From: Nesterenkonia sp. F
Lineage (GTDB): Bacteria > Actinomycetota > Actinomycetes > Actinomycetales > Micrococcaceae
DNA: 40,382 nucleotides
Direction: 5' to 3'
NCBI RefSeq assembly: GCF_000220985.1
Contig: NZ_AFRW01000085.1
Coordinates: forward strand, 1-40,382
The position numbers were made by a program, and so were the translations under genes. Below, in pieces: positions 1 to 40,382 of this stretch (positions are counted from its first letter, which is position 1; every line of letters starts with the position of its first letter). The notes under the pieces are model-generated. The model had not been told where the DNA came from. It made no database searches and saw only the letters and a list, made by a program, of their open reading frames with translations.

Positions 1-33
1 CGTCGTCGCCCGCGGGCCGTGGTCAGGCGAGGA

Positions 34-408
34 TCAGCTGTGGTCCTCGTCGGTGCTCTGCTCGTCGGCCGGCTCGGTCGACGGCGCCGGGGTGAGCACA
101 TGCTGGACCGCCGCCAGCTGCACGTCCACCCGGTCGCCGGAGCTGAACTCGAGACTCACGCGCTGCCGCTCCTCGTCGCGGACGGCCACAGTGCCGACCA
201 TGCCGCCGGCCGTGGCCACCTCCGCGCCGACCACTGCGCCGCTGACCGCGGCCGCCTGGGCGTCCTTCATCTTCTTGCCCCGGCGGAAGGTCAGGATCAT
301 GAAGATGGCCAGGATGGCGATCATGATCAGGATGAAGGGGTCGAAGCCACCGGCGCCGCCGTCGCCGCCGGCGGCGAGGATCTGGGTCGAGATCGTCAGT
401 GCGTTCAC
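34..408 (-). CDS. yajC: Preprotein translocase subunit YajC
   Basis: This 124-residue protein is the small accessory subunit that associates with SecDF at the Sec translocon in the cytoplasmic membrane. The N-terminal segment contains one strongly hydrophobic helix (about residues 22-40, FDPFILIMIAILAIFMIL), followed at once by a basic patch (RRGKKMKD) and a soluble YajC domain with GGMVGTV and a VDVQLAAVQHV segment. The acidic tail (EPADEQSTDEDHS) is typical of actinobacterial forms. The start is GTG at 408 with no clear Shine-Dalgarno sequence. It lies 156 bases downstream of ruvB on the same strand, the usual ruvCAB-yajC-secD order, and secD would follow outside the window. The first 33 bases of the window hold no recognisable gene. 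Confidence 0.93.
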   Translation of the reverse strand: MNALTISTQILAAGGDGGAGGFDPFILIMIAILAIFMILTFRRGKKMKDAQAAAVSGAVVGAEVATAGGMVGTVAVRDEERQRVSLEFSSGDRVDVQLAAVQHVLTPAPSTEPADEQSTDEDHS

Positions 409-564
409 AGGTTCGGGCCAATCTGTCGAGGGGTCGTCTCGGTCCGGGCACCGCCCGGATGCTCCGTGCCGGACGTGCGAGCCGGCCCGGCCGGGCCGCC
501 GATGCGCTCCCCGGGGCGGGGACGATCATCAGCCGGCACCTCTGCCATTCAACCGACGAGACTA

Positions 565-1718
565 TCAGCCCTCGGTGGTCGGCCCCGGAGCGCTCGCCGA
601 ACGTCCGCTGTGAGCGGACGACGGCGAGGCCTGCGGCGACGACGCCGTGGAACCGGGGCCGCCGAGCGGCGCACCCTGCTCCGGCGGCTCGAGTCCCAGG
701 TGTCGCCAGGCGCCCTCGGTGGCCACCCGGCCGCGCGGCGTGCGCGCCAGCAGCCCTTCGCGGACCAGATAGGGTTCGGCGACGGTCTCCACCGTCTCGG
801 TCTCCTCGCCGACCAGGATGGCCAGCGTCGAGAGCCCCACCGGGCCTCCGCGGAAGGTCGAGCACAGCGCCTCGAGCACGGCACGGTCCAGGCGGTCCAG
901 TCCCCGCCGGTCCACCTCGTAGGTGTCCAGCGCCGCCGCGGCGGCGTCGACGTCGACCAGATCGACCCCGTGCACGAGCGCCCAGTCGCGCACACGCCGC
1001 AGCAGCCTGTTGGTCACCCGCGGCGTACCCCGCGAGCGGGAGGCGATCTCGGCGAAGCCGACGTCGCTGACCTGCACCTGAAGCAGCTCCGCCGAGCGGC
1101 GCAGCACATGCTCGAGCTCCCCCACGCCGTAGTACTCCAGGTGGCCGGTGAAGCCGAATCGGTCGCGCAGCGGCCCCGGCAGCAGCCCGGCCCGGGTGGT
1201 CGCCCCGACCAGGGTGAACTGCGGCAGATCCAGCGGGATCGAGGTGGCTCCCGCCCCCTTGCCGACGACGATGTCGACGCGGAAGTCCTCCATCGCCATG
1301 TAGAGCATCTCCTCGGCCGGCCGCGCCATCCGGTGGATCTCGTCGACGAAGAGCACCTCCCCCTGGTCAGCGACGAGAGGATCGCGGCGAGGTCGCCGGC
1401 GTGCTGGATCGCCGGACCGGAGGTCACCCGCAGGGAGGCGTCCATCTCCGCGGCGATGATCATCGCCAGCGTCGTCTTGCCCAGCCCCGGCGGACCGGAG
1501 AGCAGCACGTGGTCCGCCGCCGCGCCGCGCAGCCGCGAGGACTGCAGCACCAGCGAGAGCTGGTGGCGGACCGTCTGCTGGCCGACGAAGTCCTCCAGCG
1601 TCTTCGGCCGCAGCGCGGCCTCCATCGCCTTCTCCTCCGGCATCGGCGCAGAGTCGACGACCTCGCGCGACGGGTCGCGCCCGTCCGCCGATGCCGCGGG
1701 AGGCTCCTCTGCGCTCAT
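565..1718 (-). pseudogene. ruvB: Holliday junction DNA helicase RuvB, frameshifted
   Basis: RuvB is the hexameric AAA+ motor that drives branch migration of Holliday junctions with RuvA. The first part (start 1718) reads [10 protein letters not shown]..., then [10 protein letters not shown] and Walker [11 protein letters not shown], up to [12 protein letters not shown]. The frame is then lost. The rest continues in another frame from about 1365 with the Walker B segment LFVDEIHRM, sensor GATTRAGLL and the winged-helix C-terminus ending at 565. Adding one G to the five-G run on the coding strand (plus strand about 1359-1363) restores [15 protein letters not shown] and gives about 384 residues, the normal length. 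No other damage is visible, so a homopolymer sequencing error is as likely as a real mutation. The ATG overlaps the ruvA stop by four bases (ATGA), indicating translational coupling. Confidence 0.9.
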
Positions 1719-2347
1719 CGGGACGGGCCTCCCAGACTGCGCAGCGTCTGCCGGAGCACCTCGGAGACGGCGGCCTCGGCGAGCTCGGGCCGGGCCTGAA
1801 GTTCCTTCTCCACTGCGATGCGGGCGTCCTTCTCGGTCCAGCCCAGCGAGGTCAGCGCCTCGCGCACCTGCGCACGGACCTGCTCGCCGTCGGCCTCGGC
1901 CTCGGCGGAGCCGCCGTCGGAGGAGGGCTCCTCGGGAGGCTGCTCGATGACCAGCTTGCCGGCCAGCTCCAGCAGGATCCGCTGGGCGGTCTTCTTCCCG
2001 ATGCCCGGCACGCGGGTGAACGCCGCAGTGTCGGACTCGGCGATGGCCGCACGCACCTCGGCCGGCGTGTGCACGCTCAGCACCGCCAGCGCGAGCCGCG
2101 GGCCCACGCCGGAGATGGAGAGCAGGCTGGTGAAGATCTCCCGCTCGCCGGCCTCGGCGAAGCCGAAGAGCAGCGGCGCGTCGTCCTGGCGCGGCACGAA
2201 GCTGGTCAGCAGACGGGCCTCGGAGCCGGTCCGCAGCTCGGTCAGGGTCTGCGGCGTCGCGCTCACCTCGAGCCCGAAGCCCGAGACCTCGACCACGGCA
2301 TGGTCGAGCCCCACCTGCAGCACCTCGCCGCGGATCGAAGAGATCAT
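1715..2347 (-). CDS. ruvA: Holliday junction DNA helicase subunit RuvA
   Basis: RuvA binds four-way junctions as a tetramer and loads RuvB. The 210-residue protein starts [23 protein letters not shown], the typical OB-fold N-terminus. It has the helix-hairpin-helix segments [16 protein letters not shown] and [22 protein letters not shown], then an acidic linker and the C-terminal RuvB-contacting domain ([16 protein letters not shown]). The reading frame extends 21 codons further upstream, but the ATG at 2347 is chosen because it matches the family start and has GAGGAA upstream. The stop overlaps the ruvB start. Unlike its two partners this gene is intact. Confidence 0.96.
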
Positions 2348-2486
2348 CGTCCACCATTCCTCGTCGTCCGGCGGCGGACGGGCCGTCCGTCGGCGGGCGA
2401 CGTCGCTCATCGGCGCCGATCGAGCGCAGCGCCGTCGGGCATCGTCATCAGAGTCGTCGGGACATCATTCGCAGATGTCTTCGAAC

Positions 2487-2492
2487 AGCCTA
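2487..2492 (-). promoter_or_regulatory. Candidate -10 box for ruvAB
   Basis: On the minus strand the sequence is TAGGCT, the commonest -10 form in this window. Its first three bases are the TAG stop codon of ruvC. It would start transcription about 130 bases before ruvA, giving ruvAB a promoter of their own as well as readthrough from yebC-ruvC. No good -35 box is visible, and I found no actinobacterial SOS box (GAAC-N4-GTTC) nearby. Confidence 0.4.
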
Positions 2493-3234
2493 CCGTCGTC
2501 GATCGGCTCGTCGCGGGTCAACGCGCCCAGGAGTCCCCGGAGCACCGGGAGACGCCGGCGAGGACCGGCCGTTCGCGGCGCGCCGCTCGGCCTCGGCCCA
2601 GGCCCGCTGGGCCGGGGTGGCCTCGCGCGGCTGCCGCGCGGCGGCCTGCTGGGCGGCAGTCCGCGCGCCCTGGTGGGTCCGCGTGCCGGCGGACATGTCG
2701 TGCCGCGTGCCGACGCCGGACCGCCAGGCGTGGCAGATGGCCACCGCATAGGCGTCGGTGGCGTCCACCGGCTTCGGCAGCTCGTCCAGCTTGAGGATCC
2801 GCTGGACCATGCGGGCGACGGCGTCCTTGGCCGCCGAGCCGTCGTCGGTCACCGCCGCCTTGACCTCCGACGGGGTGTGCCAGGCCACGGGGATGCCCCC
2901 GGGCGGCCGCGGCGGCGATGACCACGCCCGAGGCCTGAGCGGTGCCCACCACCGTCGGCGCGTTGTTCTGCGCGAAGACGCGTTCGATGGCCAGCACGTC
3001 GGGCGCATGGACGTCGAGCAGCCGCTCGGCGGCGCGCTGGATCGCCAGGATGCGGGACGCCAGGTCCTGGTCGGAACGCGTGCCGGCGACCTCGACGGCC
3101 ACCGAGGCGCCGGTGCGGTCCGGCTGCATCTCCACCACGGCGAAGCCGCAGCGGGTCAGCCCCGGGTCGACGCCGAGGATGCGCTGGGCGACCAGCGACC
3201 CCCCGGCGGTCCCGCGCACCGGCGCGGCGCCCAT
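2490..3234 (-). pseudogene. ruvC: Crossover junction endodeoxyribonuclease RuvC, frameshifted
   Basis: RuvC is the dimeric Mg-dependent nuclease that cuts Holliday junctions. The first part reads [18 protein letters not shown] (first catalytic Asp) and [29 protein letters not shown] (catalytic Glu). The frame is then lost at a run of five G on the coding strand (plus-strand C run 2896-2900). In the other frame it continues as [17 protein letters not shown] and [17 protein letters not shown] with the last catalytic aspartates. Removing one G gives ARGIPVAWH and a protein of about 247 residues, whose last 70 or so form a low-complexity tail longer than usual. The ATG overlaps the yebC stop (TGATG), so the start is secure. 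All active-site residues survive, so sequencing error is a strong alternative to true inactivation. Confidence 0.9.
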
Positions 3235-3992
3235 CAGCTCTCGGCGTCGAGCGCGGCCATCGTCTCCGCGCTCAGATCGGCATTGGTGTGGATGTTCTGC
3301 ACGTCGTCGACGTCCTCGAGGACGTCGTAGATGCGCAGGAACTTCTTCGCCGCGGCCAGGTCGAGGTCCACCGAGACGTCGGAGACGAAGGCGACCTCGT
3401 CGTTGTCATGCTCGATGCCGGCCTCGCGCAGCGCGTCGACGACGTCGCTGAGGTCCTGCGGCTCGCAGCGGATCTCGAAGGTCTCGTCGTTCTCGATGAC
3501 GTCGTCCACGCCGGCCTCCAGGACCGCGGCGAGCACGTCGTCCTCGGACATGCCGTTCTTCGGCAGCGTGACGATGCCGCGCCGCTGGAACATGTAGGCC
3601 ACCGAGCCGGGGTCGGCCATCGTGCCGCCGGCGCGGTTGACCGCAGTGCGCACCTCGGAGGCCGCCCGGTTGCGGTTGTCGGTGAGGCACTCGACCATCA
3701 GCGCCGAGCCCTGGGGACCGCGGACCTCGTAGAGGATCTCCTCGTACTCCACCGCATCGCCGGTCAGTCCGGCGCCGCGCTTGATCGCGCGATCGATGTT
3801 GTCGTTCGGCACCGAGTTCTTCTTGGCCTTCTGGACCGCAGTCTCCAGCGCCGGGTTGCCGTCGGTGTCGGGGCCTCCGCTGCGCGCGGCCACCTCGATC
3901 TGCTTGGTGTAGCGCGCGTTGATCTTGGCCCGCTTGGCATCGACCGCCGCCTTGCGGTGCTTGGTGTTGGCCCATTTCGAATGGCCGGCCAT
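3234..3992 (-). CDS. yebC: YebC/PmpR family protein (TACO1-like translation or transcription regulator)
   Basis: The 252-residue protein begins [21 protein letters not shown], the signature of the YebC/TACO1 family. Family members act as DNA-binding regulators or, as shown for some, help ribosomes through proline stretches. Which applies here cannot be read from the sequence. Conserved blocks include [34 protein letters not shown] and [13 protein letters not shown]. The length is normal. GGAGAA precedes the ATG. It is the first gene of the yebC-ruvC-ruvA-ruvB-yajC run, a very common arrangement in actinobacteria, and its stop overlaps the ruvC start. Confidence 0.95.
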
Positions 3993-4118
3993 AGTTCTCC
4001 GTTCTCGACGAGGTGGAAGACAGGTCCGCGCCGGGGGTGCGGCGCCTGCCGGGCGGGCGCACCGTGGCCGGTGCCGCGCCGCACCGGGCGCGCTCCCCCG
4101 GCGTCGAGTCTGCGCCCC

Positions 4119-4124
4119 AGCCTA
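4119..4124 (-). promoter_or_regulatory. Candidate -10 box for the yebC-ruvCAB operon
   Basis: TAGGCT on the minus strand, in the 224-base gap between pgsA and yebC. It predicts a start of transcription near 4112 and a leader of about 120 bases. The -35 region is not clear. Confidence 0.4.
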
Positions 4125-4216
4125 CCGTCGTCGGCGTGTCGATGCCGAAGCGCGCGCAGCGACGGCGCCGACGCCGGCTGGTCAGCGTCCCGTCGGCATC
4201 CCCGCCGGCCTCGGGG

Positions 4217-4828
4217 TCAGCCCTGCTCAGCGGCCTGGGAGCGCACGGCGAGGATCCGCTGGAGGACGGTGGCCGCCGAGGCGGCGGCCAGCACGCACAG
4301 CACCACCAGCAGCACCGTCGCCGGCAGGCCCAGCCCGGTGAACCCGGTGAAGACGAGCGTGACCACCAGCCGCTCGGTGCGCTCGGCGAGTCCGACGTCG
4401 GCGGTGAAGCCCAGCGACTCCGCCTTCGCCCGCACATAGGAGACCAGATGGCCCAGCACCAGGCAGGCGCCGGCGGCGACGCCGATGCCCGGCTCGCCGC
4501 CGACGGTGAACGCCCAGATCAGCAGGCCCAGGAAGATCGACCCGTCCTGCAGGCGGTCCAGGGTCGAGTCCAGGAAGCCGCCCAGCACCGAGGCGCTGTC
4601 GGTGCTGCGCGCCAGCAGACCGTCCAGCAGGTCGGAGAAGATGAACACGGTGATGAAGACCGTGCCCCAGAACAGCTGGTCCAGCGGATAGAGGGTCAGC
4701 GCGCCCAGGCACACCCCGGCGGTGCCGACCAGGGTGACCATGTTCGGCGTGATGCCCAGCCGGCGCAGCAGCTCCGCGACCGGGCCGAAGACCCGGGCGG
4801 CGGCGCGCCGGGCGCGGCGCGAGAACAT
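4217..4828 (-). CDS. pgsA: CDP-alcohol phosphatidyltransferase, probable phosphatidylinositol phosphate synthase
   Basis: This 203-residue membrane enzyme condenses CDP-diacylglycerol with an alcohol phosphate. In actinobacteria the homologue at this place (after thrS and the HIT gene) uses inositol phosphate to make phosphatidylinositol phosphate, the precursor of PI and mannosides. The catalytic motif is complete: DLLDGLLARSTDS followed by GGFLDSTLD, matching D-x2-D-G-x2-A-R-...-G-x3-D-x3-D. Several hydrophobic helices flank it. The ATG overlaps the stop of the HIT gene (TGATG), indicating coupled translation. The inositol specificity is inferred from context. Confidence 0.9.
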   Translation of the reverse strand: MFSRRARRAAARVFGPVAELLRRLGITPNMVTLVGTAGVCLGALTLYPLDQLFWGTVFITVFIFSDLLDGLLARSTDSASVLGGFLDSTLDRLQDGSIFLGLLIWAFTVGGEPGIGVAAGACLVLGHLVSYVRAKAESLGFTADVGLAERTERLVVTLVFTGFTGLGLPATVLLVVLCVLAAASAATVLQRILAVRSQAAEQG

Positions 4829-5508
4829 CAGCGCGACCGCCCGTCGCCGGCGGATGCGTCGTCGGCAGGCGCCGCGTCGTCGGCCTGTCGGGCGGCGACG
4901 GTCTCCTCCGCCTGCTCCCAGGCGTCGCGGATCATCGCGTGGGTCTCCCCCAGCGTCTGCGCCATGTTCTTGGTGCGGGCGATGATCGGCAGGAAGTTGC
5001 CGTCGCCGCCCCAGCGCGGGACCACATGCTGGTGCAGATGCGCCGAGATCCCGGCGCCGCCGACCTTGCCCTGGTTGATGCCCAGGTTGAACCCGCCCGG
5101 CTCGGCGGTCGCCCGCAGAGCGGTCATCGCCACCTGGGCCAGCCGGGTGAACTCCACCGTCTCGGCGGGCGTCAGGTCGGTCAGGTCGGCCACATGGCGG
5201 TAGGGGCAGATCAGCAGATGTCCGGGATTGTAGGGGTACAGGTTGAGCAGCACGTAGCAGGTCCGGCCGCGATGGACGATCAGCGCCTGCTCGTCCTCGC
5301 GCCGGGGCCCCTCGCAGAAGGGGCAGTCCGCGGCCGAGGACACCTGGTCCTGGCCGCGCTGCATGTAGGCGATCCGATGCGGATTCCAGAGTCGCTCGAA
5401 GCCGTCGGGCACGCCGGCGGGGGTGAAGTCGTCCTCACCGCCGCCGGCGACGTCCTCGACCGCATCGCCGTCGTCCGCGCTCCCGCCGGGCTGCCGCTGG
5501 CTCCCCAC
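4828..5508 (-). CDS. HIT family hydrolase (possible Ap4A phosphorylase/hydrolase)
   Basis: A 226-residue histidine-triad protein. Such enzymes bind nucleotides and hydrolyse or phosphorolyse substrates such as diadenosine polyphosphates. The catalytic motif is HLHQHVVPRW, preceded by GGFNLGINQGKVGGAGI. A CPFC pair near residue 63 may bind zinc. The core covers about residues 36-200, with acidic and alanine-rich tails on both sides. The start is GTG at 5508, supported by GGAGGT inside the end of thrS and by the six-base gap from the thrS stop. Its position between thrS and pgsA is conserved in actinobacteria. The natural substrate cannot be told from the sequence. Confidence 0.9.
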   Translation of the reverse strand: MGSQRQPGGSADDGDAVEDVAGGGEDDFTPAGVPDGFERLWNPHRIAYMQRGQDQVSSAADCPFCEGPRREDEQALIVHRGRTCYVLLNLYPYNPGHLLICPYRHVADLTDLTPAETVEFTRLAQVAMTALRATAEPGGFNLGINQGKVGGAGISAHLHQHVVPRWGGDGNFLPIIARTKNMAQTLGETHAMIRDAWEQAEETVAARQADDAAPADDASAGDGRSR

Positions 5509-5514
5509 CGCCGA

Positions 5515-7563
5515 TCAGACCTCCCGCTGCTCGATCGTGGTCACGATGCGCTCGATCGCCTCCTCGACCGGCACCTGGTTCTCCTGCTCGCCGTCGCGGA
5601 AGCGGAAGGAGACCGCGTCGGCGTCGTGGTCGTCACCGCCGGCGATGAGCACGAACGGGACCTTGTCCTTGGAGGCGGTGCGGATCTTCTTCGGGAAGCG
5701 TTCGGTGCCGTCGTCGAGCTCGGCGCGCACCCCGCGGGTCTTGAGCCGCTTCACGATCTCGGCCAGGTAGTCGTTGAACGGCTCGGCCACCGGGATCGCG
5801 CGCACCTGCACCGGCGCCAGCCAGGCCGGGAAGGCCCCCGCGTAGTGCTCGACGAGCACACCCATGAACCGCTCGATCGAGCCGAACTTCGCCGAGTGGA
5901 TCATCACCGGCTCCTGTCGGCTGCCGTCGGCGGCCTGGTACTCCAGCCCGAAGCGGGTGGGCTGGTTGAAGTCGTACTGGATGGTCGACATCTGCCAGGT
6001 CCGGCCCAGCGCATCGCGGGCCTGCACCGAGATCTTCGGGCCGTAGTAGGCCGCGCCGCCGGGGTCCGGGACCAGCTCGAGGCCGGTGTCCTCGGCCACC
6101 CGCCGCAGCACGTCGGTGGCCTGCTCCCACTGCTCCTCGGTGCCGATGAACTTCTCCGAGTCCTCGTCCCGGGTGGAGAGCTCCAGGTAGAAGTCGTGGA
6201 GCCCGAAGTCGCGCAGCAGCGAGAGGACGAAGCCCAGCAGGTGCTCGACCTCGGCCGGCGCCTGCTCGCGGGTGACGTAGGAGTGCGAGTCGTCCTGGGT
6301 CATGCCGCGCACGCGGGTCAGCCCGTGCACCACGCCGGACTGCTCATAGCGGTAGACCGAGCCGAACTCGAACATGCGCAGCGGCAGCTCGCGGTAGGAG
6401 CGGCCGCGCGAGCGGTAGATCAGGTTGTGCATCGGGCAGTTCATCGCCTTCAGGCGGTACTCCTGCCCCTCCTTGGTGACGTTGCCCTCGGCGTCGCGCT
6501 CCTCGTCGACATGCAGCGGCGGGAACATCGAGTCCGCGTAGTACGGCAGGTGGCCCGAGGTGTGGAAGAGCACGTCCTTGGAGATGTGCGGGGTGCCGAC
6601 GTACTCGAAGCCCTCCTCGATGTGCCGGCGGCGGACGTAGTCCTCCATCTCGCGCTTGATGATCCCGCCCTTGGGGTGGAACACCGGCAGGCCCGAGCCC
6701 AGCTCGTCGGGGAAGGAGAACAGGTCCAGCTCGACGCCGAGGCGCCGGTGGTCGCGCCGCTCGGCCTCGGCCAGCCGCTCCTTATAGGCCTTGAGGTCGT
6801 CCTTGGTCGGCCAGGCCGTGCCGTAGAGCCGCTGCAGCTGCTGGTTGTTCTGGTCGCCGCGCCAGTAGGCGGCGGCCGAGCGCATCACCGCGAAGGCATT
6901 GGCGATCAGCTTGGTGTGCGGCAGATGCGGGCCGCGGCAGAGGTCGGCCCAGACCCGCTCGCCGTTCCGGTCGACGTTGTGGTAGATCGTGATCTCCCCG
7001 CCGCCGACCTCGACGCCGGCGCCCTCGGCGGTCTCGTCGGCGTCGTCGCCGGCGCCCAGCAGCTCGAGCTTATAGGGCTCGTCGGCCATGGCCCGCTTCG
7101 CCTCCTCCTCGGAGACGACCTCGCGCTCGAAGCGCTGGCCCTGGTTGATGATCTTCTGCATCGCCTTCTCGATCGTCTTGAGATCCTCGGGCGTGAAGGG
7201 CTCGGCGACGTCGAAGTCGAAGTAGAAGCCGTCGGTGACGTAGGGCCCGATGCCCAGCTTGGAGCCGGGGAAGAGCTGCTGGACCGCCTGGGCCATGACG
7301 TGCGCGGCGGAGTGGCGCAGCACGTTCAGCCCGTCCTGCTCAGCGACGTCGACCGGCTCGACGGCGGCGCCGGCGGGAATCTCGCGGGAGAGGTCCTGCA
7401 GCTCGCCGTCCACCCGCATGACCACTGTGGTCTTCTGGTCCGCGAACAGCGCGGCGCCGGTGGTGCCCGCCTCGACGCTGGTCTCCTCGCCGGAGACGGT
7501 GATGGTCATGCTCTCGGTCCCGGCGTGCTGCGACGCGGGGCTGGCGGACACGTTCTCGGACAC
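5515..7563 (-). CDS. thrS: Threonine--tRNA ligase
   Basis: ThrRS charges tRNA-Thr. The 682-residue protein shows the TGS domain (about 19-85), the editing domain with [12 protein letters not shown], the second additional domain, and a class II catalytic core. Zinc ligands appear in KAMNCPMHN, in the His of VVHGLTR and in [13 protein letters not shown]. The class II motif 2 region is [15 protein letters not shown]. The anticodon-binding domain ends the protein. The start is GTG at 7563, with AGGAG about 13 bases upstream. An internal ATG at 7509 (MTITVSG) is a possible shorter start. First gene of the thrS-HIT-pgsA run. I saw no T-box structure in the leader of about 115 bases. Confidence 0.97.
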
Positions 7564-7686
7564 TTGGAACGGTTCTCCTCACGGTTCGACCGATGCTGGC
7601 GATTCTCCCCCGGGCGAGGGCCGTGCGGCGCGACGGCCGACGCCGGCGACAGCGGTCGCGGACGACGCGCACGGGGGTCGCCGACG

Positions 7687-7692
7687 ATTCTA
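7687..7692 (-). promoter_or_regulatory. Candidate -10 box for thrS
   Basis: TAGAAT on the minus strand, in the 181-base gap between nei and thrS. It predicts a leader of roughly 115 bases before the GTG start. The -35 region is not obvious. Confidence 0.4.
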
Positions 7693-7744
7693 CGGGACGC
7701 ATCCTCGGCATGCGTCGTCGAGGCCCGCCGCCCGGGTCTCCGGC

Positions 7745-8656
7745 TCATCCCTGGCAGCCGGGGCACCAGTACAGCGAGCGCCCCTGCAGCTCGCGCACCG
7801 CCAGCACCGCGCCGCAGCGCAGACAGGGCGTGCCCTGGTGCTGGTAGACCCAGTGGCGCCGGGCCGGGTCGTGGCGCGACGCGTCCTCGGGCCGCAGCGT
7901 GCGGATGACGCCCTCGGCGACGCCGTCGCGCAGCTGGACGCCCAGGCGTCGCCAGAGTGCGGCGACCGATTCCGCGGACAGGTCGGCGGCGGGGAGGCTC
8001 GGGTCCAGCCGCTCCAGGAAGAGCGACTCGGCCCGGTAGATGTTGCCCACGCCGGCGATGATCGACTGATCCATCAACGCCTGGGCGATCGGGATCCTGC
8101 GCCGGGCCAGGCGGCGGGCGAAGGCCTCGAGTCCCGAGGGGCCGCCGTGCGGCCGCCCCTCGTCCGGCGGCGCGGCGTCGGACTGCTCGCGGAGCGGATC
8201 CGGACCCAGCCGGGCGACGACGCGCTCGTACTCCGGCACGCTGAGCACGGCGCAGGTCGCCGGTCCTCGCAGATCGGCCCAGCCGTGCTCGGTGCGGAGG
8301 CGGGCGCGCACCGCACCGCGCGGCGGTTCGGGGATGACCCAGCCGTCCTCGTCGCGACGCACCGTCGGGGGCTCGAGCCGGGCCCGCGGGGCGCCCAGCG
8401 TCGGGGCTCCGGCGAAGTGCTCGTCGCCGCGGAAGCTGACGGCGCCGTAGAGCCCGAGGTGGACCTGCCAGATGTCGGCGCCCAGATGGACGAAGAGCTG
8501 CTTGCCCCAGGCCTCGGCGCGCTGCGGAACGCGTCCGTCGAGCCGCCCCGCCCCGGCGGCGAAGCGTCCCTGGGGCGAGCTGACGCGCCAGAGCCGGCCG
8601 ACGAAGAGATCCTCGATCTGGGCGGCCAGGCGGTGGAGAGTATGACCTTCAGGCAT
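7745..8656 (-). CDS. nei: Fpg/Nei family DNA glycosylase, endonuclease VIII type
   Basis: This base-excision repair enzyme removes oxidised pyrimidines and cuts the abasic site. The start MPEGHTLHRLA carries the catalytic Pro and Glu. MPEGH, rather than MPELPE, is typical of Nei. The helix-two-turn-helix region contains QALMDQSIIAGVGNIYRAESLF. The C-terminal zinc finger is complete, with CLRCG and WCPGC at the very end. Length 303 residues, slightly long owing to a linker around 155-170. It follows rpiB by 21 bases on the same strand, so the two are probably co-transcribed. No strong ribosome site is visible. Confidence 0.93.
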   Translation of the reverse strand: MPEGHTLHRLAAQIEDLFVGRLWRVSSPQGRFAAGAGRLDGRVPQRAEAWGKQLFVHLGADIWQVHLGLYGAVSFRGDEHFAGAPTLGAPRARLEPPTVRRDEDGWVIPEPPRGAVRARLRTEHGWADLRGPATCAVLSVPEYERVVARLGPDPLREQSDAAPPDEGRPHGGPSGLEAFARRLARRRIPIAQALMDQSIIAGVGNIYRAESLFLERLDPSLPAADLSAESVAALWRRLGVQLRDGVAEGVIRTLRPEDASRHDPARRHWVYQHQGTPCLRCGAVLAVRELQGRSLYWCPGCQG

Positions 8657-8677
8657 GCGGTGGACGGTCCGGGAGGA

Positions 8678-9151
8678 TCAGTCCAGGATCTCGCCGGTGC
8701 GCTCGTAGTGGGCGATCTTCCCGAGGCGCCGCGCGTGGCGCTCCTCCCCGCTCCATGCGGCGCTCAGGAAGGCCTCGACGATCGCGGCGGCCTCCTGCAG
8801 GGAATGCTGGCGGCCGCCCAGACCGACGACGTTGGCGTCGTTGTGCTCGCGCGCCAGACGGGCCGTCTCCAAGTTCCACGCCAGCGCCGCGCGGATGCCG
8901 CGGACCTTGTTGGCGGTGATCTGCTCGCCGTTGCCGGAGCCGCCGAGCACGATGCCCAGCGCCTCCCGCCCCTCGGCCTGCTCGGCGGCCACCGCCTCGG
9001 CGGCGCGGAAGCAGTAGGCGGGATAGTCGTCCTCGGCGTCGTAGACCTCGGGGCCGTGGTCGACCATCTCGTAGCCCCGATCCGCCAGGTGCTTCACCAG
9101 GTGGGCGGAGAGCTCCATGCCGGCGTGGTCGGTGGCGATGTGGACGCGCAT
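8678..9151 (-). CDS. rpiB: Ribose-5-phosphate isomerase B
   Basis: RpiB interconverts ribose 5-phosphate and ribulose 5-phosphate in the pentose phosphate pathway. The 157-residue protein begins MRVHIATDHAGMELSAHL and has GIVLGGSGNGEQITANKV and REHNDANVVGLGGRQ. The active-site loop has Glu in GSGNGEQ, where E. coli RpiB has Cys nearby. This is the actinobacterial (mycobacterial-type) variant. AGAGGAA lies upstream of the ATG. It heads a short rpiB-nei unit and shares its upstream region with the divergent OsmC-globin gene. Confidence 0.95.
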   Translation of the reverse strand: MRVHIATDHAGMELSAHLVKHLADRGYEMVDHGPEVYDAEDDYPAYCFRAAEAVAAEQAEGREALGIVLGGSGNGEQITANKVRGIRAALAWNLETARLAREHNDANVVGLGGRQHSLQEAAAIVEAFLSAAWSGEERHARRLGKIAHYERTGEILD

Positions 9152-9193
9152 GTCAGATGAATTCCTCTCGGAGCCGGGAATCGGACCACTGAC

Positions 9194-9199
9194 ATCCTA
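9194..9199 (-). promoter_or_regulatory. Candidate -10 box for rpiB-nei
   Basis: TAGGAT on the minus strand, 42 bases before the rpiB ATG. It lies in the 204-base divergent region shared with the OsmC-globin gene. Confidence 0.45.
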
Positions 9200-9355
9200 T
9201 GCGCACCGAGACCCTGCCGCCGCGTCCTCCGCCGCGCCCCGCTCTCCGCGGCGTCCGGGCTCCCCGAGTCGTCACGGACAGTGCCCTCGGCGGTATCGTG
9301 GGCCCACCCCCGACGACGACCCGAGGCCGTCGCACGATCCCGCCACGAGGAGAGC

Positions 9356-10633
9356 ATGGACATCCAGCAGCACACGTTCGCCGTGGAGGTCAGCTGGTCG
9401 GATCCCGCCGGCACCGCCGACCCGCGCGGCTACACCCGCGAGCACACGGTCCGCACGGTGCTCGCGCCGCGCGAGGTCGAGCGCGGACTGCGCGCTCCGG
9501 AGCCGCTGACCGGCTCGGCGGCGCGTGCCTTCCACGGCGACGCCGAGCAGTGGAATCCCGAGCAGCTGCTGCTGGCCTCGCTGGCGCAGTGTCACGCCTT
9601 GTCATATCTGCACGCCGCCGCGGAGGCCTCGCTGGTCGTCACCTCGCTGACCGTCTCCGGCTCGGCCGAGCTGCGGATGGAGCCCGACGGTGGCGGGCGG
9701 ATCACCGGCGCGGTGCTGCGCCCGACCGTGGAGCTGGTCGACGAGTCCCGCCGCGAGGAGGCCGACGCGCTGCACGTCATCGCCGCCGAGCGTTGCGTGA
9801 TCGCCCGCAGCGTCGACTTCCCGGTCACCCACGAGCCGGTGACGCCTGCGTCGCAGACGTCGCAGCGCGCGGCGTCGGAGAGCGCGGCCGACGACCAGCA
9901 GCTGCCGACCTTCTCCCGCCGGCTGGGCGCGCCGATCGCCACGCTGGCCCCGGTCGGCAAGCCGCCCTCGCAGGTCACCGGCCTGCCCGAGCGCGGCCAG
10001 GACGCGGGCGCCCGACGCCGGGGCGCCGAGCACGAGCAGCAGACACGACAGGGAGGATCCACCGTGGCCGACGACGACCGCCGCAGCGACGAGCAGGACG
10101 CCGAGGCCGCCCCGGGCCCGTCGAGCACGACCGGCGCGACGGGCTCCTCCGCCGACCTGGGATATCTCCCCCCGCCCGGCGGCGGGCCCGGACCTCAGCC
10201 GATCCGCCCGACGGCGCCGGCGCGCTCCGCGGAGCCGGCGTCGTCGGGGACGCCCGGCGGCGAGCAGCAGACCTTCTACGAGGCCGTCGGCGGGCACGAG
10301 ACCTTCGTCCGCATCGTCGACGTCTTCTACGAGCAGGTGGCCGAGGACCCGGACTTCCGCGCGCTCTATCCCGAGGAGGACCTCGAGCCGGCCAAGCGGC
10401 GGCTGCTGATGTTCCTCGAGCAGTACTGGGGCGGGCCGCGGACGTACCAGGAGGAGCGCGGCCATCCGCGGCTGCGGATGCGCCACATGCCCTTCCGCGT
10501 CGACGCCGCCGCCCGCGACACCTGGCTGCGCTATATGCGCCGCGCCGTCGACGCCGCCGAGCTCTCGCCGCTGCACGACGAGATCCTCTGGGACTACCTC
10601 TCCCGGGCGGCGCATTCGATGGTCAACAGCTGA
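9356..10633 (+). CDS. OsmC-truncated haemoglobin (group II) fusion protein
   Basis: One 425-residue frame carries two domains. Residues 1-162 are an OsmC-type thiol peroxidase with [20 protein letters not shown] (Cys79) and [17 protein letters not shown] (Cys147), the two redox cysteines. Residues 163-304 are a low-complexity, proline- and acid-rich linker. Residues 305-425 are a trHbO-type globin: Tyr325 (B10), Tyr338 (CD1), [13 protein letters not shown] with proximal His377, and Trp390 (G8). The ATG at 9356 has GAGGAGA upstream. A second good ribosome site (GGGAGG at 10051) precedes an in-frame GTG at 10064, codon 237, so the globin may also be made alone as a 189-residue protein. Separate genes joined by loss of a stop, or a base error in the linker, are alternatives. 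Confidence 0.88.
10051..10066 (+). promoter_or_regulatory. Internal ribosome binding site and GTG start for the globin part
   Basis: GGGAGG, seven bases, then GTG (10064-10066), in frame inside the OsmC-globin reading frame. The spacing is ideal. This looks like the original start of a stand-alone globin gene, whose N-terminus would read [14 protein letters not shown]. Confidence 0.6.
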
Positions 10634-10684
10634 GCCGACGCGCTGCAGGAATCAGCCGGGATCAGTCGGGACCGGCCGGCTCAG
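10630..10684. terminator. Possible terminator between the OsmC-globin gene and the downstream convergent gene
   Basis: CTGAGCCG (10630-10637) and its reverse complement CGGCTCAG (10677-10684) bracket the 47-base gap and contain the stop codons of both convergent genes. The loop is long (39 bases), so the termination function is weakly supported. Confidence 0.3.
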
Positions 10685-11361
10685 AGGCCGCCGGAGGTCC
10701 GGCAGAGCACGAAGCCGCCGGCCGAGGACAGCCGCACCCAGCGGCCCAGCCGGTGGACCGCCGTGGTGCCGCCGGCACCGCGGGCGGCGAGGAAGCCCAG
10801 CGCGTGGGCGCCGAAGGCCGCCCCGGCCGGCACCTCGACATCCGCGACGGCGTCCTGCGGGCCGGGCTCCAAGACCCGGCCCCACACGCGCTCGCGAACC
10901 TGCTCGACCACCGACGCGCCGGCGGTGTCGGGGACGACGTCGGTGATCTCGGAGACTCCGGACTCGGCGGCGTCGCGGACGGTGTCGTCGGACAGCTCGC
11001 CGGCCGGCTCCCAGCCCGAGCGCGGCGGGGTCACCGCCGCCCAGGGCACCGTCATCCGACTCGGCGGCAGGGGAAGCTCGACGTCGGCCGGATCCAGGCG
11101 GGCGATCCGCTCGGTGACCGCGTTGAGCTCGACGGTGACGTCGGCTTCGGAGGCCTCGGCCAGCGCCATGGTCCGCAGCCCCAGCACCGCCGGCAGACGG
11201 CCGACCAGCGAGCTGGGCGTCATCACCGGCACCCAGGCGGCCAGCGCCGACCCGACCGCCTGCAGGCGGATCCCCTGCTCCTGGATGCGGCGGGCCCGGC
11301 CCACATAGGTCGACAGATCCTGCAGGGAGACGGCTTCGGCGAATCGCAGCGCTTCGGTCAT
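10681..11361 (-). CDS. Conserved hypothetical protein next to tesB
   Basis: A 226-residue soluble protein starting MTEALRFAEAVSLQDLSTYVGRARRIQ. I do not recognise a named domain. It has no signal peptide or clear membrane segment. It is rich in Ala, Val and Glu, with a basic, hydrophobic first third (IRLQAVGSALAAWVPVMTPSSL) and a C-terminus ending WVRLSSAGGFVLCRTSGGL. The ATG at 11361 has no Shine-Dalgarno sequence. CAGAAT lies seven bases upstream on the minus strand and could serve as a -10 box for a leaderless mRNA. It is divergent from tesB, with only 75 bases between the starts, and convergent with the OsmC-globin gene. The codon pattern is ordinary for the region, so I believe it is a real gene of unknown function. 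Confidence 0.8.
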   Translation of the reverse strand: MTEALRFAEAVSLQDLSTYVGRARRIQEQGIRLQAVGSALAAWVPVMTPSSLVGRLPAVLGLRTMALAEASEADVTVELNAVTERIARLDPADVELPLPPSRMTVPWAAVTPPRSGWEPAGELSDDTVRDAAESGVSEITDVVPDTAGASVVEQVRERVWGRVLEPGPQDAVADVEVPAGAAFGAHALGFLAARGAGGTTAVHRLGRWVRLSSAGGFVLCRTSGGL

Positions 11362-11366
11362 AGGAT
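11361..11366 (+). promoter_or_regulatory. Candidate -10 box for tesB, overlapping the divergent start codon
   Basis: TAGGAT on the plus strand shares one base with the ATG of the minus-strand hypothetical gene. It predicts a tesB leader of about 65 bases. Because the divergent gene would start transcription within a few bases, the two promoters probably interfere. Confidence 0.45.
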
Positions 11367-11436
11367 TGATTCTGTCATCCTCGCCCGCACCCTGGCCCGC
11401 CGAGGCCCCGATGAGACCCCTCCGGAAGGACGTCGC

Positions 11437-12471
11437 ATGCCCTCCACCCGTTATCAGGTCCCCTCGCCCGACGAGGCCGTCGCCCAGCTGGTGGGGATGC
11501 TGGACCTGGAGGAGCTCGAACCGCTCTCCGGACCGCGCGGCTCCGAGGAGCGCTTCCTCGGGCCGGTCTTCGACCAGGCGTTCTGGCGGGTCTTCGGCGG
11601 CCAGGTCGTCTCGCAGGCGGCGATCGCGGCGATGCGCACCGTCGACCCGGAGCGGGTGATCCACTCGGTCCACGGCTACTTCCTGCGGCCCGGCGATGCG
11701 ACCCAGCCGATCGAGATCGCCGTGGAGCGGCTGCGCGACGGCGGATCCTTCTCCGCCCGCCGCAGCCAGGCCTATCAGGGCGGCAAGCCCATCCTGTCGA
11801 TGATCGCCTCCTTCCAACGACCCTCTCCCGGTCCGTCGCATCAGCGGGAGATGCCCGGCCACATCCCGGATCCCGACCAGCTGCCGACTCCCGACGAGCT
11901 GGTCGGCCACGTCGACCATCCGGTCATGCAGGAGTGGGCGCGAGGCCGCCCCTTCGAGATCCGCCATGTGGACCGGCCGGTGTACCTCGACTCCGACCGG
12001 GCCCCGCGGGCGGCGAACGCCGTATGGATGCGGGCGAAGGCCCCGCTGCCCGACGACCGCCGCCTGCACCGCGCCGCGATCCTCTACGCCTCCGACTACA
12101 CGCTGCTCGAGCCCATCCTGCGCCGCCACGGGCTCTACTGGGCCAAGCCCGGGATCAAAGTCGCCTCGCTGGACCACGCGATGTGGTGGCACCGCGAGGC
12201 ACGTGCCGACGAGTGGCTGCTCTACGTCCAGCAGAGCCCCAGCGCGCAGAGCGCCCGGGGGCTGGCGACCGGCTCCATCTACAACCGCGACGGCGCGCTG
12301 ATCGCCTCGGTGGCCCAGGAGGGCATGGTGCGCCGCCCGCACGGGCTGAAGCCCCGGGTCCGCGAGCGGCTGCAGCGGTCGATGACCCGGAGCTCGGCGG
12401 TGCAGCGGCGCCTGGACCAGCAGTACGGGCCGATCTGGGACGCCCGTGCCGCCCACGAACCGCTGGAGTGA
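11437..12471 (+). CDS. tesB: Acyl-CoA thioesterase II
   Basis: TesB hydrolyses medium- and long-chain acyl-CoA to free fatty acid and CoA. The 344-residue protein is a double hotdog of normal length. The N-terminal half has FGGQVVSQAAIAAMRTV and HSVHGYFLRPGD. The C-terminal half has ILYASDYTLLEP (catalytic Asp), SLDHAMWWHR and SARGLATGSIYNRDGALIASVAQEGMVR, with the conserved Gln of AQEG. The ATG at 11437 has GGAAGGA seven bases upstream. It is a lone gene, divergent from the hypothetical protein. A beta-oxidation gene (fadB) lies far away at the end of the window. Confidence 0.94.
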   Translation: MPSTRYQVPSPDEAVAQLVGMLDLEELEPLSGPRGSEERFLGPVFDQAFWRVFGGQVVSQAAIAAMRTVDPERVIHSVHGYFLRPGDATQPIEIAVERLRDGGSFSARRSQAYQGGKPILSMIASFQRPSPGPSHQREMPGHIPDPDQLPTPDELVGHVDHPVMQEWARGRPFEIRHVDRPVYLDSDRAPRAANAVWMRAKAPLPDDRRLHRAAILYASDYTLLEPILRRHGLYWAKPGIKVASLDHAMWWHREARADEWLLYVQQSPSAQSARGLATGSIYNRDGALIASVAQEGMVRRPHGLKPRVRERLQRSMTRSSAVQRRLDQQYGPIWDARAAHEPLE

Positions 12472-12771
12472 GCCACGCCTGCCCCCGATGCCCCGGGGCC
12501 GCCCGATCGTCCCGCCGTCTCGACACATCCGCCGCGCCGTCCTGCCGTCGCCCTCCCGTCGCCCTAGACTGGCCTTCGGCGATGGTGCCGATGCTTCTCC
12601 GTCCGTCTGCGGCCCTGCCGCGGGCCGGCCGGGACGAGCCTGCCCGCGCCGACGCCGCGGCGGCTCGACGGCGAGCCGCCGGCACCGCGGACGGACGCTC
12701 CGTCCGCGACGCACCGGGCGGCGACCGCCGCCCCTGACTCCGACGATGACGTCGTGCAGGAAGGACGAACT
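12472..12771. other. 300-base intergenic region between tesB and gapB
   Basis: No convincing gene is present on either strand. The only signal is TAGACT at 12565-12570 on the plus strand, a candidate -10 box giving gapB a leader of nearly 200 bases. No hairpin with the features of a known riboswitch was recognised. Confidence 0.4.
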
Positions 12772-14241
12772 GTGCTCGACCGCGCAGATGAGCATCTTCG
12801 ACGCTGGCAGCAGCGCGAATCCACGGCCGAAGAGATGATTCCGCTGATCGGCCGTCTCTACCGGGACAACAACGTCGTCACCAGCATCTACGGACGGCGG
12901 CTGGTCAATCAGTCCGCGGTGGACATCCTCCGCGCCCACCGCTTCGCCCGTCAGGTCGACGAGACCGAGCTGCCGATGGAGCAGACCCTGCCGCTGATGC
13001 AGGAACTGGTCCGATTGGACCTGGGGGCGGCCCGCCTCGACATCGCCCGGCTCAACGCCCGTTTCCAAGCCTCCGGACGCGAGGACCTGGAGCAGTTCCT
13101 CCGCGAGGAGCTCGACGATCTGATCGGCCGCGGCGGCCGGGGACGCGCCGCGCCCCAGGACGTCGTCCTCTACGGCTTCGGTCGCATCGGCCGGCTGATC
13201 GCACGGATCCTGATCGGACGCGCCTCCTCGGCCTCCGGGCTGAGGCTGCGCGCCATCGTGGTGCGGAAGGGCTCCGAGGACGACCTCGCCAAGCGGGCTT
13301 CGCTGCTGCGCCGCGACTCGGTGCACGGGCCCTTCGACGGCTCGATCCGGCTCGACGAGGAACACGGGGCGATCATCGCCAACGGCACCTGGATCCAGGT
13401 CATCCACGCCGAGGACCCCGCCGACGTCGACTACACCGCCCACGGCATCGAGGATGCGGTCGTCATCGACAACACCGGACGGTGGCGGGACGAGGAGAAC
13501 CTGAGCCGGCACCTGCAGTCCCCCGGAGCTTCCCGGGTGGTGCTCACCGCTCCGGGCAGGGGCTCGCTCAAGAACATCGTCTACGGCGTCAACCACGACC
13601 AGATCGACGACGCCGACCGGGTCCTCTCGGCGGCCTCCTGCACCACGAATGCGATCACGCCGATCGCGGCCGTGATGCACGAACGCTTCGGCATCGACCA
13701 CGGCCACGTCGAGACGGTGCACTCCTACACCAACGACCAGCACCTGATCGACAACTTCCACCGCGGTGAGCGGCGCGGCCGCTCGGCGGCGCTGAACATG
13801 GTGCTCACCGAGACCGGTGCCGCGAAGGCGGTGGCCAAGGCGCTGCCGGAGCTCTCCGGGAAGCTGTCCGGCAATGCGATCCGGGTGCCCACGCCGGATG
13901 TGTCCATGGCGATCCTGAACCTGGAGCTCGACAAGAGCCCGGGATCGGCCGAGGAGCTCAATCGGCTGCTGCGCCGCGAGTCGCTCGAGGGGCCGATGCA
14001 TCGGCAGATCGATTACATCGACTCGGCCGAGGTCGTCTCCTCCGACCTGGTGGGATCGCGGGCCGCCGGAGTCGTCGACGGGCTGGCCACCATCGTCAAC
14101 GGCGATCAGGCCATCCTCTACGTCTGGTATGACAACGAGTTCGGCTACTCCTCACAGGTCGTCCGAGTGGTCGAGCACATGACCGGCTCGATCCCGGAGA
14201 AGTACCCGGCCGTCGAGCAGCTCGAGGGCGCCGGCGCCTGA
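12772..14241 (+). CDS. gapB: Glyceraldehyde-3-phosphate dehydrogenase, long GapB-like form
   Basis: GAPDH interconverts glyceraldehyde 3-phosphate and 1,3-bisphosphoglycerate. This 489-residue form has an extra N-terminal helical domain of about 125 residues before the Rossmann start VVLYGFGRIGRLIARIL. The catalytic site is SAASCTTNAITPIAAVM, followed by VHSYTNDQ and the C-terminal WYDNEFGYSSQVVRVVEHM. The long N-terminal extension matches the corynebacterial GapB group, which works mainly in gluconeogenesis and can use NADP. Cofactor use here is inferred, not proven. GTG at 12772 is chosen because AGGAAGGA stands six bases before it. A GTG at 12754 is possible but lacks a ribosome site. It converges on ettA across a perfect 40-base palindrome. 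Confidence 0.93.
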   Translation: MLDRADEHLRRWQQRESTAEEMIPLIGRLYRDNNVVTSIYGRRLVNQSAVDILRAHRFARQVDETELPMEQTLPLMQELVRLDLGAARLDIARLNARFQASGREDLEQFLREELDDLIGRGGRGRAAPQDVVLYGFGRIGRLIARILIGRASSASGLRLRAIVVRKGSEDDLAKRASLLRRDSVHGPFDGSIRLDEEHGAIIANGTWIQVIHAEDPADVDYTAHGIEDAVVIDNTGRWRDEENLSRHLQSPGASRVVLTAPGRGSLKNIVYGVNHDQIDDADRVLSAASCTTNAITPIAAVMHERFGIDHGHVETVHSYTNDQHLIDNFHRGERRGRSAALNMVLTETGAAKAVAKALPELSGKLSGNAIRVPTPDVSMAILNLELDKSPGSAEELNRLLRRESLEGPMHRQIDYIDSAEVVSSDLVGSRAAGVVDGLATIVNGDQAILYVWYDNEFGYSSQVVRVVEHMTGSIPEKYPAVEQLEGAGA

Positions 14242-14282
14242 CCGTCGGGCACGCCGACGGCAGTCCTCCTGCTGAGAGACGG

Positions 14283-14322
14283 CTCGGGCCCGTCGACCAT
14301 CGCGATGGTCGACGGGCCCGAG
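14283..14322. terminator. Bidirectional terminator: perfect 40-base palindrome between gapB and ettA
   Basis: Two 20-base arms (14283-14302 and 14303-14322) are exact reverse complements with no spacer; the core at the centre is CGCG. It sits midway between convergent stop codons and has no T-tract on either side, so it would act as a GC-rich hairpin terminator for both genes. Confidence 0.8.
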
Positions 14323-14339
14323 CTGTCGGCGCCGGAGTC

Positions 14340-16022
<1,683 letters not shown>

Positions 16023-16029
16023 GCACCCC

Positions 16030-16035
16030 AGGCTA
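16030..16035 (-). promoter_or_regulatory. -10 box of a probable leaderless promoter for ettA
   Basis: TAGCCT on the minus strand, then seven bases, then the ATG of ettA. Transcription would begin at or within a base of the start codon. Confidence 0.6.
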
Positions 16036-16192
16036 GTCGGCCCGACCCGGCTGCGGCGAACGCCGCACCGGCTCTCCGGTCCGGGCCGACCGACCGGGCG
16101 TGCTCCGGGGCTCGATCCGTCGTCGTCGGCGACTCCGCGAGACGACGACGGGGGCGGTCGCCGGCGGCGCCTCGCCGGGGACCGACGAACGT

Positions 16193-16762
16193 TCAGAACG
16201 GGGCCGGCTCCCGCTCTCCCGCCGGTGCGGCGTCCCAGGCCGAGGCCGCCGCGGAGTCGCCGGATGCCCCGTCGGCGCCGGTCCCGCCGACGGCGGCCGC
16301 CGTCCCCTCCCCGCTGTACTCGTCGCCGCCTTCGTCGACGGACTCCCCCGGCCCCTCGCCCGATCCTTGGGCGGCACCTCCTCGCACGCCCTCGCCGGGA
16401 CCGGTGCCCAGTCGGACGAAGGAACCGGTGCCGAAGGTCAGGTCGTGGCCCACGCCGTCGGCGTCGATGTCCACTGCAGTTCCGCGCTGGCCGTGCTCGT
16501 TCTCCCAGCGGCGGACCTTGAGTCTGCCGGTGACGACGACGGGGTCGCCCTTGCCGAGCGTGGCATGGGCGTTCTGCGCCAGCGAGCGGAAACAGGCGAC
16601 GCTGTACCAGTTGGTCTCCCCGTCCACCCAGGTCTGACGCTCGCGGTCGAAGCGGCGCGGCGTCGAGGCCAGCCGGAAGGTCGCGATCGGCAGTCCCCGA
16701 TCAGTGGTGACCAGGCGGACGTCCCCGCCCAGGAAGCCGCGCACAGTGATGGTCTCGGTCAT
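16193..16762 (-). CDS. Single-stranded DNA-binding protein, second-copy type
   Basis: A 189-residue SSB with an OB-fold in residues 1-110 (ITVRGFLGGDVRLVTTDRGLPIATFRLAS, then WYSVACFRSLAQNAHATLGKGDPVVVTGRLKVRRW) and a long Gly/Ala/Glu-rich disordered tail. The tail ends REPAPF rather than the acidic DDDIPF of the main replication SSB, and the gene is not beside rpsF/rpsR. It is therefore probably a paralogous SSB, like those used in recombination or natural transformation in other bacteria. The frame is open 44 codons further upstream, but the ATG at 16762 matches the family start and has GGAG upstream. It is divergent from the tRNA-Arg gene. Confidence 0.9.
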   Translation of the reverse strand: MTETITVRGFLGGDVRLVTTDRGLPIATFRLASTPRRFDRERQTWVDGETNWYSVACFRSLAQNAHATLGKGDPVVVTGRLKVRRWENEHGQRGTAVDIDADGVGHDLTFGTGSFVRLGTGPGEGVRGGAAQGSGEGPGESVDEGGDEYSGEGTAAAVGGTGADGASGDSAAASAWDAAPAGEREPAPF

Positions 16763-16958
16763 GATGGTGCTCCGTCCTCCACGGCCCGCTGCCCGTCTCA
16801 GGCGTTTCGGGCCGGTCGACGCCGGGCCGTGGTCGTCGCGTCGACCGTGCGGCCAGTCTGCTCGGCACGACACGCCTCCGGGAGCCCGGAGCACGCGTCT
16901 GTGGAGACGGCGGCGTGTCGCGTGCTCGGCGGCGTCGCCTGTGCAGGAGCCGAGCCGG

Positions 16959-16964
16959 TAGACT
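16959..16964 (+). promoter_or_regulatory. Candidate -10 box for tRNA-Arg
   Basis: TAGACT, 35 bases before the tRNA 5' end. It would produce a short 5' leader removed by RNase P, and is the only visible promoter candidate for the tRNA and the DUF2079 gene behind it. Confidence 0.4.
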
Positions 16965-16999
16965 GTGGCGTCGAGCCGTCGCCCGCGACGGCCCGTCCC

Positions 17000-17072
17000 G
17001 CCTCGGTAGCTCAGGGGATAGAGCAGCGGCCTTCTAATCCGCCGGTCGGGGGTTCGAATCCCTCCCGAGGCA
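17000..17072 (+). tRNA. tRNA-Arg (anticodon UCU)
   Basis: A complete 73-base cloverleaf. The acceptor stem is GCCTCGG/CCGAGGC with discriminator A at 17072. The D arm is TAGCTCAGGGGATAGAGCA. The anticodon loop is CTTCTAA (anticodon at 17033-17035), and the T arm is GGGGG TTCGAAT CCCTC. CCA is not encoded. The base of the anticodon loop has a C-U mismatch (17030/17038). It reads AGA codons, rare in this GC-rich genome. The next protein gene begins one base after its 3' end. Confidence 0.96.
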
Positions 17073-17073
17073 C

Positions 17074-18609
17074 TTGACGCGTGTGCAGAGGATCCAGCTG
17101 ACGGCCGTGATGGCGGCGGCCTCCGTGCTGTACCTGGCCCATTCCCTGCTGCGCTACGCCACCTTCTCCGCCAAAGGCTTCGACCTGGGCATCTTCGACC
17201 AGGCGGTGCGGCAGTACGCGCTGTTCAAGGCGCCCATCGTGCCGATCAAGGGTGAGGACTTCCATCTGCTGGGCGACCACTTCCACCCGGTGCTGGTGGT
17301 GCTGGCGCCGCTGTACTGGATCTGGGACGACCCGCGCATGCTGAACATCGCACTGATCCTCCTGCTCGTCTCCGCGGCGATCCCCACCTACCTGGTCGCC
17401 CGCGGCTGGTTCGGACACCGCACCGGCATGGTCGCCGTGGGCGCGCTGCTGCTGGGCTGGCCGTTCCAGGCCATCGTGAACTGGGACTTCCACGAGATCG
17501 CCGTCGGGGTGCCGTTGATCGCCTGGGTGATCTGGGCGATGGAGCGCGACCGGATCCGGCTGGTCGTCGGGCTCTCGGCCGCGCTGCTGCTGGTCCGCGA
17601 GGATATGGGCGTCACCCTGGTCGCGATCGCGCTGGTGCTCCTGCTGCGCCGTCGATGGACGGCCGCGGCGCTCACCGCGGGCCTCGGCGTCGCCGGCTAC
17701 TGGTTCGCCACCGACGTGGTCATCCCGCATTTCTCCCCCAGCGGCGACTTCGGCTATTGGGAGTTCACCGCCCTGGGCGCCTCGGCCGGTGCGGCGGTGG
17801 TCTTCCTCCTCACCCAGCCCTGGAACGCGGCGGCGATCCTGGTCGACCATCCGTTGAAGATCGCGCTGTGGCTGCTGCACTTCGTGCCGCTGTGGCTGCT
17901 GCCGCTGGCCTCGCCCTATGCGATCGTCGGCGCCCCGATCCTGCTCTCCCGACTGTTCAACGACCGCCTCAATGTCTGGTCGCCGGTCTATCAGTACGAC
18001 GCGATCCTCGCCCCGATCTTCCTGCTGGCCGCTCTGGACACCGTCCGCCGGATCCAGGCCTTCCGCGCCCGCCGCGCAGCCCCGGCCCGGACGGAGATTT
18101 CGGAGATTTCGGAGGCTTCGGAGATCCCCGAGCGCGACGCGCCGGCGACCACAGCGCGGCACCGCCGCTGGGCGACCGCCGTGCCGGCCACGGCGCTGGC
18201 CCTGTCGGTGGTCGGGACGCTGACCTTCCCGCAGGTCTTCCCCCTGCAGCGCACGGTGACCGCCTCCTGGTCCTTCGACGAACGCGTCGCCGCCCATCAG
18301 CGCGCCGTGGAGACGATCCCCGACGGGGTCTGCGTCGAGGCCGCCGACACCGCCGCACCGCATCTGGTCGACCGCACCCGCGTCGGGCTGAACGGCACCA
18401 CCGACGAGGACCGGCTGAGCTGGCTGATCATCGACGACACCGTCTCCGAGCTCGGCGGCAACGATCCGCTCACCCCGGCCGAGGCCTTCGACCGCGCCGA
18501 TCGTCTGGGCTTCGAGCCGGTCATCTCCGACGACGCCGGCCTGTGGGTGCTCCACCGGGAGGTCGACGACGCCGTGGACGCCTCCTGCGCGGAATACCTC
18601 CGCCGCTGA
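17074..18609 (+). CDS. DUF2079 family membrane protein
   Basis: A 511-residue integral membrane protein of unknown function with about nine or ten hydrophobic helices, starting RVQRIQLTAVMAAASVLYLAHSLLRYATFSAKGFDLGIFDQAVRQYA. The GFDLGIFDQ motif near the first extracytoplasmic loop is characteristic of DUF2079. The family resembles polyprenyl-phosphate-dependent glycosyltransferases in fold, but no activity can be claimed. A short EIS-EIS-EAS repeat precedes a final helix and a soluble C-terminal domain of about 130 residues. The start is TTG at 17074 or GTG at 17083, immediately behind tRNA-Arg. There is no independent leader, and the only purine-rich stretch (CGAGG) belongs to the tRNA acceptor stem. 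Confidence 0.85.
   Translation: MTRVQRIQLTAVMAAASVLYLAHSLLRYATFSAKGFDLGIFDQAVRQYALFKAPIVPIKGEDFHLLGDHFHPVLVVLAPLYWIWDDPRMLNIALILLLVSAAIPTYLVARGWFGHRTGMVAVGALLLGWPFQAIVNWDFHEIAVGVPLIAWVIWAMERDRIRLVVGLSAALLLVREDMGVTLVAIALVLLLRRRWTAAALTAGLGVAGYWFATDVVIPHFSPSGDFGYWEFTALGASAGAAVVFLLTQPWNAAAILVDHPLKIALWLLHFVPLWLLPLASPYAIVGAPILLSRLFNDRLNVWSPVYQYDAILAPIFLLAALDTVRRIQAFRARRAAPARTEISEISEASEIPERDAPATTARHRRWATAVPATALALSVVGTLTFPQVFPLQRTVTASWSFDERVAAHQRAVETIPDGVCVEAADTAAPHLVDRTRVGLNGTTDEDRLSWLIIDDTVSELGGNDPLTPAEAFDRADRLGFEPVISDDAGLWVLHREVDDAVDASCAEYLRR
18094..18129 (+). repeat. Nine-base tandem repeat inside the DUF2079 gene
   Basis: GAGATTTCG, GAGATTTCG, GAGGCTTCG, GAGATCCCC: four units, the first two identical. 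They encode EIS-EIS-EAS-EIP in a cytoplasmic linker between two membrane segments. The AT-rich codons stand out from the surroundings, suggesting recent slippage. Confidence 0.6.
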
Positions 18610-18721
18610 ACGCCTTATGCCCTGAGCGGACGGGACGGCCGCGACACCGACGAGCCCCTCGGCAGGGTTCCCGATCCCGACCGTCCGGACCGCCCGACCG
18701 CCGCCGAGCCCGGAGGACCCG

Positions 18722-19996
18722 ATGCCCGCCTCCCCCACCGCCGCCGCCCCGCCGCGGGTGGTCCTGGTCAGCCTGCACACCCATCCGCTGGATCAGGCGG
18801 GCACCGGCGACGCCGGCGGGATGAACGTCTACATCGATGCGCTCTCCCGGGCCCTGCAGGCATCTGGATATGCCGTCGACCTGGTCACCACCGCAGTCGT
18901 CGGCCGTCATTCCTCCCCCGACTCCCCCGGCGAGGACGACACGCTGGTCACGCTGCCCGACGGGCGCCGGCTGCATACCCTGACGGTCCCGCCGCAGGCG
19001 CGCGGGTCGAAGAACGACCTGGTCGACGCCGTCGACGAGCTGGGTGAGCGGGCGCTGACGAGCCTGTCAGCCGTCGCCGAGCGCGTGGACGTGGTCCACT
19101 CGCACTACTGGATCTCCGGCCTGGCCGGTCTGCTGCTGTCCGAGCGGCTCGACGCGCCGCTGGTCCACACCATGCACACCATGGCCGCGGTCAAGCACGA
19201 GCGCGATCCCGACGCCGCGGAGGACCCGCGCCGCCACGACGCCGAGGCGCGTATCGCCGCCGAGGCGCAGGCGGTGACCGCCAACACCGACGCCGAGGCC
19301 GCCGACCTGCGGCGCCTCTTCGCCGTCGACGACGCCCGCCTGCATCTGGTGCGTCCCGGCGTCGACCTCTCCATCTTCCACCCGCCGGCGGATCCGGATC
19401 CGCGCGCCGAGCTCGACGGTCGGCCGCTGCGGCTCACCTTCGCCGGCCGGCTGCAGCCGCACAAGGGGCCCCAGGTGGCGATCGAGGCGCTGGGGCTCTT
19501 CCACCGCCGCATGCCCGATGTCCCGGTGGAACTGATCATCGCCGGCGAGCAGAGCGGGGAATGTCGTGTCGACATCGCCGAGCTGGCCGCACGCCACGGC
19601 GTCGCCGAGCTGATCCGCCGGCGCCCGCCGCTGCCCCACGGCGAGCTCGCCGAGCTCTTCCGCGCCAGCGACGCGGTGCTGATGCCCTCCTGCAGCGAGT
19701 CCTTCGGGCTGGTCGCCCTGGAGGCGATGGCCTGCGGCACCCCGGTGCTCGCCCACGAGGTCGGCGGGCTGATGGAACTGGTGCAGCACCGCCGCACCGG
19801 GCGGCTCATCGGGAGCCTGGATCCGGACAGCTGGGCCGCGCAGATGCGCTGGCTGGTGCTCCACCGCCGGGCCTGGAGTCGCTACAGCGCCACAGCCGCG
19901 CGGCGGGCCCGCGAGCATTCCTGGGAGGCGACGACGGCGCCGGCCGCCGCGGCCCTCTACGAGCACCTGGCCGAAGCGCGAGTCGCGCACGTCTGA
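18722..19996 (+). CDS. mshA: D-inositol-3-phosphate glycosyltransferase MshA (mycothiol synthesis)
   Basis: MshA transfers N-acetylglucosamine from UDP-GlcNAc to 1L-inositol 1-phosphate, the first step of mycothiol synthesis. The 424-residue GT-B enzyme has the N-terminal signature SLHTHPLDQAGTGDAGGMNV, then DVVHSHYWISGLAG and VHTMHTMAAVKH. The C-terminal nucleotide-sugar domain has FAGRLQPHKGPQVAIEAL and CSESFGLVALEAMACGTPVLA. The ATG at 18722 has GGAGG seven bases upstream. It follows the DUF2079 gene by 112 bases on the same strand and ends 23 bases before the RNase P RNA on the opposite strand. With cysK/cysE in the same window it fits low-molecular-weight thiol supply. Confidence 0.93.
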   Translation: MPASPTAAAPPRVVLVSLHTHPLDQAGTGDAGGMNVYIDALSRALQASGYAVDLVTTAVVGRHSSPDSPGEDDTLVTLPDGRRLHTLTVPPQARGSKNDLVDAVDELGERALTSLSAVAERVDVVHSHYWISGLAGLLLSERLDAPLVHTMHTMAAVKHERDPDAAEDPRRHDAEARIAAEAQAVTANTDAEAADLRRLFAVDDARLHLVRPGVDLSIFHPPADPDPRAELDGRPLRLTFAGRLQPHKGPQVAIEALGLFHRRMPDVPVELIIAGEQSGECRVDIAELAARHGVAELIRRRPPLPHGELAELFRASDAVLMPSCSESFGLVALEAMACGTPVLAHEVGGLMELVQHRRTGRLIGSLDPDSWAAQMRWLVLHRRAWSRYSATAARRAREHSWEATTAPAAAALYEHLAEARVAHV

Positions 19997-20019
19997 CGCG
20001 AGCGTCCGGCGGGAAGAGG

Positions 20020-20440
20020 GGGACGGGTCGACCTGTACGCCGGATTCTGTGTCGTGCCGACTCGCGTCGGCGCGACGGCCATCATCCATCTGGGTCACGT
20101 GTCGCCACGCACCTCGAGCAGTCAACCCGGATGCCTCGGGCGGGCAGCCCTGATCGCGCATCCTGTTCGACCTTGCTCCGGATGGGGTTTGCCGAGCCGC
20201 GGCAGTCACCTGCCGCGCTGGTGGTCTCTTACACCACCGTTTCACCCTTGCCCGGCCGGCGTGAGCCGACCCGGCGGTCTGTTCTCTGTGGCACTGGCCT
20301 GCGGGTCTCCCCGAGTGGGCGTTACCCACCATCCTGCCCTGTGGAGTCCGGACGTTCCTCGACGCCGCAGTTATCCGCTCGTCACGTCCAGCGCGACAGC
20401 GGGGCCTTGCGACGGCGCGATGGCCCGGTCGACCCGTCCC
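20020..20440 (-). ncRNA. rnpB: RNase P RNA, bacterial class A
   Basis: The catalytic RNA of RNase P, which trims tRNA 5' leaders. On the minus strand the conserved core near the 5' end reads GAGGAACGTCCGGACTCC and then CACAGGGCAGGATGG. ACAGAATCCGG closes the core near the 3' end. The P1 helix is fourteen perfect base pairs between 20427-20440 (5') and 20020-20033 (3'), which fixes both ends. A TACGAT box at 20449-20454 stands at the right distance upstream. The length, about 421 bases, is typical of actinobacteria. No protein is encoded here; the open frames across it are by-products of GC content. Confidence 0.95.
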
Positions 20441-20448
20441 GGGGATCC

Positions 20449-20454
20449 ATCGTA
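20449..20454 (-). promoter_or_regulatory. Candidate -10 box for rnpB
   Basis: TACGAT on the minus strand, eight bases before the first base of the P1 helix, as expected for transcription starting at the mature 5' end. Confidence 0.5.
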
Positions 20455-20506
20455 CGCCAGCGAGCAGCTCTGCGCCGATCCGCCTCCGGCCCGGGTGACG
20501 GGACTC

Positions 20507-21376
20507 TCAGCGGGCCAGAAGCAGGCGCGCCCCGTCCCCGAGAGCGGTGGCCAGCGCCGCGAGCATCCCGACGGCGGCCACGACGGAGACCGCCACGGCG
20601 ACGATCCACTCGCGCGCCGAGCCCGAGCGCCCCAGCAGCGGCAGCGCCATCCGGCCTCCGCTGCTCCACAGCGCCCCGAGCACCGGCAGACGGCGGAATC
20701 CCCTCGGCGGGGTGAGCGCGACCGGCCAGAGCAGATTGCAGCCGCCGTCGGTGAGCATGTCGCCGGCGATGTGCACCGCCGCCCCCAGGCCGACGGCGAG
20801 GACGAACCACCAGCCCTGCTCCCCCAGCCCGACGGCGACGAGGCCGCCCAGCAGCAGGCCGAGAAGCCAGGGCGCCTTCCGGGCGGCCTCGGGCAGGAAG
20901 TGCAGGGTCTTCACCGCGAAGGAGGCCAGCACCACGGTCATCGCCCCCGCCCCGATCTGCAGCGTTCCGGCCTCGATCGTCACCGAGAGGCGGGAGAGCA
21001 GCCAGGCGACGAGCATGGAGACCGCCACCCCCAGCAGCGAATGAGTGCCGTTTCGGTGGCCGCCGGAGATCCGGCCGATCACCCGGCAGAGCCATTCCGA
21101 GACCGGCGGCAGCGAGTGCGCGATGGAGGCGTTGTGGTGATCGGCGTCCGGCAGCAGGGCCGCGCCGGCGGCGACGACGGCTCCGGCCAGCACGCCCAGG
21201 TCGGTGATGCCGTCGAGCAGGCCGAAGCCCAGCGGCAGCGTCTCGGGCAGACCCGCCGTCGCGGCCTGGAGGACGGGGATCTCCAGTTCGGCCGGCGGCC
21301 GGATCGGCACGTGATGGTCGGCGGCGATGAGCACCCAGCTCGCCGCCCCGCAGGCGGCATGGTGGGGCCCCATCAT
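20507..21376 (-). CDS. YdjM-like metal-dependent hydrolase family membrane protein
   Basis: A 289-residue integral membrane protein of the YdjM/DUF457 type, whose members carry conserved histidines and aspartates near the membrane face. It starts MMGPHHAACGAASWVLIA and has LLPDADHHNASIAHS, GGHRNGTHSLLG and AVHIAGDMLTDGGCNLLWP. This is the usual order of the D-x-D-H, H-R-x2-T-H-S and H-x2-D-x3-T-x2-G motifs. About seven hydrophobic helices are visible. The start at 21376 has AGGAG seven bases upstream and is preferred to the upstream TTG. E. coli YdjM is LexA-regulated, but no SOS box is visible here. The biochemical role is unknown. Confidence 0.88.
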   Translation of the reverse strand: MMGPHHAACGAASWVLIAADHHVPIRPPAELEIPVLQAATAGLPETLPLGFGLLDGITDLGVLAGAVVAAGAALLPDADHHNASIAHSLPPVSEWLCRVIGRISGGHRNGTHSLLGVAVSMLVAWLLSRLSVTIEAGTLQIGAGAMTVVLASFAVKTLHFLPEAARKAPWLLGLLLGGLVAVGLGEQGWWFVLAVGLGAAVHIAGDMLTDGGCNLLWPVALTPPRGFRRLPVLGALWSSGGRMALPLLGRSGSAREWIVAVAVSVVAAVGMLAALATALGDGARLLLAR

Positions 21377-21490
21377 GAGCCTGCTCCTGTCCCTGGTGCT
21401 GGCCTCGTCGGCCCTGCTGCTGCCATGGTGATGCTCCTGTCTCCGACGTGCGGGCGCGGGGATCGCGACGGACCATCCCACCACGGGCCA

Positions 21491-21550
21491 CTGACACAAG
21501 TGCTGACACAGGTGCTGACACGAGCGCTGACACGGGTGCTGACACGAGCG
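21491..21550. repeat. Five tandem 12-base repeats upstream of yaaA
   Basis: Five contiguous units of CTGACACRRGYG fill exactly 60 bases in the divergent region between the YdjM-like gene and yaaA. Units 3 and 5 are identical, and the CTGACAC half is invariant in all five. The array ends 38 bases before the yaaA -10 box and starts 114 bases before the YdjM-like start codon. It could be a regulator-binding array or a neutral minisatellite. Confidence 0.85.
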
Positions 21551-21588
21551 GCGCCGGGTCCGCCGTCACGACCGGCTCCTGCGCGCGC

Positions 21589-21594
21589 TAGGAT
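21589..21594 (+). promoter_or_regulatory. -10 box of a probable leaderless promoter for yaaA
   Basis: TAGGAT, then six bases, then the GTG start. No Shine-Dalgarno sequence is present, so the mRNA should be leaderless. Confidence 0.6.
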
Positions 21595-21600
21595 GTCCCG

Positions 21601-22374
21601 GTGCTGATCCATCTCCCGCCCTCCGAAGGAAAGACCCCGCCGGCCGACGGCGGAGACGCCCTCGATCTCTCGGCGCTGACGCTGCCCGAGCTGGCGGAGC
21701 CCCGCCGTGAGGTCCTCGACGCGCTGGTGTCCGCCAGCTCCCGCGAGGACGCGCAGAAGGTCCTCAGAGTCGGAGCGAACGTCATGGGCGAGGTGACGGC
21801 CAACATGCGGCTGCTCGAGGCGCCGACCGCCCCCGCGCATCGGCTCTACACCGGGGTGCTCTATGACGCGCTCGACGCCGACACGCTCGACGAGGCCGCA
21901 CGAGCCCGCGCCGAGGAGCAGGTGCTGATCTTCTCCGGGCTCTTCGGCGTGACCGGCTTCAGCGACCCGATCCCGGCCCACCGACTCTCGATGGGCGTCA
22001 CGCTGGCTCCCGACGGGCACGGCCCGGGCCGACTGTCCACCTTCTGGAAGCAGGCCCTGGCCGACCCGCTCGACGCGCTGGTCGGCGACCAGCTCGTGGT
22101 CGACTGCCGCTCATCGGCCTATGCCGTCCATCGCGCGGCCCCGGAACAGACCCTGATGGTCAACAGCGTCACCGAGCGCGACGGCGAGCGGAAGGTGGTC
22201 ACCCACTTCGCCAAGCACGCCCGCGGCACGCTCACCGGCATGCTGCTGCGCGCCGAGCGGCCGGCGGAGTCGATCGACGACGTCGCCGAGATCGCCGCCT
22301 CGGCCTGGGCGGTGGAGGTGCGCCCGGCGACCGGACGCACCCCGCATCAGCTGGATCTGATCAGTCGGGCATGA
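21601..22374 (+). CDS. yaaA: YaaA family peroxide stress protein (DUF328)
   Basis: A 257-residue protein of the YaaA/DUF328 family. E. coli YaaA lowers intracellular free iron and protects DNA from peroxide; its fold binds DNA. The start MLIHLPPSEGKT is the family signature. Other conserved parts are ALYTGV-like YTGVLYDALDA, IFSGLFGVTGFSDPIPAHRLSM, STFWKQALADPL, VDCRSSAYAV and VVTHFAKHARGTLTGMLLR. The length is normal. The GTG at 21601 is preceded directly by a -10 box, suggesting a leaderless transcript. The 12-base repeat array lies just upstream. A hairpin separates it from the convergent rnhA-like gene. Confidence 0.92.
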   Translation: MLIHLPPSEGKTPPADGGDALDLSALTLPELAEPRREVLDALVSASSREDAQKVLRVGANVMGEVTANMRLLEAPTAPAHRLYTGVLYDALDADTLDEAARARAEEQVLIFSGLFGVTGFSDPIPAHRLSMGVTLAPDGHGPGRLSTFWKQALADPLDALVGDQLVVDCRSSAYAVHRAAPEQTLMVNSVTERDGERKVVTHFAKHARGTLTGMLLRAERPAESIDDVAEIAASAWAVEVRPATGRTPHQLDLISRA

Positions 22375-22396
22375 CCGGCTGGGTATGACCAGCCGG
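22375..22396. terminator. Hairpin between convergent yaaA and the RNase HI gene
   Basis: CCGGCTGG, six-base loop GTATGA, CCAGCCGG: eight perfect pairs in the 26-base gap between the two stop codons. No T-tract follows on either strand. Confidence 0.55.
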
Positions 22397-22400
22397 ACGC

Positions 22401-22853
22401 TCAGCCCGCCGGGCGGATCCGGCTGGCGGCCGGGTCCCACTCGACGCCGGCGGCCGAGGCGTCCATGGCCTCGTTGCTCAGCGCGTCGGCGTCCCCGTTC
22501 TCCTTCCGCGGGATCCAGGTGTAGCGCACCTGGGCCGACGGCAGGATCGCCGCGGCCTGGGCCGCCAGGCGCTTCATGTCCTCGTGCTTGATCCGCCAGC
22601 GCTTGCTCATCTGCTCGACGACGAGCTTGGAGTCCAGCCGCACGTCGACCTCGGCCTCCGGATCGATCTCGCGGGCCAGCGTCAGCCCGTCGATCAGGCC
22701 GGTGTACTCGGCCACGTTGTTGCTGGCCTTCCCCAGCGGAGTCGCGCGGGTCGCCAGCACGCGCCCGGAGGGGTCGCGCACCAGGGCGCCGGATCCGGCG
22801 ATGCCGGGGTTGCCGCGGCTGCCGCCGTCGGCTTCGACGATCAATGTGGTCAC
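22401..22853 (-). CDS. Ribonuclease HI family protein
   Basis: A 150-residue single-domain RNase HI, which cuts RNA in RNA-DNA hybrids. The catalytic carboxylates are in place: Asp9 in EADGGSRGNPG, Glu49 in NNVAEYTGL, Asp74 in RLDSKLVVEQM and an Asp in KENGDADALSN. The sequence most resembles the short RnhA-like domain that actinobacteria also carry at the N-terminus of bifunctional RNase H/phosphatase proteins. Here it stands alone, ending after about 150 residues. The GTG at 22853 has AGGAG five bases upstream, which decides it over upstream starts. It lies downstream of the Nif3-like gene on the same strand, a pairing known in actinobacteria. Confidence 0.93.
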   Translation of the reverse strand: MTTLIVEADGGSRGNPGIAGSGALVRDPSGRVLATRATPLGKASNNVAEYTGLIDGLTLAREIDPEAEVDVRLDSKLVVEQMSKRWRIKHEDMKRLAAQAAAILPSAQVRYTWIPRKENGDADALSNEAMDASAAGVEWDPAASRIRPAG

Positions 22854-22865
22854 AGTTCTCCTGTC

Positions 22866-22925
22866 GGGATGTCTGAGGATGGGGTGTCTGAAGATGGGGT
22901 GTCTCGGGACGGGGCGTCGCAGACA
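22866..22925. repeat. Four degenerate 15-base tandem repeats between the Nif3-like and RNase HI genes
   Basis: GGGATGTCTGAGGAT, GGGGTGTCTGAAGAT, GGGGTGTCTCGGGAC, GGGGCGTCGCAGACA: the first three differ at few positions and the fourth is worn. They fill half of the 122-base gap upstream of the RNase HI start and may mark replication slippage. Confidence 0.7.
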
Positions 22926-22975
22926 GCGGGTCCGAGCGGCGGTCGGCCGGAGCCGAGGGCTCGGAGGGGACGGGC

Positions 22976-23869
22976 TCAGCCGCCCGGAGTGAGCACGAAG
23001 TCCCACGGATCGGTGGTGATGCCGCTGACCACGACCTCGACATCGTAGCCGCGATCGGCCAGCGCCCGCTGCAGCGCCTGTGCGGCGGTGGGCAGCCAGA
23101 GCCACTCGCTGGCGAAGTGCGAGACGTCGATGAGATAGGGGCGCCCGTCACGCACCGCCTCGCGGGCCTCCGAGGCGGGATGGTGGCGCAGGTCGGCGGT
23201 GATGAAGACGTCGGCCCCGGCCTGCCGCGCCACGTCGAGCAGGCTGTCGCCGGCCCCGCCGCAGAGCGCGACGCGCTGCACGATGCCGTCCCGGTCCCCG
23301 GCCACGCGGACTCCCCCGGCGACCGCCGGCAGCAGGCCGAAGAGCCGGCCGGCCAGCTCGCCCAGCGTGGTGCCGACATCCAGCGTGCCGAGGCGACCCA
23401 GCCCTTCGTGGGGCAGCCCGTCCTCGGCGGGCTTCAGCGGCGTCGCGTCCTGCAGACCCAGCATGCCGGCCAGCACGTCGTTGACGCCTCCGACGGCGGA
23501 GTCGCCGTTGGTGTGCGCGGTGAGCAGCCCGCAGGAGGACTCGATGAGCCGGTGGACGATCTCGCCCTTGTATCCGGCCGCATCGACGCTGTGCACCCCG
23601 CGCAGCAGCAGCGGATGATGGGTGATCAGCAGATCGGCGCCGGCGTCGCAGGCCTCCTCGACGACGGCGCGCACCGGGTCGACGGCGAAGTGCACGGTGC
23701 GCACCGGTCGTTCCCGTCGACCGGCGACGAGTCCGACGGCGTCCCAGGGTTCGGCCAGACCGGAGGGCCAGAGCTCCTCGGCGAGGTCGACCACCTGCTG
23801 CAGCGTCGGGGCGGAGCCCGCCGAAGGCGTCGCGGGGTCCGGGGCCTGATCATCGGGCGTGGTGTCCAT
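22976..23869 (-). CDS. Nif3-like dinuclear metal center protein
   Basis: A 297-residue member of the Nif3/YbgI (GTP cyclohydrolase 1 type 2 homologue) family. These proteins form toroids with a dinuclear metal site; the cellular role is not settled. Metal ligands are visible in LLITHHPLLLRG, in LTAHTNGDSAVGGVNDVLA and in the C-terminal VSHFASEW. Other conserved parts are EPWDAVGLVAG and VALCGGAGDSLLDVARQAGADVFITADLRHH. The ATG at 23869 has GGAGG upstream, although only two bases away. It probably forms an operon with the RNase HI gene and is divergent from msrA. Confidence 0.9.
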   Translation of the reverse strand: MDTTPDDQAPDPATPSAGSAPTLQQVVDLAEELWPSGLAEPWDAVGLVAGRRERPVRTVHFAVDPVRAVVEEACDAGADLLITHHPLLLRGVHSVDAAGYKGEIVHRLIESSCGLLTAHTNGDSAVGGVNDVLAGMLGLQDATPLKPAEDGLPHEGLGRLGTLDVGTTLGELAGRLFGLLPAVAGGVRVAGDRDGIVQRVALCGGAGDSLLDVARQAGADVFITADLRHHPASEAREAVRDGRPYLIDVSHFASEWLWLPTAAQALQRALADRGYDVEVVVSGITTDPWDFVLTPGG

Positions 23870-24028
23870 GCCCTCCGTTGTATCGCGTCGCGACGGCCCG
23901 ACGCCCGGGACACGCTCGGGCTGCAGGCGGTCCCGGCCGCGGCGACCGGCTCCCGCGGCGTCGCCGGCCGGCGCGGCACGATGGACGCGTCGAGGAATGC
24001 CGCGGCGATCGGCACGGTTGGACCGGAC

Positions 24029-24613
24029 ATGAGTTCTCCCTCCGAGCCCGAGACCCCGACCGCCGAGCAGGCCGGGGCCGCACGCACTGTGGTCCTCGGC
24101 GCCGGCTGCTTCTGGTGCCTGGATTCGCTGGCCCGTCGGCTGCGCGGCGTCGTCCGCGTGCGCAGCGTCTACACCGGCGGCACCGGCCCGGCGACCTACG
24201 AGGCGGTGTGCACCGGCACCACCGGCCACGCCGAGGCGGTGGAGATCACCTTCGACCCTGCGGTGCTGCCCGTCGAGGTGGTCTACGACGTCTTCTTCTC
24301 CTCGCACGACCCGACGTCGCTGAACCGGCAGGGCTACGACGTCGGCACGCAGTACCGCTCGGCGATGTTCTACGCCGACGACGCCGAGCACGCCGAGATG
24401 CACGCGGCGATCGAACGCGCGCAGCAGTCCTACGACGCGCCGATCGTCACCACGCTGGAGCCGCTCGGCGCGGTCTTCGAGGCCGAGCCGGTCCACCAGG
24501 ACTTCCACGCCCGCCGGCCCGACGTCGGATACTGCCGGGTCATCATCGATCCGAAGGTCGCCGCGCTGCGCCGGAATTACGCCCCGTGGCTGACGGAGCA
24601 GCCGGTCGGCTGA
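24029..24613 (+). CDS. msrA: Peptide-methionine (S)-S-oxide reductase MsrA
   Basis: MsrA reduces the S-epimer of methionine sulfoxide in damaged proteins. The 194-residue protein has the catalytic motif GAGCFWCLDSL (Cys27, with a second Cys at 30 in place of the usual Gly), YTGGTGPATYEAVCTGTTGHAEAVEITFD, FFSSHDPTSLNRQGYDVGTQYRS and the C-terminal FHARRPDVGYCRVII with a likely resolving Cys. The ATG at 24029 is chosen because the motif begins soon after it, though the ribosome site is weak. Another in-frame ATG lies 48 bases upstream. MsrB, which handles the R-epimer, is encoded separately near 33.8 kb. Confidence 0.93.
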   Translation: MSSPSEPETPTAEQAGAARTVVLGAGCFWCLDSLARRLRGVVRVRSVYTGGTGPATYEAVCTGTTGHAEAVEITFDPAVLPVEVVYDVFFSSHDPTSLNRQGYDVGTQYRSAMFYADDAEHAEMHAAIERAQQSYDAPIVTTLEPLGAVFEAEPVHQDFHARRPDVGYCRVIIDPKVAALRRNYAPWLTEQPVG

Positions 24614-24621
24614 GGAGCCGA

Positions 24622-24627
24622 TAGGCT
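24622..24627 (+). promoter_or_regulatory. Candidate -10 box for cysK
   Basis: TAGGCT, nine bases after the msrA stop codon. It predicts a cysK leader of about 100 bases. I see no riboswitch fold in that leader. Confidence 0.4.
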
Positions 24628-24734
24628 GGCCCCGACCCGTGTCGGCGCCCGACGGCGCCACCGACGGCACGGCTGCTTCCCCGCCAGTCCCCGCAGAGAC
24701 GCAGACACACCGCACGGAAGGGTTCGACTCCATC

Positions 24735-25667
24735 ATGGCGATTCTCGACAACATCACCGAGGCCGTCGGCGGCACTCCGCTGGTCCGGCTCAACCGACTC
24801 GACGCCGACCTGCCCGGCGACGTCGCGGTCAAGCTCGAGTTCTACTCCCCGGCCAGCTCGGTCAAGGACCGGATCGGCACCGCCATCGTGGACGCCGCCG
24901 AGGAGGCCGGCGTGCTGAAGCCCGGCGGCACGATCGTCGAAGGCACCTCGGGCAACACCGGAATCGCCCTGGCGATGGTCGGCGCGGCCCGCGGCTACCG
25001 CGTGGTGCTGACCATGCCGGAGACGATGTCCACCGAGCGGCGCGTCATGCTGCGCGCCTACGGCGCCGAGATCGTGCTGACCCCGGGCGCCGACGGGATG
25101 CGCGGCGCGGTGGAGAAGGCCAAGGGCATCGTCGAGGAGACCGACAACGCCATCTGGGCCCGACAGTTCGCCAACGAGGCCAACCCGCAGGTCCACTACG
25201 ACACCACCGGCGAGGAGATCTGGCGCGACACCGAGGGCGCGGTCGACATCCTCGTGGCCGGCATCGGCACCGGCGGCACGATCACCGGCGCCGGACGGAA
25301 GCTGCGCGAGCACAAGCCGGAGGTCGGCATCGTCGCCGTCGAGCCGGAAGACTCGCCGATCCTCTCCGGCGGCGCGGCCGGCCCGCACAAGATCCAGGGG
25401 CTGGGGCCGAACTTCGTCCCCGACATCCTCGACCGCGAGATCTACGACGAGGTGTTGACCGCCAACCTCGACAAGTCCGTGGAGACCGCCCGCGAGCTGG
25501 GCACCCGGGAGGGCATCCTCGGCGGCATCTCCACCGGCGCGAACATCGCGGCGGCCCTGGAGGTCGCCGGTCGCGAGGAGAACAGGGGCAAGCTGATCGT
25601 GACCGTCGCCTGCGACTTCGGCGAGAGGTACATCTCGACGCTGCTCTACGAGGACATCCGCGGCTGA
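24735..25667 (+). CDS. cysK: Cysteine synthase A (O-acetylserine sulfhydrylase)
   Basis: CysK makes cysteine from O-acetylserine and sulfide with pyridoxal phosphate. The 310-residue protein starts [19 protein letters not shown], has the cofactor lysine in [10 protein letters not shown] (Lys44), the substrate loop [13 protein letters not shown], the phosphate loop [12 protein letters not shown] and the C-terminal [13 protein letters not shown]. The ATG at 24735 fits the family N-terminus better than the longer frame that begins 96 bases upstream. cysE follows 52 bases downstream, so substrate and enzyme for cysteine are made together. Cysteine feeds mycothiol, whose first enzyme MshA is encoded at 18.7 kb. 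Confidence 0.96.
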
Positions 25668-25719
25668 TCCTCCTGCACGTTCCCCGACGCGACCGCCGAC
25701 CGAAAGGCATCGATCGACA

Positions 25720-26307
25720 GTGGGCATCCTGAAGCGCATGCGCGAGGACATCGACTCCGCGCGCGAGCATGACCCGGCCGCACGCAGCTCCACGGAGATC
25801 GTGCTGGTCTACTCCGGCCTCCACGCTATCTGGGCCCACCGCCTGGCGCACCGGATGTGGCGGCGCCGTCCGCTGAAGACACCGGCGCGTGCACTGTCCC
25901 AGGCGGTGCGCACGCTCACCGGGATCGAGATCCACCCCGGTGCGGAGATCGGCCGGCGATTCTTCATCGACCATGGCATGGGCGTGGTGATCGGCGAGAC
26001 CGCCGAGATCGGCGACGACTGCATGCTCTACCAGGGGGTGACCCTCGGCGGGCGCTCTCTCGAGCAGGTCAAGCGTCACCCCACGCTGGGCCACGGCGTC
26101 GTCGTCGGCGCCGGTGCGAAGGTCCTCGGGCCGGTGGAGCTCGGCGAGGGATCCACCGTCGGAGCCAACGCCGTGGTCGTCAAGTCCGCGCCGCCGCACT
26201 CGATCCTCACCGGGATCCCCGCCCACGCGCGCAGCCGCACCGAGACGGAGCGGAAGCCGGCCGTGGATCCGGCCGAGTACGCCCTGGACCCGGCGCTGTT
26301 CATCTGA
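25720..26307 (+). CDS. cysE: Serine O-acetyltransferase
   Basis: CysE acetylates serine from acetyl-CoA to give O-acetylserine, the substrate of CysK. The 195-residue protein is the short (EpsC-like) form, with one N-terminal helical part and a left-handed beta-helix of hexapeptide repeats. Key parts are [33 protein letters not shown] (His and Asp of the active site), YQGVTLGG and [20 protein letters not shown]. The end ALDPALFI resembles the C-terminal Ile tail that docks into CysK, so a cysteine synthase complex is possible. The GTG at 25720 has only GAAAGG further upstream as a ribosome site. A strong bidirectional terminator follows. Confidence 0.95.
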
Positions 26308-26375
26308 GGGTCCGCGGCGGGACGGCGCCGGCGCCCCCCTCGGCCGAGTCGACGCCGCGGCGTCGACATGACGGA

Positions 26376-26427
26376 CATGACGAAGGGCCGGTCCCGGAGC
26401 AACCTCCGGGACCGGCCCTTCGTCATG
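26376..26427. terminator. Bidirectional terminator between cysE and gnd
   Basis: Two exact 24-base arms (26376-26399 and 26404-26427) with a four-base CAAC loop. This is the strongest hairpin in the window. It lies between convergent genes and has no T-tract, though the arms begin and end with CATGACGAAGG/CCTTCGTCATG. Confidence 0.85.
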
Positions 26428-26461
26428 GGCGAGGCTCAGCCTCGCTCGTCGCGCGGCAGGC

Positions 26462-27904
26462 TCAGGCCTCCACCTCGCTGCGGTCGCCGGACCAGAGCGT
26501 GTGGAAGGTGCCCTCGGCGTCGGTGCGCTGATAGGTGTGCGCGCCGAAGTAGTCCCGCAGCCCCTGGGTCAGCGCCGCCGGCAGACGGTCGCGGCGCAGG
26601 CTGTCGTAGTACGCCAGCGAGGAGGAGAAGACCGGGGCCGGCACGCCGTGCTCGGCGGCCGCGGCCACCACCCGGCGCCAGGCCGGCAGGCACTCGTTGA
26701 TGGCCTCGGTGAACTCCTCGGCCAGCAGCAGGTTCTTCGGCAGGCTGGAGGGCTCGCCGTCGAAGGCCTTCATGATGGTGTCCAGCAGATCGGCGCGGAT
26801 GATGCAGCCGGCGCGCCACAGTGAGGCGATCGCCTTCAGGTCCAGCTCCCAGCCGAACTCCTCGCCGGCGGCGACGAGCATGTCCATCCCCTGCGCGTAG
26901 GCGACCAGCTTGGAGGCGTAGAGCGCCTTGCGCACGTCCTCGACGAACTCCGGACCGAACTCCTCGTCGGCGGCGGTGGAGTCCACGCCGTCGCTGAAGA
27001 CGCGGTTGGTCTCGGCGCGCAGCTCACGCTGCGAGGAGATCGAGCGGGCGAACACCGACTCGGCGATCGCTGTCACCGGAGAGCCGACCTCCAGCGCGGA
27101 GATCGCCGTCCAGCGGCCGGTGCCCTTCTGACCGGCGGAGTCGACGATGACGTCGACCAGCGGCCGGCCGGTGCGCTCGTCCTCCTGCTCGAGGACCTCG
27201 GCGGTGATCTCGATGAGGTAGGAGGCCAGGTCGGTGGTGTTCCACTCGCGGAAGACCTCGCCCTGCGCCGCCGGCTCCAGCCCGGCCAGGCTGCGCATCA
27301 GGTCGTGCGCCTCGCCGATGACCTGCATGTCGGCGTACTCGATGCCGTTGTGGACCATCTTCACGTAGTGACCGGCGCCGTCGGTGCCGACCCAGGTGCA
27401 GCAGGGCTCGCCGTTGTAGTCGGCGGCGATCTTCTCCAGCATCGGACCCAGAGTCTCATAGGACTCCGCCGAGCCGCCGGGCATGATCGACGGACCGTTG
27501 AGCGCGCCCTCCTCGCCGCCGGAGACGCCGACGCCGACGAAGTGCAGTCCCTGCTCGCGCAGCCGCTCCTCACGACGGCGGGTCTCCTCGAAGAACGAGT
27601 TGCCCGCGTCGATGACGATGTCGCCCTCGTCGAGCAGCGGCAGCAGATCGTCGATGACCGCATCGACCGGAGCGCCGGCCTTGACCATGATCAGCACACG
27701 GCGGGGCCGCTCGAGCGACTCGACCAGCTGGGCCAGCGACTCGGTGCGGACGAACTCGCCCTCGGAGCCGTGGGCCTCGAGAAGCGCATCGGTGCGCTCC
27801 ACCGACCGGTTGTGCAGGGCCACGGTGTAGCCGTTCCGAGCCAGATTCCGTGCCAGGTTGGCCCCCATCACGGCCAGTCCGGTCACTCCGATGTCGGCGC
27901 TCAT
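26462..27904 (-). CDS. gnd: 6-phosphogluconate dehydrogenase, decarboxylating
   Basis: Gnd oxidises and decarboxylates 6-phosphogluconate to ribulose 5-phosphate with NADP, the NADPH-making step that feeds RpiB. The 480-residue length is the classical dimeric form. Visible parts are the Rossmann start IGVTGLAVMGANLARNLARNG with HNRS for the NADP phosphate, FVGVGVSGGEEGALNGPSIMPGG, catalytic Lys in GHYVKMVHNGIEYADMQ and the signature IVDSAGQKGTGRWT. The ATG at 27904 has AAGGAGA six bases upstream. A single gene ending at the cysE-gnd terminator. Confidence 0.97.
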   Translation of the reverse strand: MSADIGVTGLAVMGANLARNLARNGYTVALHNRSVERTDALLEAHGSEGEFVRTESLAQLVESLERPRRVLIMVKAGAPVDAVIDDLLPLLDEGDIVIDAGNSFFEETRRREERLREQGLHFVGVGVSGGEEGALNGPSIMPGGSAESYETLGPMLEKIAADYNGEPCCTWVGTDGAGHYVKMVHNGIEYADMQVIGEAHDLMRSLAGLEPAAQGEVFREWNTTDLASYLIEITAEVLEQEDERTGRPLVDVIVDSAGQKGTGRWTAISALEVGSPVTAIAESVFARSISSQRELRAETNRVFSDGVDSTAADEEFGPEFVEDVRKALYASKLVAYAQGMDMLVAAGEEFGWELDLKAIASLWRAGCIIRADLLDTIMKAFDGEPSSLPKNLLLAEEFTEAINECLPAWRRVVAAAAEHGVPAPVFSSSLAYYDSLRRDRLPAALTQGLRDYFGAHTYQRTDAEGTFHTLWSGDRSEVEA

Positions 27905-28237
27905 GCAGTCTCCTTGTTCGAGGTCTGTGTTCGAGGTCCATGCACGCCGTCGGTCGTCGTGCACGGTGCTCGACGCCGGTCGGCCGTGCCAGGCCGACGC
28001 GGCGCCGGTCAGTCGCTGAACATCCTAGTCCCGGCGGGTCACCGGGATGATGCGGTCTCCTCATTCCGCGCGGGGCGGATGGTGAGGCCGACGATCGGCA
28101 TGGCGGAGCGACGCCGTCGCGGACCGCCCACGCCGGCGTCGAGCGTCTCCCACTCTATCCCGAGCGGGGCTCTTCGTGGGGCGGGCGTTGCGCCGGGCCC
28201 GACGTGCCCCGCCCCGGCACGGGGGCGAGCGTGCGGA
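27905..28237. other. 333-base intergenic region between ppk2 and gnd
   Basis: No protein gene is supported. On the minus strand TAGGAT at 28022-28027 is a candidate -10 box for gnd, giving a leader of about 110 bases. Just before the gnd ribosome site the leader repeats GACCTCGAACA twice, separated by two bases. A GC-rich hairpin candidate near 28178-28215 may end ppk2 transcription, but it is weak. Confidence 0.4.
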
Positions 28238-29149
28238 TCAGTCGCCGACCGCCTCGCGACCGCGGCGCACGATCAGCGGATCGGGCTCCCCGACGACTTC
28301 GTGGTCCTTGCCCTCGTACTCGAACTGGGACAGGAAGTAGCGCATGGCGTTGAGCCGGGCTCGCTTCTTGTCGTTGGACTTGATGGTGATCCACGGCGCG
28401 TGGTCCGTGTCGGTGCGCCGGAACATCTCCTCCTTGGCCTCGGTGTAGGCCTCCCAGCGGTCCAGCGACTCCAAGTCCATCGGAGAGAGCTTCCACTGCC
28501 GCACCGGGTCGATCTGGCGGATCGCGAAACGCGTGCGCTGCTCCTTCTGGGTCACCGAGAACCAGAACTTCGTCAGGTGGATCCCGGCGTCGACGAGCAT
28601 CTGTTCGAACTGCGGCGCCTGGCGCATGAAGATCTCGTACTCGTCGTCGGAGCAGAAGCCCATCACCCGTTCGACGCCGGCCCGGTTGTACCAGGAGCGG
28701 TCGAAGAGGACCATCTCCCCGGCGGTGGGCAGGTGGTCGATGTAGCGCTGGAAGTACCACTGCCCCCGCTCGCGGTCCGACGGCTTGCTCAGCGCGACCA
28801 CGCGGGCGGTGCGCGGGTTCAGGTGCTCGGTGAAGCGCTTGATGGTGCCGCCCTTGCCGGCGGCGTCGCGCCCCTCGAAGACGATCACGTGCTTCAGCCC
28901 GTAGTCCTCGGCCCAGTACTGGAACTTCAGCAGCTCCACCTGCAGGTGGTACTTCTCCAGCTCGTAGATGTCGCGGTCGAGGCGCTCGGCATAGGGATAG
29001 TTCTCCTGCCAGGTCTCGACGGCGTTGCCCTGCGGGTCGATGAGGTCGGGATCCGGCGTGTGGCCGTCCAGGACGCGGTAGCCGCCGTTGCGCAGGCGGT
29101 CGATGAACTCCCGCAGATTCTCCCGCGGCGCCTCGTCGAGGTCGTGCAT
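28238..29149 (-). CDS. ppk2: Polyphosphate kinase 2 family protein
   Basis: PPK2 enzymes transfer phosphate between polyphosphate and nucleotides, usually making GTP or ATP from the diphosphate. The 303-residue single-domain protein has Walker A VFEGRDAAGKGGTIKRFTE (residues 90-108), the lid-type RGQWYFQRYIDHLPTAGEMVLFDRSWYNRAGVERVMGF with Walker B Asp, and DPVRQWKLSPMDLESLDRW. These motifs match the class I type that phosphorylates nucleoside diphosphates. The ATG at 29149 with GGAGGAA upstream is preferred to a longer frame. TAGGCT at 29319-29324 on the minus strand may be its promoter. Confidence 0.93.
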   Translation of the reverse strand: MHDLDEAPRENLREFIDRLRNGGYRVLDGHTPDPDLIDPQGNAVETWQENYPYAERLDRDIYELEKYHLQVELLKFQYWAEDYGLKHVIVFEGRDAAGKGGTIKRFTEHLNPRTARVVALSKPSDRERGQWYFQRYIDHLPTAGEMVLFDRSWYNRAGVERVMGFCSDDEYEIFMRQAPQFEQMLVDAGIHLTKFWFSVTQKEQRTRFAIRQIDPVRQWKLSPMDLESLDRWEAYTEAKEEMFRRTDTDHAPWITIKSNDKKRARLNAMRYFLSQFEYEGKDHEVVGEPDPLIVRRGREAVGD

Positions 29150-29454
29150 ATGGTTCCTCCGCCTCTCGTCTGCGCCAGGTGTGCTCGGCGCCGGACGCCG
29201 TGCGCTGTGCCCGGACATCTCACCAGGGATCTGTGAACGGACGATGAACTCGAGCGTCGTCGGGCCCGGCGTCGGGTCGACCGACGGACGGCCCGACGAG
29301 CATCCGTCTGCAGAGGCCAGCCTACGCCGGGCCGCCGACGCGGGGCACCGGACCGCGCCGAGGGGGCCACCACGTGAGACGAGCCCGCGCGGTCTCAGTC
29401 CGCGGTCAGGACGCCTGCGCCCCGGCCCCCGCTTCGCCCGCAGGGGGGGCGGCG
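29150..29454. other. 305-base intergenic region between zapE and ppk2
   Basis: No gene is supported. On the minus strand TAGGCT (29319-29324) is a candidate -10 box for ppk2 with a leader of about 160 bases. The region is GC-rich, and no terminator for zapE could be picked out with confidence. Confidence 0.35.
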
Positions 29455-30513
29455 TCAGAGCGCCTGCTCGCCCATCTGACCCGCCCGGGCCAGCGCCGTC
29501 AGCCGGGAGACGGCGCGATGGTACTTCTTCATGTAGCCGCCGGCCATCATCTCCTCGGTGAACAGCGCGTCGAAGGGCTTGCCGGAGGCGACGATCCGCA
29601 CGTCCTGGTCGTAGAGCCGGTCGGCCAGCACCACGAAGCGCAGCGCCAGCGCCTGCGACTCGATGGTCTCGACGTCATGGAGCACCAGCACGTCGACGTC
29701 GGCGACCAGCTGGCGGTAGCGGCTCGGGTGCACGGCGGTGAGGTGCTCGGTCAGCGCGGCGAAGTCGTCGACGGCGATCCGCGACCCGGCGAACTCCCGG
29801 GCGGCGAAGTCCTCGACCTGATCGGCGGGCAGCGGATCGGGGGCCTGCGGGAGCCCGCGGTGCCGGTAGTCCTCGCCGTCGACGCGGACTGTGGCGAACT
29901 GGTCGGCCAGCACCTGGATCTCCCGCTGGAAGTCCGCGGCGGCGAAGCGCCCCTCGCCGAGCGATCCGGGCAGCGTGTTGGACGTCGCGGCCAGCTTGAC
30001 CCCGGCGTCGGCGAGCTCGCGCATCAGCCGCGACATCAGCACGGTGTCGCCGGGGTCGTCGAGCTCGAACTCGTCGATGCAGACCAGCGCGTACTCGCTG
30101 AGCACGTCGACGGTGCGCCGAAAGGACAGGGCGCCGACCAGGTTGGTGTACTCCACGAAGGTGCCGAAGGCCTTCGGCCCCTCGGCCGCGTGATAGAGCG
30201 AGGCCAGCAGGTGGGTCTTGCCGACGCCGAAGCCGCCGTCCAGGTAGACCCCGGCGGACCGACGCGTCGTCGAGGCCGACCCGCCGCGGCCGAAGAGCCG
30301 GGAGAGCAGCCCGCCGCCGCCCCGTCGGCCGACGGTGGTCGCGAACGTCCGCAGCACCTCCACCGCCTCGGCCTGCGAGGGATGGTCGGGATCCGGGATG
30401 TAGGAGTCGAAGGAGACCTGCGAGAAGCGGAACGAGGGCGTCAGCCCCTCCAGCAGCTCCCCCACTCCGACCTGGGGCGTTCTCTGGCTCAGCGGTGCGA
30501 CGTCGGACGGCAT
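29455..30513 (-). CDS. zapE: Cell division protein ZapE (AFG1-like ATPase)
   Basis: A 352-residue P-loop ATPase of the AFG1/ZapE family. In E. coli it acts on the Z-ring at late division and under stress; mitochondrial relatives help turn over membrane proteins. Walker A is [16 protein letters not shown] (residues 93-108), Walker [11 protein letters not shown], followed by [17 protein letters not shown] and the C-terminal [20 protein letters not shown] glycine-rich insert ([17 protein letters not shown]) precedes the P-loop. The ATG at 30513 is preceded by TAGCAT seven bases upstream and no ribosome site, so it is probably leaderless. It is divergent from sseA. Confidence 0.92.
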
Positions 30514-30520
30514 GCGCCCC

Positions 30521-30526
30521 ATGCTA
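30521..30526 (-). promoter_or_regulatory. -10 box of a probable leaderless promoter for zapE
   Basis: TAGCAT on the minus strand, seven bases before the chosen ATG. No -35 box close to consensus is visible. Confidence 0.55.
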
Positions 30527-30601
30527 CTGGGCGGCGCCCTCGACGATGACCTCCGATGACGAGGAGCGGCTCCCACCTGGAGGCGCCGCGGCGGACGGGG
30601 C

Positions 30602-30607
30602 TAGGCT
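30602..30607 (+). promoter_or_regulatory. Candidate -10 box for sseA-sufE
   Basis: TAGGCT, 85 bases before the sseA ATG, in the region divergent from zapE. It predicts a leader of about 80 bases. Confidence 0.45.
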
Positions 30608-30692
30608 GGAGATGTGTCCGCCGACCGCGCGCCGACCGCGCGCCGATCGCGGCGGCGGACCCTTCGAGCCTCCGATCGAAAGGCGATGCTCC

Positions 30693-31574
30693 ATGACCGC
30701 CGAGAAGGACCATTCCCAGTACGCCCGTCCCGAGACGCTGGTGACCACCGAGTGGGTCGCCGCGCACAAGGACGACGCCGACGTCGTGGTGGTGGAGTCC
30801 GACGAGGACGTCCTGCTCTACGAGACCGGCCATATCCCGGGCGCGGTGAAGATCGACTGGCACACCGAGCTCAACGACCCGGTGACCCGCGACTTCCTCG
30901 ACGGCGAGGCCTTCGCGGCCTTCGCCGCCTCCAAAGGCATCTCCCGGGACACCACGGTGGTCTTCTACGGAGACAAGTCGAACTGGTGGGCCGCCTATGC
31001 GCTGTGGGTCTTCACGCTCTTCGGCCATGACGACCTGCGGCTGATGGACGGCGGCCGGCAGAAGTGGACCGACGAGGGCCGTGAGATGACCACCGGGCGG
31101 CCGGAGATCGCCGCCGGCGACTACCCGGTGATCGAGCGCGACGACGCCACGCATCGGGCCTTCCGCGAGGACGTGCTCGCCCACCTCGGCAAGCCCCTGG
31201 TCGACGTCCGCTCCCCGCTGGAGTACTCCGGCGAGCGGACCCACATGGAGGGCTACGAGCAGGAGGGCGCCCTGCGCGGCGGGCACATCCCCACCGCCGC
31301 CTCCGTCCCCTGGGGCCGGGCAGTGGACTCCGACGGGACCTTCAAGTCCCGCGAGGAGCTCGAGGCCATCTACCGCGACGAGGCCGGCCTGGGCACCTCC
31401 GACGACGTCATCGCCTACTGCCGCATCGGCGAGCGGTCCTCGCACACCTGGTTCGTGCTGCAGCACCTGCTCGGCTACGAGCAGGTGCGCAACTACGACG
31501 GGTCCTGGACCGAGTGGGGCAATGCGGTCCGGCTGCCCATCGCCGCCGGCGAGGAGCCGGGTGAGGCCCGATGA
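30693..31574 (+). CDS. sseA: Thiosulfate/3-mercaptopyruvate sulfurtransferase (rhodanese)
   Basis: Two-domain rhodaneses move sulfane sulfur from thiosulfate or mercaptopyruvate to a thiophilic acceptor. The 293-residue protein has an inactive N-terminal rhodanese domain ([26 protein letters not shown]) and a catalytic C-terminal domain ([26 protein letters not shown]) ending with the active-site loop [15 protein letters not shown], Cys243. The CRIGERS loop is the actinobacterial type, close to thiosulfate sulfurtransferases. The ATG at 30693 has AAAGG upstream. Its stop overlaps the sufE-like start by four bases (ATGA), so sulfur donor and SufE-type acceptor are co-translated. Confidence 0.93.
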
Positions 31575-32074
31575 CCGCCGCGCAGCACTCTGATGCCGCC
31601 GGCGGGCCGGCCGCCGAGCCGGGGGCCGACCCCATGCCGGCGCCGCTCGCCGAGCTCGTCGAGGAGTTCCAGGCCGTCGAGGATCCGCAGAAGCTCGAGC
31701 TGCTGCTGGAGCTCTCGCGCGAGCTGCCGGAGCTGCCGGAGGAGTACGGCGACGGCTACGAGCAGATGGAGCAGGTCGTCGAGTGCCAGTCACCGCTGTA
31801 CCTGACCCTGGAGTTGGACGACGGCGCCCGCACGGCCCGGCTGATCTTCGCCGCGCCGCAGGAGGCGCCGACCACCCGCGGCTTCGCCTCGATCCTTCAC
31901 CAGGGGCTCGACGGGCTGACCTATGAGCAGATCCTGGCGACCCCCGACGACGTCGCGGCGCGCCTGGGGCTGGCCAGAGCCATCACCCCGCTGCGGCTGC
32001 GCGGCATGGAGGCGATGCTCGCCCGGGTGAAGCGCAACGTGCGCGAGCACGTCGCCGCGCTCGACGCCGGCTGA
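31571..32074 (+). CDS. SufE family sulfur-acceptor protein
   Basis: SufE-like proteins accept persulfide sulfur on one cysteine and pass it on, in many bacteria from SufS to SufB for iron-sulfur cluster assembly. This 167-residue protein has the acceptor Cys72 in [18 protein letters not shown], then [22 protein letters not shown] and the C-terminal [19 protein letters not shown]. The start overlaps the sulfurtransferase gene (ATGA). There is no sufBCD or sufS nearby, so its donor may be the rhodanese instead of a cysteine desulfurase. It ends in a palindrome shared with the convergent hydrolase gene. Confidence 0.93.
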
Positions 32075-32106
32075 ACCGCCGGCCGCCGGGGCGGCCGGCG
32101 GTTCAG
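32071..32106. terminator. Bidirectional terminator containing both stop codons of convergent genes
   Basis: Arms of 17 bases (32071-32087 and 32090-32106) are exact reverse complements around GG. The TGA of the SufE-like gene lies in the left arm and the TGA of the minus-strand hydrolase in the right arm, so the two genes share the hairpin symmetrically. Confidence 0.75.
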
Positions 32107-33566
32107 CGCCCGGCCGGCTCGGTCGACTCCGCGGAGACTACCGTCGGCAGGGTGCCCGTGGATGCCAGGTGAGGCGGCGCGTCCGCGGTGAAGAGCGTCG
32201 TGGTCCACTCGGCGACCTTGCGCTCCCACCGTTCGGGGTCAGCGTTCCACTCCTTGATGTGCCGCGCCCGGGTGAAGGGCACGAAGCTCACCATCGGACT
32301 CCGTTCGGCCAGATCGCGGGAAGGGCCGTAGGGGACGACGTTGTCGTCGGCGCTGTGCAGGATGAGGGTGCGCACATGCAGCTCATCGGCCCGCGCCGTC
32401 CAGTTCAGCGCCTTCAAGTCCACCGGAGCCGCCAGTCCTGTCACACGCTTTCCCGAGGGGTTGGAGATGATCCACTGCCCCATCCGTCCCACGCGGTCGG
32501 GGATCCGGTTCTCCCGGGCCTGGTGGGCCAGCACGTCGATCCAGTCGACCACCGGGCCGGTGAGCACGAGTCCGCGGATCGCCGGCGCGAGTCGGGACCG
32601 GTCGGCCGTCTGCAGCGCGATCGCCCCGCCCATCGACCAGCCGAAGAGCAGCACGTCCTCGGCACCGTGGTCGAGAGCGTGCTGCACGGCCGCCTCGACG
32701 TCCTCCCACTCGGTGACGCCGAGACCGTAGCGGCCGTCCGCGGCGTCGGGCGCCTCGCCGTCGTTGCGATACGAGATCAGCAGCGAGTCGAGGCCCAGGC
32801 GGTCGGCCACCGCCAATCCCCGGATGCCCTCCGTGCGGCGTCCGCCGCGGCCATGGACCATGATCGCCCAGATCCCGCGCCCGGCGAGCACGCCGTCGGC
32901 GCGCTGCGGCGGCACGTGCCAGGCCGGGGCCGGCCCGTCGGGCAGCTCGACGACCACATCGCGGCTCGGGAAGCCCGCGCTGTCCGGATCCGGGTGGGTC
33001 ACCGAGGTCCACCAGCCGCGGACCGCGCTGCGCAGGTCCCCGCGGTAGATCTCCTCCACCCGGCGGGTGATCGTCCCGTCGCGGGGCGAGAAGGCGGTGA
33101 TCTCCCCGATCCGCGCGTGCGACTGCCCGCCGTGGAAGAACAGTCCGTAGGTGCCCTCGACGATGGTCTCCGGCGTCGCCGGCAGGACCACCTCGTCGCC
33201 TCGCGAGCCGCGCACCACCGCCAGGATCTCGAGGTCCTCGCGATGTTCGCGGACCGGAGTGACCACCATCCGCGCGAAGTAGCCGGCCAGCGCCGAGGCT
33301 CCGGCGGCCGCGGCCAGCCCGGCCCCGAGCCCCGCGCCGGCACTCAGCACTCCGGCGCGCACCCCGGGCGTGCGCGGTTCGCGCTCACGACGCACCCGTC
33401 TGATCACCGCCGACGCGCGGCGCCCGATCGGGCTCCGGACGGCCGGCGAGGTGCCGGCGGCGGGCCTGCGCGCCAGCCGGCCGACGCCGCGGCGCGCACG
33501 GCCGGCCTGCTCTCTGACGAGATCCACGGAGTCCGCGACGGACGACCGACGGTCACGCGATGCCAT
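32103..33566 (-). CDS. Membrane-anchored alpha/beta hydrolase
   Basis: A 487-residue protein. Residues 1-68 are basic and cytoplasmic, residues 71-100 form one Gly/Ala-rich membrane helix, and the rest contains an alpha/beta-hydrolase fold. The oxyanion region is WAIMVHGRGGRRTEG, the nucleophile elbow FGWSMGGAIAL (Ser311), the acid LILHSADDNVVPYGPS, and the catalytic His ARHIKEWNADPERW near the C-terminus. The substrate is unknown; such proteins are often annotated as peptidases or esterases. The ATG at 33566 is preceded by TTGGAGG at the right distance, so the five-codon extension to a TTG is rejected. TAGGCT at 33686-33691 on the minus strand may be its promoter. Confidence 0.9.
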   Translation of the reverse strand: MASRDRRSSVADSVDLVREQAGRARRGVGRLARRPAAGTSPAVRSPIGRRASAVIRRVRREREPRTPGVRAGVLSAGAGLGAGLAAAAGASALAGYFARMVVTPVREHREDLEILAVVRGSRGDEVVLPATPETIVEGTYGLFFHGGQSHARIGEITAFSPRDGTITRRVEEIYRGDLRSAVRGWWTSVTHPDPDSAGFPSRDVVVELPDGPAPAWHVPPQRADGVLAGRGIWAIMVHGRGGRRTEGIRGLAVADRLGLDSLLISYRNDGEAPDAADGRYGLGVTEWEDVEAAVQHALDHGAEDVLLFGWSMGGAIALQTADRSRLAPAIRGLVLTGPVVDWIDVLAHQARENRIPDRVGRMGQWIISNPSGKRVTGLAAPVDLKALNWTARADELHVRTLILHSADDNVVPYGPSRDLAERSPMVSFVPFTRARHIKEWNADPERWERKVAEWTTTLFTADAPPHLASTGTLPTVVSAESTEPAGR

Positions 33567-33685
33567 GGGCGGCGCCTCCAACGCTCTCTCGGCTGCGATG
33601 CTGGTTCCCCGGAATACTCCGAACCGGCTCGGAGCCGACTCCGGACCGGTGCCTGCGGCCGCATCCCCCGGCCGGCTCCCCGCTC

Positions 33686-33691
33686 AGCCTA
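33686..33691 (-). promoter_or_regulatory. Candidate -10 box for the alpha/beta hydrolase
   Basis: TAGGCT on the minus strand, about 120 bases before the ATG at 33566, in the 271-base region divergent from msrB. Confidence 0.35.
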
Positions 33692-33837
33692 CGCGGCGGC
33701 GCCGACGAGTGGAATCCGATCCCGGCCCCGGGAAGCAATGCCGTCGACGGCGCGTTGACCCCGGATGCGGCCGCGTCGCGGCGGGTGCGCCCGCCCGCGG
33801 GGTCCGACATCCGAGCTGACAGCGGCGAGAGGGAGCG

Positions 33838-34311
33838 ATGACGATGAGCGAGCAGCACGCACAGCACGAGCAGCAGGCGGCGACGCCGGAGCAGGACGCC
33901 TCCGCGGCGTTCACCCGTCGGCTCACCGATGAGCAGTGGCGCGAGCGGCTGACCGCCGAGGAGTACTACGTGCTGCGTCGCGGCGGCACTGAACGGGCCT
34001 ACACCGGAGAATACTGGGACAGCACCGACGACGGCGTCTTCACCTGCCGCGCCTGCGGGGCCGAGCTGTTCTCCTCCGAGACCAAGTTCGATTCGCACTG
34101 CGGCTGGCCGAGCTTCTACGAGCCCTCCTCCGGGGCGAACGTCACCCACCTGCGCGACACCAGTCTGGGCATGGAACGGGTCGAGGTGCGCTGCGGCAGC
34201 TGCGACTCCCACCTGGGACACGTCTTCTCCGGCGAGGGATTCGACACCCCGACCGACCAGCGCTACTGCATCAATTCGCTGTCCATCCGGCTCCACTCGC
34301 CCGACGAGTGA
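33838..34311 (+). CDS. msrB: Peptide-methionine (R)-S-oxide reductase MsrB
   Basis: MsrB reduces the R-epimer of methionine sulfoxide in proteins. The 157-residue protein has a structural zinc site with CRAC (70-73) and CGSC (119-122), the substrate loop FDSHCGWPSFYEP, HLGHVFSGEGF and the catalytic Cys144 in RYCINSLSIRL. Residues 1-25 are a Gln/His-rich tail. The ATG at 33838 has GGGAG upstream; another ATG lies two codons on. It stands apart from msrA but serves the same repair. The remains of a short-chain dehydrogenase gene overlap its stop codon. Confidence 0.95.
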   Translation: MTMSEQHAQHEQQAATPEQDASAAFTRRLTDEQWRERLTAEEYYVLRRGGTERAYTGEYWDSTDDGVFTCRACGAELFSSETKFDSHCGWPSFYEPSSGANVTHLRDTSLGMERVEVRCGSCDSHLGHVFSGEGFDTPTDQRYCINSLSIRLHSPDE

Positions 34312-34836
34312 TCCCCGGCGCCGCCCGGGCCGCCAGCATCGCCGCCGGCCTCGCGCCTCGGCTCGTCGCCGACGGCTGGCGGGTGGTGACCAGCGACCTC
34401 GACGGGGGCGACTATCCCTGCGACCTCTCGACGCACTCGGGCCCGTCGGATCTCATCGACCGGGTGACGGCGGATCACGGTCCGCTCGACGGCCTCGTGC
34501 TGAGTCACGCCCACGAGGTCCAGACCGGCGTGCTGACCACCACCGCAGAGAGCTTCGACCAGCACATGACGGTGAATGCCCGGGCCAGCCTCCTCCTGGT
34601 CGCCGAGTTCGCTCGGCCCCCGGGGGGCGTCTCCGCCGATGTGATCGACCCCGGCTCCGTGGACACCGGCTGGATGGACCAGGAGCTGCGCGATGCGCTG
34701 GCGCCCCGTCATCCGCTCGGCCGCCTGGGGTCGCCGCGAGACATCGCCGCGGTGGTGTCGTTCCTCCTCTCGCCCGAAGGCCGGTGGATCTCCGGACAGC
34801 TCCTGGATGCCGACGGGGTTCTCCGCCGGCTGCTGA
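34308..34836 (+). pseudogene. Decayed short-chain dehydrogenase/reductase
   Basis: The frame still shows SDR pieces: PGAARAASIAAGLAPRLVADGWRVVTSDLD, then LDGLVLSHAHEVQ, FDQHMTVNARASLLLVAEFAR, then VIDPGSVDTGWMD, GRLGSPRDIAAVVSFLLSPEGRWISGQLLDADG. Three faults are visible. The first beta strand and the TG of the TGxxx nucleotide loop are missing. The roughly 50 residues between EFAR and the DPGSVDTGWM block, which should hold the catalytic Ser and Tyr-x3-Lys, are absent. After DADG the frame shifts at a G run, where a one-base change would give GFSAGC and a stop at 34834-34836. As it stands, the frame runs on to 35099. The GTG overlapping the msrB stop is unlikely to be a real start. Confidence 0.75.
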
Positions 34837-34839
34837 GCC

Positions 34840-34996
34840 GGGCCGCCGCAGGAACGCCGTCCAGCACGTCCAGGGCGCCGAACAGGCCGAAGGTCCAGAA
34901 GCCGACGATCATGGTCGAGGACGCGCCGACCACGAGGACGGCGTGCATGGGCATCGTCATGAGGCCCGTCCACCATCCCCGTCCGTGCCATGGCAC
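34840..34996 (-). pseudogene. Possible remnant of a membrane-protein gene
   Basis: On the minus strand, a frame starting GTG at 34996 gives a hydrophobic stretch (MHAVLVVGASSTMIVGFWTFGLFGALDVLDGV) that then runs into the reverse complement of the SDR remnant. This looks like the first membrane helix of a lost gene whose 3' part was deleted when it was joined to the SDR end near 34836. No family is recognised, and chance hydrophobicity is possible. Confidence 0.3.
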
Positions 34997-35096
34997 GATC
35001 GACCGACGCCACGGCCGGAGCGAGATGAGCGCCCCCCCTCCGCGCGCGGAGTCCGGCCGTCCGGCGGCCCGCTGGGCAGTCCGGGCCCGGTGCGTC

Positions 35097-35102
35097 TAGG
35101 AT
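35097..35102 (+). promoter_or_regulatory. -10 box of a probable leaderless promoter for the threonine aldolase gene
   Basis: TAGGAT, then seven bases, then the ATG at 35110. The partial -35 match TGGGCA (35073-35078) is 18 bases upstream. The first three bases are also the stop codon of the run-on SDR frame. Confidence 0.6.
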
Positions 35103-35109
35103 CCAGAGC

Positions 35110-36213
35110 ATGACCCCAGGACACGTTCCCGCCGACGGCCTCGCCGACGACGCGACTCCCGACGCCTCCTTCGCCTCCGACAATGTGGCCGGCGTCGCCC
35201 CCGAGATCCTCGAGTCCCTGGCCCGCCTCGGCGGCGGGACGGCCCTGCCCTACGGCGACGACCCCGTCACCGCCCAGCTCTCCGACGTCGTGAAGGCCGA
35301 GTTCGGCGCGCGGGCCGAGGTGCTGCCGGTGTTCAACGGCACGGGCGCCAACGTCGTCGCCCTGCAGGCGCTTCTCCCCCGATGGGGCGCGGCGATCTGC
35401 ACCCGGCAGGCGCACATCAACACCGACGAGGGCGCGGCTCCCGAGCGCCTGGGATCGCTCAAGCTGCTGCCCCGCCCGACCATGGACGGCCGGCTCACCG
35501 TCGACGACGTCGAGGCCGAGCGGGGCGCGGCGGGCTTCGTCCACGCCGCCCAGCCGCTGGCCGTCTCGATGACCGAGTCCACCGAGGTGGGCACCGTCTA
35601 CACGCCCGAGGAGATCGCCGCCGTCGCCGAGCGCGCGCATGCGGCCGGCATGGGCGTCCACGTCGACGGCGCCCGGCTCTCCAACGCCGCGGCCGCCCTC
35701 GGCGTCGAGTTGGGCGAGCTCACCGCCGAGGCCGGCGTCGACGTCGTCAGCCTGGGCGGGACGAAGAACGGCGCGATGGCCGCCGAGGCCGTGGTCGTGA
35801 TCGATCCCGACCGGGTGGCCGGCGTCGACTACATCCGCAAATTCTCCATGCAGCTGGCCAGCAAGCAGCGCTACGTCTCCGCCCAGCTGCTGGAGCTCTT
35901 CGGCACCGACCTCTGGCGGCGGAACGCCGAGCGGGCCAACGCCCAGGCCGCGCAGCTGGGGCGCCGACTGGCCGAGATCGACGGTATCCGGCTCTCCCGC
36001 CCGACCGAGGTCAACGCCGTCTTCCCGGAGATCGACGCCGCGATCCTCGCCGAGCTGCGCCGACGCTACCTGGTCCACACCTGGGACGCCGCCGCCGACG
36101 GCACCCCGGTGGCGCGGCTGATGTGCTCCTTCGACACGCGCGACGCACAGATCGACGAACTCGTGGAGACCGCCCGACAGGCCTCCGCGGCGCGCCTGGC
36201 GCCGCGGAGCTGA
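35110..36213 (+). CDS. Low-specificity L-threonine aldolase family protein
   Basis: A 367-residue pyridoxal-phosphate enzyme of fold type I. Relatives split L-threonine or L-allo-threonine to glycine and acetaldehyde. It opens with ASFASDNVAGVAPEI and PYGDDPVTAQL, has the stacking and binding segment NGTGANVVALQAL, the cofactor Asp in GVHVDGARLSNAA (Asp186) and the Schiff-base lysine in VVSLGGTKNGAM (Lys219). The length and motif spacing match the beta-eliminating lyase group. Substrate preference is not readable. There is no ribosome site before the ATG, consistent with the leaderless promoter. It stands 21 bases upstream of the DUF3000 gene. Confidence 0.9.
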   Translation: MTPGHVPADGLADDATPDASFASDNVAGVAPEILESLARLGGGTALPYGDDPVTAQLSDVVKAEFGARAEVLPVFNGTGANVVALQALLPRWGAAICTRQAHINTDEGAAPERLGSLKLLPRPTMDGRLTVDDVEAERGAAGFVHAAQPLAVSMTESTEVGTVYTPEEIAAVAERAHAAGMGVHVDGARLSNAAAALGVELGELTAEAGVDVVSLGGTKNGAMAAEAVVVIDPDRVAGVDYIRKFSMQLASKQRYVSAQLLELFGTDLWRRNAERANAQAAQLGRRLAEIDGIRLSRPTEVNAVFPEIDAAILAELRRRYLVHTWDAAADGTPVARLMCSFDTRDAQIDELVETARQASAARLAPRS

Positions 36214-36222
36214 CCCCCTCCG

Positions 36223-36228
36223 TAGGGT
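36223..36228 (+). promoter_or_regulatory. -10 box of a probable leaderless promoter for the DUF3000 gene
   Basis: TAGGGT, then six bases, then the GTG start at 36235. It begins nine bases after the stop codon of the aldolase gene. Confidence 0.55.
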
Positions 36229-36234
36229 GGTTCC

Positions 36235-36969
36235 GTGACGATTCTCGGCCCAGCGGGTTCCGGGACGGGCGCCGGCGACGGACATCCGGCGCGGCCCTCC
36301 CCTCCCGGCCTCGACGACCTCCCGGAGCCGTTCCGCACCGCTCTGGGGGATCTTCGGCGCGCCCGCACGCGCCGCGAGGCGCTGGTCGAGGAGATCCCCG
36401 CGCCGTCGCGCCTGGCGCCCTACGCCGTCGCGCTGCGCGCCGAGGTGCCCGATCCCGCGACGGCGCCCGACCATCCCTCGCCGAATCACCCGGCCCACGC
36501 CGCCCGGTCGTCGCGGAGCACGCGCGCCGGAGGCTCCGGGCCCGTCCCTGACGACGCCGAGCTGCTGGCCGCCGGCCGCTTCGTGCTGCTGCACGACCCC
36601 GCCGGCCACGAGACCTGGGACGGCACCTTCCGCGTGGTCATCTACATCCGTGCCGAGCTGGACGCCGAGATGGGCAACGATCCGCTGCTGGCCTCAGTGG
36701 CCTGGACCTGGCTGCGCGACTCGCTGGGCCAATACGGCGTCGAGCACCACAACGCCGGCGGCACCGCCACGCGGATCCTCTCGGAGAGCTTCGGCAGCCT
36801 GCAGGACCGCAGCCCCAGCAACACGGTGGAGCTGCGCGCCTCGTGGACGCCCACCGGCCGCCGCTTCGACGCCCACCTGGAGGCCTGGGCGGACATGGTC
36901 TGCTCCTTCGCCGGCCTGCCCGCCCTGCCCGACGGCGTCGTCGCCATGCCCCACCTCAGGAGGAACTGA
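36235..36969 (+). CDS. DUF3000 domain-containing protein
   Basis: A 244-residue protein of an actinobacterial family of unknown function, usually found beside an RNase D gene as here. The conserved part runs from LPEPFRTALGDLRRARTRREALVEEIPAPSRLAPY to the end, with GRFVLLHDPAGHETWDGTFRVVIYIRAELDAEMGNDPLL, LRDSLGQYGVEHHNAGGTATRILSESFG and ELRASWTPTG. A disordered Pro/Ser/His insert (about 80-100) interrupts it. It has no signal peptide or membrane helix. GTG at 36235 follows the -10 box directly. Its last codons carry AGGAGG, the likely ribosome site for the next gene. Confidence 0.9.
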   Translation: MTILGPAGSGTGAGDGHPARPSPPGLDDLPEPFRTALGDLRRARTRREALVEEIPAPSRLAPYAVALRAEVPDPATAPDHPSPNHPAHAARSSRSTRAGGSGPVPDDAELLAAGRFVLLHDPAGHETWDGTFRVVIYIRAELDAEMGNDPLLASVAWTWLRDSLGQYGVEHHNAGGTATRILSESFGSLQDRSPSNTVELRASWTPTGRRFDAHLEAWADMVCSFAGLPALPDGVVAMPHLRRN

Positions 36970-36976
36970 CGACTCG

Positions 36977-38230
36977 ATGCCCGACCGCCCCACCGAGGAT
37001 GCTGAGGATGCCGAGGACACGCTCCCGCCGCTGCTGACCGAGCCGGCCGAGGGTGTGCCCTTCGTCATAGACACAGACCGGGGCCTGCAGCGCTGCGCCG
37101 ACGCTCTGGCGGCCGGCTCCGGCCCCGTGGCCGTCGACGCCGAGCGCGCCTCCGGATTCCGCTACGGCCAGCGAGCCTTCCTGGTCCAGCTCAAGCGCGC
37201 CGGCTCCGGACTCTGGCTGATCGACCCGGAGCCGTTCGACACGCTGGCGCCGATCCAGCAGGCGCTCGACGGTGCCGAGTGGATCCTGCACGCCGCCTCC
37301 CAGGACCTGCCCTGCCTGGCCGAGCTGGGGATGCACCCCCACCGGCTCTTCGACACCGAGCTGGCCGCCCGCATGGCGGGACTCCCGCGCGTGGGACTCG
37401 GCGCCGTCGTCGAGACGCTGTTGAACGTGCGGCTGGCCAAGGAGCACTCGGCCGCCGACTGGTCCCGCCGTCCGCTGCCGAAGGACTGGCTGCGCTACGC
37501 CGCCCTCGACGTCGAGCTGCTCGTCGAGCTGCGCACCGAGCTGACCCGGATGCTCGACGAGCAGGGAAAGCGCTCCTGGGCCGACGAGGAGTTCGAGCAC
37601 CTGCGCACCCATCGCCCGCAGACGGTGCCGCGGAAGGATCGCTGGCGGAAGACCTCGGGCATCAACAAGATCAAGTCCCCGCGCCGGCTGGCGGTGCTCC
37701 GCGAGCTCTGGCGGGCGCGCGACCACCTGGCCGAGCGGCGCGACGTCTCCCCCGGCCACATCCTGCCCGACTCCGCACTGGTCGCCGCCGCGGCGGCGAT
37801 GCCGCGCACGGTCCCCGACCTGCTGGCCACCCCGGGCTTCCACGGTCGGGCCGCCAAGCGCGAGGCCCCGCGCTGGCTGCGCGCGATCAGAGCCGGGAGC
37901 TCGTCCGAGGACCTGCCCGAGCTGCAGCGCCGCAGCGCCGGACCGCCGCCCCCGCGGGCCTGGAAGGACCGGAACCCGCTCGCCTATCGGCGCTACCGCA
38001 CAGCCCGCGCCTGGCTGGCGGCCCGTGCCGAGGAGCTGGCGATGATGCCCGAGACCCTGCTGACCCCGGCGGTGCTCAAACAGCTCTGCTGGGAGCCGCC
38101 GGCGCAGATCGACCTCGACGCCGTCGCCGATCGCCTCGCCGAGCTCGGCGCCCGCAGCTGGCAGGTCGACCAGACCGCGGCCGTGGTCACCGTCGCACTG
38201 CTGGACCCGGATCCGCTCGAGGAGGTCTGA
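36977..38230 (+). CDS. rnd: Ribonuclease D family 3'-5' exonuclease with HRDC domain
   Basis: RNase D-type enzymes trim the 3' ends of tRNA and other small RNAs. The 417-residue protein has a DEDDy nuclease domain: DxE in VAVDAERASGFRYGQRAFLVQL (Asp54, Glu56), the middle Asp in LHAASQDLPCL, and Tyr/Asp in LRYAALDVELLVEL. An HRDC domain follows (LRELWRARDHLAERRDVSPGHILPDSAL), then a second helical region. The N-terminus has a short EDAEDAED run. The ATG at 36977 is seven bases after the DUF3000 stop, with AGGAGG 13 bases before it. Co-transcription with DUF3000 is likely. The true RNA substrate is not known. Confidence 0.93.
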   Translation: MPDRPTEDAEDAEDTLPPLLTEPAEGVPFVIDTDRGLQRCADALAAGSGPVAVDAERASGFRYGQRAFLVQLKRAGSGLWLIDPEPFDTLAPIQQALDGAEWILHAASQDLPCLAELGMHPHRLFDTELAARMAGLPRVGLGAVVETLLNVRLAKEHSAADWSRRPLPKDWLRYAALDVELLVELRTELTRMLDEQGKRSWADEEFEHLRTHRPQTVPRKDRWRKTSGINKIKSPRRLAVLRELWRARDHLAERRDVSPGHILPDSALVAAAAAMPRTVPDLLATPGFHGRAAKREAPRWLRAIRAGSSSEDLPELQRRSAGPPPPRAWKDRNPLAYRRYRTARAWLAARAEELAMMPETLLTPAVLKQLCWEPPAQIDLDAVADRLAELGARSWQVDQTAAVVTVALLDPDPLEEV

Positions 38231-38302
38231 GGCGGCTGCGGGGACGCCGACCGGCCGGGCCGAGCCGGCCGCCGCCACCGACACGGCCGCTCGGAACATC
38301 GG

Positions 38303-38332
38303 GTGACAGACTGAGTTACCCGCCAGTAAGAT
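38303..38332 (+). promoter_or_regulatory. Leaderless promoter for fadB with a possible operator
   Basis: GTGACA (38303-38308), 18 bases, TAAGAT (38327-38332), seven bases, then ATG at 38340. This is the best promoter match in the window. A dyad TTAC-CCGCCA-GTAA (38316-38329) overlaps the -10 box, a suitable place for a repressor of the TetR type often found with fatty acid degradation genes. The regulator itself is not in the window. Confidence 0.6.
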
Positions 38333-38339
38333 GTGGGCC

Positions 38340-40382
38340 ATGGCACATACTACGGATTTCTCCGGCTACCGCCCGCTGATCGAGGCCTTCGGCGACGAGG
38401 TCGTCACCCGCAGCCTCGCCGAGGACGTCGCCCTGCCCCACGACGCCGGCACCTTGGCGCTGATCCGCCTGGACAACGGTGAGCAGCGGCGCCCGTCCAC
38501 GCTCGGCCCCCGCTCGCTCGTCGAGCTCGGCGAGACCATCGCCGCCCAGATCCCCCGGGCCGAATCCGGCGAGATCGTCGGACTGGCCGTGACCGGCACG
38601 GGGCCGCATCTCGCCGCCGGGGCAGACCTCGGTGCGGTGAACGCCATCGAGGACCGCAGCCTGGGACGGATGATGGCCGAGCTGGGCCATCAGGCCTACA
38701 CCCTGCTGGAGGACTTCCCCGCGCCGACCTTCGCCTTCATCAACGGCACCGCCCTCGGCGGCGGTCTGGAGATCGCGCTGGCCGCCCACCACCGCACCGT
38801 CTCCGACGGCGCGAAGGGGCTCGGCCTGCCCGAGATCTTCCTCGGGCTGATCCCCGGCTGGGGCGGCATGCACCGTCTGCCGCGGATCGCCGGCCCGGAG
38901 AACGCCGCGACGGTGATCTTCACCAATGCGCTGGCCGAGAACCGAACGCTGCGCGGACCGGCCGCCCATCAGCTGGGGCTCGCCGACGCGCTGCTCGACG
39001 CCGAGGACTTCGAACGGCAGTCGCTGGACTTCGCGGCGCGGATCATCGCCGGCGACGAGGAGCTCGCCCGACAGGTCGAGGAGCACCGCGCGCACGCCGA
39101 CGACTCCGAGGCCTGGCACCAGGCGCTGACCACGGCCCGGCGCGCGGTCGCGGCGAAGACCGGAGACTCGGCTCCGGCGCCGCTGCGGGCGCTGGAGCTC
39201 TTCGAGCAGGTGCCGCGGCGCGACCGCGACGCCGCGATCGAGGCCGAGTGCGAGGCGCTGGCCGATCTGATGGTCACCGACGAGTTCGCCGACACCGTCT
39301 ACGCCTTCCTGGAGCTGGTCCAGAAGCGCGCGAAGCATCCCGCCGGCGTGCCGGGGACCGCTCCGCGCGAGGTGACCTCCGTCGGCGTCGTCGGTGCGGG
39401 ACTGATGGCCACGCAGCTGGCGCTGCTCTTCGCAGAACGGCTGCAGGTGCCGGTGGTGCTCACCGACGTCGACGACGAGCGGGTCGCCCGGGGCCTGGAT
39501 CGGATCCGCGCTGAGCTGGACCGCCGCGTGGAGCGCGGCCGCCTGGAGTCGTCGCAGGCGGAGGCCCTCCGCGGACTGCTCACCGGCGCGACGGACAAGT
39601 CCGTCTACGCCGACTGCGACCTGGTCATCGAGGCCGTCTTCGAGGAGACCTCGGTGAAGAAGCAGGTCTTCGCCGAGCTCGAGGAGATCGTCTCGGCCGA
39701 GACCGTGCTGGCCACCAACACCTCCTCGCTGTCCGTCAGCGCCATGGCCGAGGACCTGCGGCATCCCGAGCGGGTGATCGGGTTCCACTTCTTCAACCCG
39801 GTCGCGAAGATGCCGCTGATCGAGATCGCCCGCACCCCGCGCACCGCCGACGAGCCGATCGCGACGGCCTTCGCCCTGGCGGCTCGGCTGGGCAAGTCCC
39901 CGGTGCTGACCCGCGACACCACGGCCTTCGTGGTCAATCGCGTGCTGCTGCGGCTGATGTCCGAGGTCCAGCGCGCGTTCGACGAGGGCACCGACGCCGA
40001 GACCGCCGACACGGCCCTGCGGCCGCTGGGGCTGCCGATGTCGCCCTTCGATCTGCTGGCGATGGTCGGACTGCCGGTGGCCCAGCACGTCACCGAGTCG
40101 CTGCACGCGTCCTTCGGCGACCGCTTCCACGTCTCGGCGAACCTGCAGCGCCTCATCGACCACGGCGTGACCGAGATCTGGGCGGCCGACGACGGCGGCT
40201 CCCGCCCCATCCCGGAGGAGACCGCCGCGCTGCTCGAGCAGGGCGACGCGCCGCGGACCGCCGAGCAGCTGCTGCGCGACGTCGAGGACGCCCTCGCCGA
40301 GGAGATCGCCCTGATGCTGGAGGAGGACGTGGTCGGCTCGCCGCAGGACATCGACCTGTGCATGATCCTCGGTGCAGGCTGG
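38340..40382 (+). CDS. fadB: Fatty acid beta-oxidation multifunctional protein (enoyl-CoA hydratase/3-hydroxyacyl-CoA dehydrogenase), partial
   Basis: The first 681 codons of a FadB-type enzyme that hydrates enoyl-CoA and oxidises 3-hydroxyacyl-CoA; the end lies outside the window. The hydratase domain (about 1-210) has TGTGPHLAAGADLGAV, FINGTALGGGLEIALAAHHR and LGLPEIFLGLIPGWGGMHRLPR. The dehydrogenase part starts at VTSVGVVGAGLMATQLALLFA (NAD loop), with LATNTSSLSVSAMAE and the catalytic region VIGFHFFNPVAKMPLIEI. The second dehydrogenase half (VLTRDTTAFVVNRVLLRLMSEV) is also present. No stop codon is reached. No ribosome site precedes the ATG, in line with a leaderless mRNA. No thiolase gene (fadA) lies upstream, where RNase D is found instead. 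Confidence 0.94.
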   Translation, partial: MAHTTDFSGYRPLIEAFGDEVVTRSLAEDVALPHDAGTLALIRLDNGEQRRPSTLGPRSLVELGETIAAQIPRAESGEIVGLAVTGTGPHLAAGADLGAVNAIEDRSLGRMMAELGHQAYTLLEDFPAPTFAFINGTALGGGLEIALAAHHRTVSDGAKGLGLPEIFLGLIPGWGGMHRLPRIAGPENAATVIFTNALAENRTLRGPAAHQLGLADALLDAEDFERQSLDFAARIIAGDEELARQVEEHRAHADDSEAWHQALTTARRAVAAKTGDSAPAPLRALELFEQVPRRDRDAAIEAECEALADLMVTDEFADTVYAFLELVQKRAKHPAGVPGTAPREVTSVGVVGAGLMATQLALLFAERLQVPVVLTDVDDERVARGLDRIRAELDRRVERGRLESSQAEALRGLLTGATDKSVYADCDLVIEAVFEETSVKKQVFAELEEIVSAETVLATNTSSLSVSAMAEDLRHPERVIGFHFFNPVAKMPLIEIARTPRTADEPIATAFALAARLGKSPVLTRDTTAFVVNRVLLRLMSEVQRAFDEGTDAETADTALRPLGLPMSPFDLLAMVGLPVAQHVTESLHASFGDRFHVSANLQRLIDHGVTEIWAADDGGSRPIPEETAALLEQGDAPRTAEQLLRDVEDALAEEIALMLEEDVVGSPQDIDLCMILGAGW

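Follow-up and report, generated by a model that had tools for sequence, protein, structure and literature searches.

A single gene of Nesterenkonia sp. F joins an OsmC domain to a complete group II truncated haemoglobin (trHbO) through a linker that carries a conserved motif of 27 residues, and the same architecture recurs in related genera. The fusion is confirmed as real. Taken as a whole, we read its product, with slightly better than even confidence, as one two-domain protein in which an OsmC-type thiol-peroxidase domain is tied by a flexible linker to trHbO and which would act in defence against peroxides and reactive oxygen. The sequence-based part of this reading comprises the single frame, both domains, the active-site and haem-pocket residues, the motif and the proximity of the two genes in the family. 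Throughout, the window is the whole stretch of DNA analysed (40,382 nucleotides); codes g2 to g32 stand for genera of the family, G for genomes and L for loci.

An OsmC domain and a truncated haemoglobin in one frame

As the earlier note had described, the frame is open without a break from the ATG at 9356 to the TGA at 10633. The gene and its two domains are:

9356..10633, forward strand: fused OsmC–linker–truncated globin ORF, 425 aa, ATG start, GAGGAG upstream
9536..9832, forward strand: OsmC domain, residues 61-159 by Pfam, with Glu69, Cys79 and Cys147
10271..10627, forward strand: group II truncated haemoglobin domain, residues 306-424, with Tyr325, Tyr338, His377 and Trp390

Pfam recognises OsmC at residues 61-159 (E 8e-15; 55.5 bits, above the gathering score of 27.5) and Bac_globin at residues 306-424 (E 1.7e-35; 122.3 bits for a cut-off of 21), the latter along the entire profile (1-121 of 121). 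The OsmC gathering score was also passed by all eight relatives scanned, these being 8 of the 33 other fusions. An AF2 model of the fused protein (pTM 0.50) consists of two confident domains and a disordered linker, with OsmC folded from about residue 1 to 160 and low confidence from about 170 to 292.

Tyr325, Tyr338, Trp390 and His377, which we take to be the equivalents of TyrB10, TyrCD1, TrpG8 and the proximal HisF8, are kept in all 34 fused rows. Cys79 and Cys147, presumably the redox cysteines, and Glu69, by its role presumably the glutamate of the OsmC superfamily, are kept in 33 of the 34, across seven genera; the exception is L006, from genome G013. Cysteines of OsmC domains feature in PMC5113044 as well. 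The Pfam matches and these residues bear out the earlier assignment of a full OsmC domain with both cysteines and a full group II truncated haemoglobin with its two tyrosines, histidine and tryptophan.

In Foldseek searches the globin half was matched to the trHbO structures 4uzv, 2bmm and 1ngk (58-62% identity), and the OsmC half to VCA0330 (2d7v, the best solved sequence match) and to E. coli OsmC. The likeness to trHbO such as M. tuberculosis HbO (1ngk) and the T. fusca globin (2bmm) covers the complete domain and the pocket residues; 4uzv, entitled a triple mutant of the T. fusca globin, has Phe at the sites of Tyr325, Tyr338 and Trp390 in the sequence alignment. The solved trHbO chains stand alone, whereas the fused protein adds an OsmC domain and the linker motif. 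With the OsmC/Ohr superfamily, represented by VCA0330, it shares the OsmC fold, Glu69, Cys79 and Cys147, but it is joined to a haem protein and the OsmC half of the window protein reaches none of the named OsmC/Ohr subfamily cut-offs of NCBIfam (OsmC, 25.5 of 85.8 bits; Ohr, 20.0 of 88.85; SACOL1771, 23.5 of 166.15).

These subfamily scores also bear on a reading in which the OsmC part is no peroxidase but a module for dimerisation or ligand binding. Two further observations point the same way: G013 retains a trimmed domain that lacks the cysteines, and the fused OsmC domain of EstRM, according to PMC5113044, has the cysteines and yet no significant peroxidase activity in a FOX assay. We nevertheless consider such a module unlikely, both cysteines and the glutamate being kept in all fused rows but one in seven genera. 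Removal of organic peroxides is a plausible putative activity of the OsmC part.

The fusion recurs in six genera of one family

OsmC, the linker motif and the globin were found in one frame in 33 genomes of six genera, all in one family, the Micrococcaceae, and with the window's genome counted: four in Nesterenkonia, eight in g4, 11 in g14, eight in g21 and one each in g2 and g16. A match is present in 29 of the 30 Nesterenkonia genomes searched and the motif in 28; the two genomes without it are G028, in which a contig end truncates the globin, and G008, which gave no match. Four of the 28 are fusions (G000, G001, G013 and G029), and in the remaining 24 the globin has no OsmC in frame. Outside Nesterenkonia, all 29 motif-bearing genomes among the 395 family genomes searched are fused, the architecture having been read in each motif-bearing genome fetched from g4, g21, g14, g2 and g16. 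The loci fetched from other genera carry OsmC and globin as separate genes or no visible OsmC, with the exception of L126. Relatives do not always keep two genes: these 33 one-frame genomes, together with the motif-less fusion of L126, support the bifunctional fusion that the earlier note had proposed.

That an assembly or sequencing artefact erased an OsmC stop is almost certainly wrong. Only the draft state of G000 (138 contigs) would favour it; the one-frame architecture is seen in 33 genomes, among them the single-contig genomes G029, G030 and G148, and we rejected the artefact on the strength of the 32 other one-frame genomes.

Two further candidates for fusion were discarded. Open frames in the family sample had suggested g12 as fused, and the three g12 loci read show separate genes. 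In G298 (match 101-425) the upstream part has no OsmC by eye, and a GTG a few residues ahead of the globin could serve as its start. In the g12 globins L179, L180 and L181 the sequence is QYFGGP, against QYWGGP in each of the 37 rows of alignment A3.

The linker carries a conserved motif

A linker of 140 low-complexity residues had been described in the earlier note. The linker is indeed present (residues 163-304), but it is not uniform, residues 183-209 being conserved:

9902..9982, forward strand: conserved linker motif of 27 residues (183-209), common to unfused Nesterenkonia globins and to the fusions of five other genera

The motif follows the pattern LPxFSxRLGAPIAxLxP..K.PSQVTG, which is matched in all 33 motif-bearing fusions. 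Unfused Nesterenkonia globins keep it some 7 to 29 residues after an ATG, as judged by eye. A profile (A2) built from 19 segments of the same genera gave 57 strong matches in the 395 family genomes, never more than one to a genome; 28 of them are in Nesterenkonia and 29 in g4, g21, g14, g2 and g16. It also gave two marginal hits in g3, over 18 model positions (E about 6e-4). No second copy was found in the window's own genome, where the best further match had an E of only 1.7, and 295 other genomes of the class yielded just two marginal hits. A loosened pattern, chosen after the fact, occurs in 3 of the 115 tails of separate globins, where shuffled sequences give an expectation of 0.1; there is a weak hint that the motif may be older than the fusion.

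Selection on the motif was estimated by dN/dS. For the three Nesterenkonia fusions compared, the values were 0.096 for the globin, 0.12 for the motif, 0.27 for OsmC and, in the spacer downstream of the motif, 0.47, and seven g4 rows gave the same order of regions. In Nesterenkonia and g4, constraint on the motif almost equals that on the globin. Four g14 rows gave 0.25 for the motif, 0.20 for OsmC, 0.17 for the globin and 0.35 for the spacer; seven g21 rows, with synonymous sites near saturation, gave 0.050, 0.062, 0.031 and 0.115, respectively. In both of these genera the motif thus lies below the spacer and above the globin.

Two AF2 runs (pTM 0.50 and 0.49, with 7 motif-bearing rows per alignment) gave no confident fold for the motif, whose pLDDT was about 27 to 56, and no evidence that the domains touch each other or the motif. 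The motif would most likely belong to the globin half and serve as a docking peptide for a partner. That it is retained where OsmC is gone points to a further partner of the globin.

An internal start at GTG 10064 is not conserved

According to the earlier note, the gene could make two products, the fusion and a free globin of 189 residues initiated within the linker:

10051..10066, forward strand: GGGAGG (10051-10056) and in-frame GTG, proposed internal start, not conserved at this place

GGGAGG does stand seven bases ahead of the in-frame GTG at 10064, and the Shine-Dalgarno (SD) duplex energy calculated there (-11.7 kcal/mol) is stronger than that at the ATG of the ORF (-7.5). SD-like sites as strong as this one are not rare: within six window ORFs, 3 of the 112 internal codons of start type (10064 and two others) reach this value, as do 32 of the 2007 ATG or GTG triplets on both strands of the window. 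The measure separates poorly, since the assigned starts of the six ORFs span -10.2 to -1.6 kcal/mol. The 32 other motif-bearing fusions scanned (27 + 5) all lack this site at the corresponding position. GTG 10064 lies downstream of the motif, in the variable spacer, and a product started there would therefore lack the motif. We rejected 10064 as a conserved feature: its place is not conserved and its strength is not unusual among internal codons.

Start-type codons do occur in the spacer of g14 fusions, at another place. They are present in 5 of 11 rows (L121, L122, L124, L125 and L176), at +32/+33 from RLGAP and with energies of -8.0 to -14.2 kcal/mol, and are preceded by G-rich, SD-like coding stretches; these count in favour of dual products. 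We also considered a start immediately before the motif. An ATG stands nine codons ahead of RLGAP in 5 of 8 g4, 7 of 8 g21 and 2 of 11 g14 rows. Among these 14, L113 and L117 reach -10 kcal/mol and the other 12 are weak (-5.8 to +0.8), so that such a start was discarded as a general second start. A conserved dual product finds no support in the comparison. We regard dual products from 10064 as improbable, although this species or g14 may yet have a second product.

OsmC and globin genes tend to be neighbours in the family

The neighbourhood was surveyed in a sample of 72 family genomes, 11 of them fused. Both an OsmC and a globin match were present in 61, and in 56 of these the OsmC match begins upstream on the same strand within 3 kb (in 59, within 8 kb). 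Eleven of the 56 are fusions, the window's genome included, so that 45 of the 50 unfused genomes with both matches have this arrangement. Separate OsmC and globin genes tend to stay neighbours in the family. Outside it, no OsmC and globin matches lay within 8 kb on one contig in the lists, read by eye, of 104 order-level and 106 class-level genomes; the closest distances seen were about 37 and 40 kb, in G357 and G342 of the class-level list. The order-level survey took in 119 genomes, of which 113 were listed (9 in the family) and 6 had no match; the class-level survey took in 108, 106 of them outside the family, and five genomes are common to both. Divergent OsmC proteins above E 0.001 would escape these surveys.

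This arrangement bears on a reading in which the fusion is a tightened operon without shared chemistry: neighbours were fused, which merely fixes a 1:1 ratio, and the globin does not use OsmC. With genes that already adjoin, as in those 45 unfused genomes, fusion takes little beyond the loss of a stop. OsmC is moreover gone or reduced in most Nesterenkonia, and in the AF2 model the domains are joined by a disordered linker. On the other hand, a kept neighbourhood and a second, motif-less fusion are as a rule signs of a functional link, and active-site residues are kept in all but one of the fused rows. Tightening alone is to our mind possible and falls short of probable.

Two Arthrobacter-type loci were read gene by gene. 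An aminopeptidase-like gene (by eye) comes first, then OsmC, an MscS-type channel and the globin. The channel is at 3527-4195 in L038 (Pfam) and at 2211-2909 in L046 (by eye), and L046 has an extra opposite-strand gene between OsmC and the channel. The channel may be part of one unit with OsmC and globin.

Upstream of the fused gene in the window, two neighbours recur near the globin in the other Nesterenkonia loci that reach them:

8678..9151, reverse strand: rpiB-like gene (PF02502), divergent neighbour, beside the globin in those loci
7745..8656, reverse strand: Fpg/Nei-type DNA glycosylase gene, near the globin in those loci

Downstream, a gene at 10681-11361 on the reverse strand converges on the fused gene and encodes a protein of 226 residues with no family assigned. 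By in-frame tblastn it has relatives in 58 of 74 non-Nesterenkonia loci, among them all 48 that have OsmC, and with few exceptions these relatives and the globin lie on different strands; a Pfam scan of the L038 copy gave no match. It is followed at 11437-12471, forward strand, by a TesB-type acyl-CoA thioesterase, a relative of which is present in 67 of the 74 non-Nesterenkonia globin loci (in-frame tblastn).

Probable origin and losses of the fusion

In the OsmC tree, from which the long-branched L162 and 5 further rows were left out, a branch supported at 97/91 sets the domains of 28 motif-bearing fusions apart from the others; this is consistent with a single fusion event, provided that the root falls outside these 28. 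In the globin tree, a quick tree of 87 rows and 123 columns, 35 of whose 84 inner branches are open, the fused label requires 7 changes, at least 4 of them forced by starred branches, and the motif-bearing genera fall into more than one group. This tree scatters the four Nesterenkonia fusions, and 3 changes are needed to account for the unfused rows. When Nei, RpiB and globin were concatenated (27 rows), the 23 unfused Nesterenkonia came out on one side with support of 48/56; a single loss of OsmC in Nesterenkonia is possible. The motif-bearing fusion most likely arose once, from adjoining genes, and the OsmC half would later have been lost in most Nesterenkonia.

L126, from the draft genome G133 of g20, is an OsmC–globin fusion without the motif and with a spacer of about 18 residues. 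Its OsmC groups among separate OsmC genes. In its g20 relatives L127, L128 and L130 OsmC is a separate gene that ends 1, 112 and 14 bases, respectively, ahead of the globin match, and L129 has no OsmC visible in the fetched stretch. L126 seems to be a second, independent fusion, known from this one draft genome.

In L006 (G013, 931-1923) other residues stand in place of Glu69, Cys79 and Cys147 and OsmC is incomplete on its N-terminal side, the globin half being intact; Pfam still recognises the OsmC half (31.7 bits), which may be a decaying or a repurposed domain. The unfused globin gene of the Nesterenkonia genome G015 (62% complete) contains an internal TAA. The pairing of OsmC and globin is not indispensable, since 24 of 28 motif-bearing Nesterenkonia genomes have no in-frame OsmC and the OsmC of G013 is without its key residues.

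Proposed function of the fused protein

The kept neighbourhood, the spread of the fusion, the second fusion and the kept active sites argue for one shared process. Solved OsmC/Ohr proteins are dimers. Were the OsmC domains of the fusion dimeric as well, each dimer would bear two tethered haem domains beside two Cys-Cys peroxide sites. OsmC would clear hydroperoxides (organic, perhaps lipid) close to the haem and might feed thiol reducing power to it, the fused unit serving peroxide and reactive-oxygen defence. Such defence is our best guess because a group II globin, that of Roseobacter denitrificans, has peroxidase activity according to PMC4319818 and because E. coli OsmC metabolises peroxides, as PMC5113044 states. 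Against the reading as a whole stand the scores below the NCBIfam subfamily cut-offs, the EstRM domain with its cysteines but no significant peroxidase activity, the dispensability of OsmC in most Nesterenkonia, a globin tree without a single fused group and AF2 models that show no contact of the domains.

A bolder version would make the OsmC thiol peroxidase the redox partner of trHbO in this family. The fusion would be a haem/thiol enzyme complete in itself, with the OsmC dithiol re-reducing or protecting the haem and the motif docking a shared electron donor, and elsewhere in the family the same pair would act as two neighbouring gene products. We think this version quite unlikely.

OsmC fusions (with an esterase) and truncated-globin fusions (with a nitrate reductase) are known kinds. 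The OsmC-esterase fusions of the EstRM family (PMC5113044) likewise join OsmC to another enzyme, but with OsmC placed C-terminally and with a hydrolase in place of a haem protein. In the alga Heterosigma akashiwo, NR2-2/2HbN (PMC3820574) likewise joins a truncated globin to a redox enzyme, but it differs in being algal, in its HbN-type globin and in having nitrate reductase as the partner. Among the open-licence papers listed in literature searches, none concerned an OsmC–globin fusion; the pair may stand in protein databases or architecture tables without comment.

A joined gene that recurs in related genera hints that both of its parts work together. To our knowledge, the physiological reductant of group II truncated haemoglobins is not settled, nor is their task. 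The kept neighbourhood, the motif-bearing fusion of six genera and the motif-less fusion name a concrete partner for trHbO, an OsmC-type protein, and the fusion offers a one-chain protein in which their coupling can be assayed.
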